Positions 1-64,000 of a DNA stretch of 64,000 nt are shown here, one piece after another; the stretch's first letter is position 1, and each line of letters starts with the position of its first letter. The notes beneath the pieces are model-generated. The model ran no database searches. It was given only the letters and a program-made list of their open reading frames with translations, and had not been told where the DNA came from. The stretch is from positions 1 to 64,000 of the forward strand of contig JAHBWG010000031.1 in NCBI GenBank assembly GCA_019637095.1, read 5' to 3'. The DNA is from Sandaracinaceae bacterium (GTDB lineage Bacteria > Myxococcota_A > Polyangia > Polyangiales > Sandaracinaceae). Both the position numbers and the translations under genes were made by a program.

Positions 1-2
1 AC

Positions 3-1730
3 TCGAGCGAGCCCCGCCTCGCGCTCGCGCGGGCGCGCCTCGCGGTCCTCGACGGATCGCCGCGCGCCGCGCTCGCCGCCCTCGCGAGCGTCGAGCGCGT
101 CGACGCGGCCGACGCCGCCGCGGTCCGCGCGATCCGACGCGACGCGCTGCGCGCGCTCTGGCGAGGCGAGGCGGGCGAGATCGATCTCGCGGCCGCGATC
201 GACGAGGTCGCGCGGTTCGCGACGGAGCGGGGCCTCGCCGACGTCGAGCGCCGCGCCCACGCGCTGCGCGACGAGCTCGATCGGCCGCTCCTGCTCGCGA
301 TCCTCGGTGAGTTCAACGCAGGCAAGAGCACGCTCGTCAACGCCTTCGTCGGCGCCGACGTCGCGCCGACCGGCATCCTGCCGACCACCGCCACGCTCAA
401 CGTGCTGCGCTCCGGCGCGGAGCGGCTCGTCCGCCTGGTCCGGCGTGACGGCACGACGCGGGAGGGCGAGTGGTCCCAGCTCAAGTCCATGCTCGCCGAC
501 GCGCAGGAGGGCGGCGCGGTGGACCACGTCGAGATCGTGCACCCCTCGGAGCTCCTCGAGCGGGTCTGGATCCTCGACACGCCAGGGAGCAACGCGCCGG
601 TCCCCGAGCACGAGGCGCTCGCCGCCGAGGCGCTGCGGCGCGCCGACGCGGCGCTCTGGATCTTCGACGCGGGCCAGGCGGGCAAGGCCACCGAGGGGAG
701 GATCCTGGCCGCCATCCGCGCATCCCGCCGCCACGTCGTCGGCGCGCTGAACAAGGTGGACCGTCTGCGCCCCGAGCAGCTCGACGAGGTCCGCGCGGCG
801 CTCGGCCGCGACCTGCCCGAGCTCGGCGCCGAGCCGGTGGTCGGGCTGAGCGCGCGCAAGGCGCTCAAGGCGCGGCTCGCGGGGGATGACGCGGGGTGGG
901 CCGAGAGCGGTTTCCCTGCGCTGCTCGACCGCCTCGAGCGCGACGTGTTCGGTCGATCGCGGCTCTTGAAGCGGCGCGCGTGCGGCGGCCGGCTCCTCGC
1001 GCTGCTCGACGACGGGCTCGCGAGCGAGGCGGAGGCCCAGGAGGCGGCCGCGGCGCGCGTCGCCGCGCTCGAGGCGCTCGCGGAGCCCCTCGCGCGCGCC
1101 TCGTCGCGGCTCGCCGACGTGGTCGACGACGCGATCGATGCTTACGAGGGCGAGCAGCACGCCGCCTTCGAGGCGGCGGCCAAGGAGGTCCTCGCGTTCG
1201 TGCGGCCGCGGAGCAACCGCTTCGCGAAGCACGGGGCCGACCTCGAGGATCGGATGTTCCTGGCCGAGGTCATCGAGCAGCGGCTCGCGGTCGCGGGGAC
1301 GGCCTGCGAGGCGCGCCTGCGCCGCGGCGCGGCCCAGGTGCTGAGCGAGCCCGCGCGGGGGCTGGGCCTCGGCGCCGAGGCGCTCGAGCCGCGCGTCGGG
1401 GCGGCCATCGCGCCCGCGATGGCCCGGTTCGCCGGCTTCCAGGAGGGTCTCTTCGCGGGCGGCGCGCTCCGGCACTTCTTCGAGGAGGACCTCCCGCGGG
1501 CCGAGCTCGCGGTCGCGCCGCTCGCCGAGGCGCTCGCCACCCACCGGGCGCACCCGCGCGATCGCCTCCGCCCCGCGCTCCGCGAGGCGGTCACCGGCCT
1601 CGCCGACGCCCTCGAGCGCGAGCGCGCCGAGGCCGTGACGACGCTCGAGCGCGACGTCGAGCGCCTCCGCGACCTGGTCTACCAGCCGCTCGAGGTGCTC
1701 CGCGAGGTGCTCGAAGAGCTCGCGGATTGA
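3..1730 (+). CDS. Dynamin-like GTPase (5' end outside window)
   Basis: The reading frame is open from the first bases of the window, so the true start lies upstream; 575 residues are visible. A GTPase domain is clear: P-loop GEFNAGKST at visible residues 102-110, G3 motif DTPG at 192-195 and G4 motif NKVD at 250-253. About 100 Ala/Leu/Arg-rich residues precede it and may be helical repeats. The rest is long, helical and Glu/Arg/Ala-rich, as in bacterial dynamin-like proteins. Such proteins usually act at membranes; the specific role here is unknown. It ends about 100 bp before rpoN on the same strand. Confidence 0.85.
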   Translation, partial: SSEPRLALARARLAVLDGSPRAALAALASVERVDAADAAAVRAIRRDALRALWRGEAGEIDLAAAIDEVARFATERGLADVERRAHALRDELDRPLLLAILGEFNAGKSTLVNAFVGADVAPTGILPTTATLNVLRSGAERLVRLVRRDGTTREGEWSQLKSMLADAQEGGAVDHVEIVHPSELLERVWILDTPGSNAPVPEHEALAAEALRRADAALWIFDAGQAGKATEGRILAAIRASRRHVVGALNKVDRLRPEQLDEVRAALGRDLPELGAEPVVGLSARKALKARLAGDDAGWAESGFPALLDRLERDVFGRSRLLKRRACGGRLLALLDDGLASEAEAQEAAAARVAALEALAEPLARASSRLADVVDDAIDAYEGEQHAAFEAAAKEVLAFVRPRSNRFAKHGADLEDRMFLAEVIEQRLAVAGTACEARLRRGAAQVLSEPARGLGLGAEALEPRVGAAIAPAMARFAGFQEGLFAGGALRHFFEEDLPRAELAVAPLAEALATHRAHPRDRLRPALREAVTGLADALERERAEAVTTLERDVERLRDLVYQPLEVLREVLEELAD

Positions 1731-1749
1731 TGTGTTCCTGCAATATCGG

Positions 1750-1778
1750 TTCCCACTTGGCGTCGCGTCGACTATAGT
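1750..1778 (+). promoter_or_regulatory. Putative sigma-70-type promoter of rpoN
   Basis: TTCCCA at 1750-1755, a 17-base spacer and TATAGT at 1773-1778 lie in the short gap between the GTPase gene and rpoN, about 50 bases upstream of the GTG start. The -10 box is close to consensus and stands out in this GC-rich sequence. Assigned by eye only. Confidence 0.5.
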
Positions 1779-1825
1779 CACCTCGCGGGACCTGACCCGA
1801 CTCACGGACGACACTGGAGACCCAC

Positions 1826-3301
1826 GTGGAGATCAAGCAGCAGCTTCGCCTCTCCCAGCAGCTGGTCATGACCCCTCAGCTGCAGCAGGCCATCAAGCTG
1901 CTGCAGATGTCCCGGATCGAGCTCGAGGCGCTCGTGCGCGAGGAGATGCTCGAGAACCCGGTCCTCGAGGACTCGCTCGAGCCGGCCCCCCGTGATCGCG
2001 AGGCGGCCGCCGTCGCCGACGGCGAGCAGTCCACGATCGACCGGCAGGTCGCCCAGGACGACCGGGTCGCCGGCGAGGTCGGCGCCGAGACGGAGAAGAA
2101 GGCCGACGACATCGACTGGGAGCGCTACCTGGAGAACCATTCGCTGCAGGCGCCGGTCCCGAGCTTCCGGCGCGGCAACGAGGACGAGCTGCCCGGGTAC
2201 GAGCAGACGCTCAGCTCGGGGGACGATCTCGTCGACCACGTATGGTGGCAGGTCCGGATGAGCGAGCTCGTCGAGGACGAGATGCGCTTCGCCGCGCTCG
2301 TGCTCGGCAACCTCGACGACTCGGGCTTCCTCAAGATGGAGGGGGTGCCCCCCGAGGACGTCGTGCCGCGCCTCGCCGAGGAGGCGGAGATCCACCCCGA
2401 GGACGCGGAGGAGGTCCTCGAGATCATCCAGCGCATGGATCCGATCGGGGTCGCGAGCCGCACCCTCGCGGAGTGCTTGCACGTCCAGGCCGAGCACCTC
2501 GGGATGGACGAGCTCACCCTGCGGATCATCGACGAGCACCTCGAGAGCCTCGAGAAGAAGGCCTACGCGCAGATCGCCAAGGAGCTCGGCGTCGACGTCG
2601 AGGAGGTCTACGACGTCGCGCAGGTCATCGCGGAGCTCGAGCCGCGCCCGGGTCGGAACTTCGTCAGCGAAGAGCCGCGCTACATCGTGCCGGACGTGCA
2701 CGTCCATCGCGTCGGGGACGACTACTTCGTCGTGGCCAACGACGACGGCCTCCCGAAGCTGAAGATCAGCGGCTTCTACCGCTCCGCGATGGCAGGCGAT
2801 CCGAAGGCGAAGGAGTACATCCAGAACAAGCTGCGCTCCGCGCAGTGGCTGATCCGGAGCATCGACCAGCGGCGCAAGACGATCGTCAAGGTGACGGAGT
2901 GCATCGTCGACAAGCAGCGGGAGTTCTTCGACCTCGGCATCGAGTACCTCAAGCCGATGATCCTGCGCGACATCGCCGAGACGGTCGGGATGCACGAGAG
3001 CACGATCAGCCGCGTGACGAGCAACAAGTACGTCGCGACCCCGCGCGGGGTGTTCGAGCTGAAGTTCTTCTTCAACTCCGCCATCAAGCGCGAGGGCACC
3101 AAGGAGGACATCGCGTCGGAGGCGGTCAAGCAGGCGATCAAGAAGATCATCGCCGACGAGGACCCTCAGAACCCGCACAGCGACCAGAAGATCGTCGAGA
3201 TCCTGGCCGACAAGGAGATCGTGATCGCGCGCCGGACGGTCGCGAAGTACCGCGAGATGCTTGGAATCTTGAGCTCGTCGAAACGCAAGAAGTACTTCTG
3301 A
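1826..3301 (+). CDS. rpoN: RNA polymerase sigma-54 factor RpoN
   Basis: Sigma-54 directs RNA polymerase to -24/-12 promoters and needs enhancer-binding ATPases to open them. The 491-residue protein shows the Gln/Leu-rich region I at the N terminus (KQQLRLSQQLVMTPQLQQ), an acidic linker around residues 55-95, the core-binding region, a helix-turn-helix around 378-410 (TVGMHESTISRVTSNKY) and the diagnostic RpoN box ARRTVAKYRE at 468-477. The GTG start at 1826 follows a GGAG motif and gives the usual N terminus. It begins a same-strand cluster with hpf and ptsN, the common proteobacterial arrangement. Confidence 0.97.
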   Translation: MEIKQQLRLSQQLVMTPQLQQAIKLLQMSRIELEALVREEMLENPVLEDSLEPAPRDREAAAVADGEQSTIDRQVAQDDRVAGEVGAETEKKADDIDWERYLENHSLQAPVPSFRRGNEDELPGYEQTLSSGDDLVDHVWWQVRMSELVEDEMRFAALVLGNLDDSGFLKMEGVPPEDVVPRLAEEAEIHPEDAEEVLEIIQRMDPIGVASRTLAECLHVQAEHLGMDELTLRIIDEHLESLEKKAYAQIAKELGVDVEEVYDVAQVIAELEPRPGRNFVSEEPRYIVPDVHVHRVGDDYFVVANDDGLPKLKISGFYRSAMAGDPKAKEYIQNKLRSAQWLIRSIDQRRKTIVKVTECIVDKQREFFDLGIEYLKPMILRDIAETVGMHESTISRVTSNKYVATPRGVFELKFFFNSAIKREGTKEDIASEAVKQAIKKIIADEDPQNPHSDQKIVEILADKEIVIARRTVAKYREMLGILSSSKRKKYF

Positions 3302-3334
3302 GTACGAACTGAGAGCACGAACAAAGGGGAGTGC

Positions 3335-3703
3335 ATGCAGGTCCACTTCACGTTCCGCAACGTCGAGTCCTCCGAGGGGATCAAGAACTACGCGCGCGAC
3401 AAGATCACGAGGATGCAAAAGTACTTGCGGTCGCCGCTCGAGGCGGACGTGATCCTCTCGAAGGAGCGCCACCTGCACCGGGTGGAGATGAGCGTGCGGG
3501 CGGACGGAGAGCGGTACGCAGGCACCGTGGAGTCCGAGGACATGTACGCCTCGATCGATCTCGTCATCGACAAGGTGGACCGGCAGGTCCGCGAGGCGAA
3601 GGACTCGGCCAACGCGCGCAAGCGCCACTCGAGCCCCGGGCTCGCGCACATCAGCCCGGTGCCGGAGGGCGCTCACGCCGACGAGGAAGAGGAAGAGAGC
3701 TGA
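3335..3703 (+). CDS. hpf: Ribosome hibernation promoting factor, short form
   Basis: This 122-residue protein belongs to the HPF/YfiA family, which binds the 30S subunit near the decoding centre and silences ribosomes in stationary phase or stress. The family fold is visible from the start (QVHFTFRNVESSEGIKNYARDK) and in the central segment IDLVIDKVDRQVREAKDSAN. The C terminus is short and acidic (DEEEEES), so it lacks the extra dimerisation domain of long HPFs. The ATG follows a good AAAGGGGA ribosome site. It lies 33 bp after rpoN and is probably cotranscribed with it. Confidence 0.93.
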   Translation: MQVHFTFRNVESSEGIKNYARDKITRMQKYLRSPLEADVILSKERHLHRVEMSVRADGERYAGTVESEDMYASIDLVIDKVDRQVREAKDSANARKRHSSPGLAHISPVPEGAHADEEEEES

Positions 3704-3762
3704 GGCGTCGCGCGCCGGGAACGCGGTTGATTCCGCGCCCCGGGTGAGGTAACCGCCCCCCC

Positions 3763-4212
3763 GTGAGGCTCGCCGACATCCTGGCTGCTCACCGCATCAC
3801 GGTGCGCCTCGAGGCGACCGACAAGGCGTCGGCGCTGCGGGCCATGGCGGAGCTGTTCGTGGACGACGTGGAAGGGATCGACGCCGACCGCATCGCCGCC
3901 GTGTTCGAGGAGCGCGAGGCGCTCGCGAGCACCGGCGTCGGCTCCGGCGTCGCGATCCCGCACGGCCGGATCGAGGGCGTGCCCACGCTGCTCGCGGCGG
4001 TGGGGCTGAGCCGCGAGGGGCTCGACTTCGACGCGATCGACGGCCGCCCGGTCCACATCTTCGTCGCGCTCCTCGGCCCGCGGAACCTCGACCACCTCAA
4101 GGCGCTCGCGCGCTTCTCGAGGCTCCTGCGCTCCGAGCACGCGCGCCGCGATCTCCTCGGCGCCGCGAGCCCCGCCGACGCCCTCGACCGCATCTGCGCG
4201 GCCGATCGCTGA
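3763..4212 (+). CDS. ptsN: PTS-Ntr EIIA component PtsN
   Basis: This 149-residue PTS EIIA type-2 domain protein accepts phosphate from HPr/NPr and regulates partners by its phosphorylation state rather than transporting sugar. The expected phosphorylated His67 is in the motif GVAIPHGRIEG. The GTG start at 3763 has a weak GAGGT ribosome site; the N terminus MRLADIL is typical. It is 59 bp after hpf and ends 3 bp from the convergent hprK gene. The rpoN-hpf-ptsN order is standard. Confidence 0.94.
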   Translation: MRLADILAAHRITVRLEATDKASALRAMAELFVDDVEGIDADRIAAVFEEREALASTGVGSGVAIPHGRIEGVPTLLAAVGLSREGLDFDAIDGRPVHIFVALLGPRNLDHLKALARFSRLLRSEHARRDLLGAASPADALDRICAADR

Positions 4213-4215
4213 AGG

Positions 4216-5184
4216 TCACTCGGGCTCTTCGAGGCCGAGCTCGCGCGCGAGCCGCTTCGCGAAGTCGCGCGCGGCGTGGTGGCCGGCCTCCTTCATCAGC
4301 TCGTTGCGCGCGGCGACCTCGAGGATGACCGCCATGTCGCGGCCCGGGCGGACGGGGATCTGGAGCTTCGGCAGCTCGACGCCGAGGATCTCCTCGGTCA
4401 GCGGGTCGAGCCCGAGGCGCTCGTAAGCGCGCTCCTCGTCCCACGGGACCAGCTCGATGACGAGGTCGAGCACCGCCTCGTCCCACACGCTGGTGGCGCC
4501 GAAGAGATCGCGGATGTTCAGGATCCCGATCCCGCGGATCTCGAGGTGGTGCCGGAGGAGCGGCGCCGGCGTCGCGAGGACCTGCGCGTTCGGCAGGCGC
4601 GTGAGCCACACCTGATCGTCGGCGACGAAGCGGTGGCCGCGCTCGACGAGGAACAGGGCGCACTCGCTCTTTCCGATCCCGCTCTTGCCGAGCAGGAGCA
4701 TCCCGACGCCGTGCACCTCGACCATCACGCCGTGCCGGCGCTCGCGCGGCGCGAGGAGCTTGTCGAGCGCGCGGTGGATCGCGAAGATGGTCGCGCTCGA
4801 GCGGGCGTTCGACACGAACAAGGGCGTGCTCGACGCGGCGGCGCCCTCGACGAGCTCGACCGGAGGCTCGGCGCCGCGCGTGACCACCACGCAGCTCAAC
4901 CCGAGCGAGCACATGCCGCGCACGCGCTCCCTGCGCAGCGCCGGCTCGAGGGCCTCGAGGAAGCTCAGCTCCGTCTCGCCGAGGATCTGCACGCGCGTCG
5001 GGACGATGCCGTGGTGGTGCCCGGCGAGGACGAGCCCGGACTTCTGGATGCGCGGGTGATCGAGCGGCCGCTCGAGGCCGGCTTCGCCGGCGACGAGCCG
5101 CAGCAGCTCCCGCAGCCCGTCGTGCGCGGCGAGCTGCGCCACACGGGTCGGGTGAGCCGCGGGGGGGACGCTCTTCAACGGCAC
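4216..5184 (-). CDS. hprK: HPr kinase/phosphorylase HprK
   Basis: HprK phosphorylates and dephosphorylates the regulatory serine of HPr. The ~322-residue protein has an N-terminal regulatory region (about residues 1-130), Walker A GKSGIGKS near residue 165, the following GHRFVADDQ segment, and the family signature EIRGIGILNIRDLFGATSV. The start is uncertain: GTG at 5184 or TTG at 5178, neither with a clear ribosome site; more upstream starts would run into the divergent hydrolase gene. It is the only minus-strand gene in the PTS cluster, so the usual colinear order is locally inverted. Its likely substrate, HPr with Ser47, is encoded at 7069. Confidence 0.93.
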   Translation of the reverse strand: MPLKSVPPAAHPTRVAQLAAHDGLRELLRLVAGEAGLERPLDHPRIQKSGLVLAGHHHGIVPTRVQILGETELSFLEALEPALRRERVRGMCSLGLSCVVVTRGAEPPVELVEGAAASSTPLFVSNARSSATIFAIHRALDKLLAPRERRHGVMVEVHGVGMLLLGKSGIGKSECALFLVERGHRFVADDQVWLTRLPNAQVLATPAPLLRHHLEIRGIGILNIRDLFGATSVWDEAVLDLVIELVPWDEERAYERLGLDPLTEEILGVELPKLQIPVRPGRDMAVILEVAARNELMKEAGHHAARDFAKRLARELGLEEPE

Positions 5185-5223
5185 GCCCCGGACGATAGCA
5201 GGCGGCTGCGCTACACCACGAGC

Positions 5224-6204
5224 ATGTGGCGGGGACCGCGCGCGGCGCCGTGGTTGCTCCTGCTCGCCGGCTGCGCGGCGGGGGAGGCGCGCGGGGACCA
5301 GGGCGCGCGCGCGCCGGCCGCCGCGCTCGCCGTCGTCGAGCCCGCGCGCGAGGCGGCGACTCGCGAGCCCGAGCCCGCGCCGGATCCCACCCCGTCTCCA
5401 CGGCGGCCGGCGTTCTTCGCCGAGGCCACCCTCGAGAACGCGGCGTTCCGCACGCCGGGCGCGCCGAGCGCGGTCGTGTACGGATCGGCGGGGCTCGATC
5501 CGAGTCAGCCGCTCGACGTGGTCGTCTTCGTTCACGGCTGGAGCGGCTGCGCGCGTGCGCTCGCGCGCGGCGGCGAGGTCGCCTGCCGGGACGGAATGCG
5601 CCCGACGCCGGGCTGGGATCTCGCCGAGCGCTTCCGAGAGGCGGGCGTGCCCGGGTTGTTCGTCGTCCCGCAGCTCGCCTTCCTCGTCCGCGACGGGAGC
5701 GCGGGTCGCTTCGTGGAGGAGGGGCGATTCCGCGCGTTCCTCGAGGAGCTGCTCGGCGCGCTCGGCGCGGAGCTCGGCGGGCCCGCGGATCTCGGGCGCG
5801 TCCGCTCGATCACCCTGCTCGCCCACAGCGCGGGCTACGAGACGACGCTCGCGATCCTCTCGCGCGGTGGCGTCGGCTCGCTCGTGCGCGCGGTCGTCCT
5901 GTTCGACGCGCTCTACCGCGGACACGGCCGCTTCGCCGACTGGGTGCTCGAGGCTCCGGCGCGGCGGCTCGTCTCGCTCTACGGCGCCGCCGGTCGCACG
6001 GTCTCACAGAGCGAGCTCCTCGGCGCGCGCGTGCGGCGGCCGCTCGGGCCGGCGCTCGCGTACGACGCGCCCGGCGCGCTCGAGGGGCTCGTGCGCGACC
6101 ACCGGGTCGTGATCGCCCGGGCCTCGGCGCCGCACGGCGACGTCCCGGCGCGGCACATGGCGGAGGTGCTGCGCGGGCTCCGTCCGAGCCTCGTGGCCGA
6201 GTAG
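5224..6204 (+). CDS. Alpha/beta-hydrolase lipoprotein
   Basis: The 326-residue product begins with a short lipoprotein signal (LLLLAGC, Cys17 as lipidated residue) followed by an Ala/Glu/Pro-rich linker. The mature part resembles an alpha/beta hydrolase: VVVFVHGWSGC matches the oxyanion-hole HG motif and AHSAG carries the presumed nucleophile Ser202. A late His (APHGDVPARH) may complete the triad. The substrate is unknown; lipase or esterase are possible. It sits between hprK (divergent, 39 bp) and rapZ (13 bp downstream), an unusual position inside a PTS regulatory cluster. Confidence 0.78.
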   Translation: MWRGPRAAPWLLLLAGCAAGEARGDQGARAPAAALAVVEPAREAATREPEPAPDPTPSPRRPAFFAEATLENAAFRTPGAPSAVVYGSAGLDPSQPLDVVVFVHGWSGCARALARGGEVACRDGMRPTPGWDLAERFREAGVPGLFVVPQLAFLVRDGSAGRFVEEGRFRAFLEELLGALGAELGGPADLGRVRSITLLAHSAGYETTLAILSRGGVGSLVRAVVLFDALYRGHGRFADWVLEAPARRLVSLYGAAGRTVSQSELLGARVRRPLGPALAYDAPGALEGLVRDHRVVIARASAPHGDVPARHMAEVLRGLRPSLVAE

Positions 6205-6217
6205 AATCGGGGCGACG

Positions 6218-7072
6218 ATGGAGCGAGTCCACATCGTGGTGGTGACGGGGATGAGCGGGGCGGGGCGCTCGAGCGCGCTCCGGGTCCTCGAGGATCTCGG
6301 CTACTACTGCGTCGACAATCTCCCGCCCGCGCTCGCGCTGCAGCTCGTCGACATGCTCGGGGGAGAGCTGACGCGGCTCGGGCTCGGCGTCGACGTGCGC
6401 ACGGGCGCGTTCCTCGAGGGCGCCGAGCAGACCATCGCGACGCTCATCGAGCGCGGGCACGAGACGGAGGTGATCTTCCTCGACTGCAAGGACGAGATCC
6501 TCGTCCGGCGCTTCAGCGAGACCCGCCGCCCGCACCCGCTCGCGCAGGACGGCGACGTCCCGGGCGCGATCCGCGCCGAGCGCGAGCGCCTCGCGGCGCT
6601 CCGCCAGCTCGCGCGCCACGTCATCGACACGACCGAAGCGAGCGTGCACGAGCTGCGGCGCTCGCTGATCGACTACATCGCGCGCGGCGGGAGCCGGCCC
6701 CAGATGGCGGTGCGCGTCGTCTCGTTCGGCTTCAAGTACGGCCTGCCGGTCGACGCGGATCTCGTGTTCGACCTCCGCTTCCTGCCGAACCCGCACTTCG
6801 TCGAGCACCTGCGGCCGCGCACGGGCCTCGAGGCGCCCGTCGCCGACTACGTGCTCGGGAGCGAGCCGGCGCGCGAGCTCCTCGCCGACATCGAGCGGCT
6901 CCTGACGCACACGCTCCCGCGGCACCGCGCGGAGGGCAAGGCGTACCTGACCATCGCGCTCGGCTGCACCGGCGGCAGGCACCGCTCGGTGGCGGTCGCA
7001 GAGGCGCTCGGCGCCTGGCTCCGCGCGGAGGGTCACGCCGCGGTCACCGCGCACCGGGACGTCGCGCGATGA
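6218..7072 (+). CDS. rapZ: RapZ-family nucleotide-binding protein
   Basis: This 284-residue protein is a full-length RapZ/YvcJ homologue. In enterobacteria RapZ is an RNA-binding adaptor controlling GlmS amounts; elsewhere it is a P-loop ATPase/GTPase. Family marks are LEDLGYYCVDNLPP near residue 30, the FGFKYGLP segment and the C-terminal IALGCTGGRHRSVA. The Walker A motif reads GMSGAGRS, with Arg in place of the usual Lys. The gene overlaps the HPr gene by 4 bp (ATGA), so the two are translationally coupled. It lies 13 bp after the hydrolase gene. Confidence 0.94.
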   Translation: MERVHIVVVTGMSGAGRSSALRVLEDLGYYCVDNLPPALALQLVDMLGGELTRLGLGVDVRTGAFLEGAEQTIATLIERGHETEVIFLDCKDEILVRRFSETRRPHPLAQDGDVPGAIRAERERLAALRQLARHVIDTTEASVHELRRSLIDYIARGGSRPQMAVRVVSFGFKYGLPVDADLVFDLRFLPNPHFVEHLRPRTGLEAPVADYVLGSEPARELLADIERLLTHTLPRHRAEGKAYLTIALGCTGGRHRSVAVAEALGAWLRAEGHAAVTAHRDVAR

Positions 7073-7341
7073 GCGCCAGCGCAACGTTCGAGATCGTCAA
7101 CGAGCGAGGCCTGCACGCCCGCGCGGCGACCAAGCTCGTGCAGCTCGCCTCGCGCTTCGTCGCCGAGGTCGAGCTCGAGAAGGACGGCCAGCGCGCGAAC
7201 GCCAAGAGCGTCATGGGCGTGCTCCTGTTGTGCGGGGCGAAGGGCACGCACGTCACCGTCTGCGCGGACGGCCCCGACGCCGACGCGGCGGTCGCGGGCA
7301 TCGGCGAGCTGATCGCGTCGCGCTTCGGCGAGGAGTCGTGA
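7069..7341 (+). CDS. ptsH: Phosphocarrier protein HPr
   Basis: The 90-residue HPr carries phosphate from Enzyme I to EIIA proteins. The catalytic histidine is His16 in GLHARAATK, and the regulatory serine used by HprK is Ser47 in AKSVMGVLLL, so both phosphorylation sites are intact. It overlaps rapZ by 4 bp upstream and ptsI by 4 bp downstream. With hprK and ptsN nearby it completes a regulatory phosphorelay. Many delta-proteobacterial clusters have a mannose-type EIIA gene between rapZ and HPr; here none is present. Confidence 0.95.
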   Translation: MSASATFEIVNERGLHARAATKLVQLASRFVAEVELEKDGQRANAKSVMGVLLLCGAKGTHVTVCADGPDADAAVAGIGELIASRFGEES

Positions 7342-9107
7342 GCGAAGCGCGCCGCGTGCTCTCGGGCATCGCCGCCTCGGCGGGTGTCGCCGTCGGCGAG
7401 GTGGTGGTGTTCGACCGGCGCGGTGTCGTGGTGCCCCGCCGATCGATCGCGGAGGGCGACGTCGAGGGGGAGGTCGAGCGCCTCGAGCAAGCGATGGCGG
7501 CGGCGCGCCGCGAGGTCGAGGGTGTGCTCGAAGGGTTCGCCGACGACGGGCCCTCGGAGCATCGCCTCCTGGTCGAGACGCAGCTGCTCATGCTCGGCGA
7601 TCAGATGATCTCGACCGCCGCGAGCGCGGCGATCCGGAGCGAGCGCATCAACGCCGAGTGGGCGCTGCGCCGCACGGTGGACGCGATGTGCGATCGGCTC
7701 CGCGGCGCCGACGACGGATACTTTCGCGAGCGCGCGGACGACGTCCGCCACGTCGGCGAGCACCTCCTCGCGGTGCTGACCGGCCAGCGGCGCCGCGCGC
7801 TGCCCGAGCTCACGCTCCCGCGCGTGCTGGTGGCCAACGACCTCACGCCCGCGGAGGCCGCGCAGCTCTCGTCGCGTCGCGTGCTCGCGCTCGTGACCGA
7901 CGCGGGCAGCGCGAGCTCGCACACGGCGATCCTCGCGCGCGCGCTCGCGATCCCGGCCGTGGTCGGCCTCTCGGACGCGACGCGCGCGCTCGCGCCGGGC
8001 GACCTCGTGGTCGTCGACGCGCTGCGCGGGGAGGTCGTCGTCGGGGCGGACGCGAACGAGCTCGACGCGGCGCGCGCGCGCGGCGCGCGGTTCGCCGCGT
8101 TCCGCGAGCGCCTGCGCGACGCGGAGCGCCAGGGCATCGCCACCGAGGACGGCGCGCGGGTCACGCTCCTGGCCAACGTCGATCTCGAGCTCGACGTCCC
8201 CGAGGCGAAGCAGGAGGGCGCCGCGGGCATCGGGCTCTACCGGACGGAGTTCCTCTACCTCGAGCGGCGCGAGCCGCCGAACGAGGAGGAGCAGCTCGCC
8301 GTCTACGCGCGCGTCGCGCGCCGCATGGCGCCGCGGCCGGTCGTGTTCCGCACGTTCGATCTCGGCGCCGACAAGATGCCGAACGCGATGCGGCGTGGCC
8401 CGAACCCCGCGCTCGGCCTGCGCGCGGTGCGCATCGCGTTCGAGCGCCCCGAGCTGCTCGTCACCCAGCTCCGCGCGATCCTGCGCGCGGCGGCGGACGG
8501 CGACGTCCGCGTCATGTTCCCGATGATCGCCTCCGTCTCCGATCTGCGCCGGGCGCGCGCGATGCTCGAGACCGCGCGCGAGGACCTCGAGGCCGAGGGC
8601 GCCACCTACGGGCCCATCCGCGTGGGCGCGATGCTCGAGATCCCGTCGGCGATCGTGATGGCGGATCGGCTCGCGCCGGAGTGTGACTTCTTCAGCATCG
8701 GGACGAACGACCTCACGCAGTACACGCTGGCGGTGGATCGGAGCGATCCGCGGGTCGCGCACCTCGCGTCCTCGCTCGATCCTTCCGTCCTGCGCTTGCT
8801 GCTGCGCGCGCGCGAGGTGGCCGACGCGCACGAGCGCCCGATCGGGGTGTGCGGTGATCTCGCGGCGGATACGGTGGCCGCGCCGCTCCTCGTCGGCCTC
8901 GGGTTCCGCACGCTGTCGATGGCTCCCGCGGCGATCCCGCTCGTCGCCGAGGCGCTCTCGCGCGTCGATCTCGGCGAGGCCGCGAGCGTCGCGCGCGAGG
9001 CGCTCGAGCAGGACGGGGTCGCGGAGGTCGAGCGCCTCGTCGCGGCGCGCTTCGGCGCGCGGCTCGGCGAGCTGTGGGACGAGCAGGGGATCGAGCTCCC
9101 CCGCTGA
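7338..9107 (+). CDS. ptsI: PTS Enzyme I (PEP-protein phosphotransferase)
   Basis: Enzyme I takes phosphate from phosphoenolpyruvate and passes it to HPr. The 589-residue protein has the N-terminal HPr-binding/phosphohistidine part with active His195 in GSASSHTAILAR, and the C-terminal PEP-binding barrel with MLEIPSAIVMADRLA, FFSIGTNDLTQYTLAVDR and the catalytic Cys505 in VCGDLA. No GAF domain precedes it, so it is a standard EI rather than EI-Ntr. The GTG start at 7338 overlaps the HPr stop by 4 bp. The active-site loop differs slightly from the usual GGxTSH. Confidence 0.95.
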   Translation: MSEARRVLSGIAASAGVAVGEVVVFDRRGVVVPRRSIAEGDVEGEVERLEQAMAAARREVEGVLEGFADDGPSEHRLLVETQLLMLGDQMISTAASAAIRSERINAEWALRRTVDAMCDRLRGADDGYFRERADDVRHVGEHLLAVLTGQRRRALPELTLPRVLVANDLTPAEAAQLSSRRVLALVTDAGSASSHTAILARALAIPAVVGLSDATRALAPGDLVVVDALRGEVVVGADANELDAARARGARFAAFRERLRDAERQGIATEDGARVTLLANVDLELDVPEAKQEGAAGIGLYRTEFLYLERREPPNEEEQLAVYARVARRMAPRPVVFRTFDLGADKMPNAMRRGPNPALGLRAVRIAFERPELLVTQLRAILRAAADGDVRVMFPMIASVSDLRRARAMLETAREDLEAEGATYGPIRVGAMLEIPSAIVMADRLAPECDFFSIGTNDLTQYTLAVDRSDPRVAHLASSLDPSVLRLLLRAREVADAHERPIGVCGDLAADTVAAPLLVGLGFRTLSMAPAAIPLVAEALSRVDLGEAASVAREALEQDGVAEVERLVAARFGARLGELWDEQGIELPR

Positions 9108-9121
9108 CGCGTCCGAGACCT

Positions 9122-9667
9122 TCAGCGCGCGCGGGCGAGCAGGCCCGAGACGCACGACGTGTCGCAGTAGCCGACGTAGCGGGCGACCTCCAGGCCGCGC
9201 GCGTCGAGGACCACGAGCGTCGGCACGGCCTCGAGCTCGCCGAGCGCGCTCGTGCCGCCCGTGATGGAGTCGACGGGGTCGTAGGCCACGCGGAAGGGGA
9301 GGGACAGCGCGTGCTCGTAGGCGTCGACGAGCAAGCGCGCGCCTTGCTGCGCGGCGATCGCGACGATCTCGACCTCGGGGCTCGTCTCGACCAGCTCGCG
9401 CAGCGGGCGCAGCCCCATCTGGCTCGCGCCGTCGTAGGTGGTGAGCACGTAGAGCACGACGATCCGGCCGCGCAGATCGCCCACCTCGAGGAACGTGCCG
9501 TCGGCGTAGCGCAGCGTGAGCTCCACCGACCCCTCGACCGCGGGCTGCACCGGGCGCTCGCCGCCGGTGATCCCCGTCGTCTCGCTCGACTCGCCTTCGC
9601 TCGCGGGGGCGCCGCACGCGCACAGGACGCTCAGCGCCAGTGCCGGCACACCGCGCGCAGCGTGCAC
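9122..9667 (-). CDS. Thioredoxin-fold lipoprotein lacking the CXXC site
   Basis: The 181-residue product has a short signal with a possible lipobox (LCAC, Cys18) and a redoxin-like domain from about residue 47. Strand-helix elements match TlpA/redoxins (DLRGRIVVLYVLTT), and the cis-proline is kept (AVPT, Pro149), but the active-site CXXC is replaced by TTYDGAS at 76-82. Two other cysteines, Cys168 and Cys172 (CDTSC), lie near the C terminus. The GTG start at 9667 lies 37 bp inside the upstream TIGR02757 gene; no ATG is available. Probably a non-redox or altered-redox periplasmic protein, third gene of the plsB operon. Confidence 0.68.
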   Translation of the reverse strand: MHAARGVPALALSVLCACGAPASEGESSETTGITGGERPVQPAVEGSVELTLRYADGTFLEVGDLRGRIVVLYVLTTYDGASQMGLRPLRELVETSPEVEIVAIAAQQGARLLVDAYEHALSLPFRVAYDPVDSITGGTSALGELEAVPTLVVLDARGLEVARYVGYCDTSCVSGLLARAR

Positions 9668-10464
9668 GCGGCGCAGACGGCCGGGTCGCGCCGGCTGGGA
9701 CACTGTCCCGAGATCCCGAGGTGACACAGCACGAAGTCGTACTTGACGGGGTCCGCCGGGTCGAGCGCGGCGAGCGCCCGCGTGATGTCCTCGGCGGTCT
9801 GCCACGACGCGCTCGCGCGCTCGGTCAGCCGCAGGTTCTTGCCGATGCGGTGGACGTGCGTGTCGACGGGCACGAGGAGCCGCGCGGGCGAGACCTCCGG
9901 CCACAGCCCGAGGTCGACGCCGTCGGCGGGCCGCACCATCCAGCGCAGGTAGAGCAGGAGCCGCTTGCACGCGCTGCCGGCGCGCGGATCCGGGACGAGG
10001 TGCGACATCGCCCGATCGGGATCCGGCCCGCGCAGGGCGTCGGCGAACGCGGCGAGGCCCTCGCGCAGCTCGCCGTCCGCGCGCGCGAGGCGCGACCCGA
10101 ACGCCGCGCCGAGGCTGCCTTCGCGCGCTCGGAGCGCGCCCGCGTTGGCGAGCAGGCGCGCCACGTGCTCGCCGCGCCAGACGCGATGGACGAAGCCGTC
10201 GAGGCGCCGGATCAGCGTCGCACGACGCGTGCGCGCGAGGGCCTCGGCGGGCCGCTCTCCGAGCACGTCGAGCACCCGCGTCACGCTCCGCTTCACCGCG
10301 CGCACGTTGCCGAAGGCGAGCAGCGCCGCGACGAGCCCGGCGACCTCGCGATCCGCAGGGTCCGCGTAGCGGTGCACGAGCTCCACCGGGTCGGCCGCGC
10401 GGTGCGCGGCCCGATCGAAGCGCGCGGCGAGCGGGTCGAGGTGCGCCGCGAGCGTGTCGCTCAT
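9631..10464 (-). CDS. TIGR02757 family protein (HhH-GPD-like, Fe-S loop)
   Basis: The 277-residue protein matches TIGR02757, a family related to HhH-GPD DNA glycosylases of the endonuclease III type. The segment VPVDTHVHRIGKNLRLT and the C-terminal cysteines arranged C-X8-C-X2-C-X5-C resemble the endonuclease III iron-sulfur loop. No family member has a firmly assigned reaction that I can name. The ATG at 10464 overlaps the stop of the PlsB-like gene by 4 bp, and the downstream redoxin start lies within its last codons, so the three form an operon. Confidence 0.82.
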   Translation of the reverse strand: MSDTLAAHLDPLAARFDRAAHRAADPVELVHRYADPADREVAGLVAALLAFGNVRAVKRSVTRVLDVLGERPAEALARTRRATLIRRLDGFVHRVWRGEHVARLLANAGALRAREGSLGAAFGSRLARADGELREGLAAFADALRGPDPDRAMSHLVPDPRAGSACKRLLLYLRWMVRPADGVDLGLWPEVSPARLLVPVDTHVHRIGKNLRLTERASASWQTAEDITRALAALDPADPVKYDFVLCHLGISGQCPSRRDPAVCAACTLRAVCRHWR

Positions 10465-13124
10465 AGATACCTCTCGAGCTCGCGCGCGAGCGCGGACGGC
10501 GACTCGCCATCCGCGGCGGCCGCGCCGCGCTCGAGCGTCGTCTGGGCTGCGCGGACGAGCCCGAGGTCGTGGAGCGCGGAGATCGCGTTGTCGAGCTTGG
10601 GCGTCGAGAGCGACTCCGAGAGCTCGAGCTCGCCGGCGAGGAACCCCTTGCGCCCGCGCGCGAGCGCCTGCTTCGTCCAGTCCTTGCGCTTGATCGGCGC
10701 GTCGGCGCCGATGAGATCGAGCGAGCGGACGGCGAGGCGGTACGCCTCGAAGTAGGTGCGCAGCATCCGGGCGTACACCGGCACGAGGGAGCCCTCCACG
10801 CGGCGCAGCCCCCCGTCGAGCCGCTCGACCTCGCCGCACTCGATCATCCGGGCGAGCGCGTCGTCGAAGATCGCGTCGAAGGTCGCGTCGGCGCGGTACA
10901 TGAACTCGTACTTGAAGAGCCTCGAGAGCCGCGAGACCTGCGCGCGCAGGGCGGGCTCCGCGATGGACGCCGGCTCGACCGAGAGCGCCGTCGAGATGAG
11001 CGCGCTCGGGACGAAGAAGTGGAGCACCGCGTTCTTGTGGTACTCGAGCGCGAGGCGCCGCTCCGAGGGCACGGAGTGCACGCGCGTCCCGTCCGCCTCG
11101 GCGGTGACCACGAGCTTCGCGTCGGCGAACAACGCGAGCGCCTCCTCGATCGACTCCTCGCGCATCAGGACGCGCGCGACGTCGCCCTCGGCCTCGCGGT
11201 CGGGCGGTGGGACGATCTGCGAGTCGTCGCGCATGACGGTCCGCGCGATCCGCGCGCCCTGGCGCTGGAGCGCGGCGAGCAGCCGCCCGCAGCGCTCGAG
11301 GAGCTCGTCGTGCGCGATGCCGCGCCGGTCGTGGCTCATCAGCGCCGAGGCCACGAGCGCGGCGGGCGTCACGATGGTCGCGCGGTCGATCTCGTACGTC
11401 ACGCGGTGGGCGATGCGGTTGATCAGCGCGCGCCGCTCGGGCGGCGACAGCTCGCGGACGTCCACGCTCGCGCCGTCGCGGCGCAGGCGCGCCGCCTCGT
11501 CGAGCAGGTCGTTCAGATCGAAGATGTCGCCGAACTGGATGTAGAGCCGGCCGTATCGCGAGCGCAGGATCCGCGGCGTGCGGAGCAGGCCTCCGACGCC
11601 CTCCGGGCTCTTCTCTCCTCCGGACAGCTCGTGCGTGTACGCGCCCTCCTCGATGACGCGCTCGTACCCCAGCGAGATCGGCACGAAGCTGAGCCGGCGC
11701 GAGGGGAGGCGCAGCCCCGCGTCGACGACCATGGACAGCAAGCCGAGCTTCGGGGCGAGGAGCTTGCCCGTGCGCGAGCGCCCGCCCTCGAGGAAGAACT
11801 CGACGTGCCACCCCTCGACGAGGATCTTGCGGAGGTACGCGCTGACGATCTGGGAGTAGAGCTTCTTGCCGGAGAAGCTGCGCCGGATGAAGAACGCGCC
11901 GCCGCGTCGCAAGAACCAGCCGAGCGGGAAGAACGAGAGGTTCTCGCCCGCCGCGATGAGCGGCGGCGAGACCGCGTAGTTCGACAGCATGTAGCTCAGG
12001 ACGAGGTAGTCGACGTGGCTCTTGTGCGACGGGAGGAGGATCACCGGCCCGCGCCGCGCCGCCTCGCGCACCCGCTCGATCCCCTCCGTGTCGACGACGA
12101 ACCCGTCGTAGATCCGCGTGAAGACCCAGCGCAGGACGCGGCGGAAGAGGCCGATCGTGTTCGGGTCCATCTGCGCCGCGAGCCGACGCAGCTCGCGATC
12201 GACCTCCTTCTCGACGAGCGCGACCGGCCGCTTGCTCTCGGCGGCGGCGGCCTCGATGTGGCGGCGCACGCGCGGCGATCGGATCAGCTCCTCGCGGATG
12301 CGCGCGGCCGTCTTCTTCGCCGGGCCGAGCACGATCTGCCGCTCTCGCTCGATGCGCCGCAGGAGCGCGTAGCGGATGCGATCCGCGGCCTCGGCGTCGG
12401 TGAGGTCCTGGCGCTCGTCGAGGAACGCCCGCACGTCGAACGGCTCGCCGGAGCGGAGCTGCGCGTTGCGGAAGTTGAGCAGGAAGCGCAAGAACACGCG
12501 GATCCGGCCCGGCCACTCGCTCGGGCCGAAGAGCAGGTCGACGATCGTCGGCTCCTTGTTCGGCGGCCGCTGCGTCCACACGAAGGTCTGCGGGACGATC
12601 AGGATCGGGCGATCGAGCTTGCGCTGCTGCTCGACGAGCGTCCGCAAGAGATCGACGTCGAGCCCCTGGCCCGTCGGTCGCTCGCCCCACGACGGGTTGC
12701 GCCGCAGGAACAGGAGGGCCGACTCGTGCTCGTGGAGCACCCGCGCGAGTGCCTCCTCCTGAGGGATCTGGCGGCGCAGCCGCAGCCGGCGGCCGCCGCG
12801 ACCGAAGGGCTCGAGGATCCAGAGCCCGAGATCGTTGACGAAGCGGACGAGCGGGAGCCGGAAGCGCTTGAGCAGGTAGTCGAGGCAGAGGAAGTCGAGC
12901 ACCGAGATCGAGCGCATGACGTAGACGACGATCCCGCGGGCCGCCGACTCGCGGACGACCCCGCTCCAGCGCTCGTCGATCCCCATGTGCCGGAAGAACC
13001 GGGTGTAGAGCCACCGCAGCCACCGGTTCGGCTCGAACGCCGGCACCTCGGGCTGCTCCAGCGTGCTCAGCGCGGGCGCCTCGACGGCGGGACGGATGCT
13101 CTGTCGCTCGGGGGCTCCGTTCAT
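10461..13124 (-). CDS. plsB: PlsB-like glycerol-3-phosphate acyltransferase
   Basis: The 887-residue protein has the acyltransferase core of membrane-associated glycerol-3-phosphate acyltransferases, which start phospholipid synthesis. The HX4D motif is HKSHVD at residues 367-372 (VILLPSHKSHVDY), followed by the GGAFFIRRSF and VEFFLEGGRSRTGK blocks typical of PlsB. Length matches PlsB (about 800 residues) rather than PlsC. A large C-terminal helical domain follows. The ATG at 13124 is divergent from rplM. First gene of a three-gene minus-strand operon. The exact acyl donor and acceptor are inferred from family only. Confidence 0.86.
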   Translation of the reverse strand: MNGAPERQSIRPAVEAPALSTLEQPEVPAFEPNRWLRWLYTRFFRHMGIDERWSGVVRESAARGIVVYVMRSISVLDFLCLDYLLKRFRLPLVRFVNDLGLWILEPFGRGGRRLRLRRQIPQEEALARVLHEHESALLFLRRNPSWGERPTGQGLDVDLLRTLVEQQRKLDRPILIVPQTFVWTQRPPNKEPTIVDLLFGPSEWPGRIRVFLRFLLNFRNAQLRSGEPFDVRAFLDERQDLTDAEAADRIRYALLRRIERERQIVLGPAKKTAARIREELIRSPRVRRHIEAAAAESKRPVALVEKEVDRELRRLAAQMDPNTIGLFRRVLRWVFTRIYDGFVVDTEGIERVREAARRGPVILLPSHKSHVDYLVLSYMLSNYAVSPPLIAAGENLSFFPLGWFLRRGGAFFIRRSFSGKKLYSQIVSAYLRKILVEGWHVEFFLEGGRSRTGKLLAPKLGLLSMVVDAGLRLPSRRLSFVPISLGYERVIEEGAYTHELSGGEKSPEGVGGLLRTPRILRSRYGRLYIQFGDIFDLNDLLDEAARLRRDGASVDVRELSPPERRALINRIAHRVTYEIDRATIVTPAALVASALMSHDRRGIAHDELLERCGRLLAALQRQGARIARTVMRDDSQIVPPPDREAEGDVARVLMREESIEEALALFADAKLVVTAEADGTRVHSVPSERRLALEYHKNAVLHFFVPSALISTALSVEPASIAEPALRAQVSRLSRLFKYEFMYRADATFDAIFDDALARMIECGEVERLDGGLRRVEGSLVPVYARMLRTYFEAYRLAVRSLDLIGADAPIKRKDWTKQALARGRKGFLAGELELSESLSTPKLDNAISALHDLGLVRAAQTTLERGAAAADGESPSALARELERYL

Positions 13125-13179
13125 CGACGCGGCTCAAGCGGGCGAGGGCGCTCCGGAGACGGTAGCATGCCGGGTCCGC

Positions 13180-13208
13180 TTGACAGCCCGAACGCGGGCC
13201 GTTAGACC
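13180..13208 (+). promoter_or_regulatory. Putative promoter of rplM-rpsI
   Basis: A perfect TTGACA at 13180-13185 and TAGACC at 13203-13208 are separated by 17 bases, in the divergent gap between the PlsB-like gene and rplM. This leaves a leader of about 65 bases before the rplM ATG. No autogenous L13 binding structure was recognised. Confidence 0.6.
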
Positions 13209-13280
13209 ACGCGCCCCACGGCCCCCTGGTCGGGGCGCGCTCGGGCTGGGCCCGGGCCGGCCGTATACAAGAGATTCCCG

Positions 13281-13709
13281 ATGCAGACCCACAGCTTCTC
13301 GTCCTCCGAGGTCGACCGGAAGTGGCTCGTCGTCGACGCCGCCGACGTCCCCCTCGGCCGGCTCGCCGCGCGGATCGCCATGGTCCTCCGCGGCAAGCAC
13401 CGCCCCACCTACTCGCCGAACGCCGACACCGGCGACTTCGTCGTCGTGATCAACGCCGAGCGGGTGAAGCTCACCGGCAACAAGCTGGACCAGAAGCTCT
13501 ACCAGACCCACTCGACGATCCCCGGCGGGCTCAAGGAGGAGCCCTACCGGCTGCTGCTGAAGCGCCGCCCCGAGGTGGCGATCCAGCACGCGGTGCATGG
13601 GATGCTCCCGAAGACCAAGCTCGGCCGCAAGCTCGAGAAGAAGCTCAAGGTGTACTCGGGCCCGCAGCACCCGCACGCGGCTCAGAAGCCCGAGCCGTTG
13701 ACCGTCTGA
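13281..13709 (+). CDS. rplM: 50S ribosomal protein L13
   Basis: The 142-residue protein is a full-length L13, an early assembly protein of the large subunit. Typical blocks are [17 protein letters not shown] near residue 13, [17 protein letters not shown] near 36, and [16 protein letters not shown] near 96. The ATG at 13281 has only a weak AGAG ribosome site. It is followed by rpsI after 22 bp, the universal bacterial pair. Confidence 0.97.
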
Positions 13710-13731
13710 GAGGCCGAGGAGAACGACCACC

Positions 13732-14136
13732 ATGCCGAACGCGATGATCCACGGCCGCCCCTACGGGACCGGCAAGCGCAAGAACGCGATCGCCCGCGTG
13801 TTCCTCAGCCCCGGTGAGGGCAAGGTCACGATCAACGACCGCGCCTTCGACGACTACTTCCCGCGCGAGACCCTGCGCATGGTCGTCGAGCAGCCCTTCG
13901 ACGTGCTCGAGGCGAACGGGAAGTTCGACGTCTGGGCGACCGTCTGTGGCGGCGGCATCGCGTCGCAGGCCGAGGCGATCCGCCACGGGATCTCCCGTGC
14001 CTTGCTCACGGTCGACAGCGAGCACCGCGCTTCGCTGAAGAAGGCCGGCTTCCTCACGCGCGACGCGCGCAAGAAGGAGCGCAAGAAGCCGGGTCAGCCG
14101 GGCGCCCGCAAGAAGTTCCAGTACTCGAAGCGCTGA
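13732..14136 (+). CDS. rpsI: 30S ribosomal protein S9
   Basis: The 134-residue S9 binds the head of the small subunit; its C-terminal tail reaches the P-site tRNA. Visible marks are [20 protein letters not shown] at the start, [19 protein letters not shown] in the middle and the conserved basic ending KKFQYSKR. It follows rplM by 22 bp with a GAGGAGAA ribosome site and is followed after 18 bp by argC. Confidence 0.97.
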
Positions 14137-14154
14137 TCGCGCCGGGAGCCCGCC

Positions 14155-15204
14155 GTGTGCGCATCGCCTGCGTCCGGAGCCCTTCGGGCGGCCGTCGTCG
14201 GGGCCACCGGGTACACCGGCGCCGAGCTCGTTCGGCTGCTCCACGGCCACCCGCGCCTCGCGCTCGAGGGCCTGTACGCGCACAGCAGCGCCGGACAGGC
14301 GATCGGCGAGGCCCTGCCGAGCCTCACCGGCCACGCCGGCGTGGTGCGGGCGTTCGAGGGCGACGTCGACGCCGACCTCGTCTTCTGCGCGCTCCCCCAC
14401 GGCGCGAGCGCGCCGATCGTCGCCGCGCTGAGGGACGCAGGCCGCGTGGTCCTGGACCTCTCCGCCGATTTCCGGCTCACCGATGCGACGGTGTATCGCG
14501 AGTGGTATGGGGATCACGGCGCGCCGGGTCACTTCGGCAGCGCGGTGTACGGCCTGCCGGAGCTCCACCGCGAGGCGATCCGGGGCGCCGATCTCATCGC
14601 GGTGCCCGGCTGCTACCCCACGGCGAGCATCCTCGCGCTCGCCCCGCTGATCGCGGCGGGCGCGATCGATCTGAGCCGGCCGCTCGTCGTCGACGCCAAG
14701 AGCGGGGTGAGCGGCGCCGGCCGCAAGGTCCGCGAGAGCACCCACTTCCCCGAGACTTCGGAGGGCCTGCGCGCCTACTCGGTCGCCGGGCGGCACCGGC
14801 ACACGCCCGAGATCGAGCAGGAGCTCACGCGGCTCGCCGGCCAAGCGGTCCGCGTCGTGTTCAGCCCACACCTCGTGCCGATGACGCGCGGGATCCTCTC
14901 GACCGTGTATCTCGAGCCGTCGCAGGATCCGGCGGGGTTCACCGAGCTCGCCCGGCGCTTCTACGACGGCTCGCCCTCGGTGCGGGTCCTCGAGGCAGGT
15001 AGCCATCCCGATACACTTTGGGTTCGGGGATCGAACGCGGCGCTCGTGAGCTACACCCACGATCGGCGGACGGGGGTGGTGGTCGCGCAGTGCGTGATCG
15101 ACAACCTCGTGAAGGGCGCGTCGGGTCAGGCGATCCAGTGCGCGAACCTCCGGTTCGGCCTGCCCGAGGCGGCCGGGATCGACCACCCCGCCGCCTGGCC
15201 ATGA
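14155..15204 (+). CDS. argC: N-acetyl-gamma-glutamyl-phosphate reductase
   Basis: ArgC reduces N-acetylglutamyl phosphate to the semialdehyde with NADPH in arginine biosynthesis. The 349-residue protein shows the nucleotide-binding GATGYTGAELVRLL motif near residue 17, and the catalytic Cys153 in VPGCYPTAS. The signature SGVSGAGRK and the HRHTPEI segment support type 1 ArgC. The GTG start at 14155 lies 18 bp after rpsI. The stop overlaps the next gene by 4 bp (ATGA). No other arg gene is in the window. Confidence 0.95.
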   Translation: MCASPASGALRAAVVGATGYTGAELVRLLHGHPRLALEGLYAHSSAGQAIGEALPSLTGHAGVVRAFEGDVDADLVFCALPHGASAPIVAALRDAGRVVLDLSADFRLTDATVYREWYGDHGAPGHFGSAVYGLPELHREAIRGADLIAVPGCYPTASILALAPLIAAGAIDLSRPLVVDAKSGVSGAGRKVRESTHFPETSEGLRAYSVAGRHRHTPEIEQELTRLAGQAVRVVFSPHLVPMTRGILSTVYLEPSQDPAGFTELARRFYDGSPSVRVLEAGSHPDTLWVRGSNAALVSYTHDRRTGVVVAQCVIDNLVKGASGQAIQCANLRFGLPEAAGIDHPAAWP

Positions 15205-16043
15205 GGGTCCTCCACGTCAGCGACGTCCACGTCGACGTGCCGTTCGCCGACATGCCGGTCACCGGTTGGGCGTCGCCGAAGCGCCTGCTCGGGGGGGCAA
15301 ACCTCGCCCTGAGGCGCAAGCGTCGGTTTCGAGACGCCGTCGAAAAGCTCCGTCTTCTCGGCGATCTATGTGATGAACAGAGAGTCGACCTCGTGATCTG
15401 CACGGGCGACTACACCGCGCTCGGGACCGAGCCGGAGCTGCGGGCGGCCCGCGCCGCCATCGAGCCGCTCACCCGCTGCCGCTTCGGCCTCGTCACGGTC
15501 CCTGGCAACCACGACGTGTACGTCCCGGACGCGGTGGGCCGGTTCGAGCGCATCTTCGGCGATCTCCTCGAGCCAGGGCCGTGGCCGAAGGTCCGTATCG
15601 TGGACGATTCGGTGGCCGTGGTCGCCGTCGACTCGACCCGCCCGAACCCTCAGCCGTGGCGTTCGAGCGGGCGGATCCCGGACGCGCAGCTCGAGGCCCT
15701 GCCGAGCGTCCTCGCGTCCCTCGGCGACCGCTTCGTGTTCGTGATCACGCACTACGCGCCGAGGTTGGCCAGCGGGCGCCCGGACCGCTTCACGCACGGC
15801 CTCGTGAACGCCGACCACCTCCTCGCGGCGTGCGCGGGCCTCCGGGGCGCGATCCTCCATGGCCACGTGCATCGGACGTATCGCGTACGAGTCGAAGGGG
15901 TGATGCCCGAGCTCTTCTGCGCGGGCAGCACCACGGAGAAGGGGCGGGAGGGGCTGTGGCTCTTCGAGGTCGACGGGGAGGGCCTGCGCGCCACCCAGGG
16001 GTCCTTCGAGGGCGGCCGGTACCGTCTGCGCTCAGGAAGTTGA
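15201..16043 (+). CDS. Calcineurin-like metallophosphoesterase
   Basis: The 280-residue soluble protein has the metallophosphoesterase metal-binding motifs in order: DVHVD near the start (SDVHVD), GDYTALG near residue 70, GNHD near 105, then THYAP and HGHVHRTY in the C-terminal half. These ligands bind two metal ions and support phosphoester hydrolysis; the substrate is not predictable. The ATG overlaps the argC stop by 4 bp, so it is translationally coupled. Related proteins include Icc/CpdA-like phosphodiesterases. Confidence 0.86.
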   Translation: MRVLHVSDVHVDVPFADMPVTGWASPKRLLGGANLALRRKRRFRDAVEKLRLLGDLCDEQRVDLVICTGDYTALGTEPELRAARAAIEPLTRCRFGLVTVPGNHDVYVPDAVGRFERIFGDLLEPGPWPKVRIVDDSVAVVAVDSTRPNPQPWRSSGRIPDAQLEALPSVLASLGDRFVFVITHYAPRLASGRPDRFTHGLVNADHLLAACAGLRGAILHGHVHRTYRVRVEGVMPELFCAGSTTEKGREGLWLFEVDGEGLRATQGSFEGGRYRLRSGS

Positions 16044-16048
16044 CCACA

Positions 16049-16066
16049 GTGTAAGAGGGTGTAAGA
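16049..16066 (+). promoter_or_regulatory. Direct repeat in putative promoter of the PilZ gene
   Basis: GTGTAAGA occurs twice, at 16049-16056 and 16059-16066, ten bases apart, in the 33-bp gap before the PilZ gene. A TTGACC at 16040-16045 and TAAGAC at 16062-16067 could form a promoter with a 16-base spacer. One helical-turn spacing of the octamers also fits a regulator site. Confidence 0.35.
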
Positions 16067-16076
16067 CAATGGCGCC

Positions 16077-16649
16077 ATGCTGCAGCTCGCCGAAGTCTTC
16101 CCCCACGCCCGTCAGACCATCCGTCGCCGCGCGCCGAGCGACCTCGAGAGCGAGGTGATCGCCGGGCGTTGGGACGCGCCGCGCGTACACCGCGTGCTCG
16201 ACCTCTCCGAGCGCGGCATGCGGGTCGCCTCCGGGACCCGGCTCGCCCGCGGCGAGCACGTCGTGCTCTCCTTCGTGCCCCCGGGGTGGTGGCTGCACGG
16301 CGAGCTCACGGTGTTCGCGAAGGTGGTCCGCGAGACCGCCCGCGGGGAGGAGGGGGCGGCGACGATGGGCTTCGAGTTCGTCGATCTGTCGCGCGGGGCG
16401 CAGGCCGAGCTGGCTCGGTGCCTGCGGGGGCTGCCGCCGCCGTTGCCGCGCGCGCCCCGGCGGGTGAGGAAGGAGCTCGTGTGGGTCGACGTGCTCGTCA
16501 CCTACACGGAGGATCTCGGCGACCGCGTCAACACCTTCGAGGTCAGCGAGCGGATCGCCGGGATCGACGCGGCGGAGCTCGAGGTCCAGCCGCTCGCCGG
16601 GCTCGTCACCGGCGGCCGCGCCCCCTACGCGTGGCGCCACACGGCCTGA
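16077..16649 (+). CDS. PilZ domain protein
   Basis: The 190-residue protein appears to carry an N-terminal PilZ domain: RRRAPSDLESEV at 16-27 corresponds to the RxxxR box and DLSERGMRV near 42-50 to the (D/N)xSxxG box, the two c-di-GMP contact motifs. A conserved GFEFVDLS segment ends the barrel near residue 105. The remaining 85 residues are not recognised. PilZ proteins translate c-di-GMP levels into motility or envelope responses. Its stop (16647-16649) abuts the stop of a convergent second PilZ gene. Confidence 0.8.
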   Translation: MLQLAEVFPHARQTIRRRAPSDLESEVIAGRWDAPRVHRVLDLSERGMRVASGTRLARGEHVVLSFVPPGWWLHGELTVFAKVVRETARGEEGAATMGFEFVDLSRGAQAELARCLRGLPPPLPRAPRRVRKELVWVDVLVTYTEDLGDRVNTFEVSERIAGIDAAELEVQPLAGLVTGGRAPYAWRHTA

Positions 16650-17036
16650 TCAGCTCGCGTCGTCGTCGTTGGACAGGTAGGCGATCGCGCGCACGAGCGA
16701 GACCACGCGCTCGCGGACGTCGAGCGCGAGGGGCTCGAAGCGGATGCCCATCCCGGGGTTCAGGTTGTCCCCGTCGGCGCGGAGCGGGTTCACCCACACG
16801 ACCTCGCCGCCGATGGAGAGGGGCTCGCCGCTCCCATCCGCGAAGCGCAGCGACAGCCGCGTGCCGATCGGCGCGGGATCCTCCGAGCGGATGAAGATGC
16901 CCATCTCGCTGATGTTCGTGATGTACGCGAAGAGGAACGTGTCCCCGTTCGAGTAGTCGACGCTCAGCTCGGTGTCGTAGCGCTCGTGCAGCCGCCGCTC
17001 GGCGCCGTCCTCCGCCTCGGCCTCGGTCATGGCCAC
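16650..17036 (-). CDS. PilZ domain protein (TIGR02266-like)
   Basis: This 128-residue single-domain PilZ protein has RRLHERYDTELSVDY near residue 14 (RxxxR box) and NISEMGIFIRSEDP near 41 (NxSxxG box), followed by a barrel ending in GMGIRFEPL. It resembles the myxobacterial PilZ family TIGR02266. A role as c-di-GMP effector is inferred. It is probably the last gene of a minus-strand run beginning at the threonine dehydratase gene and lies 34 bp after the glycosyltransferase gene. Its stop abuts the convergent PilZ gene, the two stops forming TGATCA. Confidence 0.85.
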   Translation of the reverse strand: MAMTEAEAEDGAERRLHERYDTELSVDYSNGDTFLFAYITNISEMGIFIRSEDPAPIGTRLSLRFADGSGEPLSIGGEVVWVNPLRADGDNLNPGMGIRFEPLALDVRERVVSLVRAIAYLSNDDDAS

Positions 17037-17070
17037 TCCCTACCACCCTCGCGGGCGGGGGCAAGGCCGC

Positions 17071-19863
17071 TCAGCGGACGGGCAGGACGCCGACGCGCGC
17101 TCGGTTCACCTCGTCGGCCGGTCCATCCACCACGTCGAGGCGGTTGTCGCCCGCCCAGAACCCGACGTAGATGGTGAGGTTGCCCCGGCCGTAGTTGGCG
17201 GGGACGCGGATCTCCTGGCGGTCGACCACGACGTCCCCCGCCTCCCAGAGGCGCACGGGGTAGCGGCCACCGACGGGCTCGTGGTCGCCGTTGAGCCGCT
17301 GGCCCGACCCGTCCATGTGCACGAACGGCGCGTAGCTGCCGGAGACGGGCGCCACGACCTGGAAGTACCAGGTGATCGTGAACGCCTCGCCGGGGCCGAC
17401 GTAGGTGCCGTGGGGGAGGTCCAGGTCGTAGCCGAGCAGCACGATGCGCCGGTCGAAGTCGATCCGGATCGGGTGCTGGATGTTCGCGGGCGGCTCGTCG
17501 AGCACCGCCTCGGCGAGGTAGTTCTCGTTCTCCCGCCCCTCGACCGGCTGGTTCGTGGCCAAGAGCATGCGGGCGCTCCGCGCGTCGGCGACGAAGAGGT
17601 GCCGGCCGGCGCGCCTCCGGTACTCGCGGTTGATGGCGGCCAGATCGTCGGCGCGGAAGGCCGCCCAGACGCGACGCTCGGAGAGCAACCGGTCGACGAG
17701 GGCGGCCTGGCTGTCGACCTCCTCGAGCGGCTGGCCCTCGCGGACGTAGTACGCCGCCGCCCGGCCGCCGACGCGGAACTCGGCGAGCGGCTCGCCCGCC
17801 GCCGCGAGGGCGTTGTAGGTGTCGTACACCTCGCGCGGGGAGAAGTGGCTGCTCAGCGCGGGCTGGAAGCCGTGGGCCGTGTACCCGCCGACGGCGAGCC
17901 CGGCGAGCACGATCGGGACGACGCGGTACGCGCGCAGCCGGGCGAGGCCGAACAGGGCGAGCCGCGCCGCGGCGATGGCGAGCACGACCGCGACCGGGAC
18001 GAGCGCCGCGGCGCGGACGATCCGCACGGCGAGCGACGAGCCGGTGACGAGCGCGAGCCACTCGCCGGCGACGAGGGCCGCGAGGCCGAGCGCGACGAAG
18101 GTGAGCGGGAGCAGCGCGCCGAGCGTCACGAGCCAGATGCGGAAGCCCGGTCCACGGGCCCACTGCTCCCGCACGCGCTCGACCGGCACCCCGATCCGCA
18201 GGGCCCCCACGACCGCGAGCGCGCGATCGCTGCCCCCCGCGCGCCACCGATCGCGGATCCAGGCGAAGTCCCGGCGCAAGACGGCGTGCTCGCTCGAGGG
18301 GTCGGCCCCGAGCGCGGCGAACGCGGTCAGCGCGAAGAGACCGAGCACGATGGCCCACCGCGAGGCGGGGTTGAACTCGTCGGGGACGGAGAGCCCGTCG
18401 ACCGCGAGCCCGGCGACCGGACCGCCGGGGTACGCGCGGTAGTCCCGCAGCACGAGCCCCACGAGGAGCAGCGTGACGACGCCCGCGCCCCAGCGGCTGC
18501 GCGGCGTGCGCGCGACGTCCTCGAGGAACAGCGCGATCGCGATGGCCGCGCCGACGAGCGGGACGAACGTGGCCGGCCCGAACCGCGCGCTGAAGACGGT
18601 CTGGGCGAGGTAGCCGAGCCCGACCCAGGCGACGACGGCGAGGCGCAGGGCGTTCTCTTCGGGGTGTCGGACACGCGCCCCCGGCGGCCGCGGCGCGCGC
18701 GCGAACATCGCCGCGAGGGCGACGGGCAAGAGCCCGCTCCAGGGCGCGAACCCGTGGAAGAGCCGCTCGATCGCGATCTCCCACGTCGGCGGATCACCGC
18801 CGCGCGGCACGCCCCCCGTCCAGAGGCCGAAGCCCGCGTAGTCCGCGTACACCGCCCACGCGGCGCCGCCGCCCGCGACGAGCCCGAGCAAGAGGATCGT
18901 GGCCGCGGCCGCCGCCCGTGGGCGCTCCGCGAAGGGCGGGACGAGCTCGCCTCGCGCGACGACGGTGATCGCGACCGCGAGCAGCGGCGGCGCGACCCCG
19001 ACGAGCACCCCGGAGGCCATCGTCGCCAGCGTGGCGGCGACCGCGAGGGCGGCGAGCCAGACGAGCTGGGCGCCGACGCGCTGGCGGGTCGGCGCTCGGA
19101 GCGAGGCGGGCGCGAAGACCGCAGAGAGGGCGCAGAGGAACACTGCCGCCGATGCTGCGAAGGCTGGGGCGGCGCCGAGCATCGTGCGCGCGTTGAGCAG
19201 GAGGAGCGGCGAGGTCGCCGCCACGACCGCCGCGACGACGCCCGCCCGGCGGCCGGCGAACCGAGCGGCGACGACGAACGCGAGGACCGCGCTGGCGAGG
19301 CCGGCCAGGGCCATGGGGAGCCGTCCGGCCCACTCCTGCACGCCGAAGACCGCGAAGCCGCGCGCCACGAGCCAGACGCCGAGCGGGGGCTGGGTCAGCT
19401 CGACGGCCTCGCCGGCCTGCACCTGCCGCGCGAGGTCGGCGCTCGCGAGCTCCCACGGATCCCAGATGCCGTAGCGGCCGAGGCCGGCGAGGGTCAGCGC
19501 GCCGACGGCGACCCAGACGATGCCGAGCACGATCCCGGTGACGCGGAGCGACCACGTCGCGCCGAGCTCCGCGAGTCCCTCCGCGTCGGCCTCCGCGCCG
19601 GCGGTCACGCTCGCGGCGGGGCGCCGCGCGAGCGAGGGCTTGGGCGACGGGCTCGCGCCGGCGCGCAGCAGGTGGGCGCCGTAGAGCAGCGCCGCCCCGA
19701 CGAGCGCCACCACGAGCCCGCCGAACGCGGCCCGGCTCTCCGTCGGCGCGAGCAGCCCGAGCGTCGCGCCGACGCCCGCGAGCGCGAGGCCCGCCGCGAA
19801 GAGGGAGGCGCGGAGCTTGGCGGAGCCGCTCACCGCGATCCTCGGGTCGCGCGCGCGACGCAA
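17071..19863 (-). CDS. GT39/ArnT-like membrane glycosyltransferase
   Basis: The 930-residue integral membrane protein has many hydrophobic helices and the first-loop pattern of dolichyl-phosphate-mannose-type (GT-C) transferases: YGIWDPWELASADLARQV near residue 131, then LTQPPLGVWLVARG. The Asp/Glu in the first motif are the usual catalytic/metal residues. Such enzymes move a sugar from a lipid-phosphate carrier to protein or lipid A outside the membrane. The C-terminal part is a large soluble domain of about 350 residues. The start at 19863 could be a few codons further in. Confidence 0.75.
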   Translation of the reverse strand: MRRARDPRIAVSGSAKLRASLFAAGLALAGVGATLGLLAPTESRAAFGGLVVALVGAALLYGAHLLRAGASPSPKPSLARRPAASVTAGAEADAEGLAELGATWSLRVTGIVLGIVWVAVGALTLAGLGRYGIWDPWELASADLARQVQAGEAVELTQPPLGVWLVARGFAVFGVQEWAGRLPMALAGLASAVLAFVVAARFAGRRAGVVAAVVAATSPLLLLNARTMLGAAPAFAASAAVFLCALSAVFAPASLRAPTRQRVGAQLVWLAALAVAATLATMASGVLVGVAPPLLAVAITVVARGELVPPFAERPRAAAAATILLLGLVAGGGAAWAVYADYAGFGLWTGGVPRGGDPPTWEIAIERLFHGFAPWSGLLPVALAAMFARAPRPPGARVRHPEENALRLAVVAWVGLGYLAQTVFSARFGPATFVPLVGAAIAIALFLEDVARTPRSRWGAGVVTLLLVGLVLRDYRAYPGGPVAGLAVDGLSVPDEFNPASRWAIVLGLFALTAFAALGADPSSEHAVLRRDFAWIRDRWRAGGSDRALAVVGALRIGVPVERVREQWARGPGFRIWLVTLGALLPLTFVALGLAALVAGEWLALVTGSSLAVRIVRAAALVPVAVVLAIAAARLALFGLARLRAYRVVPIVLAGLAVGGYTAHGFQPALSSHFSPREVYDTYNALAAAGEPLAEFRVGGRAAAYYVREGQPLEEVDSQAALVDRLLSERRVWAAFRADDLAAINREYRRRAGRHLFVADARSARMLLATNQPVEGRENENYLAEAVLDEPPANIQHPIRIDFDRRIVLLGYDLDLPHGTYVGPGEAFTITWYFQVVAPVSGSYAPFVHMDGSGQRLNGDHEPVGGRYPVRLWEAGDVVVDRQEIRVPANYGRGNLTIYVGFWAGDNRLDVVDGPADEVNRARVGVLPVR

Positions 19864-19968
19864 AGCTGGGTCGGGACCGACATGAGAGGGAAAGCCGCGG
19901 GAGCCTAGAGCACCGAATGAGGGGAAACCACCCCAATCCTCGGGCGGGAACCTATCATCGCCGGGCGC

Positions 19969-21429
19969 TCAGTCGGTCGGCTCGGTCGGCGCCGCGGGCG
20001 GCTCGGGCTCCTCGGCGGCGTCGTCGGGCGCCGGGCCGACCTCGATGGCGTCGAGCTCCGCGCGCAGCGTCCGCGCGATGCGGCGGAAGCGCGCGAGGTG
20101 GTTCGCCGCGAGCATCCGCCCGGGCCCGTTCAGCTCGACCTGCGGGTCGACGAAGCGCCCGTGCCGCGCGAGCCCGAAGTGCAGGTGCGGCCCCGTGCTC
20201 CGCCCCGTCGAGCCGACGTAGCCGATCACCTGGCGCTGGGTGACGGTCTGTCCGCGCTCGAGCCCGGCCGCGAAGCGGCTGAGGTGAGCGTAGTGCGTCT
20301 CGTAGCCGTTCTCGTGCTGTACCGAGACGAGGTTGCCGTTCGCGCCGCGCGCGCCGACGAACGTGACGGTTCCGTCGGCAGCCGCCCAGACGGGCGTGCC
20401 CGTGCCGGCCGCGTAGTCGACGCCGTTGTGCGGCACGACGCGCCGCAGGATCGGGTGGAGGCGCCGCGGGTCGAACGGCGAGCTGATGTGGTCGTAGCGG
20501 AGCGGTGTGCGCAGCCAGCCTCCGTGGAACGCGCGGCCCGTCTCGTCGTGGAAGTCCCCGTGCTGTGGCCGCGCCTCGTACCAATACGCGCGGTGCTCCC
20601 CGAAGCGCTGACCGCGCACCTCGATCGCGTAGACGGTCCCGTAACGCAACAGCTCGCCTGCGACGCGCTCCTCCTCCACGATGATGCGGAAGGTGTCGCC
20701 CGCGCGCGTCTGCGTGTTGAAGTTGATCTGCCGCTCGAAGGTCTCGACGAACACGCCGACCAAGGTGCGCCCGAGGCCCGCGCGCTCGAGCGCGGCGCCG
20801 AGCGACGCGCGGATCGTCCCCCCGCGCGCGATGCGGATCCGATCGATCGGGACCTCCACCCGGCTCCCCTCGAAGTCCCCGTCGGCATTGCGGTGCGCCT
20901 CGTAGACTTGGGTCGAGCTCGCTCGGTACTCGAAGCGTGTCAACGTCCCTTCCACGTCGCGCTCGAAGATCAGCTCGTGGCTCGGGCGGCAGCGGCGGAA
21001 GTCCATCACCTCCGTGAGCGCCGCGATCAGCGCGTCGGCCTCCGCGCCGGTGCAGCCGGCCTCGACGAGCGCGGGGCGGAAGCCGATGGCGCTCCCGAAC
21101 GGGCGCACCGTCCGCGTGCCCGCGCCATCGGCGAGCGGCTCCTCCACCACCTCGGGCGGCGCCGAGGCGGCCGCGGCGTCGAGCAGCGAGAGCGGCGCGG
21201 TCTCCGCCGAAGCGAGCGTGTCGTCCGGCTCCTCGGCGGGCTCCTCCTCGCCGACGAGCTCGGGGACGACGAACACCGCGAGCAGGATCGCGACGAGCGC
21301 CACGCCCACGAGCGAGCCGGCCACGACGCGGCGCACCCGGCTCGCGCGCACCTCGTCGCGCAAGAGCGGGATCCCGACCGAGGGCAGCGGGCGGTGGCGC
21401 ACCCCCCCGTCGTCGGACGGCTCGGACAT
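19969..21429 (-). CDS. M23 family metallopeptidase, membrane-anchored
   Basis: The 486-residue protein has a cytoplasmic N terminus, one transmembrane helix (about residues 36-56), an acidic linker, a middle region similar to the opacity-associated/LysM-like part of DD-endopeptidases, and a C-terminal LytM/M23 domain. Zn ligands are visible in HNGVDYAAGTGTPV and HLHFG; THYAHLS is also typical. It likely cleaves peptidoglycan cross-links in the periplasm. It follows the threonine dehydratase gene by 21 bp. Confidence 0.9.
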   Translation of the reverse strand: MSEPSDDGGVRHRPLPSVGIPLLRDEVRASRVRRVVAGSLVGVALVAILLAVFVVPELVGEEEPAEEPDDTLASAETAPLSLLDAAAASAPPEVVEEPLADGAGTRTVRPFGSAIGFRPALVEAGCTGAEADALIAALTEVMDFRRCRPSHELIFERDVEGTLTRFEYRASSTQVYEAHRNADGDFEGSRVEVPIDRIRIARGGTIRASLGAALERAGLGRTLVGVFVETFERQINFNTQTRAGDTFRIIVEEERVAGELLRYGTVYAIEVRGQRFGEHRAYWYEARPQHGDFHDETGRAFHGGWLRTPLRYDHISSPFDPRRLHPILRRVVPHNGVDYAAGTGTPVWAAADGTVTFVGARGANGNLVSVQHENGYETHYAHLSRFAAGLERGQTVTQRQVIGYVGSTGRSTGPHLHFGLARHGRFVDPQVELNGPGRMLAANHLARFRRIARTLRAELDAIEVGPAPDDAAEEPEPPAAPTEPTD

Positions 21430-21450
21430 GGCGCGGAGACTGACAGCGCC

Positions 21451-22416
21451 TCAGGCGTCGAACAAGCCGATGGCCCAGCGCAGCGTGTCCCGGTCGATGT
21501 TGTGGCCCGAGTGCACGAGGACGACCTTCTTGCGCGCGAGCGAGGTACGCAGCTTGTAGGCGGCCGCGTAGGCGGCGGCGGCGGCGCCCTCCGCGACGTT
21601 GTGCGTCACCTCGAGGGCGGCGCGGACGCCTTCGCGCATCTCGTCCTCGCTCACGAGGACGATCCGATCGAGCTTGTCCTTGACGATTTCGAAGGGGAGC
21701 TCGAAGGCCATGCGCGTCGCCAGGCCGTCGGCGAACGTGTCGGCCTGCTCGAGCTCGACGAGCCGACCCGCCTCGATGCTCTTCGCGAGCGCGCACGCGC
21801 GCTCGGCCTGCACGCCGATGATCTCGATGTCCGGGCGCAGCGTGCGGAGCGCCACCACCGTCCCGCTGATCAGGCTGCCCCCGCCGATCGGGACGATGAT
21901 CGCGTCCGCGTCCGGCAGGTCCTCCGCGACCTCCATCGCGTAGGTGCCCACGCCCGCGATGAGCAGGGGCTCGTTCGCCGGGTGCGCGAACCGGAGCTGC
22001 TCGTTCTCGGCGCGTGCCTCGGCCTCGGCGCGCGCCTCGTCGAAGTCGCGCCCGTGGACGATCACCTCGCCGCCGAGCGCCTCCATGATCGCGTTCTTCT
22101 CGGGGTTGTTGTTCTTCGGGACGTAGATCAGCGCGCGCGAGCCGAACGTCTTGGCGGACCACGCCAGGGAGAGCCCGTGGTTGCCGCGCGTGGCCGTCAC
22201 GACCCCGTGCGATCGCTGCCGGTCCGACAGGTTGGCGAGGAGGTTGACCCCGCCGCGCACCTTGAACGCGCCGATCGGGAGGTGGTTCTCGTGCTTGACG
22301 AACGCGTCGAAGCCGAGCCGCGCGCTCAGGAGGCTGTACCGGTAGAGCGGGGTCCGCGGCAGCGAGCGGTGGACGATCGGCCAGGCCTGGAGGATGTCGC
22401 GAAAAGTGACGGGCAC
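21451..22416 (-). CDS. Threonine/serine dehydratase-like PLP enzyme
   Basis: The 321-residue fold-type II PLP protein has the Schiff-base lysine Lys52 in GAFKVRGG, an Asn-His loop TRGNHG near residue 96 and the phosphate-binding PIGGGS near 175. Length matches catabolic threonine ammonia-lyase without a regulatory ACT domain, which converts threonine to 2-oxobutyrate. The ATRGNHG loop differs from the more common SxGNHAQG, and other ammonia-lyase substrates (for example ectoine-pathway or hydroxyaspartate types) are possible. It is the first gene of a minus-strand group with the M23 peptidase. Confidence 0.82.
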   Translation of the reverse strand: MPVTFRDILQAWPIVHRSLPRTPLYRYSLLSARLGFDAFVKHENHLPIGAFKVRGGVNLLANLSDRQRSHGVVTATRGNHGLSLAWSAKTFGSRALIYVPKNNNPEKNAIMEALGGEVIVHGRDFDEARAEAEARAENEQLRFAHPANEPLLIAGVGTYAMEVAEDLPDADAIIVPIGGGSLISGTVVALRTLRPDIEIIGVQAERACALAKSIEAGRLVELEQADTFADGLATRMAFELPFEIVKDKLDRIVLVSEDEMREGVRAALEVTHNVAEGAAAAAYAAAYKLRTSLARKKVVLVHSGHNIDRDTLRWAIGLFDA

Positions 22417-22441
22417 GGTGCGTCGGGGGGGAGGGCGGAGG

Positions 22442-22470
22442 TTGACACGGCCGCGGCCCGGCGGTAAGCC
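22442..22470 (+). promoter_or_regulatory. Putative promoter of tRNA-Val
   Basis: TTGACA at 22442-22447, 17 bases, and TAAGCC at 22465-22470 lie about 20 bases upstream of the tRNA 5' end, the expected distance for a short precursor. The same -10 sequence appears in the minus-strand promoter proposed at 45417-45446. Confidence 0.6.
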
Positions 22471-22490
22471 CCGGCCTTCGATTTTGCCGA

Positions 22491-22562
<72 letters not shown>

Positions 22563-22583
22563 CTTCGATTCCGCAAACGCTCC

Positions 22584-22612
22584 TTGTAGTCCCGAGTCGA
22601 GCGCTTCATCAT
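22584..22612 (+). promoter_or_regulatory. Possible promoter of infC operon
   Basis: TTGTAG at 22584-22589, 17 bases, CATCAT at 22607-22612, about 50 bases before the infC start. A 6-bp hairpin GAAGGG/CCCTTC (22623-22640) lies between it and the GGAGG ribosome site at 22646-22650. Readthrough from tRNA-Val is an alternative. Confidence 0.35.
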
Positions 22613-22659
22613 GCTCACCCCCGAAGGGCCACGCCCCTTCCAGCCGGAGGTAGATAGCT

Positions 22660-23454
22660 ATCGGTAAGCGTCGATTCGACGTCCGTCGTCACCAGTTCAC
22701 GGGCCCCCGCACCAACGACCGGATCCGCGTCCCCGAGGTACGGGTGATCGGAGCCGACGGCGGCATGCTCGGCATCATGTTGACCACCGACGCCAAGCGC
22801 CTCGCCCGGGAGAAGAACCTCGATCTCGTCGAGGTCAATCCGAAGGCGCAGCCTCCCGTCTGCAAGGTGATGGACTTCGGGAAGTACAAGTACGAGGAGT
22901 CCAAGAAGAAGCGGCAGGCGCGCAAGGCTCAGGTCCAGGTCGAGCTCAAGGAGGTCAAGCTCCGCCCCAAGACGGACGAGCACGACCTCGAGTTCAAGGT
23001 GAAGCACGCGCGCCGGTTCCTCGAAGAGGGGAACAAGGTGAAGATCACCTGCCGCTTCCGCGGCCGGGAGATCACGCACCCGGAGACGGCGCGCCGCCAG
23101 CTCGACCACGTGATGGAGCTCTGCGCCGACATCGGCGTGATGGAGCAGCCCGCGCGGATGGAGGGCCGGACGATGACCTGCATCATCGCGCCCAAGCAGG
23201 AGATCCGCGCGCGCGTCGCGGCTCAGGCCGCGCACGCGGCGAAGCTCGCGATGCGTCGTGACGAGCGCAAGCCGGCCGAGGCCGGCGGCGACGGGCACGA
23301 CGGGGACGAGTACGTCGACGACGATGACGAAGACTTCGACGAGGACTTCGACGACGAGGACGAGGAGGACGAGGACGAGGAGGACGAGGAGGACGAGGAC
23401 GAGGAGGACGAGGACGGGGACGCGGACGACGAGTCCGAGTCCGACGTCGCCTGA
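22660..23454 (+). CDS. infC: Translation initiation factor IF-3 with acidic C-terminal extension
   Basis: IF-3 dissociates ribosomal subunits and checks start-codon and initiator-tRNA pairing. The 264-residue product has the usual two domains (GPRTNDRIRVPEVRVIG at 16-32; RPKTDEHDLEFKVKHA near 106), then a roughly 58-residue, almost purely Asp/Glu tail. The start is ATC at 22660, nine bases after GGAGG (22646-22650); an in-frame stop at 22651 rules out anything further upstream except ATA at 22654, which is too close. Rare start codons are a known basis of IF-3 autoregulation. The acidic tail recalls Myxococcus xanthus Dsg, an IF-3 with a C-terminal extension needed for development. Confidence 0.95.
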   Translation: MGKRRFDVRRHQFTGPRTNDRIRVPEVRVIGADGGMLGIMLTTDAKRLAREKNLDLVEVNPKAQPPVCKVMDFGKYKYEESKKKRQARKAQVQVELKEVKLRPKTDEHDLEFKVKHARRFLEEGNKVKITCRFRGREITHPETARRQLDHVMELCADIGVMEQPARMEGRTMTCIIAPKQEIRARVAAQAAHAAKLAMRRDERKPAEAGGDGHDGDEYVDDDDEDFDEDFDDEDEEDEDEEDEEDEDEEDEDGDADDESESDVA

Positions 23455-23496
23455 CCCGTCGCGAGGGTCGGAGGTGAGCGGGAGCGCCGGCGGCGC

Positions 23497-23526
23497 TTGA
23501 CGCGAGCCGGCGACCCTGCCATATCC
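23497..23526 (+). promoter_or_regulatory. Possible internal promoter before rpmI
   Basis: TTGACG at 23497-23502 and ATATCC at 23521-23526 (18-base spacer) lie in the 147-bp gap between infC and rpmI. This would allow rpmI-rplT expression independent of infC. Weak -10 match; assigned by eye. Confidence 0.4.
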
Positions 23527-23601
23527 CCGCCCCCCCGCGTGAGGCCGCGTACGCGCTGGCTCAACGCGCCGGATGTCCCGGCAACCCAAGGGAGAGCAGC
23601 G

Positions 23602-23802
23602 ATGCCCAAGTTCAAGACCCACAGCGGCGCCAAGAAGCGCATCCGCCTCACCGGCACCGGTCGTGTCCGCCGGGGCAAGGCGGGCAAGTCCCACCGGATG
23701 TTCGGCAAGAGCAAGCGGCGGCTCCGTCGTTTGCGCAAGAACGACATGATCCAGGCGTGCGACCAGCCGAAGATGCTTCGGCTCCTCGCGGTCGGAGGCT
23801 GA
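23602..23802 (+). CDS. rpmI: 50S ribosomal protein L35
   Basis: The 66-residue basic protein begins with the nearly invariant [13 protein letters not shown] and continues with [15 protein letters not shown], identifying L35. The ATG at 23602 follows GGGAGAG at a good distance. It lies between infC and rplT (3 bp downstream), the universal infC-rpmI-rplT order. Confidence 0.96.
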
Positions 23803-23805
23803 GCC

Positions 23806-24150
23806 GTGCCCAGAGCGAAGCGTGGGTTCAAGGCGCGCCGGCGCCGTAACCGGGTCCTCAAGCACGCGCGCGGCTTCTACGGCGCGCGCAGCCGCATGTT
23901 CGGCGACGCCGTCGAGCAGGTGCGTCGCGCGTGGCGCGAGTCGTTCGCCGGCCGCCGCCGCAAGAAGCGGGACTTCCGGCGGCTCTGGATCGTCCGCATC
24001 AACGCGGCGGCGCGCGATCACGGCTTCAGCTACAGCCGGCTGATGAACGGCCTCAAGCGGGCCGGCATCCAGCTCGACCGGAAGATCCTGGCGGACCTCG
24101 CGGTGCGCGACCCCGGCGGCTTCAAGGCCGTCGTCGACGCGGCGCGCTAG
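23806..24150 (+). CDS. rplT: 50S ribosomal protein L20
   Basis: The 114-residue L20 is an early 23S rRNA-binding assembly protein and, in other bacteria, a translational repressor of its own operon. Marks: [28 protein letters not shown]-like [13 protein letters not shown], and [20 protein letters not shown]. It starts with GTG at 23806, three bases after rpmI, with a ribosome site inside rpmI (GGAGG). Confidence 0.97.
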
Positions 24151-24217
24151 CGAGGCCCAGCCGGCGCACCGGCGCCTCGCGCGAGCCCGCCGCGACTCGG
24201 TCGCCGCGGGCTCGTGC
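24151..24217 (+). terminator. Tandem GC-rich hairpins between rplT and pheS
   Basis: Two stems fill the 90-bp gap. The first pairs CGAGGC (24151-24156) and GCCGG (24160-24164) with CCGGC (24169-24173) and GCCTCG (24174-24179). The second pairs 24179-24190 with 24206-24217, about 12 bp with one G-U. They share one base, so they may compete. No U-run follows, so this may be an attenuator or processing structure rather than a classical terminator. Confidence 0.5.
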
Positions 24218-24240
24218 GTTCCGTACGGCTTGGAGGTTCC

Positions 24241-25317
24241 ATGAGCGACGCGCTCGAACGGTTCGAGAAGGGGCTCCGCGAGGTGAGCGAGGCGTCGGCC
24301 GGTGCGTTCACCGGTCGCTCCACCGAGCAGGCGCTGCGCGACGAGAACGCGAAGCTCGTCGGCCCGAACGGCCAGCTCACGCAGCTGATGAAGCTGATGC
24401 GCGAGCTACCCGCGGACCGCCGCAAGGACCTCGGGCAGCAGGCGAACGCGCTCAAGGCCGAGATCCAGGCTGCGTTCGAGGGGGCGCTCGACCGGCTCGC
24501 GCGCGCCGCGCGCGAGGCCGAGCTCACCGGGCCCGCGCTCGACCCGACGTTGCCGGGCCGCGGCGTGCGGCGCGGACGCTTGCATCCGCTCACGCGCACG
24601 ATCCATCAGCTCGTCGACGTGTTCGTCGCCCTCGGCTTCGACGTCGAGGATGCGCCCGAGGTCGACTACGCGTCGAACTGCTTCGGCAAGCTCGGGTTCC
24701 CGCCGGACCACCCGGCGACCGACATGCAGGACAGCTTCTTCGTCGAGCGCCCGGGGGGCGAGCTCGACACGGTGCTGCGCACGCACACCACGACGGTCCA
24801 GATCCACCAGATGCTGAAGCGCCCGCCGCCGATGGCGGTGATCTGCCCGGGCGCCGTCTATCGCCGCGACGACGACGCGACGCACTCGCCCATGTTCGCG
24901 CAGATCGACGGGTTCGCGGTCGACGAGGGGCTGACCTTCGCCCACCTCAAGGGCGTGCTGACCGCCTTCGTGCGCCGCCTGTTCGGCGACGAGGTGCCGG
25001 TGCGCTTCCGCCCGAGCTACTTCCCGTTCGTCGAGCCGGGAGGCGAGCTCGACATGGGCTGCGTGTTCTGCCGCCCGTGGGAGGCCGACGCCGAGCGCAC
25101 GCGCGCGTGCCGCGTGTGCAAGGGCACCGGCTGGATGGAGATCCTCGGCTGCGGGATGATCCACCCCGTCGTGTTCGAGGCCGTCGGCATCGACCCGACG
25201 CGGTACACCGGCTTCGCCTTCGGCATGGGGATCGATCGGATCTCGATGCTGCGTCACGGCGTGTCCAACATCCGCCTCCTCTACGAGAACGACGCGCGCT
25301 TCCTCGCGCGCCTCTGA
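24241..25317 (+). CDS. pheS: Phenylalanyl-tRNA synthetase alpha subunit
   Basis: PheS carries the catalytic class II core that charges tRNA-Phe. The 358-residue protein has an N-terminal coiled coil (about 1-95), motif 2 region AVYRRDDDATHSPMFAQIDG, and motif 3 FGMGIDRISMLRHGV near the end. Between RPSYFPF and GWMEILGCGM it carries two CXXC pairs (CVFC and CRVC), a possible zinc-binding insert absent from E. coli PheS but seen in some other bacteria. The ATG at 24241 follows GGAGG. pheT follows after 30 bp. Confidence 0.97.
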   Translation: MSDALERFEKGLREVSEASAGAFTGRSTEQALRDENAKLVGPNGQLTQLMKLMRELPADRRKDLGQQANALKAEIQAAFEGALDRLARAAREAELTGPALDPTLPGRGVRRGRLHPLTRTIHQLVDVFVALGFDVEDAPEVDYASNCFGKLGFPPDHPATDMQDSFFVERPGGELDTVLRTHTTTVQIHQMLKRPPPMAVICPGAVYRRDDDATHSPMFAQIDGFAVDEGLTFAHLKGVLTAFVRRLFGDEVPVRFRPSYFPFVEPGGELDMGCVFCRPWEADAERTRACRVCKGTGWMEILGCGMIHPVVFEAVGIDPTRYTGFAFGMGIDRISMLRHGVSNIRLLYENDARFLARL

Positions 25318-25347
25318 CGAAACGGACGAGCAAGGAGCCGCGCCACC

Positions 25348-27858
25348 GTGAAGGCATCGCATCGTTGGTTGACCGAGCTGAGCGGCGTCGACGCGAGCGC
25401 GGCGGACGTCGCGGCCGCGCTGACGCGGCTCGGACTCGAGGTCGAGGACGTCGAGCCGCGCGGCGAGGGGCTCGATCACGTCGTCATCGCCGAGGTGCGC
25501 GCGGCCGCGCCGGTGCAGGGCAAGGACAAGCTCACGCTCGTCACCGTGTTCGACGGGGAGGGCGAGCGGCAGGTGATCTGCGGCGCTCCGAACGTCCCCG
25601 CGCCGGGCGGGCGCGTGGTGCTCGCGCGCCCGGGCGCCGTGCTCCCCGGCGGCCTCGCGATCGCCGAGCGGGAGGTCGGCGGCGTCCGCTCGAGCGGGAT
25701 GCTCTGCTCGGAGACGGAGCTCGGGATCGGCCCCGGCGGCGCGGGGATCTTGGTCTTGACGAACGGCGAGCCCGGCCGCCCCGGCCAGCTCGCCCGCGAC
25801 GCGCTCGAGCTCACCGACCACGTCTTCGAGATCTCGCTGACGCCGAACCGCCCCGACTGCCTCGGCCACGTCGGCCTCGCGCGCGAGGTCGCGCTCGCGT
25901 TCGGTGTCGCGTTCCGGGCGCCCTCGCCGGGCGTGCCGGCGCGCCTCCTCGCCGGGGTCGATCGCCTCGACGCGCCCGGCGACCTGCCGCTCCTCGAGGA
26001 CGACGCGCCGCATCTCGACACGCTCACGCTCGTCGAGATGCGCGCCGGCGTGCCCGCCCTCGTGCCCATTCGCATCGAGAGCCCGGAGCGTTGCCCGCGC
26101 TACGCGGGCGGCGTCGTTCAAGGGGTCACCATCGGCCCCTCGCCGTTCTGGCTCCGTCATCGCCTCTTCAGCCTCGGCGTGCGCCCGATCGACAACGTCG
26201 TCGACGTGACCAACCTCGTGCTCCTCGAGCTCGGTCATCCGATCCACGCCTTCGACCTCGCGAAGCTGCGCGGCCCGGAGATCGTGGTGCGCCAGGCGCG
26301 CGAGGGCGAGACGATGGCGACGCTCGACGGCGAGGAGCGGCGCTTCACTGCGGACGATCTCCTCATCTGCGATGGCGGCGGCCCGGTGGCGGTCGCGGGC
26401 GTGATGGGCGGTCGCGACAGCGAGATCGGGCAGGACACGCGCGACGTCCTGATCGAGGTCGCGTACTTCGACGCGCGCTCGATCCGCCGGACCTCGCGCC
26501 GCCTCGGTCTGCACACCGAGTCGAGCCACCGCTTCGAGCGCGGCGTCGATCCGAACGGCGTGCCTCGCGCCATGCGCCGGGCGGTGAGCCTCATGTGCTT
26601 GCTCGCGCGCGGCGCCGCCTCGCCGATCGCCCGCGACGTCTGCCCCGCGCCGATCGCGCCGCGCGCGATCGCGTTCGACCCGGCGCACCCGGGACGCCTG
26701 CTCGGGATGCCCATCGCGGAGCGTCAGACGCGCGCGGCGCTCGAGGCGATCGGCTGCGCGATCTCGCCGTCCGAGGACCACCTCTGGCGCGTGCACGCGC
26801 CGACCTGGCGGCCGGATCTCGGGCGGCCGGAGGATCTCGTCGAAGAGGTCGCGCGGATCGGCGGCTACGACGCCATCCCGACCGCGCTCCCGCGCGTGCT
26901 CCCGTCGGGCCGCGGCGTCGACGCGCGGCTCCGCCTCGCGCGCCGGCTGCGCGAAGCGGCGGCGGATCTCGGCCTCCTCGAGGCCGTCAACTTCGCTTTC
27001 GTCTCGCGCGACGATCTCACGCGCGCCCGCATCCCCGGGGCGCCGCTCGCCCTCGCCAACCCGCTCTCCGAGGAGCGCGCGGTGCTGCGCACCTCGCTGT
27101 TGCCCGGGCTGCTCGCGGCCGTCGCGCGGTCGCGGCGGCACCAGGCGGCGAGCGCGGCGCTCTTCGAGCTCGCGCGCGTCTACCACCCGGTCGACGGCGA
27201 GCCGCTGCCGCGAGAGCCCTGGCACCTGGCGATCGCGCTCGCCGGCCGCCGCGTCGACCACGTCGCGGAGGACGCGCGCTTCGACCTCTACGACGGCAAA
27301 GGGGTGCTCGCCTCGATCGTCGAGGCGACCCTCGGAGCGCCGCTCGAGGCGCACGGTGACGAGGCGCTCGACGCCGAGGCGCCCTACCTCCACCCGCGGC
27401 GGCGGGCGCGGCTCTCCATCGACGGGGTGAGCGTCGGCGTCGTGGGCGAGCTGCACCCGGACGTCGGCGACGCGGCCGATCTCGACGCGCGCCTCGTGTA
27501 CGGCGAGCTGTGGCTCGAGCGCTTGTTCGAGGCGGCCGCGGCGCGCGGCGTCCCTCAGGCGCGAGCGCTGCCGCGCTTCCCGAGCGTCTCGCGCGACGTC
27601 GCCCTCGTGGTGGCCGAGTCGGTCCAGGTCGGCGCCGTCGCGGACGCGCTCGCCACGGCGGGGGAGCGCCTCGTCGAGGCCGTCGAGCTCTTCGACGTCT
27701 ACCGCGGCGCCGGGATCGAAGAGGGGCACAAGAGCCTCGCGTTCCGCGTCGTCTACCGCGACCCGGGGGCGACGCTCACCGACGCGCGCGTCGACACCGC
27801 GCACGGGCGCGTCGTGCGCGCCGCGATGGAGGCGGTCGGCGCGCGCCCGCGCGCGTAG
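25348..27858 (+). CDS. pheT: Phenylalanyl-tRNA synthetase beta subunit
   Basis: The 836-residue beta subunit has the normal order: tRNA-binding domain (about 40-150), B3/B4 editing domain (about 210-380), B5 domain, a catalytic-like core with PTWRPDLGRPEDLVEEVARI near 475, and the C-terminal ferredoxin-fold anticodon-binding domain (LPRFPSVSRDVALVV near 738). Full length for the family. It starts with GTG at 25348 and is followed by ihfA, as in E. coli. Confidence 0.97.
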   Translation: MKASHRWLTELSGVDASAADVAAALTRLGLEVEDVEPRGEGLDHVVIAEVRAAAPVQGKDKLTLVTVFDGEGERQVICGAPNVPAPGGRVVLARPGAVLPGGLAIAEREVGGVRSSGMLCSETELGIGPGGAGILVLTNGEPGRPGQLARDALELTDHVFEISLTPNRPDCLGHVGLAREVALAFGVAFRAPSPGVPARLLAGVDRLDAPGDLPLLEDDAPHLDTLTLVEMRAGVPALVPIRIESPERCPRYAGGVVQGVTIGPSPFWLRHRLFSLGVRPIDNVVDVTNLVLLELGHPIHAFDLAKLRGPEIVVRQAREGETMATLDGEERRFTADDLLICDGGGPVAVAGVMGGRDSEIGQDTRDVLIEVAYFDARSIRRTSRRLGLHTESSHRFERGVDPNGVPRAMRRAVSLMCLLARGAASPIARDVCPAPIAPRAIAFDPAHPGRLLGMPIAERQTRAALEAIGCAISPSEDHLWRVHAPTWRPDLGRPEDLVEEVARIGGYDAIPTALPRVLPSGRGVDARLRLARRLREAAADLGLLEAVNFAFVSRDDLTRARIPGAPLALANPLSEERAVLRTSLLPGLLAAVARSRRHQAASAALFELARVYHPVDGEPLPREPWHLAIALAGRRVDHVAEDARFDLYDGKGVLASIVEATLGAPLEAHGDEALDAEAPYLHPRRRARLSIDGVSVGVVGELHPDVGDAADLDARLVYGELWLERLFEAAAARGVPQARALPRFPSVSRDVALVVAESVQVGAVADALATAGERLVEAVELFDVYRGAGIEEGHKSLAFRVVYRDPGATLTDARVDTAHGRVVRAAMEAVGARPRA

Positions 27859-27867
27859 CGCATACGC

Positions 27868-27896
27868 TTGAGATCCCACGGCTTTCGTGGTTACCT
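27868..27896 (+). promoter_or_regulatory. Possible promoter of ihfA-merR with palindromic spacer
   Basis: TTGAGA at 27868-27873, 17 bases, and TTACCT at 27891-27896. The spacer contains the inverted repeat CCACG-N5-CGTGG (27876-27890), placed where a regulator bound between the boxes could twist or block the promoter. Confidence 0.42.
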
Positions 27897-27923
27897 CCGG
27901 GGCAGCTCGGGAGGGTGATCGCG

Positions 27924-28262
27924 ATGACCAAGGCCGAGATCGTCGACAGCGTCTACGAGAGGGTCGGTGGCTTCTCGAAGAAGGAGGCCGCCGAGGTCGT
28001 CGAGGCCGTGTTCGACACGATGAAGGACGTCCTCGCGACGGGGCAGAAGATCAAGATCTCGGGCTTCGGCAACTTCGTGGTGCGCGAGAAGAAGGAGCGC
28101 GTCGGCCGCAACCCGCAGACGGGCGCGCCGATCCCGATCTCCGCGCGGCGCGTCCTGACCTTCAAGCCGAGCCAGGTGCTCAAGGGCATCCTCAACCCGC
28201 ACCGCGCGGGCGACGAGGTGCTCGAGCCCGCCGTCGCGCGCCGCGCCGGCGCGGCCGATTGA
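27924..28262 (+). CDS. ihfA: Integration host factor alpha subunit
   Basis: IHF bends DNA and assists recombination and sigma-54 promoter activation. The 112-residue protein has the HU/IHF fold: TKAEIVDSVYERVGGFSKKE, the core ISGFGNFVVREKKERVGRNP with the intercalating proline, and ISARRVLTFKPSQVLK. Placement directly after pheST is typical of IhfA. About 18 extra residues follow the usual C terminus. The ATG at 27924 follows GGGAGGG; an in-frame GTG lies nine bases upstream. Confidence 0.92.
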   Translation: MTKAEIVDSVYERVGGFSKKEAAEVVEAVFDTMKDVLATGQKIKISGFGNFVVREKKERVGRNPQTGAPIPISARRVLTFKPSQVLKGILNPHRAGDEVLEPAVARRAGAAD

Positions 28263-28308
28263 GCGCCGCGGCCCGGGCTCCGTCCGGGTGTGATATCCAT
28301 CGAGCGCC

Positions 28309-28767
28309 GTGTCCCGCCCGCTCCCGGACAAGCTCTTCTTCCGCATCGGCGAGGTGGCGGAGATCGTCGGGGTGAAGCCGCACGTGCTCCGGTACTGGGA
28401 GCGCGAGCTCGGCGTGCTCAAGCCGATGAAGACGCGCGGTTCGCACCGGCAATACCGGCGCCGGGACGTCGAGCTCGCGATGCGCATCAAGCAGCTCCTC
28501 CACGACGAGGGCTACACCATCGCCGGCGCGAAGAGCCGCATGCGCGAGCTCGGCGAGCACCGGGTCGACGCGGAGCTGCCCGAGCGGGCGAGCCGCGAGG
28601 TGCAGCTGCGCGCGGCGCTGCTCGGCGTGCGCGAGGAGCTCGTCGGTCTGCTCACCGAGCTCGATCGCCGCGAGGACGAAGCGCGCGCCGAGGACGAGGC
28701 GCCGGTCGAGGTCACCATCCACCGCGCGGTGCCCGTACACGTTCCGTCGCGCAATCGTCCGGGGTGA
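28309..28767 (+). CDS. MerR family transcriptional regulator
   Basis: The 152-residue protein begins with a winged helix of MerR type: [20 protein letters not shown] followed by [21 protein letters not shown] helical segment follows, then an acidic C terminus; no cysteine metal-binding site is present, so it is not a metal sensor of classical type. It follows ihfA by 46 bp, a linkage (pheST-ihfA-merR) common in proteobacteria. Target genes are unknown. Confidence 0.88.
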
Positions 28768-28768
28768 C

Positions 28769-28796
28769 TTGCGGGGCTTCCAAATGAAGCTACGCT
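28769..28796 (+). promoter_or_regulatory. Possible promoter of tRNA-Pro
   Basis: TTGCGG at 28769-28774, 16 bases, TACGCT at 28791-28796, about 30 bases before the tRNA-Pro 5' end and just after the MerR stop codon. Modest consensus match. Confidence 0.4.
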
Positions 28797-28827
28797 CGCG
28801 CTCCGGTCTCCCCCGAGGAGACCGTCC

Positions 28828-28902
28828 CGGGGCGTAGCGCAGCCTGGTTAGCGCACCATACTGGGGGTGTGGGGGTCGCTGGTTCGAATCCAGTCGCCCC
28901 GA
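28828..28902 (+). tRNA. tRNA-Pro (anticodon GGG)
   Basis: A 75-base cloverleaf: acceptor CGGGGCG/CGCCCCG, D stem GCGC/GCGC, anticodon stem CCATA/TGTGG with loop CTGGGGG giving anticodon GGG, T stem GCTGG/CCAGT (one G-U pair) with TTCGAAT loop, discriminator A. CCA is not encoded. Confidence 0.95.
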
Positions 28903-28910
28903 TCGATCGA

Positions 28911-28937
28911 GGCCACGGAGCCCCCAGCTCCGTGGCC
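28911..28937 (+). terminator. Hairpin after tRNA-Pro, abutting surE start
   Basis: A perfect 10-bp stem GGCCACGGAG/CTCCGTGGCC (28911-28920 with 28928-28937) with a 7-base loop follows tRNA-Pro. It ends 5 bases before the surE ATG, so it could also hide the surE start region. Followed by GTCTC, not a U-run. Confidence 0.55.
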
Positions 28938-28942
28938 GTCTC

Positions 28943-29731
28943 ATGTCGGCCGTGAGCGAGCGTCCACTCATCCTCCTGTCGAACGACGACGGCTTCGAGG
29001 CGCGTGGGCTGCACGCGCTGCGCGAGGCGCTCGAGCCGAGCGCGGACGTGTTCGTGGTCGCGCCGCGGACCGAGCAGAGCGCGGGCAGCCACTCGCTGAC
29101 CCTCAGCCGCCCGCTCCGCCACCGCGTGCTCGAGCCCACGTTCCATTGGGTCGACGGGAGCCCCGCCGATTGCATCTACGTGGCGCTCCACCGCGAGGGG
29201 ACGCTCCCGCGCCGGCCGGATCTCGTCGTGAGCGGGATCAACCACGGCTACAACCTCGGGACCGACGTCTACTACTCCGGCACCGTCGCGGCCGCGCGCG
29301 AGGCGGCGCTGCGTGGCGTGCCGTCGATCGCGTTCTCGCTCTCGCGCGCCGACGGGCGGCTCGACGTCGCGGCGGCGTGCGCCGCGCGGATCGTGGAGCG
29401 TGCGCTCGGCGCGCCGCGCGACTGGTACGCGGACCACGGCCCGCTCCTCAACGTGAACTTCCCCCCCGGCGACGCATACCGTGGCGTGCGCGCGACCCGG
29501 CTCGGCAAGCGCGTGTACTTCGACGAGGTCGAGGTGCGTCAGGATCCGCGCGGCGGCGAGTACGTCTGGATCGGAGGGCTGCATGCGCACCACGACCCGC
29601 TCGAGGGCGGGGACACCGACGCGGTCGACGCGGGGTACGTGTCCGTCACGCCGCTCTTGATCGACTGCACCCATTCGGGCGACCTCGGCCTCGCGGCCTG
29701 GGTCGCCGGTCCACGCGAGGAGGAGCCATGA
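28943..29731 (+). CDS. surE: 5'/3'-nucleotidase SurE
   Basis: SurE is a metal-dependent nucleoside monophosphate phosphatase linked to stationary-phase survival. The 262-residue protein starts with the metal-binding ILLSNDDGFEARGLHAL (Asp15/Asp16), and has VVAPRTEQSAGSHSLTL, the DLVVSGINHGYNLG block and GTVAAAREAALRGVPSIAFS. No ribosome site is visible before the ATG at 28943; GTG at 28952 is an alternative. The stop overlaps apt by 4 bp, so the two nucleotide-metabolism genes are coupled. Confidence 0.95.
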   Translation: MSAVSERPLILLSNDDGFEARGLHALREALEPSADVFVVAPRTEQSAGSHSLTLSRPLRHRVLEPTFHWVDGSPADCIYVALHREGTLPRRPDLVVSGINHGYNLGTDVYYSGTVAAAREAALRGVPSIAFSLSRADGRLDVAAACAARIVERALGAPRDWYADHGPLLNVNFPPGDAYRGVRATRLGKRVYFDEVEVRQDPRGGEYVWIGGLHAHHDPLEGGDTDAVDAGYVSVTPLLIDCTHSGDLGLAAWVAGPREEEP

Positions 29732-30261
29732 GCGAGCTGACGCGCGTCGCGTTCATCGAGTCGATGATCCGCAACGTCCCCGACTTCCCCAAGCCCGGGA
29801 TCCAGTTCAAGGACATCACCCCGATGCTCGCCGATCCGAAGGCGTTCATGACCTGCCTCGATCTCTTCGCCGAGCGCTGGGCGGGTGAGGGCCTCGACGC
29901 GGTCGTGGGGATCGAGTCGCGGGGGTTCATCTTCGGCGCCGCGCTCGCCGCGCGGATGAGCGTGAGCTTCGTGCCGGCGCGCAAGCCGGGCAAGCTCCCC
30001 GCGGCGACGGAGCGCGTGGAGTACGCGCTCGAGTACGGGACGGACGCGCTCGAGATGCACGTCGACGCGCTGCGCGCGGGTGACCGCGTGGTGGTGATCG
30101 ACGATCTGATCGCGACGGGCGGCACCGCGGCGGCGACCGTCGAGCTCTGCCGGCGGCTCGGCGCCGAGGTGATCGGCGCGGGGTTCGTGATCGAGCTGGC
30201 CGCGCTCGGCGGCCGCGACGCGATCGCGGACGTTCCCACGCTGTCGCTCCTCACGTACTGA
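29728..30261 (+). CDS. apt: Adenine phosphoribosyltransferase
   Basis: Apt salvages adenine to AMP using PRPP. The 177-residue protein has the usual family blocks: DFPKPGIQFKDITPML near residue 20, VGIESRGFIFGAALA near 55, and the PRPP-binding VVVIDDLIATGGTAAA near 122. The ATG at 29728 overlaps the surE stop and has a GGAGGA ribosome site. Its last 11 bases overlap the convergent Ser/Thr kinase gene. Confidence 0.96.
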   Translation: MSELTRVAFIESMIRNVPDFPKPGIQFKDITPMLADPKAFMTCLDLFAERWAGEGLDAVVGIESRGFIFGAALAARMSVSFVPARKPGKLPAATERVEYALEYGTDALEMHVDALRAGDRVVVIDDLIATGGTAAATVELCRRLGAEVIGAGFVIELAALGGRDAIADVPTLSLLTY

Positions 30262-32164
30262 GCGCTGCCCGGCGCGCGCCGGGCAGCATCGAGCGGAGGC
30301 GATGCGACACGAGGACCCGCCGGCGCTCGGCGCGCCGCAGCTCCTCGACGGCGCGTCCGACCAGCGTGTTCGGGATGTAGACGACGAACAGCGACGTGAA
30401 CAGTACGAGCACCGTCGTCGGCAGCGGCGGCAGCTCGACGAGGTTCGGAAGGAGCTGGATCATCCCCTCGGTGAACCGGTAGCCCTTCGGGATCACGTCG
30501 AGCTCCATGAGCACCCACGGGATCGCGACCGAGAGGCCGGCGCACGCGTTGATCGCGCCGCGCATGCGCCAGCTCGCGCGCACGCTCACCATGAAGGCGA
30601 CCGAGGTCGAGATGGCGAGGCTCGGCACGACGAAGAAGGGCGCGAACAACAGGCTCAACAGGCTCACCGTGCCGAACGCGAAGGGGAGCGACGCCAACGC
30701 GATGGTCCCCGTCGCGCGCTGCGTGCGCCACATCACCGCCGCGCCGATCGCGGCGAGCGCGAGCAGCCCGGCGAACGCGGCGACGACGCCGTCCATCCGC
30801 ACGCCCATCCACGCGAAGATGGGGACCGCCGAGAGCGCGACGGCGTAGGCGATCGCGCTGCGTCCCGCCGCGCGGCTCGCGAGCAGGCGCCGCCCGTCCT
30901 CGAGCTCGGCGGCGACCTCTCTGGGCAGCTCGCCCTCGGCGGGCTCGGGCTCGAGCAGCTGCTCGATCATGCGCGCCATCTCCGGGTTGTCCGGGTCGAG
31001 CACCGCGGCGGCGCCGAGCTCGCGCAACGCGGCGACGCGGGTGGTCTCGCTCGCGCTCGGCTTGCCCGCGAGCGAACGCCTCGCGGCCTCCGCGTGCTGG
31101 CCGGCGACCTCGCGGCGCAGCTCGCTCACGCGAGCGCCGTCGAGGAACGCGCGCAGGTCCGAGAGCAGCGCCGAGGCGTCCTCGTACCGCTCGCGCGGCA
31201 GGACCTTCGTCGCCCGCACGCAGATCGCGTCGAGCGCCGCGGGGACGTCGTCGTCGACGCGCAGGCTCGGGCGCGCGTCGACGCCCTCGAACGTCGAGCG
31301 GATGCGCTCGTTGGACGAGCCCGAGTGCAGCGGAGACAGCGCGACCGCTTCGAAGAGCATCGCGCCGAGCGAGTAGACGTCGGCGCGCGCGTCGACCTCC
31401 TGCCCCGACGCCTGCTCGGGCGCCATGTAGCCGGCCGTCCCGACCACGGTGCCGGGCACCGTGTACTCGGGGACCGGCTCGTCCTCGCCCGTCGTCGGGT
31501 CCGACAGATCCGAATCCGAGCGGAGCTTCGCGATGCCCCAGTCGAGCACGCTCACCTCGCCGAAGTCGCCCAGCATGACGTTGGCGGGCTTGAGATCGCG
31601 GTGCACCACCCCGCGTGAGTGCGCGTAGGCGATCGTCTCGGAGACGCGCTCGATCACGGAGAGCAGCTTGCGCCGCGGGAAGCGCTCGGCGGCGTCCTCG
31701 GATCCCTCGCGCAGGGCGCTGAGCGCCTCCGCGAGCGTGGTCCCGCGGACGCGGCGCATCGTGAAGTACGGCTGCCCGTCGGGCGTCACGCCGAGGTCGT
31801 AGACGGGCACGACGCCCGGGTGCTCGAGCTGCGCCTGGACCTGCGCCTCGCGCACGAAGCGGTCGCGCGCGAGGCGGCGCGTCGCTCCCTCGGCGAGCAT
31901 CTCCTTGACGGCGACCTCGCGTCCCGTCGCCGTGTCGTAGGCGAGGCGCACGACGCCCATCCCGCCCGCGCCGAGATCCCGGCGCACCGCGTAGCGCTCC
32001 GCGTACGTGCGGGGCGCGAGCGTGCGCGGCTTCGCTTCGACGTCCGGTGCGTTCGAGCGCTCGCTCGACGGGAGCCGCCCGTCGGGCGGCTCGTCGACCA
32101 TCGTGTCGGCCGCGAGCGCGCGTGGCGTGCCGGCGTTCGTCGGCAGATCGTGATCGCTGCTCAT
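30251..32164 (-). CDS. Serine/threonine protein kinase with C-terminal membrane domain
   Basis: A 637-residue Hanks-type kinase. Kinase motifs: Gly loop GAGGMGVV (65-72), Lys87 in VAVKEM, HRDLKPAN (188-195), DWG at 208-210 in place of DFG, and the APEQ activation segment end. After a Glu-rich linker (about 340-440), the last 190 residues hold about five hydrophobic helices and a basic C terminus, so the kinase domain is N-terminal and cytoplasmic. Such multi-helix tails may sense membrane or small-molecule signals. The 3' end overlaps apt by 11 bp. Confidence 0.92.
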   Translation of the reverse strand: MSSDHDLPTNAGTPRALAADTMVDEPPDGRLPSSERSNAPDVEAKPRTLAPRTYAERYAVRRDLGAGGMGVVRLAYDTATGREVAVKEMLAEGATRRLARDRFVREAQVQAQLEHPGVVPVYDLGVTPDGQPYFTMRRVRGTTLAEALSALREGSEDAAERFPRRKLLSVIERVSETIAYAHSRGVVHRDLKPANVMLGDFGEVSVLDWGIAKLRSDSDLSDPTTGEDEPVPEYTVPGTVVGTAGYMAPEQASGQEVDARADVYSLGAMLFEAVALSPLHSGSSNERIRSTFEGVDARPSLRVDDDVPAALDAICVRATKVLPRERYEDASALLSDLRAFLDGARVSELRREVAGQHAEAARRSLAGKPSASETTRVAALRELGAAAVLDPDNPEMARMIEQLLEPEPAEGELPREVAAELEDGRRLLASRAAGRSAIAYAVALSAVPIFAWMGVRMDGVVAAFAGLLALAAIGAAVMWRTQRATGTIALASLPFAFGTVSLLSLLFAPFFVVPSLAISTSVAFMVSVRASWRMRGAINACAGLSVAIPWVLMELDVIPKGYRFTEGMIQLLPNLVELPPLPTTVLVLFTSLFVVYIPNTLVGRAVEELRRAERRRVLVSHRLRSMLPGARRAALST

Positions 32165-32206
32165 CCCCGGATTGAAGCAACCCGGGCCGCGCTTGCACAG
32201 GCGGCG

Positions 32207-32563
32207 TCAGCTCTTTTTGCGCCGGACCATGTCCTCGTAGCGCCAGTGCTCGTCGAGCCATTCGAGGATGTCCCACTCCGGATCCACGATCGATCCGTCG
32301 GTCGCGAGCTCGTAGAGCAGCTCGTACGCGAGCTCCCTCGCGACGGGGCGCGTGAGCGCGCCGACCGCCGCGGTGACCGCCGCGTCGTCCGGCAGCGTGC
32401 GGATCGCCTCCTCCCAGATCGCGCCCCACTGCGGCTCGGTCAACCCGAGCCGCGCCGCGAAGCCCGCGACGATGTCGAGCTCTCCCTCGGAGATCTCTCC
32501 ATCGGCCATCATCATGAGGCGCGCGGATCCCGCGAGCGCGACCATCTCGGCATGCGTGAGCAC
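32207..32563 (-). CDS. TerB-like small acidic protein
   Basis: The 118-residue product resembles TerB-type domains: ARLMMMADGEISEGELDIV matches the hydrophobic-MADG-acidic signature that binds metal in TerB. The GTG start at 32563 is chosen because a more upstream start would run through tRNA-Arg; ATG at 32545 is an alternative. No tellurite-resistance genes are nearby, so a general metal or stress role is only a guess. It ends 42 bp before the upstream end of the kinase gene. Confidence 0.6.
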   Translation of the reverse strand: MLTHAEMVALAGSARLMMMADGEISEGELDIVAGFAARLGLTEPQWGAIWEEAIRTLPDDAAVTAAVGALTRPVARELAYELLYELATDGSIVDPEWDILEWLDEHWRYEDMVRRKKS

Positions 32564-32580
32564 CGCCGGCGATTCTAGAG

Positions 32581-32654
32581 CACTCCCGGCCCGATTCGAA
32601 CGGGCGACCAACGGCTTAGGAAGCCGCTGCTCTATCCAGCTGAGCTACGGGAGC
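32581..32654 (-). tRNA. tRNA-Arg (anticodon CCT)
   Basis: A 74-base cloverleaf on the minus strand: acceptor GCTCCCG/CGGGAGT (first pair G-U), D stem GCTC/GAGC, anticodon stem GCGGC/GCCGT with loop TTCCTAA giving anticodon CCT, T stem GCCCG/CGGGC with TTCGAAT, discriminator G. Its first 10 bases overlap the 3' end of the upstream phosphoesterase gene. It would decode AGG, a rare codon in such a GC-rich genome. Confidence 0.95.
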
Positions 32655-34726
32655 GGAGCGGCCTGCATAGCACCGGCGTCGGCGCGGGTCAGGTCCCACG
32701 CGTCCATCGTCTCGCCGGTGCGCGAGACGGCGCGCGCGGTGGCGTGCTCGCCCTCGACGCGGACGATCACCAGGTGCTGGCGTGCGTCGAACGCGACCAC
32801 GTCGGCGGCCCACGGGACGGTGCGGTCCTGCGCGTAGTAAGGGGCGCCCGCGCCCCCGCTGACCACCTGCCAGAGCGGCCGTGAGAGGCCCTCGTGGATC
32901 CGCGTGCGGCTGTAGTTGTGCTCGTCGCCGTGGAAGATCGCGGCGACCTCGCGGTCGGCGAGCACGCCGAAGAGTCGCGCCCGCTGCGCGATCACCTCGG
33001 GGACGCGACCGCGCCACCACATCGCGTCCTGGACGTGACCGCCGTTCGGGTAGCCGGGCTCGTGCGTGAAGACGTAGAGGTGGCGCTGGCCGCGCGCGCG
33101 CGCGGCGGCGAGGTCGGCGGCGAGCCACTCGATCTGGCGATCGTCCACCCAGCCCTCGCGCTGCCCTCGGCCGAACGCGGGGTGGTCCGCGCGATCGGGG
33201 TGCGAGCGCCAGAAGTAGTTCGAGTTGACGACCGCGAGGTGCGCCGGCCCGGCGGAGAAGGAGTAGACGTTCTCGGCGTAGGGCGGGGCGCTCGCCTCGG
33301 GCGAGGGCGCGTTCTCGGGGTTCACGAAGCGCTCCGCGAAGATCGACTCGGCGCTCGCCGCGCCGGTCTGCGCGACCGCCCACCCCTCGGTCCAGTAGTC
33401 GATCAGCGCCTCGTGGTTGCCCATCGTCTCGTAGATCGGGATCGAGGCGTGGACGAGCTCGGCCGCCTTCTGCCACGCCTCGAGCTCGTAGCGGTACGCG
33501 CCCGCGTGCGTGGTGTATCCGTCGATCAGATCGCCGACGAACACGACGAAGCGCGCGCCCTCCTCGAGCGCACGAAGCAAGAGATCCTCCAGGACCGCGC
33601 GGTTGGTGCCAGCGTACCGCTCCTCGGCCGTCCCGTAGCCGCTGCGCGAGTCGCTGAGCACCGCGAACGTGAGGCGGTCGTCGACCTCGGGGGCAGGCCA
33701 CGTCTCGAACGTGGCGCTGCGGCTCGCGCCGAGCTCGCCGCGCGCGTCCGCGACGAGCACGACGTAGCGATGGCGCGTCGCGGGCGAGAGGCCCTCGACG
33801 CGGAGCTCGTGCCGCAAGCCGCCGCGCGCGCTCCGCACGACGCGAGGGGCGCCCTCGCCGGCGCCGCGGACGACGAGCGCGGCGACTGTGTCGACGTCCG
33901 TCTCGACGGTGATCGTCGCGCCGGTCGGGCCGACGAGATCGACGAACGGCCCCAGCCGCACGGTCGGGAGCTGGACGAACGAGGACGCGTCGCCGCACGG
34001 AGAGGGCTCGCAGCGAAACCCGAAGCGGTCGTCGTACGCGCGCGACGTGCCACGCTCGGGGTCGAGGGCCTCGAGCCGCCAGCGCACGAGCCCGCGCCCG
34101 CTCGAGCGCGCGCCGCCGACGTCGTGGCCGGGTCCGAGGATGCGCCGCACGTCGAAGGTGACGGACACGCCCTCGCCGTCGCGCTCGAGCGCGCTCGCGC
34201 GGCGGCGCAGCCGCGCGACGCCGAAGGGGTCGTCCGGCAGCTCGGTGCCGAAGTAGACGCTCGCGCCGCCGAGCGCGCGCGCCGTTTCGAAGCGGACCGT
34301 CGCGCGCCCGTCGGCCGCGAGGGTGGCGACGGGCACGCGGCGGAAGAGGCGCGGGTTGACCCGCGCGCGCTCGCCCGTGACGCCTTCGGCCGGCTCCTCG
34401 TCGAGCGCCCGGCGGTCCACCTCGTCCGGGGAGATCAGCCGCCCCTCGGGGTGCTCGTCGACGAGCCACGCGCCCGGCGCGTCGAAGTCGGGCAGGGCGA
34501 GGGCGGCGTCGCGCGCGGCGGCCGCGAGCGCCGTGCGCGTCGGCGCGAGGTCGGCCTCGTCGAACGGCGCAGGGCGCGACAGGGCGTCGACGGGGCGCTC
34601 GAACGACGCGCCCGCTGGCGCCGGCGCGGGCGCAGGATCGGGGAGGGGCGGGCGCGGCTCGTCACACGCAGCCACGAGCTGCGCGACGATCACCGCGAGT
34701 GAGCGCGCGAAGGAGAGCTGGCGCAC
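32645..34726 (-). CDS. Secreted metallophosphoesterase lipoprotein
   Basis: The 693-residue protein has a lipoprotein signal (LVAAC, Cys21), a Pro/Ala linker, a long N-terminal region, a fibronectin-like domain around 270-350 and a calcineurin-type phosphoesterase domain: LSDSRSGYG near 366, FVGDLIDGY near 407, MGNHEALID near 448, FTHEPGYPNGGH near 560 and HGDEHNYSRT near 603. The layout resembles purple acid phosphatases. The reaction is hydrolysis of an unknown phosphoester outside the cytoplasm. The TAG stop (32645-32647) is formed by bases 8-10 of tRNA-Arg. Confidence 0.85.
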   Translation of the reverse strand: MRQLSFARSLAVIVAQLVAACDEPRPPLPDPAPAPAPAGASFERPVDALSRPAPFDEADLAPTRTALAAAARDAALALPDFDAPGAWLVDEHPEGRLISPDEVDRRALDEEPAEGVTGERARVNPRLFRRVPVATLAADGRATVRFETARALGGASVYFGTELPDDPFGVARLRRRASALERDGEGVSVTFDVRRILGPGHDVGGARSSGRGLVRWRLEALDPERGTSRAYDDRFGFRCEPSPCGDASSFVQLPTVRLGPFVDLVGPTGATITVETDVDTVAALVVRGAGEGAPRVVRSARGGLRHELRVEGLSPATRHRYVVLVADARGELGASRSATFETWPAPEVDDRLTFAVLSDSRSGYGTAEERYAGTNRAVLEDLLLRALEEGARFVVFVGDLIDGYTTHAGAYRYELEAWQKAAELVHASIPIYETMGNHEALIDYWTEGWAVAQTGAASAESIFAERFVNPENAPSPEASAPPYAENVYSFSAGPAHLAVVNSNYFWRSHPDRADHPAFGRGQREGWVDDRQIEWLAADLAAARARGQRHLYVFTHEPGYPNGGHVQDAMWWRGRVPEVIAQRARLFGVLADREVAAIFHGDEHNYSRTRIHEGLSRPLWQVVSGGAGAPYYAQDRTVPWAADVVAFDARQHLVIVRVEGEHATARAVSRTGETMDAWDLTRADAGAMQAAPLP
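32664..32692 (-). promoter_or_regulatory. Putative tRNA-Arg promoter within the phosphoesterase gene
   Basis: On the minus strand CTGACC (32692-32687), 17 bases, TATGCA (32669-32664) with an extended TG. The -10 box lies 10 bases before the tRNA 5' end, within the last codons of the phosphoesterase gene, so the tRNA need not depend on that gene's transcription. Confidence 0.45.
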
Positions 34727-34813
34727 GACCCGACGCTAGCGTCCGCGCTCCCGTGAGCAAGCGGCGGTTGCGTCACGTTGCAGAGACCGGCCATCTCGTT
34801 CCATCGTTGAGCC

Positions 34814-35887
34814 GTGCTGCGCCGCCTCTCGCCGTGGGCCCTCGCGATGCTCCTGGCAACGCCCGGGTGTCGTTCCGTCGATCTCTCTCCGAGCGATCGC
34901 GCGCCCTCGGGCGGCGTCTCGATCGTGCGCCCGTCGAGCGCGGGCGTCGACGCCGGACCGGACGGAGTCGACGCCGCCGTCGTCGCGACGCCGAGCGTGC
35001 GGATCACGGCGCCGGCGAGCGGCGCGAGCTTCCCGCAGGATCGGCTCTTCGCGGGCGAGTGGGCGGCGGAGGTCACGTTCACCGTCGAGGCGCGCGACGT
35101 CGCGCGCGTGGAGCTGGTCTCGGGGGGCGTCTCGCTCGGCGACGTGGTCGGCGGCGCGCTCACCTTCCGCTTCCACGCCGCGGGCGCGCACACCGTCGAG
35201 GCGATCGGCTACGACGCGGGCGGGGTCGAGCGCGCGCGCGACGCGATCACGATCACGGTGAGCGCGCCCGCCGACACGAGCTGCCACGCGATGCTCGACG
35301 CGCTCGGGCTCGACTGGACCGCCGCGGGCGCGACGCGCGGGATCGCGGACCCGGTGCGGGTGCAGCCGGTGATCAACGGCGTGCGCTTCCGGTACGTCTC
35401 GAACGCCACGCCTACCGCGATGCTCATGGACTGCGAGCTCGGCGTTCGCCTGCACCAGCTGACCGAGGTGCTCCTGCCGTACGGCATCGACGAGGTGATC
35501 CACATCGGGATCTACAACTACCGGTGCATCGGGGGCGGCGATCCCGACAGCGGCTCGTGTACGCCGAGCCAGCACGCGTACGCGCGCGCGATCGATCTGC
35601 ACGCCTTCGGTCTCGCGGACAGCGACGAGGTCTTGAGCACGGAGGACGACTGGGTGATCACGACGCGCGGCGACGCGTGCCCGATCGGATCCTCGAACGA
35701 GAAGGACCGCGTGCTCAAGGAGATCGCGTGCTCGCTCTACGCGCGCCGCGTGTTCCAGATCGTGCTCACGCCCAACTACGACGGCGCGCACCGCAACCAC
35801 TTCCACGTCGACCTCACGAGCGGCTCGATGTACCTCGGGCTGGGCGTGGAGGGCGTCGATCCCCTCGTCGGCGAGCACGGCCACTGA
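34814..35887 (+). CDS. Extensin-like C-terminal domain lipoprotein
   Basis: The 357-residue protein starts at GTG 34814 with a lipoprotein signal (LLATPGC, Cys19). Residues about 58-155 look like an Ig/cadherin-like beta domain. The C-terminal domain matches the extensin-like family, related to M15 D-Ala-D-Ala peptidases: SQHAYARAIDLHAF contains the first His/Asp ligands and HRNHFHVDL the last His. It also has six or more cysteines that could form disulfides. A cell-wall or peptidoglycan role is inferred. Divergent from the phosphoesterase gene with 87 bp between. Confidence 0.8.
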   Translation: MLRRLSPWALAMLLATPGCRSVDLSPSDRAPSGGVSIVRPSSAGVDAGPDGVDAAVVATPSVRITAPASGASFPQDRLFAGEWAAEVTFTVEARDVARVELVSGGVSLGDVVGGALTFRFHAAGAHTVEAIGYDAGGVERARDAITITVSAPADTSCHAMLDALGLDWTAAGATRGIADPVRVQPVINGVRFRYVSNATPTAMLMDCELGVRLHQLTEVLLPYGIDEVIHIGIYNYRCIGGGDPDSGSCTPSQHAYARAIDLHAFGLADSDEVLSTEDDWVITTRGDACPIGSSNEKDRVLKEIACSLYARRVFQIVLTPNYDGAHRNHFHVDLTSGSMYLGLGVEGVDPLVGEHGH

Positions 35888-37897
<2,010 letters not shown>

Positions 37898-37917
37898 CCA
37901 ACCCGATGATTACCACC

Positions 37918-39252
37918 TCAGGCGCGATCGACGAAGCCCTCGTCGTACTGCCCGGCGCGGAACGACTCGTGGTTGATCACCTTGCGCAGGAGCCGCTGGT
38001 TGGTGACGACCGGGCCGAGATGGATCTCCGCGAGCACGCGGTCGAGCATGAGCACGGCGTCGTGGCGGTTGGGCGCGTAGGTCGTGATGGTGGCGATCAG
38101 CGGATCGCACGCGGCGCTGACGGCGCTGCCCTGCTGCACGCCCGTCTCGATGCGGACCTTGCCGGGCGGCGCGGGGGGCCAGCGCGCGGAGAGGACCTGG
38201 CTGTCGAACGCGCGACCGGTGGTCGGGTCGCACGCGGCGTCGACGTAGGCGAGGGTGGCGCAGCCGGTGGGCTCGACGCGGCTGAGCTCGTCGGCGAGGA
38301 GCTCACCGGCGGCCTGCCGGAGCTGCAGCTCGACGAGATCGACGCCGGCGCACATCTCGATCGCGGCGTGCTCGACCTCGAGCCCGGGCGTGAGGCCGAC
38401 GAAGTAGAACGCGCCGTCGTCGTCGAGCACGAAGCGCGCGCTCGAGAGGCCCTCGGCCTCGAGCGCGGTCGCGACCTCCGCCGCGGCGTCCCACATCGCG
38501 CCCCGGATCGCCTCGCCGCGCGCGTGTTGCTCGAGCGCGACCGCGGGCGACTCGCCGAGCAGTCGGCGCGCGCCGCGGCGAAGGCTCACTTCGCGATCGC
38601 CGAGCGGGATGGCGACGCCCTCGGTGCCGAACAGCTGGACCTCGACGTGGCGCGCACGCTCCACCCAGCGCTCGACGTAGGCGCCGCCGTGCTGCTCGAG
38701 CGGATCGAGCGCGGCGAGCGCCTCGGCGAGCTCGGCGACGTCCGCCGCGACGGCGCCTACCGCCTCGCCGAAGCCGACGGCCGGCCGCACGCACACCGGG
38801 TAGTCGATGCGATCGACATCGAGCAAGGCGTATTGCGGGCCGGTGATCGGTCGCTCGCTCGCCGGCAGCAGCCGGACGCCGCGCGCCTCGGCCGTGGCGC
38901 GCACGGCGAGCCGATCTTGCGCGCGCTCGAGGAGCGCGGCGGAGGGACCGACGAAGATCAGGCCGGCCTCGCTCACCGCGCGCGCGAAGGCGGGATCGCC
39001 GGCGAGCGCGCCGTAGCCCGGGTGCACCGCGTGGACGCCGCGCGCGAGCGCGGCCTCGAGCAGCGCGCGCCCGTCGAGGTAGGCGGCGGGATCGTCGCCG
39101 AGGTCGACCGCCTCGTCGCAGGCGGCGACGTGGATCGCGCCCTCGTCCATGGCCGTGTGGACCGCCACCGTCTCGATGCCGAGGCGGCGGCAGGTGCGGG
39201 CGACCCGCGCGGCGACCTCGCCGCGGTTCGCGATCAGGATGCGCTCGAACAA
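37918..39252 (-). CDS. Degenerate biotin carboxylase-like protein
   Basis: The 444-residue protein aligns by eye along the whole biotin carboxylase subunit: RILIANRGEVAARVARTCRR at the start, HPGYGALAGDPAFA, RHVEVQLFG, and YFVGLTPGLEVEH. But most catalytic positions are changed relative to E. coli AccC: Lys116 to Arg114, Lys159 to Arg156, the Gly-rich ATP loop lost (156-168), Lys238 to Arg, Glu276 to Arg273, Glu288 to Gly286, Asn290 to Thr288, Arg292 to Gly290. Retained are His202, Glu294 and probably Arg368. It is therefore probably unable to carboxylate biotin. No biotin carrier or carboxyltransferase gene is adjacent. The frame is intact, so it is not a decayed gene. Confidence 0.82.
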   Translation of the reverse strand: MFERILIANRGEVAARVARTCRRLGIETVAVHTAMDEGAIHVAACDEAVDLGDDPAAYLDGRALLEAALARGVHAVHPGYGALAGDPAFARAVSEAGLIFVGPSAALLERAQDRLAVRATAEARGVRLLPASERPITGPQYALLDVDRIDYPVCVRPAVGFGEAVGAVAADVAELAEALAALDPLEQHGGAYVERWVERARHVEVQLFGTEGVAIPLGDREVSLRRGARRLLGESPAVALEQHARGEAIRGAMWDAAAEVATALEAEGLSSARFVLDDDGAFYFVGLTPGLEVEHAAIEMCAGVDLVELQLRQAAGELLADELSRVEPTGCATLAYVDAACDPTTGRAFDSQVLSARWPPAPPGKVRIETGVQQGSAVSAACDPLIATITTYAPNRHDAVLMLDRVLAEIHLGPVVTNQRLLRKVINHESFRAGQYDEGFVDRA

Positions 39253-39287
39253 GCTTCGTGCTCCTCTTCGACTGCGGACCCTACCTC

Positions 39288-39731
39288 GTGCCGGTCATCG
39301 TCTCCACTCGCGGGTTGAAGAAGCGCTCGATGGCGCCCGCGGCGGTGCGCCTGCGCGCCGAGCGCATGCTCGCCGCGTTGCGCATGCCCGAGGCCGAGCT
39401 CTCGGTGCTGTTGTGCGACGACGCGGTGATCCACGAGCTCAACCGGGACTACCGCGGCAAGGACGCGCCGACCGACGTGCTCGCGTTCGCGATGCGCGAG
39501 GGGGAGCACGCCGAGCTCGCGCCCGAGCTCCTCGGGGACGTCGTCGTCTCGCTCGAGACGGCGCGCCGCCAGGCGGACGCGGCGGGCCGCACGCTCGCGG
39601 CGGAGGTGACCTACCTCCTCGCGCACGGGCTCCTGCACCTGCTCGGCTACGACCACGCCACCGAGGCCGAGGATCGCCGCATGCGCGCCCGCGCCGACGC
39701 GCTCGTGGCGGCCGCCGCGATCGCCTCCTGA
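39288..39731 (+). CDS. ybeY: Endoribonuclease YbeY
   Basis: YbeY is a zinc metalloprotein acting in 16S rRNA 3' maturation and ribosome quality control. The product (147 residues from GTG at 39288) has NRDYRGKDAPTDVLAF near residue 49 and the metal-binding HGLLHLLGYDH near 112. An upstream GTG at 39258 would extend it by 10 residues but leaves only 5 bases to the divergent start; neither has a clear ribosome site. It is followed by a strong hairpin and an HU-like gene. Confidence 0.88.
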   Translation: MPVIVSTRGLKKRSMAPAAVRLRAERMLAALRMPEAELSVLLCDDAVIHELNRDYRGKDAPTDVLAFAMREGEHAELAPELLGDVVVSLETARRQADAAGRTLAAEVTYLLAHGLLHLLGYDHATEAEDRRMRARADALVAAAAIAS

Positions 39732-39749
39732 GGCCTTCCGAGGGCTCCA

Positions 39750-39787
39750 GACGCCGAATTTCGGGGGGATTCACCCCCCGAAGCGTC
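39750..39787. terminator. Strong inverted repeat after ybeY
   Basis: A perfect 9-bp stem TTCGGGGGG/CCCCCCGAA (39760-39768 with 39774-39782, loop ATTCA), extended after a 5-base bulge by GACGC/GCGTC (39750-39754 with 39783-39787). It is followed by GATTTGG rather than a clear U-run. A ybeY terminator is most likely; an operator for the HU-like gene is possible. The remaining ~145 bases up to that gene show no other feature I can support. Confidence 0.55.
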
Positions 39788-39931
39788 GATTTGGCCTTGT
39801 CAGGCCGAGATCACCAGGGCATAGATGGCCGCCGACGCACACGAGGCCCAAAAAACTGGGGTTTCGTGGAAGCGATCGCAGTCAGAGACCAGAAAAGTGG
39901 GGGCGCCAGGCGCCCATCAGGGAGGAAAGCC

Positions 39932-40249
39932 ATGACCGACGGTACCCCGAAGCGGATGACCAAGGCGCAGATCGTGGGCGAGCTCGCCGAGAAGACCAGC
40001 CTCTCCAAGAAGCAGGTCGGCGCGGTGTTCGAGGCCCTCAGCGGCCTCATCAAGCGCGAGCTCGGCCGCCGTGGCCCGGGCGAGTTCGTGATCCCGGACA
40101 TGCTCAAGCTCAAGGTGCGCAAGCAGGCGGCGCGCAAGGGCGCCAAGGTGCGGATCCCGTCGACCGGCGAGATCATCGTCAAGGACATCCCGGCGAAGAA
40201 GAAGCTCCGCGCGACCCCGCTCAAGCGCCTCAAGGACATGGTCCTCTAG
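39932..40249 (+). CDS. HU/IHF-like DNA-binding protein, divergent
   Basis: The 105-residue basic protein has an HU-like N-terminal helical pair (KAQIVGELAEKTSLSKKQVG, AVFEALSGLIKREL) and a DNA-binding arm in which RIPSTGE replaces the usual RNPQTG, keeping the intercalating proline. The core GFGxF is replaced by GEFVIPDMLKLKV. The C terminus is very lysine-rich (PAKKKLRATPLKRLKD). A GGAGGAAA ribosome site at ideal spacing and a good terminator suggest high expression. It is a second HU/IHF-family protein besides ihfA, so likely a specialised nucleoid protein. Confidence 0.8.
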   Translation: MTDGTPKRMTKAQIVGELAEKTSLSKKQVGAVFEALSGLIKRELGRRGPGEFVIPDMLKLKVRKQAARKGAKVRIPSTGEIIVKDIPAKKKLRATPLKRLKDMVL

Positions 40250-40284
40250 GCCGAGCGAGCCCCGGCCATCGCCGAGCCGAGATG

Positions 40285-40315
40285 CGCCGCCCCCCGGGGC
40301 GGCGTGTTTCGTTTC
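40285..40315 (+). terminator. Rho-independent terminator of the HU-like gene
   Basis: Nine-bp stem CGCCGCCCC/GGGGCGGCG (40285-40293 with 40296-40304; the innermost pairs must open to form a loop), followed by TGTTTCGTTTC. It is the best hairpin-plus-T-tract in the window and lies 35 bases after the HU-like stop. Confidence 0.72.
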
Positions 40316-40322
40316 GAAGCCC

Positions 40323-41645
40323 TCACTCGTAGGGGTTCGACGGCGGCGCAGGGGAGGGGCTCGGGACCGGCGGGGGCCCTCCCGCCTCGCGCTGCCGCGC
40401 GCGCGCGCGATCCTCGAAGAAGCCGCGCGCGAGCGCGAGCAGCCGGCGCATCTCGGCGACGCGCAGATCGACGTCGCCGTCGAAGCGATCCCCCTCGGGG
40501 GTCAGCGTCGCGCGCTGCAGGACGGGCGCGAGCCCGAGCACGGCGGTGATCACGTTGCGTCCGTACGCCTCGCGCATCCCGTCCCAGTAGTCGCGCGCGG
40601 CGCGGGCCTGCTCCGCGCTCTCGTACGTCCACCGGCTGCGGGCGGCGACGTCGTCCGCGGGCAGCTCGCGCAGCGCGAGCCGCACGCGCGTCGGGACCAT
40701 CTCCACGGGGCTGCGCGAGGCGCCCCCGCGCGCTTGCGCGAACTGCCGCGCCCCCTCGATCTCGAGCGACAGCCCGTCGCCCTCCTCCATCGAGAGGAGC
40801 GCGTCGGCGGGATCCTCGTCACCGTCCGCGCCCGCCGCGCGGTGGCGCGCGACGGCGAGCACGCGCGCGAGGTCTTCGGGGCGGCACAGGACGAAGTGGC
40901 GCGGCCCGATGATCGCCACGACGCGCTCGGTCGGGTCCTCCGCGTACCAGCGCGCGACGTGCGCTCCCTCCTGCGCCTCCCACGCGAGCGCCTCCCCGCG
41001 CGCGGCGGCCAGGCGCGCCGCGGCGGCGCGGATGGCCTCCTCACCCCCGGTGGCGCGGCCCGCCACGATGAGGCGAGAGCGCTCGAGGTTCGGCGTCGCG
41101 ACGAGCACGCGGTCGAGGTCGTCGAGGGGGTCGATCTCGCTCCCGGCGAGCAGCGCTTGCCAGTCAGGGAGCGCGGCGAGCAGCGCGCGCACGTCGGGGG
41201 CGAGCGGCGAGCGCCGAATCCGCGTGACGTCGAGGCGCAGCGCGATCTGCGCGCCGGCGGGGAGGAACGCGACGCCACGGCCCTCGCCGGCGCGGTCGCC
41301 CGTGCCGTCGCCTTCGTCGGCTGAGGCGAGCCCCTCCGGCGGCCCCGCGTCGCGCCGTCGCCGCGGCCCGGCGTCCGGCGGCGGGACGCCCGCGTCGGGC
41401 GCCGCGGCCGGCCCCTCGCCAGGCTCGGTGGGCTCGCTCTGCGCCTCGGCCGGGGCGGGCGGGGCGGCGGCCCCTGCGCTCACCGTGACCGCCTCGGTGA
41501 GGCCGAACTCGACCTCCGAGGGCAGCGCGAACTCGAACCCGAGGTCGGGGGCGGTCGTGGACCACAGCACGTAGGCCGCGAGCGCGGCGTGCAGGCCGAG
41601 GGAGAGCGCGCCAGCGAGCGCGTCCGCGCGGCGCGTCACGGGCAC
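40323..41645 (-). CDS. Unknown membrane-anchored protein
   Basis: The 440-residue protein is not recognised. It has one N-terminal transmembrane helix (about residues 8-28) followed by a Pro/Ala/Asp-rich linker (residues about 55-125), a layout like TonB-type or secreted anchored proteins, then a roughly 290-residue domain starting at FLPAGAQIALRLDVTRIR that contains repeated alternations of strand and helix. The C terminus is Pro-rich. It is divergent from the L,D-transpeptidase gene by 59 bp. Function unknown; probably periplasmic. Confidence 0.7.
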   Translation of the reverse strand: MPVTRRADALAGALSLGLHAALAAYVLWSTTAPDLGFEFALPSEVEFGLTEAVTVSAGAAAPPAPAEAQSEPTEPGEGPAAAPDAGVPPPDAGPRRRRDAGPPEGLASADEGDGTGDRAGEGRGVAFLPAGAQIALRLDVTRIRRSPLAPDVRALLAALPDWQALLAGSEIDPLDDLDRVLVATPNLERSRLIVAGRATGGEEAIRAAAARLAAARGEALAWEAQEGAHVARWYAEDPTERVVAIIGPRHFVLCRPEDLARVLAVARHRAAGADGDEDPADALLSMEEGDGLSLEIEGARQFAQARGGASRSPVEMVPTRVRLALRELPADDVAARSRWTYESAEQARAARDYWDGMREAYGRNVITAVLGLAPVLQRATLTPEGDRFDGDVDLRVAEMRRLLALARGFFEDRARARQREAGGPPPVPSPSPAPPSNPYE

Positions 41646-41704
41646 GTCTTGGCTCCCTCGGGTTGACGGATGGCATCGGGCGCGCCATCCGAGGAGACCT
41701 CGGC

Positions 41705-43252
41705 ATGCGAATCCTCCTCACGATCGCGACCCTGTTCGCCCTCGCGAGCTGCGGCTCTGATGCTCCGCCACCGCCCTCCGACGCGGGACCGCTCGACGGG
41801 GGGGCCTCCGACGAGGCCGACGAGCCCATGGACGCCGGGGTCGACGGCGGTCACGACGCCGGCCCGCCCCGACCTCCCGCGCGCCTGTTCGCGCGGCGGT
41901 TCGTCTCCAAGATCCGGGACCGCCCCGACCGCGAGGCGTTCCGGATCGGGTATCTGCGCGCGGGTGCCGTCATGAACGCCACCACCGCGGACCCCGTGCG
42001 GACCGACGACCCCAGGTGCCCGGGCGGCTGGTACGAGCTTACGACGGGGGGCTTCGTCTGCAACGGGCGCGACGTGATCGCGTTCCACGGGCGCCGGCTG
42101 CCGCAGGCTCGCGGCGCTCAGCCGGCGCGCGCGGGGCCGCTCCCCTACCAGTACGCGCGCAATCGCCGGAACGAGAACCCCATGTACCGCAACCTGCCCA
42201 CCGACGAGCAGGCGGCCGAGTACGAGGGCTACCGGATCCCAGGTCAGGAGCCGCCGCCCGGGGAGGGCGAGGGCCAGGCCGAGCCCGCGCCGCCGCCGCC
42301 GCCGCCGTCGGAGGGGTCCGCCGAGCCCGCGCCCGAGCCGGTGCCGATCACCCTGCGGTCCCTCGAGGGCGAGCGCGGGAGCGTGCTCTTGCGCCGCATG
42401 ACGAGCGGCATGATCGTGAGCCTCGACCGCGACTTCCGCGCCGGGCGCCGCCGGTACTGGCGCACCATCCACAACGGCTTCGTGCCCTACGCGACGCTCG
42501 CGCCGGTGACGCCGCCGGACTTCGTCGGCGAGCGGCTCGACGACCTCACGCGCCTGCCCTTCGGGTGGGTGATGGCGCAGAACGAGTTCTTCTATCTGCG
42601 GGCGCCCGATGGGCGGATGCGGCGTGGGTCGCGGGTCGAGCAGCGGACACCTCTGCAGATCGTCGGACAGGAGACGATCGGCGGGACGGAGTACTTCATC
42701 GCGGCCAACGGTCGGCTCTACCGCGAGCGCGACGTCCGGCGGATCGCGCCGCTGCCTCGCCCGCGGCAGGTCGGCGCGCACGAGAAGTGGATCGAGGTGA
42801 ACCTGTCGGGCCAGTACCTCGTCGCCTACGAAGGCGACCGGCCGGTGTACGTCACGCTCGTGTCCACCGGGCGGGCCTACCACCCCGGTGACCCCGAGGC
42901 CGACTACCTCACGCCGACGGGGCTCTTCCGCATCCGCGCCAAGCACCTCGCGGCGAACATGGACGGGGACACCGCCGCCGACGGCCCCTACTCGATCGAG
43001 GACGTGCCGTACGTGATGTACTTCCAGCTCGCGTACGCGCTCCACGGGGCCTTCTGGCACCGCGCGTTCGGCTACCCACGCAGCCACGGCTGCGTGAACC
43101 TCGCGCCGCGGGACGCGCTGTTCATCTTCAACTGGTCCGACCCCCAGGTCCGCGAGGGCTGGCACGGCGCTTACCCGACCGAGGACGCGCCCGGCACGTG
43201 GATCTACGTGCACGGCGAGACGCCGGGCGCCCGCGCCGCGACGTCGCGCTGA
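41705..43252 (+). CDS. L,D-transpeptidase (YkuD) lipoprotein
   Basis: The 515-residue protein has a lipoprotein signal (ALASC, Cys16), an Asp/Gly/Ala-rich linker typical of myxobacterial lipoproteins, a Pro/Glu-rich stretch near residues 180-220, SH3-like regions and a C-terminal YkuD domain: KWIEVNLSGQYLVAYEGDRP, then HGAFWHRAFGYPRSHGCVNL with catalytic Cys463. It likely forms 3-3 cross-links in peptidoglycan or attaches proteins to it. The ATG at 41705 is chosen over an in-frame start at 41663 because it opens the signal peptide. Confidence 0.9.
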   Translation: MRILLTIATLFALASCGSDAPPPPSDAGPLDGGASDEADEPMDAGVDGGHDAGPPRPPARLFARRFVSKIRDRPDREAFRIGYLRAGAVMNATTADPVRTDDPRCPGGWYELTTGGFVCNGRDVIAFHGRRLPQARGAQPARAGPLPYQYARNRRNENPMYRNLPTDEQAAEYEGYRIPGQEPPPGEGEGQAEPAPPPPPPSEGSAEPAPEPVPITLRSLEGERGSVLLRRMTSGMIVSLDRDFRAGRRRYWRTIHNGFVPYATLAPVTPPDFVGERLDDLTRLPFGWVMAQNEFFYLRAPDGRMRRGSRVEQRTPLQIVGQETIGGTEYFIAANGRLYRERDVRRIAPLPRPRQVGAHEKWIEVNLSGQYLVAYEGDRPVYVTLVSTGRAYHPGDPEADYLTPTGLFRIRAKHLAANMDGDTAADGPYSIEDVPYVMYFQLAYALHGAFWHRAFGYPRSHGCVNLAPRDALFIFNWSDPQVREGWHGAYPTEDAPGTWIYVHGETPGARAATSR

Positions 43253-43287
43253 GCTCACGCGTCGTGCTCGTCGGAGAGGGGTCGCTC

Positions 43288-43367
43288 GCGCCAAGGCGCG
43301 AAGCCGCGAAGAGATCCATTGCGGCTCCGCGGCTTCGCGAGATCTCGGCCGGGCCGAGAGCCCGGCC
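43288..43367. repeat. Tandem octamers plus double hairpin between convergent genes
   Basis: Three tandem octamers, GCGCCAAG, GCGCGAAG and CCGCGAAG, occupy 43288-43311. A perfect 12-bp inverted repeat pairs 43297-43308 with 43328-43339 (19-base loop), and a second perfect 8-bp stem GGCCGGGC/GCCCGGCC pairs 43347-43354 with 43360-43367. The element fills the 127-bp gap between the convergent transpeptidase and TatP genes. It can act as a bidirectional terminator and looks like an extragenic palindromic element. Confidence 0.6.
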
Positions 43368-43379
43368 AATCCCGAAGAG

Positions 43380-44393
43380 TCAGCGCTGGAGGGCGCGCAA
43401 GAGGGCTTGCCCCTGGGCGCCGGCTTGGCGGGCGGTCGCCGCCTGCACCGGGCGGCCGATCTTGGCGAAGGCCGCGCGCTCCGCGGCGCTCGGCCGGTGC
43501 ACCTTGATGCCGTAGCGCTCGAGGTTGCGGATGAGGATCGGGTCCATGCGGCGGACCTGATCGCGGCCGTCGACGACGAGCGACTGCGGGACGTTCGTCA
43601 GGATCTGCTGGAGGTCGGGCGGGAGGCCGTCGTACCACGTCTTCGAGTAGACGACGATGCCCGGCTGGTAGCTGTGCTCGCTCAGGTTGAGCTGCTGCGC
43701 CGCCTGGTACCAGCTCGTCGCGAAGGCGAAGAGCGGGGTGTTGTCGAAGCCGTCCACGACGCCCGTCTGCAGCGACGTCAGCACGTTGGTCACGTCGATC
43801 GCCTGCGGGCTCGCGCCGAACGCGCGGTACGTCGCGAGGTGGACCTCGGACTCCTGCGAGCGCATGCGCAGGCCGCTGAGATCCGAGGGCTGGCGGATCG
43901 CGCGGTCCTTGGTGAACCACGAGCGGAAGCCGTTCTCCGCCCAGAGGCCGAACACGAAGCCGCGCCGCTGGAGCGCGGCCTGCACGATCCCCTTGGCCGC
44001 GCCGTCGAGCGCCGCGTCCGCCTGCTCGGCGTTGTCGAAGATGTACGGCGCCTCGAGGACGTTCAGCTCGCGCACGAGGGTGCCCAGCGCGCCCGCGGAG
44101 CCGCCGAACGCCTGCAAGCTCCCTTGCGCGGTGCGGCGAACGAGCGCCTTCTCGCCGCCGAGCGAGCCGCCCATGAACATCTGGACGCGGATGCGGCCGC
44201 CGCTCTCCGTCTCGATGTGGCGCTTGAGCGTGCGCAGCTGCTTCTCCCACGGCGTCCCCTCGGGGGCGACCGTGGCCAGGCGCATGCGGATCTGGTCCTG
44301 CGCGACGGTCTCGCCGCCCGGCGCCAGGAACACCAGCGAGCAAAGGACGCTGGAGACCAGCGTGAGGCACAAGAGGACTCGGTTACGATGCAT
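43380..44393 (-). CDS. TRAP-type substrate-binding protein (DctP/TatP-like)
   Basis: The 337-residue protein has an N-terminal signal peptide (about residues 1-31, ending near VAQDQ) and a DctP-fold: LATVAPEGTPWEKQLRTLKR at the start, the ligand-arginine region LSGLRMRSQES, and VLTSLQTGVVDGFDN. It binds an organic acid or similar solute in the periplasm. The upstream gene encodes a TPR lipoprotein of TatT type, so it matches TatP of TPAT systems (Treponema pallidum Tp0957). No DctQ or DctM gene follows; downstream is a convergent transpeptidase gene. Confidence 0.88.
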   Translation of the reverse strand: MHRNRVLLCLTLVSSVLCSLVFLAPGGETVAQDQIRMRLATVAPEGTPWEKQLRTLKRHIETESGGRIRVQMFMGGSLGGEKALVRRTAQGSLQAFGGSAGALGTLVRELNVLEAPYIFDNAEQADAALDGAAKGIVQAALQRRGFVFGLWAENGFRSWFTKDRAIRQPSDLSGLRMRSQESEVHLATYRAFGASPQAIDVTNVLTSLQTGVVDGFDNTPLFAFATSWYQAAQQLNLSEHSYQPGIVVYSKTWYDGLPPDLQQILTNVPQSLVVDGRDQVRRMDPILIRNLERYGIKVHRPSAAERAAFAKIGRPVQAATARQAGAQGQALLRALQR

Positions 44394-44442
44394 CGCTACC
44401 TCGCAGGGTGTCCGACGGTGCGCGTGGCCGCCTATTCAGCGC

Positions 44443-45378
44443 TCACTCGAACAGCTCGTCGACGCGCTCGAGCGCGGCGCGGGCTTTGCGTTGCTCGACC
44501 CGGTTCTCCGGCGCCGCCTCGGGGAGCGACTCCGGATCGCCGTTGATCACGAGGTTCAGGTGCTCGATGTACATCGCGCGGTCCTGCAGCTTCACGGCGA
44601 GCTCCTCGGCGTAGAGCACGTGGGTTCCGAAGTAGTTCGGGAACTGCCGGAGCGACTCGTCGAAGTGCTGGCGCGAGAGCGCGAGGTCACCGCCCGCGTA
44701 CGTCGGGGCGATGGCGAAGAACGCGCCGAAGTAGCGGTCCGGCCCGGCGAAGAAGAACCCGCGGTCGAGCTCCATGCAGCGGGTCATCATCGCGCGGATC
44801 TCGTCCTTGAAGCTCAGCACGGTGGCGAAGCTGTCGAGCCGCGCCCACTTGCCGAGGTTGGTCGCGCGCCAGTAGAGGGCGGGCACCGCGTTCGCCTGGA
44901 GGTTCGCGACGGCGCCCTCCGCGGGCTGTCCCGCCGCCATCGCCTGCGCGAACTCGGGGCTCAGCGCGCGCAGCGCGCGCTCGGCCGCGCGGATGCCGCG
45001 CTGGTAGGTCTCCATCATCTGCGACTCGTCGCTGAAGCGGAGGTGCCCGTCGCTGAGGAAGTAGTAGGCGCGTGCGATCTTCACCCACGTCTGGTGGTCG
45101 TTGCCGTCGAGCTCGGTCGCCTGCTCCCAGGCGGCGATCGCCGCGCGGATCCGATCGGGGTCGTCGCGGCCCTGCCAGGCCTCGTCTCCCTGCGCGATGA
45201 GCTGCTCGCGCTGCGAGACCGCCTCCGCGCTCTGCGGGCGGTCGGTGCCGGTGGGCTCGTCCCACGCCGACTCGTAGCTGCCGCCACAGCCCGGGATCCC
45301 ACCGAGTCCGAGCACGATCGCGACCGCGATCGCTCGACGCGCCGCGTTCGACGCGAGGCCAGTCGTCGTCACCTTCAT
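44443..45378 (-). CDS. TatT-like TPR lipoprotein of a TPAT transporter
   Basis: The 311-residue lipoprotein (GGIPGC, Cys31) contains TPR-type helices, for example AAIAAWEQATELDGNDHQTW and IRAAERALRALSPEF, and a conserved middle region, ALYWRATNLGKWARL. It matches TatT (Treponema pallidum Tp0956), a TPR protein that associates with the TatP solute-binding protein of TRAP transporters. The ATG at 45378 follows GGAGGG. The TatP gene follows after 49 bp. A promoter candidate precedes it. Confidence 0.82.
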   Translation of the reverse strand: MKVTTTGLASNAARRAIAVAIVLGLGGIPGCGGSYESAWDEPTGTDRPQSAEAVSQREQLIAQGDEAWQGRDDPDRIRAAIAAWEQATELDGNDHQTWVKIARAYYFLSDGHLRFSDESQMMETYQRGIRAAERALRALSPEFAQAMAAGQPAEGAVANLQANAVPALYWRATNLGKWARLDSFATVLSFKDEIRAMMTRCMELDRGFFFAGPDRYFGAFFAIAPTYAGGDLALSRQHFDESLRQFPNYFGTHVLYAEELAVKLQDRAMYIEHLNLVINGDPESLPEAAPENRVEQRKARAALERVDELFE

Positions 45379-45416
45379 CGCTTCCCTCCGCGGGCCACAC
45401 AGACCCGGACGTCCGG

Positions 45417-45446
45417 GGCTTATCAGGTCCGTTTCCCGCGTGTCAA
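45417..45446 (-). promoter_or_regulatory. Putative promoter of tatT-tatP
   Basis: On the minus strand TTGACA (45446-45441), 18 bases, TAAGCC (45422-45417) with an extended TG before the -10 box. The leader to tatT would be about 35 bases. The -10 sequence equals that of the tRNA-Val promoter. Confidence 0.5.
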
Positions 45447-45468
45447 CGAGACACGCTACAATCCGCCC

Positions 45469-46164
45469 ATGCGCACCGTCCCCCTCGCCATCGTGCTCGC
45501 GCTGCTCCCCGCGGCGGCGAGCGCGCAGCGCGCCACGTACCGCGGCGCCCACCCGGTCGACCACGAGGGTGGCTGGCACCACGCCGAGGAGGAGCACGAG
45601 CACGACACGCTGCTCGTCGGCCACGACCCGTTCGGCGACGTCGACGGGGTGCGCGTGTTCCTCGGCGACCCGCTCGCCTACGGGTGGGCCGAGGCCGTGT
45701 GGTCGTTCCGCGGGGCGCACCCGTTGCCCGGCCTCGACGCGTACTGCGGCGTGACCGGCGACCACCGGCACGCGTTCCCGCCGGAGGGCACGTACCGCCG
45801 CACGTCGAGCGGTGTCTACGTCTACACGGGCGGCCTGCGCGGCGGCCTCCCGATGGCCCGGCCCGCGCGGGTCTCGCCGCGGGCTCCCGTCACCCCGCCG
45901 CCGGTCGCGGTCGCGGCGCCGTGGTGGGCCTGGGGCTGCGAGTACCACCTGCTCCCCGGCTCCGGCGGCTCCTTCGTCCCGGCCCTGCGCTCGGCCGCCT
46001 GCGTCCCGGGCGTGCGGCGCGCGTGGGGGGCCGGCGGCGCGCCCGTCGAGGCGACGCCGGGGGCGGGCGCCGGCCCGGCGCCGGGGAGCTACTTCGACGG
46101 ACGCTACGGCGGGTTCCGCGCCCCGCCGGTGCAGGGAGGCCGGCCCGCGCGCCCCTCTCAGTGA
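45469..46164 (+). CDS. Secreted protein of unknown function, His-rich N-terminal region
   Basis: The 231-residue product has a clear signal peptide (LAIVLALLPAAASA, cleavage near residue 19-20). The mature N terminus is rich in His, Glu and Asp (HHAEEEHEHD) and could bind metal. A middle part contains a Trp/Gly/Cys-containing segment (PWWAWGCEYHLLPGSGG), and the C terminus is Gly/Pro/Ala-rich. Not recognised. It is divergent from the TatT gene with about 90 bp between; a TACAAT at 45457-45462 is close to its ATG but has no good -35. Confidence 0.65.
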   Translation: MRTVPLAIVLALLPAAASAQRATYRGAHPVDHEGGWHHAEEEHEHDTLLVGHDPFGDVDGVRVFLGDPLAYGWAEAVWSFRGAHPLPGLDAYCGVTGDHRHAFPPEGTYRRTSSGVYVYTGGLRGGLPMARPARVSPRAPVTPPPVAVAAPWWAWGCEYHLLPGSGGSFVPALRSAACVPGVRRAWGAGGAPVEATPGAGAGPAPGSYFDGRYGGFRAPPVQGGRPARPSQ

Positions 46165-46220
46165 GAGTCGAACACGAGATGTCTCGGGGCTCGCCAGACC
46201 TGATAGGATGGCGCGGAACC

Positions 46221-46637
46221 GTGGCCGAGACCGACAAGCTCCGACTCGACGGCACGACGATCCGCAGCATCCTCGAGGAGGGCGGCTGGCCGTGCGACCA
46301 GATCAACGAGGACACCTGGCGGAGCCACTTCCGCGGGCGCAACGCGTCGTTCCCGTTCTTCGTGCGCATCGATCCGGCGGGCTACCTCTGCTTCGCCATC
46401 GTGCCGTACCTGAAGACGCCCGAGGACGAGGGCGCGTCGGCCAAGCTCTACGACCGGCTGCTCACGCTGAACCAGTCGCTGCTCATGGCGAAGTTCTCGA
46501 TCGACGACGACCTCGACGTCGTGCTGAGCGTCGAGTACCCGTTCAACGACCTCGACCGCAGCGAGTTCGACGACGCGCTCGACGTGCTCTCGTACTACGC
46601 GGACCGGCACTACGACGAGCTGCGCGCGCTGCTCTGA
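46221..46637 (+). CDS. YbjN-like protein
   Basis: The 138-residue product (GTG at 46221) has the type III chaperone/YbjN-like alpha-beta layout: TTIRSILEEGGWPCDQINE, FPFFVRIDPAGYLCFAIVPY, then DRLLTLNQSLLMAKFSIDDD and a final helix-rich part ending DRHYDELRALL. YbjN proteins have a broad, poorly defined regulatory role. An ATG at 46179 would add 14 residues but overlaps less conserved sequence. It follows the preceding gene by 56 bp on the same strand. Confidence 0.68.
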   Translation: MAETDKLRLDGTTIRSILEEGGWPCDQINEDTWRSHFRGRNASFPFFVRIDPAGYLCFAIVPYLKTPEDEGASAKLYDRLLTLNQSLLMAKFSIDDDLDVVLSVEYPFNDLDRSEFDDALDVLSYYADRHYDELRALL

Positions 46638-46658
46638 AGGCGGCGCGGCTCGCCCTCC

Positions 46659-46687
46659 TTGCTCGCCTCTCGGGCGCATGCTACGTC
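46659..46687 (+). promoter_or_regulatory. Putative promoter of the rimP-nusA-infB operon
   Basis: TTGCTC at 46659-46664, 17 bases, and TACGTC at 46682-46687 with an extended TG. The ~145-base leader that follows, up to the rimP ATG at 46832, contains an imperfect stem pairing 46746-46749 and 46751-46756 with 46760-46769. No known leader RNA was recognised there. Confidence 0.42.
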
Positions 46688-46831
46688 GCCGCGGCGAACA
46701 GTTGGGCGCAGCCTGGGTGGGTCCTTCGGGCCTGCCCGTTGAAGTCTCCGGCGGGCCGAGCCCGCGGAGGCGATGGCCGCTCCCGGGTGCTCGCGGGTCC
46801 GGCGACGGGCCCACGGCCAGAGACCACCTTC

Positions 46832-47341
46832 ATGACGACCCCCGACTCCACCCCCACGACCGTCTCCGATCGCCTCGACGCGATCGCGGAGCCGGTGTGC
46901 CGTGCGCACGGGGTGGAGCTGGTGGTCATCCAGCAGGTCACCGAGCGCGGCGCCGCGGTGCTCCGCGTGGTGATCGACCGGCCGGGCGGCGAGGACGGGG
47001 CCTCCGGCGTGACCCTGGCGGACTGCCAGGCGGTCAGCCGCGACCTCGGCCCCGCGCTCGACGTGCACGACGTGCTCGGCGGGGCGTACCGCCTCGAGGT
47101 GAGCTCGCCGGGCCTCGACCGCCCGCTCGTGAAGCTGGGGGACTTCGACCGCTTCCGCGGCAAGCTGGTCGACATCCGGACCCGGGCCCCGCGGCCCGAC
47201 GGTCACGGTGGAGAACGTCGCCGGTTCAAGGGCCGGCTCTTGGGGGTGGATGGCGGGGACGTGCGGGTGTCGGTGGATGGGACCGACGTCGCGGTCCCCC
47301 ATGCCGAGATCGCCCGGGCGAACGTCGTCTACGAGTACTGA
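46832..47341 (+). CDS. rimP: Ribosome maturation factor RimP
   Basis: RimP assists 30S subunit assembly. The 169-residue protein has the N-terminal alpha-beta domain (LDAIAEPVCRAHGVELVVIQ, then CQAVSRDLGPALDV) with YRLEVSSPGLDRPL at its end, and a C-terminal SH3-like domain ending in EIARANVVYEY. The ATG at 46832 is in the expected place. nusA follows after 15 bp; the rimP-nusA-infB order is universal in bacteria. Confidence 0.95.
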   Translation: MTTPDSTPTTVSDRLDAIAEPVCRAHGVELVVIQQVTERGAAVLRVVIDRPGGEDGASGVTLADCQAVSRDLGPALDVHDVLGGAYRLEVSSPGLDRPLVKLGDFDRFRGKLVDIRTRAPRPDGHGGERRRFKGRLLGVDGGDVRVSVDGTDVAVPHAEIARANVVYEY

Positions 47342-47356
47342 GAACGAGGTGCACCG

Positions 47357-49053
<1,697 letters not shown>

Positions 49054-49057
<4 letters not shown>

Positions 49058-49665
49058 GCGCGGTGGTCGAGACCGACACGGAGGCGCGCGAGGCGCCCGA
49101 GCGGACCTGCGCGGGGTGCCGCGAGCGTGACGCGGCGCATGCCTTGTTGCGCTTCGCGGCGCACGGCGAGCCGGTGCGCCTCGTCCCGGATCCCCGGCGG
49201 CGCTTGCCGGGACGGGGCGTGAGCGTGCACCCGCGCCGGGCGTGCCTCGCGCGCGCGGTGAAGGGCGGCGGCTTCGCGCGCTCGCTCCGGGCCAAGGTCG
49301 TGGTCGATCTCGACGAGCTCGCGGGCCTCGTCCTCTCCCAGTACGAGGCGCGGATCGAGGGGCTGCTCCTCGCCGCGCTGCGCAAGCGCGCCGTCGCCCT
49401 CGGGGGGGACGCGGCGCGCGCCGCGCTGCGCGAGGGCGCGGTCGCGACGCTCCTCCTCGCCCGCGATGGCGCGGGCCGGCGGGACGAGCTCGTGGGGCTC
49501 GCCGCGGAGCGCGGCGTGCCGGTCGTGGAGCACGGAACCAAGTCGAAGCTCGGCCGCCTCGTGGGGCGGGACGAGCTGGGTGTGTTGGCGATCCTGGACG
49601 AGCGGATCGCGTCCGAGCTGGCGGCGGTCGCGTCGCGGGCGGCGGACTTGTCGGAGGCGGAATGA
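49054..49665 (+). CDS. YlxR-L7Ae fusion protein
   Basis: The 203-residue product joins an N-terminal YlxR (DUF448) domain, with TCAGCRERDAAHALLRF, to a C-terminal L7Ae-like RNA-binding domain (VATLLLARDGAGRRDELVG, then GVPVVEHGTKSKLGRLVG). In Firmicutes the two are separate genes (ylxR, ylxQ) in the same operon; here, as in many delta-proteobacteria, they are fused. An RNA-binding or RNAP-linked role is inferred. Starts at GTG 49054, overlapping nusA by 4 bp, and overlaps infB by 4 bp. Confidence 0.88.
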
Positions 49666-52325
49666 ACAAGGTGCGCGTGTACGAGGTCGCTCGCGAGCTC
49701 GGCATGAACAACCGAGAGCTGTTGGGGCGGATCCAATCGCTGGGCATCCAGGTGCGCAACCACATGAGCGCGCTCGAGCCCGCGGAGGTCGATCGCGTCC
49801 GTCGGGCGCTCGACAAGGACAAGGCGGACAACACCGTGGAGGAGCGCATCAACCGCACCGTGATCCGGCGCCGGACCAAGAAGTCCCCCGACGGGTCGGA
49901 CTTCGCGGACGTGGCCACGGGCCCGGCCGAGCCGGCGCCCTCGGTGCTGCGCGCCGCGCCCGAGCCGCGGCCGGAGCCGCGCCCGGAGCCCCTGCGCCAG
50001 GCGCCGGTGCGCGAGGTCGCGAGCGCCCCCGAGCCGGTGCGCGAGGCGCCGGTGCGCGAGGCCGCGCTCGCCGAGCCGGTGCGCGAGGCGCCGGTGCGTG
50101 AGGCCGCGCTCGCCGAGCCGGTGCGCGAGGTGCCGGTGCGCGACGCGATGCGTGTCGTCGAGGCGCCCGTCTCCGTGCCCGCGCCCGAGCCGGTTCACGC
50201 CGTCGCGTCTGCGCCGGTCGAGCGTCCGCCGGTGCGCGCCGAGGCCGCGCCGGCATCCGAGCCGCGCGCGGCGACGCCCTCGCAGCCGCCCCCGGCCGCG
50301 GAGCGCTTCGCGCACGCCAACTTGCCCCCGGGTGTCATCGTCCGCGGCAACCAGACGGCGCCGTCGGTCGGGCAGATCTCGGAGCAGACCAAGACGCGCA
50401 TCATCCAGCAGCACGCGCAGCAGCGCGGCCGCCCGCGTCGCGTCGAGGTCGGCCGCCAGCAGCTCGGCCAGCCGGGCCGCCCCGCCACGGGCCGCGCCGG
50501 CCGCCGCAAGCTCAGCCCGAACAAGAAGGGCATGAAGACGGAGATCACGGTCCCGTCGGCGCAGAAGCGCCTCATCAAGATCGAGGGCGACGTCGCGCTC
50601 TCGCAGCTCGCGCAGCGGATGAGCCTCAAGGCCACCGACCTGCTGATGAAGCTCATGCAGATGGGCGAGCTCGGCGTGACGATCAACTCCACGCTCGACA
50701 CCGACACCGCGAAGCTGATCGCGAGCGAGTTCGGCTACGAGGTCGAGAACGTCGCCAAGAGCGAGGACGACCTCATCACCGAGATGCGCGGGACCTTCGA
50801 GGACCGCGAGGAGGCGCGCGAGACGCGCGCGCCGATCGTGACCGTCATGGGTCACGTCGACCACGGCAAGACCTCGCTCCTCGATCGCATCCGCTCCGCG
50901 AACGTCGCGAGCGGCGAGGCGGGCGGCATCACGCAGCACATCGGCGCCTACCGCGTCGAGACGCCGAAGGGCCCGATCGCGTTCATCGACACGCCCGGCC
51001 ACGAGGCGTTCACCGAGATGCGCGCGCGCGGCGCGCAGGCGACCGACGTGGTCGTCCTGGTCGTCGCGGCCGACGACGGCGTCATGCCGCAGACGAAGGA
51101 AGCGATCAGCCACGCGAAGGCGGCCGAGGTGCCGATCATCGTGGCGGTCAACAAGATCGACAAGCCGGACGCGGTGCCGGATCGCATCCGCCAGGAGCTG
51201 TCGGGCTACGGCCTGCAGCCCGAGGAGTGGGGCGGCGAGACGCTCTTCGTGAACGTCTCGGCGCTGACCGGCCAGGGCGTCGACGAGCTGCTCGAGTGCA
51301 TCGCGCTGCAGGCGGAGATCCTGGAGCTCACCGCCAACAGCAGCATCCCCGCCGAGGGCGTCGTGCTCGAGGCCAAGCTCGACCGCGGCCGCGGCGCCGT
51401 CGCCAACGTGCTCATCCGCAACGGCACGCTGCGGCAGGGCGACACCGTCGTGGCGGGTGCCGCGATGGGCAAGGTCCGCGCGCTGACCGACGAGCACGGC
51501 CGCCGCGTGAAGGAGGCGGGTCCGTCCACGCCGGTCGAGATCCTCGGCCTCGGTGACGTGCCCAACGCGGGCGACGGGATGTACGTCGTCGAGGACGAGG
51601 AGCGCGCGCGCGACCTCGTCGCCCAGCGCCAGGTCGACGCCTCGAGCAAGGCCAAGCGCAAGATGAAGACGGGCCTCGAGGCGTTCCAGGAGAGCATGCT
51701 CAAGGGCGAGTCCGAGACGCTCAACCTGGTGATCAAGGGCGACGTCCACGGCTCGGTCGAGGCGCTCCACAAGGCGCTGTCCGATCTCTCGACGGACAAG
51801 GTCCGCGTCAACGTCATCCACACCGGCGTCGGTGGCATCACCGAGCAGGACGTCATGCTGGTGAGCGCTTCGACCGGCCTCATCATCGGCTTCAACGTGC
51901 GCCCGGTCGGCAAGGCCGGCGCGATCGCGAAGTCCGAGGGCGTGGACATCCGCAGCTACCGCGTCATCTACGAGGCGGTCGATGACGTGAAGAAGGCGAT
52001 GGTCGGGCTCCTCGCGCCCGAGCAGCGCGAGAAGGACGTCGGCAAGGCGGAGGTCCGCGAGACGTTCGGCATCCCGAAGATCGGCACGATCGCGGGCTGC
52101 TACGTCACCGACGGCAAGCTCCTGCGCAACGGCAAGATCCGCCTCGTGCGCGACGGCGTCGTGGTCTGGGAGGGCGACATCGTGTCGCTGCGCCGCTTCA
52201 AGGAGGACGTGCGCGAGGTCGCGCAGGGCTTCGAGTGCGGCGTGGGCTTGCAGAACTTCAACGACGTCAAGACCGGCGACGTGCTCGAGTGCTTCGTCAT
52301 GGAGGAGGTCGAGGCGAGCCTTTGA
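49662..52325 (+). CDS. infB: Translation initiation factor IF-2
   Basis: IF-2 is the GTPase that delivers initiator tRNA to the 30S subunit and drives subunit joining. The 887-residue protein has an N-terminal IF2-N domain ([19 protein letters not shown]), a long Pro/Ala/Glu/Arg linker with tandem repeats, a second IF2-N-like domain around residues 305-365, the G domain with GHVDHGKT at 397-404, [10 protein letters not shown] and VNKIDKPD, and the C-terminal beta-barrel domains ending EEVEASL. ATG overlaps the preceding stop by 4 bp. Confidence 0.97.
50031..50141 (+). repeat. 42-bp tandem repeat in the IF-2 linker
   Basis: Two nearly identical 42-base units (50031-50072 and 50073-50114) plus most of a third (from 50115) encode the 14-residue unit [14 protein letters not shown]. 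The repeat keeps the frame and lies in the flexible, poorly conserved linker, so copy number could vary between strains without loss of function. Confidence 0.85.
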
Positions 52326-52627
52326 TCGTCGCGACCGCACGGCTGGTGCTCTCGCTGCCGGGCAACGACTCCCTGAAGGGCAAACGCAAGGTGGTGCGCA
52401 GCGTGCTCGACCGCGCGCGGCACAAGTTCAACGCGGCGCTCGCGGAGGTCGACGCGATGGACGAGCACCGTCGCGTCGTCCTCGGGGCGGCGGTGGTCTC
52501 GAACGACGCGCGCCACGCGAACGCGATGATCGACGCGATCATCGAGTTCGTCGCGACGGCGAGCGAGGCGGTGCTCGTGGATCGGCGGATGGAGCTCGTG
52601 CACCTCGGAGAGCTCGATGACGGCTGA
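52322..52627 (+). CDS. ylxP: YlxP-like DUF503 protein
   Basis: The 101-residue product is a DUF503 (YlxP) family protein: ARLVLSLPGNDSLKGKRKVV, then VLDRARHKFNAALAEVD, and a C-terminal VDRRMELVHLGE. The gene regularly lies between infB and rbfA. Its start is TTG at 52322 overlapping the infB stop (TTGA), a rare start that fits translational coupling; no ATG or GTG is available earlier in frame without entering infB. Function is unknown, linked to ribosome assembly by context. Overlaps rbfA by 11 bp. Confidence 0.9.
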   Translation: MIVATARLVLSLPGNDSLKGKRKVVRSVLDRARHKFNAALAEVDAMDEHRRVVLGAAVVSNDARHANAMIDAIIEFVATASEAVLVDRRMELVHLGELDDG

Positions 52628-52973
52628 ACGCACCGCGCGCGTCGGCGAGCGCATCCGCGCCGAGCTGATGGACCTGGTGCTCTCGGGCCAGCTGAAGGAC
52701 CCGGGCACGCGCGGCGCCACCGTGCACGCGGTGCGCGTCAGCGGGGACCTGCGCCACGCCCGCGTCTTCGTGCGCCTCGACGAGCCGGCGCCGAGCGAGG
52801 CGCGGCAGCGCGCGCTCATGCGCGGGCTCGAGCGCGCGAAGGGGTTCCTGCGCCGCGCGGTGGCCGAGCGGCTGAAGCTCCGCCACGCGCCCGAGCTCGC
52901 GTTCTTCTGGGACGACACGGCGGAGAAGGCCTCGCGCATCGAGGCGATCCTCGACGACCTCGGCGAGGACTGA
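52617..52973 (+). CDS. rbfA: Ribosome-binding factor A
   Basis: RbfA binds the 30S subunit during late assembly and acts on the 5' end of 16S rRNA. The 118-residue protein has the single KH-like fold: RTARVGERIRAELMDLVLSG, then VHAVRVSGDLRHARVFVRL and the RAKGFLRRAVAERLKLRHAP segment typical of the family. The ATG overlaps the upstream gene by 11 bp, and truB follows after 8 bp. Confidence 0.94.
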   Translation: MTAERTARVGERIRAELMDLVLSGQLKDPGTRGATVHAVRVSGDLRHARVFVRLDEPAPSEARQRALMRGLERAKGFLRRAVAERLKLRHAPELAFFWDDTAEKASRIEAILDDLGED

Positions 52974-52981
52974 GCGCGCGC

Positions 52982-53899
52982 GTGGCTCGACGCTCCGCAG
53001 CGCACGGCGTCCTCGTCGTCGACAAGCCGCGCGGTCCGACGAGCCACGACGTCGTCCGCTGGGCACGCCGCGCGCTGCGCACGCGCGCGGTCGGGCACGC
53101 CGGCACGCTCGACCCGATGGCGAGCGGCGTCCTCGTCGTCGCGGCCGGCGAGGCGACGAAGCTCGTCCGCTGGCTCACCGCCGACGACAAGGCCTACCGC
53201 GCGACGATCGCGCTCGGCGCCGAGACGGACACGCTCGACGCCGAGGGCGTAATCGTCGAGCGCGCGCCCGCCGAGGGGATCGACCTCGCCGCCGCGCGCG
53301 CGGTCGCGGCGCGCTTCATCGGCCCGCAGCGGCAGCGGCCGCCCGCGTACAGCGCGATCCGCGTCGACGGCGAGCGCGCGCACGAGCGCGCCCGCCGCGG
53401 CGAGGAGGTCGAGCTCGCGGAGCGGGACGTCGTCGTGCACCGGCTCGAGGTGCGCGAGGCGCGGCCCGACGCGATCGAGATCGAGCTCGAGTGCTCCAAG
53501 GGGTTCTACGTGCGCTCGCTCGCGCGCGACCTCGCGCGCGCGCTCGGGACGCGCGGTCACCTCAGCGCGCTGCGCCGTACGCGGAGCGGCGCGTTCTCCA
53601 TCGATGTCGCGGTGGGTGGCGATGTGCTCGAGCGCGCGGCGAAGGGAGACGACGCGACGCGCGAGGCGCTGCTCGGGCGGCTCCTCGACCTCGGCGCCGC
53701 GTGCGGTGGGATGCCGCGCGTGGTGCTCGACGAGCGCGGCGTCCGCGACGCGCGGCACGGGCGCCCGGTGCGCGGGACGTTCGGCGTCCCGGCCGGCGTC
53801 GAGCCCGTCGCGCTGTTCGACGAGGGAGGGGCGCTCGTCGCGATCGCGCGGAGCGAGGGCGAGTCGCTCGCCGTGGTGCGCGGTTTTCCGCTCGCCTGA
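52982..53899 (+). CDS. truB: tRNA pseudouridine-55 synthase TruB
   Basis: TruB makes pseudouridine 55 in the T loop of tRNAs. The 305-residue protein has the catalytic Asp44 in GHAGTLDPMASGVLVV, the preceding VVDKPRGPTSHDVV, and the substrate-binding RPPAYSAIRVDGERAHERAR. A C-terminal PUA-like region is recognisable. It starts at GTG 52982. It is the last gene of the operon starting with rimP and ends 3 bp from a convergent gene. Confidence 0.95.
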   Translation: MARRSAAHGVLVVDKPRGPTSHDVVRWARRALRTRAVGHAGTLDPMASGVLVVAAGEATKLVRWLTADDKAYRATIALGAETDTLDAEGVIVERAPAEGIDLAAARAVAARFIGPQRQRPPAYSAIRVDGERAHERARRGEEVELAERDVVVHRLEVREARPDAIEIELECSKGFYVRSLARDLARALGTRGHLSALRRTRSGAFSIDVAVGGDVLERAAKGDDATREALLGRLLDLGAACGGMPRVVLDERGVRDARHGRPVRGTFGVPAGVEPVALFDEGGALVAIARSEGESLAVVRGFPLA

Positions 53900-53902
53900 G
53901 CG

Positions 53903-54745
53903 TCAGCCGGCGTCGAGGCTCCCTGCGTCCTCGATGCTCCCCGCGTCCTCGATCCCCGCGTCCTCGGCTCCCGCGTCCCCGACCCCGGCGTCCTCGGGGG
54001 GCTCCTCGCCACAGACGCCGGCCATGCACGCGCGGTGCGAGCAGCACGCGCCGTCGCAGCAGACCTCGCCCGCGGCGCAGCCGCCCGGGCACGCCGTGCC
54101 CATCGTGCAGGTGCTCTCCTCGCAGCGCTCCTCGGTCCGGCAGAGCGTCCCGCATCCGCCGCAGTGGAACCGGTCGCGCGTGGTGTCGACGCAGCCGATG
54201 TCCGCGCCGAACTGGCAGCAGACGGACTCCGGCGTGCCGTCGCACGGGCCCCGGCCGGGGCCGCAGCGACACTCGCGCCCGTCGCAGCGATCCGCGCGCG
54301 CCGCGGCGCACACGTTGCCGCAGCGCCCGCAGTCCGACGGGCTCGTCGAGAGGTTCGCGCAGTACGCCAAGCTGCCCGGGCCCAGCGGGGGGCAGCAGAA
54401 GTCCTCGGGGGTCCCGCGGCAGCCGATGTCCGCCGTGCCGCAGGTGCACGTGCTCGCCGCGCACGCGTCGCCGCGGTTCTGGGCGAGGCAGTCGATCGCG
54501 CACGAGCCGCAGCGGCGAGGATCGTTGCGCAGGTCGAAGCACGCCGGCTCGGCCGCCGTCTCGCAGCAGGTGAGCACCGCCTCGCACCCGGGAGAGCACA
54601 CCGGCGGGGCCGCGTCGGGTCGCGACGCGTCGCGGCCGCCGTCGAGGAGCGCCGCGTCCACCCCCGCGTCCGGGCTCGCCCCCCCGTCGCAGCCGGCGAG
54701 CGGCGCGGTGCAGGCGAGGGCGAGGCACAGCAGGCGGTAGGGCAT
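53903..54745 (-). CDS. Cysteine-rich lipoprotein with Asp-Ala-Gly repeats
   Basis: The 280-residue lipoprotein (PLAGC, Cys19) has an Asp/Ala/Gly linker, then a dense array of about 38 cysteines in repeated clusters such as CGSCAIDC, CGRCGNVC and CGGCGTLC with the pattern D-x-x-x-C-G-x-C-x-x-x-C, like Stig1-type or other disulfide-rich modules. The C terminus is a run of Asp-Ala-Gly-type repeats (EDAGVGDAGAEDAG). Such surface proteins are numerous in myxobacteria and their functions are unknown. Convergent with truB. Confidence 0.75.
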   Translation of the reverse strand: MPYRLLCLALACTAPLAGCDGGASPDAGVDAALLDGGRDASRPDAAPPVCSPGCEAVLTCCETAAEPACFDLRNDPRRCGSCAIDCLAQNRGDACAASTCTCGTADIGCRGTPEDFCCPPLGPGSLAYCANLSTSPSDCGRCGNVCAAARADRCDGRECRCGPGRGPCDGTPESVCCQFGADIGCVDTTRDRFHCGGCGTLCRTEERCEESTCTMGTACPGGCAAGEVCCDGACCSHRACMAGVCGEEPPEDAGVGDAGAEDAGIEDAGSIEDAGSLDAG

Positions 54746-54759
54746 CGGGACGGGGACGA

Positions 54760-54831
54760 AGGCGCCGAGCGGATTCGAACCGCTGAATGGAGGTTTTGCA
54801 AACCTCTGCCTTACCACTTGGCTACGGCGCC
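54760..54831 (-). tRNA. tRNA-Cys (anticodon GCA)
   Basis: A 72-base minus-strand cloverleaf: acceptor GGCGCCG/CGGCGCC, D stem GCCA/GGCA region, anticodon stem GAGGT/ACCTC with loop TTGCAAA giving anticodon GCA, T stem AGCGG/CCGCT with TTCGAAT, discriminator T as usual for tRNA-Cys. CCA is not encoded. It lies 14 bp upstream of the start of the cysteine-rich lipoprotein gene on the same strand. Confidence 0.95.
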
Positions 54832-54846
54832 GACGAGCGAGCGCGC

Positions 54847-54874
54847 TGTATACCACCGTGGTCGTGGGTGTCCA
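54847..54874 (-). promoter_or_regulatory. Putative promoter of tRNA-Cys
   Basis: On the minus strand TGGACA (54874-54869), 16 bases, TATACA (54852-54847), about 15 bases before the tRNA 5' end. Readthrough could reach the downstream cysteine-rich lipoprotein gene, whose start lies 14 bp after the tRNA. Confidence 0.55.
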
Positions 54875-54927
54875 GCCGCACGGCGGCGACTGGAATCCGC
54901 CTGCGAGTCGGTACATGCTGCCCCGCG

Positions 54928-55782
54928 ATGACGTCCACGCAGAGCGAGATCGACCAGTCCTACAGCGTCTCCAACGAGTTCTTCCGGCTCTGGCTCGACG
55001 AGGGCATGCACTACACCTCGGCGAGCTATCTCACCGGCGACGAGACGCTCGAGCAGGCGCAGCTCAACAAGTGCCGGATCCTCTACGACTACGCGGAGAT
55101 GACCCCGGACAAGCTCGTGCTCGACATCGGCTGCGGCTGGGGCTCGAACCTCGAGTACCACGTCCAGCGCGGCACCAAGCGCGCGCACGGCATCACGCTG
55201 TCGACGGCGCAGGTCGAGTGGATCAACGGGCGGAACCTGCCCGGCGTGACCGCGCTCTTGATGGACTATCACGACTACGAGCCGGCCGAGAAGTACGACG
55301 CCCTGCAGTCCATCGAGATGATCGATCACCTCTGCTCGCCGGCGCAAGCGCGCGAGGGCAAGGCGGTGGAGCTCTACCGGGCCTACTTCAAGAAGTGCCA
55401 CGCGTGGGTGAAGCCGGGCTCGCACTTCGGCTTCCAGGCGATCCTGCGCGACAAGGTGCCCAGGACGCGCAAGGACCTCGAGGACCTCGCCTTCACCGCA
55501 GACGTGATCTTCCCCGGCGGGCTGAACCCGCGCCTCGAGGAGCTGATCATGGCGATCCGCCCGTACTGGGAGTGCGTGGAGATGCGCACGCAGCGGGTGA
55601 GCTACGGCAAGACGACGGCGGAGTGGCTGCGCCGGATGCGCCTGCACGAGAAGGAGATCCGTGGAAGGTGGGGCGACCAGGTCTTCGACGACTACGATCG
55701 CTACCTCTCGACCTGCGTGCGCGCCTTCGACAACTACTGGTCGAGCGACGTCCAGATGAAGCTCGCGTGGTGCCCGCTCTGA
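54928..55782 (+). CDS. Cyclopropane-fatty-acid synthase-like SAM methyltransferase
   Basis: The 284-residue protein has the CFA synthase/mycolic acid methyltransferase pattern: YSVSNEFFRLWLDEGMHYTS, then AQLNKCRILYDYAEMTPDK and the SAM-binding VLDIGCGWGSNLEYH, and QAILRDKVPR later. It lacks the N-terminal accessory domain of E. coli Cfa. The substrate may be an unsaturated fatty acyl chain of a phospholipid or another lipid. The ATG at 54928 has no clear ribosome site. Confidence 0.84.
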   Translation: MTSTQSEIDQSYSVSNEFFRLWLDEGMHYTSASYLTGDETLEQAQLNKCRILYDYAEMTPDKLVLDIGCGWGSNLEYHVQRGTKRAHGITLSTAQVEWINGRNLPGVTALLMDYHDYEPAEKYDALQSIEMIDHLCSPAQAREGKAVELYRAYFKKCHAWVKPGSHFGFQAILRDKVPRTRKDLEDLAFTADVIFPGGLNPRLEELIMAIRPYWECVEMRTQRVSYGKTTAEWLRRMRLHEKEIRGRWGDQVFDDYDRYLSTCVRAFDNYWSSDVQMKLAWCPL

Positions 55783-55817
55783 CGCACGCCTGAGCGCGCG
55801 GCTGCCCGTGGTTCGGC

Positions 55818-55841
55818 GGGCGCTCTCGTGGTAGAGCGCCC
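55818..55841. promoter_or_regulatory. Perfect hairpin directly before the acnA start codon
   Basis: GGGCGCTCT (55818-55826) pairs with AGAGCGCCC (55833-55841), a perfect 9-bp stem with a 6-base loop ending 3 bases before the acnA ATG. It occupies the place where a ribosome site would be, and no Shine-Dalgarno is visible. It could terminate upstream transcription, control acnA translation or be an operator. Confidence 0.55.
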
Positions 55842-55844
55842 CGC

Positions 55845-58598
55845 ATGAGCCACGACAGCTTCGGGTCCCGCGCCACCCTCGACGTGGGCGGGCGCGCCAT
55901 CGACATCTTCCGCCTCGACGCCCTCGAGAAGGCCGGCGTGGGCGACGTCTCGACGCTCCCCTATTCGATCCGCGTCCTGCTCGAGAACCTCCTGCGCAAC
56001 GAGGACGGCAAGACCGTCCGCCGCGAGGACATCGAGGCGGTGGCGAGCTGGGATCCGCAGGCGACGCCGTCGATCGAGATCGCCTACCGCCCGGCGCGCG
56101 TGCTGCTCCAAGACTTCACCGGCGTGCCGGCGGTCGTGGACCTCGCGGCGATGCGCGAGGCGTTCGCCGCGATGGGCGGCGATCCCGAGCGCGTGAACCC
56201 GCTCCAGCCGGTGGACCTCGTGATCGACCACTCGGTGCAGGTCGATCGCTTCGGCACGCTCCGCTCCTTCGACGAGAACGTGAAGCTCGAGTTCGAGCGC
56301 AACGGCGAGCGCTACCGCTTCCTCAAGTGGGGCCAGTCCGCGTTCGACGGGATGCGCGTCGTGCCCCCGGGCACCGGCATCGTGCACCAGGTGAACCTCG
56401 AGTACCTCGCGAGCGTGGTGTTCACGCGCGACATCGGCGGGCGCACGGTGGCGTACCCCGACACGCTCGTCGGCACCGACTCGCACACGACGATGATCAA
56501 CGGCCTCGGCGTCCTGGGCTGGGGCGTCGGGGGGATCGAGGCCGAGGCGGCGATGCTCGGTCAGCCGGTCGCGATGCTGCTGCCGCAGGTCGTCGGCTTC
56601 GAGCTCACGGGGCGGCTGCCCGCGGGCGCGACGGCGACCGACCTCGTGCTGCGCGTCGTGGAGATGCTCCGCAAGCACGGCGTCGTCGGGAAGTTCGTCG
56701 AGTTCTTCGGCGAGGGCATGCGCTCGCTGTCGCTCGCGGACCGCGCGACGATCGCGAACATGGGGCCCGAGTACGGGGCGACGATGGGCTTCTTCCCGGT
56801 CGACGAGGAGACGCTCGCGTACCTGCGCTTCACGAACCGCGATCCGGCGCAGGTGGCGCTGGTCGAGCGCTACCAGAAGGAGCAAGGGCTCTTCCATACC
56901 GCGAGCTCGCCGCGGTGCCGCTTCACGACCGAGCTCTCGCTCGATCTCGGCACGATCGTGCCGGCGATCGCGGGGCCGACGCGGCCGCAGGATCGCGTCG
57001 CGCTGACCGACGCGAAGCGCTCGTGGCGCCGCACGCTGCTCGGCAACCTCGAGCGCACGCACGCGGGCATCGCCGCGAAAGGCGCGAGCTTCGCGGACGG
57101 CGGCGACGCCTCCGCGCTCGCCGACGCGGACGCCCGCGCGGCGGTGACCAAGACGGCGCGCGTCGAGCGCGACGGCGACGTCTTCGAGCTCCCGCACGGC
57201 GCGGTGGTGATCGCGGCGATCACGAGCTGCACCAACACGTCGAACCCGTCGGTGATGCTCGGCGCCGGCCTGCTCGCGAAGAACGCCCGCGCGCGCGGGC
57301 TGACCGTCAAGCCCTGGGTGAAGCCGAGCTTCGCGCCCGGCTCGCAGGTGGTCACCGAGTACATGAACGAGGCGGGGCTGATGAAGCCGCTCGAGGAGCT
57401 CGCGTTCCACCTCGTGGGCTACGGCTGCACGACGTGCATCGGCAACTCGGGCCCGCTCGACGCGCCGATCGAGCAGGCGATCAAGGATCACGGGCTCGTC
57501 GTCTGCGCGGTGCTCAGCGGCAACCGCAACTTCGAGGGGCGCGTCCACCCGCTCACGCGCGGCAACTACCTGGCGTCGCCGCCCCTCGTCGTCGCGTACG
57601 CGCTCGCCGGCACGACGGACATCGACTTCGAGCGCGATCCGATCGGGACGGACCCCGACGGACGCGAGGTCTTCCTCCGCGACGTCTGGCCGAGCCAGGA
57701 GCAGCTCGCCGAGACGCTGCGCACGGCGGTGAAGCAGTCGCAGTTCGCCGAGCGCTACGCGGCGGTGTTCGAGGGCCCCGCGCAGTGGCAGGCCACCGAG
57801 GCGCCGACCGGTGAGGTCTTCGCCTGGGAGGACGCGTCGACGTACATCCGCAAGCCGTCGTTCTTCGATGGGCTGAGCGCGGGGCCGCCGGCGGCGCCGA
57901 GCGACATCGTCGGGGCGCGCGTGCTCGCGCTGCTCGGCGACAGCGTGACGACCGACCACATCTCGCCCGCCGGCAAGATCGAGGCGGACGGCCCGGCGGG
58001 CCGCTACCTCTCGGCGCACGGGGTCGCGGTGCGCGATTTCAACTCGTACGGGAGCCGTCGCGGCAACCACGAGGTGATGATGCGCGGCACGTTCGCCAAC
58101 ATCCGGCTGCGCAACCGCCTCGTGGCGCCGAAGGAGGGCGGGCTCACCCGCCACCTCCCGAGCGGCGAGGAGATGAGCATCTACGACGCGTCGATGCGCT
58201 ACCAGGCGGACGGCGTGCCGCTCGTCGTGATCGCCGGCGCGGAGTACGGGACGGGCTCGAGCCGCGACTGGGCCGCGAAGGGCACGTACCTCCTCGGCGT
58301 CAAGGCGGTCATCGCGGTGAGCTACGAGCGCATCCACCGCTCGAACTTGATCGGGATGGGGATCCTGCCGCTCGAGCTGCCGGCGGGGCAGACCGCGGAG
58401 AGCCTCGGGCTCACCGGCGAGGAGGTCCTCACGATCACCGGCATCGCGAGCGGCCTCGCGCCGGGCGCCCGCTTCACCGTGACCGGCGGCCCGAAGCCCT
58501 TCGAGGTGACGGCGCGCATCGACTCGCCGCAGGAGGTCGAGTACTACCTCCACGGCGGCATCCTGCAATACGTCTTGCGCCAGATGGCGTCGGCGTAG
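55845..58598 (+). CDS. acnA: Aconitate hydratase A
   Basis: Aconitase interconverts citrate and isocitrate via its 4Fe-4S cluster. The 917-residue protein matches AcnA/IRP-type length. The cluster cysteines are Cys462 ([10 protein letters not shown]) and Cys528/Cys531 ([10 protein letters not shown]). Other signatures are [20 protein letters not shown] near residue 209, and in the C-terminal swivelling domain [16 protein letters not shown]. It follows the methyltransferase gene by 62 bp. Confidence 0.97.
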
Positions 58599-58599
58599 G

Positions 58600-58620
58600 G
58601 AGGGGCGCCGCGCACCCCTC
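58600..58620. terminator. Short inverted repeat between convergent genes
   Basis: GAGGGG (58600-58605) pairs with CCCCTC (58615-58620), a 6-bp stem with a 9-base loop, in the 29-bp gap between acnA and the convergent DUF1552 gene. Could serve as a weak bidirectional terminator. Confidence 0.4.
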
Positions 58621-58627
58621 GGCGAGC

Positions 58628-60043
58628 TCAACGCATCATCTCGTTCAGCGTGCCGCGAGGCAGGCCCGGGTCGCCGAAGTCGCTCGTCGGCACCCCGAGC
58701 GCGGTCGCGATCGTGTTGAGCAGCTGGCCGTGGTTGAGGGCGTTGCGGTCGTTGCCCGAGAGGCGGAGGTACTCGCCCTGACGCAGCCGGCCGCCCGCGC
58801 TGCCCGCGAGGATCCACGGCAGGTTCTGCCGCGAGTGGGCCGGCCCGTTGCCGAGGTCGTTGAGCCACGCCGACACGCCGCAGTCGAGCAGCGTCCCGCC
58901 CGTCGGCATCGGGTACTCGGCGAGGCGGCTCAAGAGGTGCCGGAACGTGCGCGCGAACTGGCGATCGACCATCGCGTGCAGCTGATCCGAGTCGGAGATG
59001 ATCGCCCCGCTCGAGTCGTGGCTCAGCCGCCGGTGTGAGAGGTAGTGGAAGTTCTCGAGCTGTGCGCCCGTCGAGAGGTTGCGGTAACGCGTGTTGCCGT
59101 CGTTGCCGTTGCCGACCTGGATGGCGACCGAGCGCGTGACGCCGCACGCGATCGCGAGCGCCGCGACGTCCATGTGGAGGCGCGCGGTCGCGAGGACCTC
59201 GTCGCCATCCGTGCTGTTGTACGCGGTGCCGAGCCCGTCGATCTGGCGGACGGTGTCCTCCGGGAGCTGGCAGGCGAGGCGGATCTCGATGTCGCGCACG
59301 GCCGCGCGGTGCAGCTCGATGCGGTCGCGATCGGCGCGGCTCAACCGAGGCGTCGACATGAGGCGCACGAGCTGCGAGCGGACGAGGTCGTTGACGCTGC
59401 GGCCGCGCTCGGCGAGCTGGCGCTGCGCCTCCGCGCTCAGCCCCGCGTCGCCGCCGACGAGCGTCATGTAGCCCTCGCGCGGGTCGTGGATCGGGCTGCG
59501 CCGATCCGCGGGGCCGCGGTAGGAGATGCACGGACCGCCGAGCCAGCCGCCGGTGCGGCCCGCGTACATGAACCACGAGTCGCGTCCGCCCGGGTTGAGC
59601 GCGCGGCCGAGGTAGTGATCGATCGACTGCCCCGCCGCCTCGCTGCTCCCGCCCTGCCCGTCGACCGTCGGGCCGCGCGCGGTCAGGCACTGCAGCGCGC
59701 CGCGCGCGTGCCCGTCGCCGTAGTCGAAGTTCTGGGTGTTGACGTTGCCGAGGACGAGGAGCTGGCTGCGGAAGTCCGTCAGCTCGTCGATCGAGCGGTC
59801 GCGCATGCCGTCGGTGGTCAGCGGGCCCGGGTCGCGCGGCCAGAAGCGCTCCGGCTCGGAGCCGAGCTCGGAGGTGTTCTGCGCGGCCGCCACGCCGTTC
59901 GCCTGCCTGAAGAAGACGGCGTAGCTCGTCTCGTCGTTCGCGCGCGCCGCCTGCGGGCGCCCCACGCTCTCGAGCAGCGGCAAGGCCAGCATCGCTCCGC
60001 CGGCACCGCGGAGCACGATTCGTCGTCCGAGCTTCTTGTCCAT
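58628..60043 (-). CDS. DUF1552 family secreted protein
   Basis: The 471-residue protein has an N-terminal twin-arginine-like signal (RRIVLRGAGGAMLALPLL) and matches DUF1552 in its LVLGNVNTQNFDYGDGHARG and HSRQNLPWILAGSAGG segments. DUF1552 genes are common in Planctomycetes and Myxococcota next to DUF1592/DUF1588 cytochrome-like partners, as here. The ATG at 60043 shares its A with the TGA stop of the partner. Function is unknown; a periplasmic oxidoreductase or polymer-related role is a guess. Confidence 0.84.
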   Translation of the reverse strand: MDKKLGRRIVLRGAGGAMLALPLLESVGRPQAARANDETSYAVFFRQANGVAAAQNTSELGSEPERFWPRDPGPLTTDGMRDRSIDELTDFRSQLLVLGNVNTQNFDYGDGHARGALQCLTARGPTVDGQGGSSEAAGQSIDHYLGRALNPGGRDSWFMYAGRTGGWLGGPCISYRGPADRRSPIHDPREGYMTLVGGDAGLSAEAQRQLAERGRSVNDLVRSQLVRLMSTPRLSRADRDRIELHRAAVRDIEIRLACQLPEDTVRQIDGLGTAYNSTDGDEVLATARLHMDVAALAIACGVTRSVAIQVGNGNDGNTRYRNLSTGAQLENFHYLSHRRLSHDSSGAIISDSDQLHAMVDRQFARTFRHLLSRLAEYPMPTGGTLLDCGVSAWLNDLGNGPAHSRQNLPWILAGSAGGRLRQGEYLRLSGNDRNALNHGQLLNTIATALGVPTSDFGDPGLPRGTLNEMMR

Positions 60044-61707
60044 CACAGCTCCTCGATGCTCCGGTTGAGGAACGCTCGAGAGGTCACGAGCGAGATCAGG
60101 AGCTCTCGGACCGAGAGCTCGCCTTCGCGCGACTGCGTCGCGAGGCTGGCGACGAGCGCCTGGTCCTCGAGCGCCGAGTGGCGCCCCATCGTGAACTCGA
60201 CCCAGTGCCGCACGTAGCACTCGTGCACCCACTGGCTCGAGGCCAGCTCGTCGATGAGGTCGAGCGCGCCGTCGACCGGGCGCGGTACGCCGTCGACCGG
60301 CGGGCTCGCCGTCGTGTCGATCGGCAGGCCGTTGTCGGCCGTGCGCCACGCGCCGACGGCGTCGTAGCGCTCGAACGCGAAGCCGAACGGGTTGATGATC
60401 TGCGCGTGACAGCCCGCGCAGATCGAGCCGGGCTGCTCGGTGTGGAGCTCGATGGTCTGCCGGTTGGTCCGGCCCGCCATCACCTCGGGCGCCGGGGTGT
60501 CCTCGGGCGGCGCGTCGATGTGGATGCACGCGATCCGCTCGGCGAGGTAGACGCCGCGGTGGATCGGATCGGGCAGCCGCGAGGTCGCGTGCGAAGCGAG
60601 GAAGCCCACCTGCGTGAAGACGCCGCGCCGCTGGGCCGCGTCGAGCGTCACGCGCACGAAGTCCTCCTCCGTGAAGCTCCCGCTCAGCCCGTAGATGCGC
60701 GCGAGCTCCGCGTTCACGAAGGTGTCGGGGCTCGTCAGCAGATCGCGGTAGGTGGCGTCGCGCTGGAACACCAGCTCGGTGACGAACAGGTCGTGCTCGC
60801 GCACCGCGGCGCCGGCGAGCCCCGCGGTCACGGTCGGGAAGTCCTCGGCGTTGGGCCGGATGCCGGAGAAGCGGCGCACGTCGAAGAGCTGCCGGTGGAA
60901 CGAGACCACGACCTCGATCGCGCGCGGGTCGTCGAGCATGCGCTCCGCCTGGATCGCGACGGTGTCGGGATCGGAGAGCATGCCCGCCGCGGCCGCCGCG
61001 AAGAGCTCCTCGTCCGGCATGCTGTTCCAGAGCGCGTACGAGAGCCGGCTGGCGATCTCGTACTGGCCGAGCGGCACGAGGCGACCCTCGCGGTCGTGGC
61101 TCGTCTCGATGCGGTAGAGGAACCACGGTGACTGGAGCATCGCCTCGAGCGTCAGGCGCACCCCGGCGGTCTCCGCGTCGAGCGGGCCGAAGCGCCCCGC
61201 GCCGCTCATGAAGACGTTGCGGTACTCGCCGACCTCGTCGTCGGTCAGCGGCCGGCGGTGGGCGCGTGCCCCGACGACGCGGATGAAGCGCTCGGCGCGC
61301 TCGTCGAGGGTCCCGGATCCCGCGGGCATCAGCCGCCCGAGGATCGCGGCGTCGCTCGTCGCGCGCTCGGCGAGCGTCGCGGCGGCGCGCTGGTAGCTCT
61401 CCCACAGCGTCTCGTCGACGTTGAGCGAGCCGCCCGGGTTGTCGAAGATCGCGTCGCCGCGGAGCGAGTCCGGACGGAACGAGGACGAGAGCCCGGGCGG
61501 GGCGTCGAGCTCGAACAGATCCTGGACCGTCCGCTCCCACTGCGCGTGGGTGAGGCGGGCGAGCCGCGTCTGCGGGGCGGGCAGCACGACGCCCTCCGGC
61601 AGATCGCGCGCGCCCGGTCGAATGGGGGTATCTCCCACCTCTCCGTGGCATGCGGCGAGCGCAAGGACCACGAGGAGCGCGGGAGGGCATCGAGGGACGA
61701 CCCGCAT
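60043..61707 (-). CDS. DUF1592/DUF1588 family lipoprotein with CxxCH motif
   Basis: The 554-residue lipoprotein (LALAAC, near Cys20) has the DUF1587/1592/1588/1585 order: TRLARLTHAQWERTVQDLF near 48, IASRLSYALWNSMPDEELF near 223, HRGVYLAERIACIH near 380, and a haem c-type CAGCH motif followed by INPFGFAFERYDAVG. The CxxCH suggests a c-type haem, so it may transfer electrons in the periplasm. It is directly followed by, and overlaps by one base, the DUF1552 gene, a conserved pair. Confidence 0.86.
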   Translation of the reverse strand: MRVVPRCPPALLVVLALAACHGEVGDTPIRPGARDLPEGVVLPAPQTRLARLTHAQWERTVQDLFELDAPPGLSSSFRPDSLRGDAIFDNPGGSLNVDETLWESYQRAAATLAERATSDAAILGRLMPAGSGTLDERAERFIRVVGARAHRRPLTDDEVGEYRNVFMSGAGRFGPLDAETAGVRLTLEAMLQSPWFLYRIETSHDREGRLVPLGQYEIASRLSYALWNSMPDEELFAAAAAGMLSDPDTVAIQAERMLDDPRAIEVVVSFHRQLFDVRRFSGIRPNAEDFPTVTAGLAGAAVREHDLFVTELVFQRDATYRDLLTSPDTFVNAELARIYGLSGSFTEEDFVRVTLDAAQRRGVFTQVGFLASHATSRLPDPIHRGVYLAERIACIHIDAPPEDTPAPEVMAGRTNRQTIELHTEQPGSICAGCHAQIINPFGFAFERYDAVGAWRTADNGLPIDTTASPPVDGVPRPVDGALDLIDELASSQWVHECYVRHWVEFTMGRHSALEDQALVASLATQSREGELSVRELLISLVTSRAFLNRSIEEL

Positions 61708-61840
61708 GGCAGTACGGATTCTGCACGGCGAAGGCCAGCGAGTTCAAGGGCCCGCCGGGCGATTGCCGCGGCGCGCGGAGCCCCACCGGCTCCACGTCTG
61801 GCGCGAGGCGCGCTCCGGCCCGTCAGGGAAGCCCTGACGC

Positions 61841-62902
61841 TTACAGCTGGTCGCGCAGCAGCACGTCGCAGTAGTACTTGATGCGCTCCACCAGCTTGCC
61901 GTGGGGGCGCTGGTGGATGTCCTTGCGCAGCGCGAGCATGACCTTGCGCTGGAACGTGTAGCGGTTGAGGACGGGCTGCGGCGGCGGCTTGCCGCCCGCG
62001 GCCTGCACCGGGGCGAAGGCCGTCTCGGGTGTCGTGCCCCAGATCGCGAGGTCCTCGGGCGCGACGCGATCGATCATCTGGCGCGCGAGGGTGAGCTTGC
62101 GCGCGTCGGCCGCGAGCTCGGCCGCCCACTTCTCGATCGACTCCGTCACCGGGCGGTCGTGCTTGCCCACCGCGATGGGATCGCCCGGCCCGTCGGTCTT
62201 CGCCTCGAAGCGGCGGCCGTACGTGACGGCCTCCGGCTCGTGCTCGACGCCGAGGTACGCGAACACGCGCTCGAGGTGGCGCTCGGGCTCGCGCACGAGC
62301 TCCTCGTACTGGACGTGCACGAGCGGCACGCGCCGCTCGCGGACGAAGCGCGCGAGCGCCGGGACGTAGCGCTCGACGATCGGGTTGTAGCGGTGCGCCG
62401 CCTCCCAGTCGCCGCCGAAGAACGAGCTCGCGTACGAGCTGAACACGGCGAGCGGGTGCCGCGTCAAGACGACGTACTTGGCGCGCGGGTAGACGCGCGC
62501 CACGAAGTCGGCGACCAGCCCGTACGCCGGCGTCTTGTCGAGGAAGTAGCGCTTGCCCGAGGGCGCGAGCATGCGGCCGTAGAGCACGTCCGCGTAGGCG
62601 CGCAGGGCGTCGAGGTAGTCCTCCTCGCCGCGGGGCAGCGCTTCCACGAAGCCGCGGATCGCCTCGGCGCCGTTGATGTGATCGTAGGGCGCGCGCTCGA
62701 CGCGGTCGTAGTACCCGAGGTACGCGAGCGGCGTCATCAGGTGCGGCTCGGGGTGCGTCATCACCTCCGAGTGCGAGCCGAGCATGCGCTGCAGGAGGGT
62801 CGAGCCGCTCCTCGGCGCCGAGAGGAGGAACAGGAGGCGGTCGCTGGTGGGCTCCATCGTGCGTGCGCGGTCGATAGCCCCGACCAGGGTCGTGTTCAAC
62901 AT
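61841..62902 (-). CDS. Sulfotransferase family protein
   Basis: The 353-residue protein has the PAPS-binding 5'-loop LLFLLSAPRSGSTLLQRM near residue 19 and the 3'-phosphate motif VVLTRHPLAVFSSYASSF near 150, typical of bacterial sulfotransferases of the Sulfotransfer_3 type. It would transfer sulfate from PAPS to an unknown carbohydrate, lipid or peptide. The ATG at 62902 follows a GGAGGA ribosome site at good spacing. It is divergent from the aminomutase gene with 57 bp between. Confidence 0.87.
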   Translation of the reverse strand: MLNTTLVGAIDRARTMEPTSDRLLFLLSAPRSGSTLLQRMLGSHSEVMTHPEPHLMTPLAYLGYYDRVERAPYDHINGAEAIRGFVEALPRGEEDYLDALRAYADVLYGRMLAPSGKRYFLDKTPAYGLVADFVARVYPRAKYVVLTRHPLAVFSSYASSFFGGDWEAAHRYNPIVERYVPALARFVRERRVPLVHVQYEELVREPERHLERVFAYLGVEHEPEAVTYGRRFEAKTDGPGDPIAVGKHDRPVTESIEKWAAELAADARKLTLARQMIDRVAPEDLAIWGTTPETAFAPVQAAGGKPPPQPVLNRYTFQRKVMLALRKDIHQRPHGKLVERIKYYCDVLLRDQL

Positions 62903-62959
62903 CACTCGCTTCCTCCGCCCCGCCGGGATCGGCGTCAAGTTTCGTGCTAACGGGGCGCC

Positions 62960-64000
62960 ATGAAGCTCGAGGTCATCGAGGGCGAGGGCGAGGCGCGCCG
63001 CCTGGTGCGGCCGCCCGCCGATCCGGCGTCGCTGTCCCACCAGCAGCTGCGCGAGGGCGACTTCTGGCGGCGCATCCCCGCGTACGCCGGCGTCGACGAG
63101 GCGACGTTCCTCGATCACCGCTGGCAGATGAAGCACTCGATCACCAAGGTCCCGGCGCTGCTCGAGGCGCTCGAGGGGCTCGTCTCGCAGGGCTTCCTCG
63201 ACGACGCGGCCGAGGGCTTCGCGCGCGCGCCGATGGCGGTGCGCGTCTCGCCGTACCTGCTCAGCTTGATCGACTGGGAGAGCCCCTACGAGGATCCGCT
63301 CCGCCGGCAGTTCATCCCGCTCGGCTCGACGCGCCTGCCGGATCACCCGAAGCTCCGCTTCGACTCGCTCTCGGAGCAGGCGGACGCGCCCGTCCCGGGC
63401 CTCACCCACCGCTACCCCGACAAGGCGCTCTTCCTCGCGCTGGACACCTGCCCCGTCTACTGCCGCTTCTGCACGCGCAGCTACGCGGTCGGGCCCGACG
63501 TCGAGCAGGAGGAGCTCGAGAAGGTCAGCCTCAAGGCGAACAAGGGCCGCTGGGAGGCGGCGTTCGCGTACGTCGCGAGCCGCCCCGAGCTCGAGGACGT
63601 CGTGATCAGCGGCGGCGACTCGTACAACCTGCGCGCCGATCAGATCCGGGAGATCGGGATGCGCCTGCTCGACATCCCCAACGTCCGCCGCATGCGGTTC
63701 GCGACGAAGGGGCCGGCCGTCATGCCGCAAAAGATCTTGACGGACGACGCGTGGTTCGGCGCGCTCGTCGAGGTCGTCGAGCGCGGGCGGCAGCTGACCA
63801 AGGACGTGGTGCTCCACACGCACTTCAACCACCCGAACGAGCTGACCTCGATCACCAAGCGGGCGCTCGATCGCCTGTTCTCGGCCGGGGTCACCGTGCG
63901 CAACCAGAGCGTGCTGCAGCGCGGCGTCAACGACGACGTCGAGACGATGACGCGCCTCGTGAAGCGCCTCGGGTACTGCAACGTGCAGCCGTACTACGTT
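62960..64000 (+). CDS. Lysine 2,3-aminomutase family radical SAM protein (3' end outside window)
   Basis: The 347 visible residues match the KamA family: radical SAM cluster cysteines Cys164, Cys168 and Cys171 in CPVYCRFCTR, VVISGGDSYNLR near 213 and VVLHTHFNHPNELTSIT near 281, then RNQSVLQRGVNDD. Such enzymes move the amino group of lysine (or a related substrate) using SAM, PLP and an Fe-S cluster. The PLP lysine region of KamA lies further downstream, outside the window. A close relative, EpmB, is shorter and modifies EF-P; the length and motif spacing favour KamA. Confidence 0.85.
   Translation, partial: MKLEVIEGEGEARRLVRPPADPASLSHQQLREGDFWRRIPAYAGVDEATFLDHRWQMKHSITKVPALLEALEGLVSQGFLDDAAEGFARAPMAVRVSPYLLSLIDWESPYEDPLRRQFIPLGSTRLPDHPKLRFDSLSEQADAPVPGLTHRYPDKALFLALDTCPVYCRFCTRSYAVGPDVEQEELEKVSLKANKGRWEAAFAYVASRPELEDVVISGGDSYNLRADQIREIGMRLLDIPNVRRMRFATKGPAVMPQKILTDDAWFGALVEVVERGRQLTKDVVLHTHFNHPNELTSITKRALDRLFSAGVTVRNQSVLQRGVNDDVETMTRLVKRLGYCNVQPYYV

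Follow-up and report, generated by a model that had tools for sequence, protein, structure and literature searches.

A phosphoesterase gene of a Sandaracinaceae bacterium has its stop codon in bases 8-10 of a tRNA-Arg(CCU) gene

Background

In mitochondria, stop codons can be completed by polyadenylation after a transcript has been cut; we know of no such stop completion in bacteria. In the bacterial secG-leuU cotranscript, the stop codon of the protein gene precedes the tRNA. Part of one published report (PMC4284800) describes tRNA-tRNA overlaps and stop codons completed by the addition of A. Overlaps in which a coding sequence stops inside a tRNA gene are not new as a geometry, since public records already annotate some of 10 bases. 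Searches of one open-access library gave no recognisable account of tRNA bases 8-10 serving as stop codons in bacteria or phages.

We describe an overlap of this kind in a 64,000-nucleotide stretch of Sandaracinaceae DNA (contig JAHBWG010000031.1, positions 1 to 64,000; hereafter the window). It illustrates how a downstream tRNA can catch a lost stop codon and then hold the arrangement in place, since almost any change in the final codons would damage the tRNA or its promoter. It is also a natural substrate on which tRNA processing and translation termination may compete for one RNA.

Results

The features of the locus are collected in Table 1. Rfam places the tRNA at 32581-32654 (63.5 bits), one base shorter than ARAGORN, and with base 1 at 32654 the in-frame TAG of the phosphoesterase gene is U8-A9-G10. 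Of the ten tRNA bases in the overlap, seven encode amino acids and three form the stop; the acceptor strand is read as the last base of a CCG codon followed by CTC and CCG. The other two registers are also closed by the tRNA, at bases 21 and 37. The ORF call, ARAGORN and Rfam bear out the earlier note, which had read this geometry from the letters alone: a coding sequence ends on bases 8-10 of a downstream tRNA on the same strand. The tRNA has the cloverleaf, anticodon and conserved positions of a functional molecule. Its G1-U72 wobble pair could be read as a sign of decay, with the gene merely taking over the 5' end of a failing tRNA, but the identical pair occurs in two genomes of the same family (G005 and G008), the promoter motif is retained, the Rfam score is that given above and no other Arg(CCU) is present among the tRNAs found in the genome, so that we regard decay as hardly credible.

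Two genes of the same strand closely flank the tRNA, the downstream one having a TerB-like match below the cut-off (E 0.058) and codon-position GC of 0.71/0.45/0.92. Elsewhere in the window, a 96-base tRNA-Gly called by ARAGORN at 9941-10036 (+) is absent from the Rfam search of the genome and is probably a false call.

Table 1. Features of the overlap in the window, and viral loci used for comparison
Feature	Position	Strand	Basis
Calcineurin-like phosphoesterase gene, 693 aa	32645..34726	-	ORF, Pfam, homologues, codon GC
Stop codon TAG = tRNA U8-A9-G10	32645..32647	-	Sequence, ARAGORN, Rfam
tRNA-Arg(CCU), CCA not encoded	32580..32654	-	ARAGORN, Rfam
C-terminal extension AGAMQAAPLP and stop, past the homologue ends	32645..32677	-	Homologue comparison
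TGCTAT, conserved extended -10 of the putative tRNA promoter, in codons GGT GCT ATG	32667..32672	-	
CTGACC, weak -35-like, 17 bases before TATGCA	32687..32692	-	Promoter-model score
Short gene downstream, weakly TerB-like, with its GTG start codon 16 bases past the tRNA	32207..32563	-	
Viral loci with HNH over-representation	L219-L689, e.g. L246, L303, L320, L562, L235, L373		

That the phosphoesterase frame is coding up to the tRNA, as the earlier note had assumed, is confirmed by a Pfam Metallophos match (PF00149; 9.6e-8, 33.1 bits against a cut-off of 21.5), by 60% identity to proteins from the same bacterial family and by a codon-position GC bias of 0.77/0.54/0.95 over the whole gene, which persists in the last 50 (0.80/0.52/0.92) and last 20 codons (0.75/0.60/0.85). 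Matches at E <= 0.001 were obtained in 15 of 56 genomes searched; they covered most of the length in five only (the window's own genome, G008, G005, G018 and G043), the others being short and weak. The product is probably a lipoprotein, with a lipobox at the N-terminus judged by eye.

The relatives of the gene stop about ten codons earlier. The window protein ends in DLTRADAGAMQAAPLP, and its homologues in DLGAVE (G005 and G008), DVTRAE (L088), LTLTR (L013) and QPST (L012); homologues that have no tRNA close by show much the same shorter end. Judged on these C-termini, the AGAMQAAPLP tail is new relative to the homologues. Its ten codons and the stop coincide with the tRNA promoter, a short leader and the first tRNA bases, and T or A is the third base of three of the ten sense codons, compared with 4.8% of those before (binomial 0.010). 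A missed or extra base could have concealed an earlier true stop, given that the overlap rests on one assembly and that a TGA is present in a neighbouring frame close to the gene end, within the CTGACC stretch. Such an error is nevertheless very improbable, as the conserved DL(TRA) end is in frame up to the extension and the GC signature is kept through the last 20 codons.

The earlier note had also placed a likely tRNA promoter within the last codons of the gene. In support of this, TGCTAT is found 17-20 bases upstream of the tRNA in all nine tRNA-Arg(CCU) genes retrieved from the family, which represent nine of ten family genomes (G004 yielded none). The motif is present once in the 2082-base phosphoesterase gene and twice in the window, where shuffling gives a mean of 2.74. 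Its presence before three of 18 order-level tRNA-Arg(CCU) genes marks it as mainly a family trait. Under a two-box promoter model trained on the upstream regions of 100 other tRNAs, the site ranks fifth of 2045 positions in the gene, with a score of 4.8 that falls below the training median (10.3), mostly because the -35 element is weak; a generic sigma-70 scan found no site for this promoter. The conservation suggests that tRNA-Arg(CCU) is transcribed from its own extended -10 promoter within the last codons.

Comparison with relatives, proposed by the earlier note as a check, located both genes in two of them, but apart from each other, and the overlap was found in one genome only. In G005 and G008 the order is tRNA, a 422-aa gene on the opposite strand, phosphoesterase and a divergent extensin-like gene, and the phosphoesterase ends at a TGA of its own, roughly 1.3 kb short of this tRNA. 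In G002 and G009 the tRNA lies beside eno and the phosphoesterase is missing there. The window locus is syntenic with G005 on either side, which disfavours a chimeric contig.

Either the 422-aa gene and the phosphoesterase stop were lost here, or the 422-aa gene was gained in the genus of G005 and G008; the shorter end shared by homologues without a nearby tRNA favours stop loss in the window genome. The same shorter end counts against an ancient neutral overlap that G005 and G008 would have lost through a gene inserted between phosphoesterase and tRNA; although the order of phosphoesterase and tRNA is common to both genera, we consider that history unlikely. The reading that we think probable is that the phosphoesterase stop was lost and its function caught by U8-A9-G10 of tRNA-Arg(CCU), with the tRNA made from the internal promoter and transcripts used for one product or the other. 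Loss of the gene's own stop next to the tRNA would have extended translation by about ten codons, through the tRNA promoter and the 5' acceptor strand, to termination at U8-A9-G10 as the first in-frame stop after the lost one. A phosphoesterase transcript would then have to carry the 5' part of the tRNA in order to have a stop, and each transcript could serve as a message end or as a tRNA, hardly as both together.

The earlier note had raised the prospect of a non-stop mRNA. Cutting by RNase P ahead of 32654 would truncate the message after the second base of a CCG codon and so deprive it of a stop, and the cloverleaf is present in the folds predicted with a leader of 36 or 60 bases, so that a ribosome-free transcript would be an RNase P substrate; a ribosome terminating at the UAG would instead cover the 5' part of the tRNA. 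These points, together with a tmRNA gene in the genome (G000:C143) for ribosome rescue, would fit a regulatory overlap in which tRNA maturation and tmRNA rescue limit enzyme yield. However, tmRNA is near-universal and its presence is unspecific, relatives with both genes do not share the arrangement, and a conserved promoter motif of its own precedes the tRNA. Regulation of this kind is improbable. tRNA-Arg(CCU) does not need readthrough from the phosphoesterase gene, and a non-stop message is a possible side effect.

How unusual the arrangement is was assessed with 232 tRNAs, comprising the full set of 46 that Rfam finds in this genome and a further set from 12 relatives, the latter taken best-scoring first and not as a random draw. 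A stop triplet occupies bases 8-10 in 176 of them (186 if base 8 or 9 of the ARAGORN call is accepted), so that a frame entering a tRNA in that register stops there. The rare part is a real coding sequence entering a tRNA at all: of the 230 tRNAs preceded by 180 bases or more, only the one behind the phosphoesterase gene is entered by a long coding frame on its own strand, which makes the arrangement unusual for its bacterial group. The survey had given five candidates, of which four were dropped. A tRNA-Cys of the window (54831) adjoins the start of an opposite-strand gene, as judged by eye; the candidate ORF at an Arg(TCT) of G003 spans an upstream tRNA-Pro; and two tRNA-Ser candidates have open frames of only 81 codons, ending far beyond the tRNA (G009), and only 46 codons (G000). 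No case was found among a further 45 tRNAs from 26 order-level loci, at least one of which (G018 C83) was already in the survey.

In phages, coding sequences ending on tRNA base 8 recur. Four pattern scans yielded 471 viral loci, in which 2259 distinct tRNAs had more than 300 bases of upstream sequence. A codon-bias filter reduced the CDS-like ORFs (80 aa or longer) ending between 60 bases before and 75 bases into a tRNA from 330 to 317; some of these ORFs have no family match and may not be genes. Forty-four stop inside the tRNA, 18 of them exactly at base 8, a count to be read with the scan patterns in mind, since these contain TAGCTCA and favour tRNAs with U8-A9-G10; with pattern-matching tRNAs left out, the count is 14 of 227. 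The 44 fall into 25 protein clusters, 13 of which have a base-8 member, and 22 of the 44 are in the base-8 register (p 0.016 in a weak frame-bias test). Pfam matched six of ten base-8 proteins scanned (CpeT, SpoU methylase, cytidylyltransferase-like, HNH, GIY-YIG/NUMOD3 and, just below the cut-off, 2OG oxygenase), and three of the four unmatched (L246, L303 and L562) match PHROG HNH endonucleases.

The HNH motif C-x-N/T-C/H-H is carried by 15 of the 44 tRNA-ending sequences compared with 6 of 273 others (Fisher 4e-10), and by 14 of 38 compared with 6 of 189 without pattern-selected tRNAs. Among ten tRNA-ending proteins scanned from the HNH-enriched set, eight match PHROG HNH families, and the two without the motif (L496 and L653) match other PHROG endonucleases. 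At the same viral loci, many coding sequences end 5-12 bases before a tRNA, and in eight the G of the terminal TAG is also the first base of the tRNA.

The clearest example is cyanophage cpeT, present in 11 of the 12 cyanophage records examined. In nine of these 11 its frame ends on bases 8-10 of a tRNA, on tRNA-Thr in S-CAM4, Sf-CH1b, Sf-FR1 and ACG-2014j and on tRNA-Asp in S-RSM4, S-WAM2, ACG-2014e, ACG-2014i and S-H9-1. ARAGORN starts tRNA-Asp one base early, and the annotated starts (S-RSM4, S-WAM2 and S-H9-1) give base 8. The last two cpeT residues follow the tRNA, being Gly-Leu on tRNA-Asp and Pro-Asn, Pro-Leu or Pro-Glu on tRNA-Thr. In S-PM2 the stop is a TGA at tRNA bases 4-6; cpeT of ACG-2014h has its own TGA and no tRNA annotated there. 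A different small coding sequence ends at tRNA-Thr base 8 in S-SZBM1, and an HNH gene of S-WAM2 likewise ends on tRNA-Asn. Across L691-L695, L724-L726 and L728, the cpeT stop is kept while the underlying tRNA is Thr or Asp.

Discussion

We tentatively suggest that tRNA genes may act as interchangeable stop-codon cassettes, because the spacing between the 5' end and U8-A9-G10 is constant in most tRNAs. A gene whose register fits could then drop its own stop and even swap tRNAs without losing a clean end, and its messages would be either translated and terminated or processed by RNase P, the latter giving a tRNA and a message that lacks a stop; phage homing endonuclease genes would make the most use of this. 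We hold this wider idea to be doubtful.

Overlaps between coding sequences and tRNAs are poorly handled by annotation, with records listing one or the other and not both. The S-H9-1 record (L724) lists the tRNA and lacks the cpeT coding sequence, and those of ACG-2014e, ACG-2014j and ACG-2014i (L695, L725 and L726) list the coding sequence and lack the tRNA. In S-PM2 (L690), an annotated coding sequence at 1091-1234 covers the 3' part of a tRNA-Ala and a whole tRNA-Met.

Conclusions

The window locus resembles mitochondrial tRNA punctuation and gene-tRNA overlaps in that tRNA processing would coincide with a message 3' end, with the difference that a cut here would remove the stop. As in the secG-leuU cotranscript, a tRNA lies directly downstream of a protein gene on the same strand, but the stop is within the tRNA. 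It is like cyanophage cpeT (S-CAM4, S-RSM4, Sf-CH1b, S-WAM2 and Sf-FR1), where the 10-base overlap already stands in the records' own annotation, in that the stop is exactly tRNA bases 8-10 and the acceptor strand encodes the last residues. The cpeT overlaps lie in phage tRNA clusters and are common to several phages, with the tRNA differing among them, whereas the window has a single bacterial tRNA with its own putative promoter inside the coding sequence. Retention of the arrangement among relatives, which is absent here, is a trait of the phage group and not part of the geometry.
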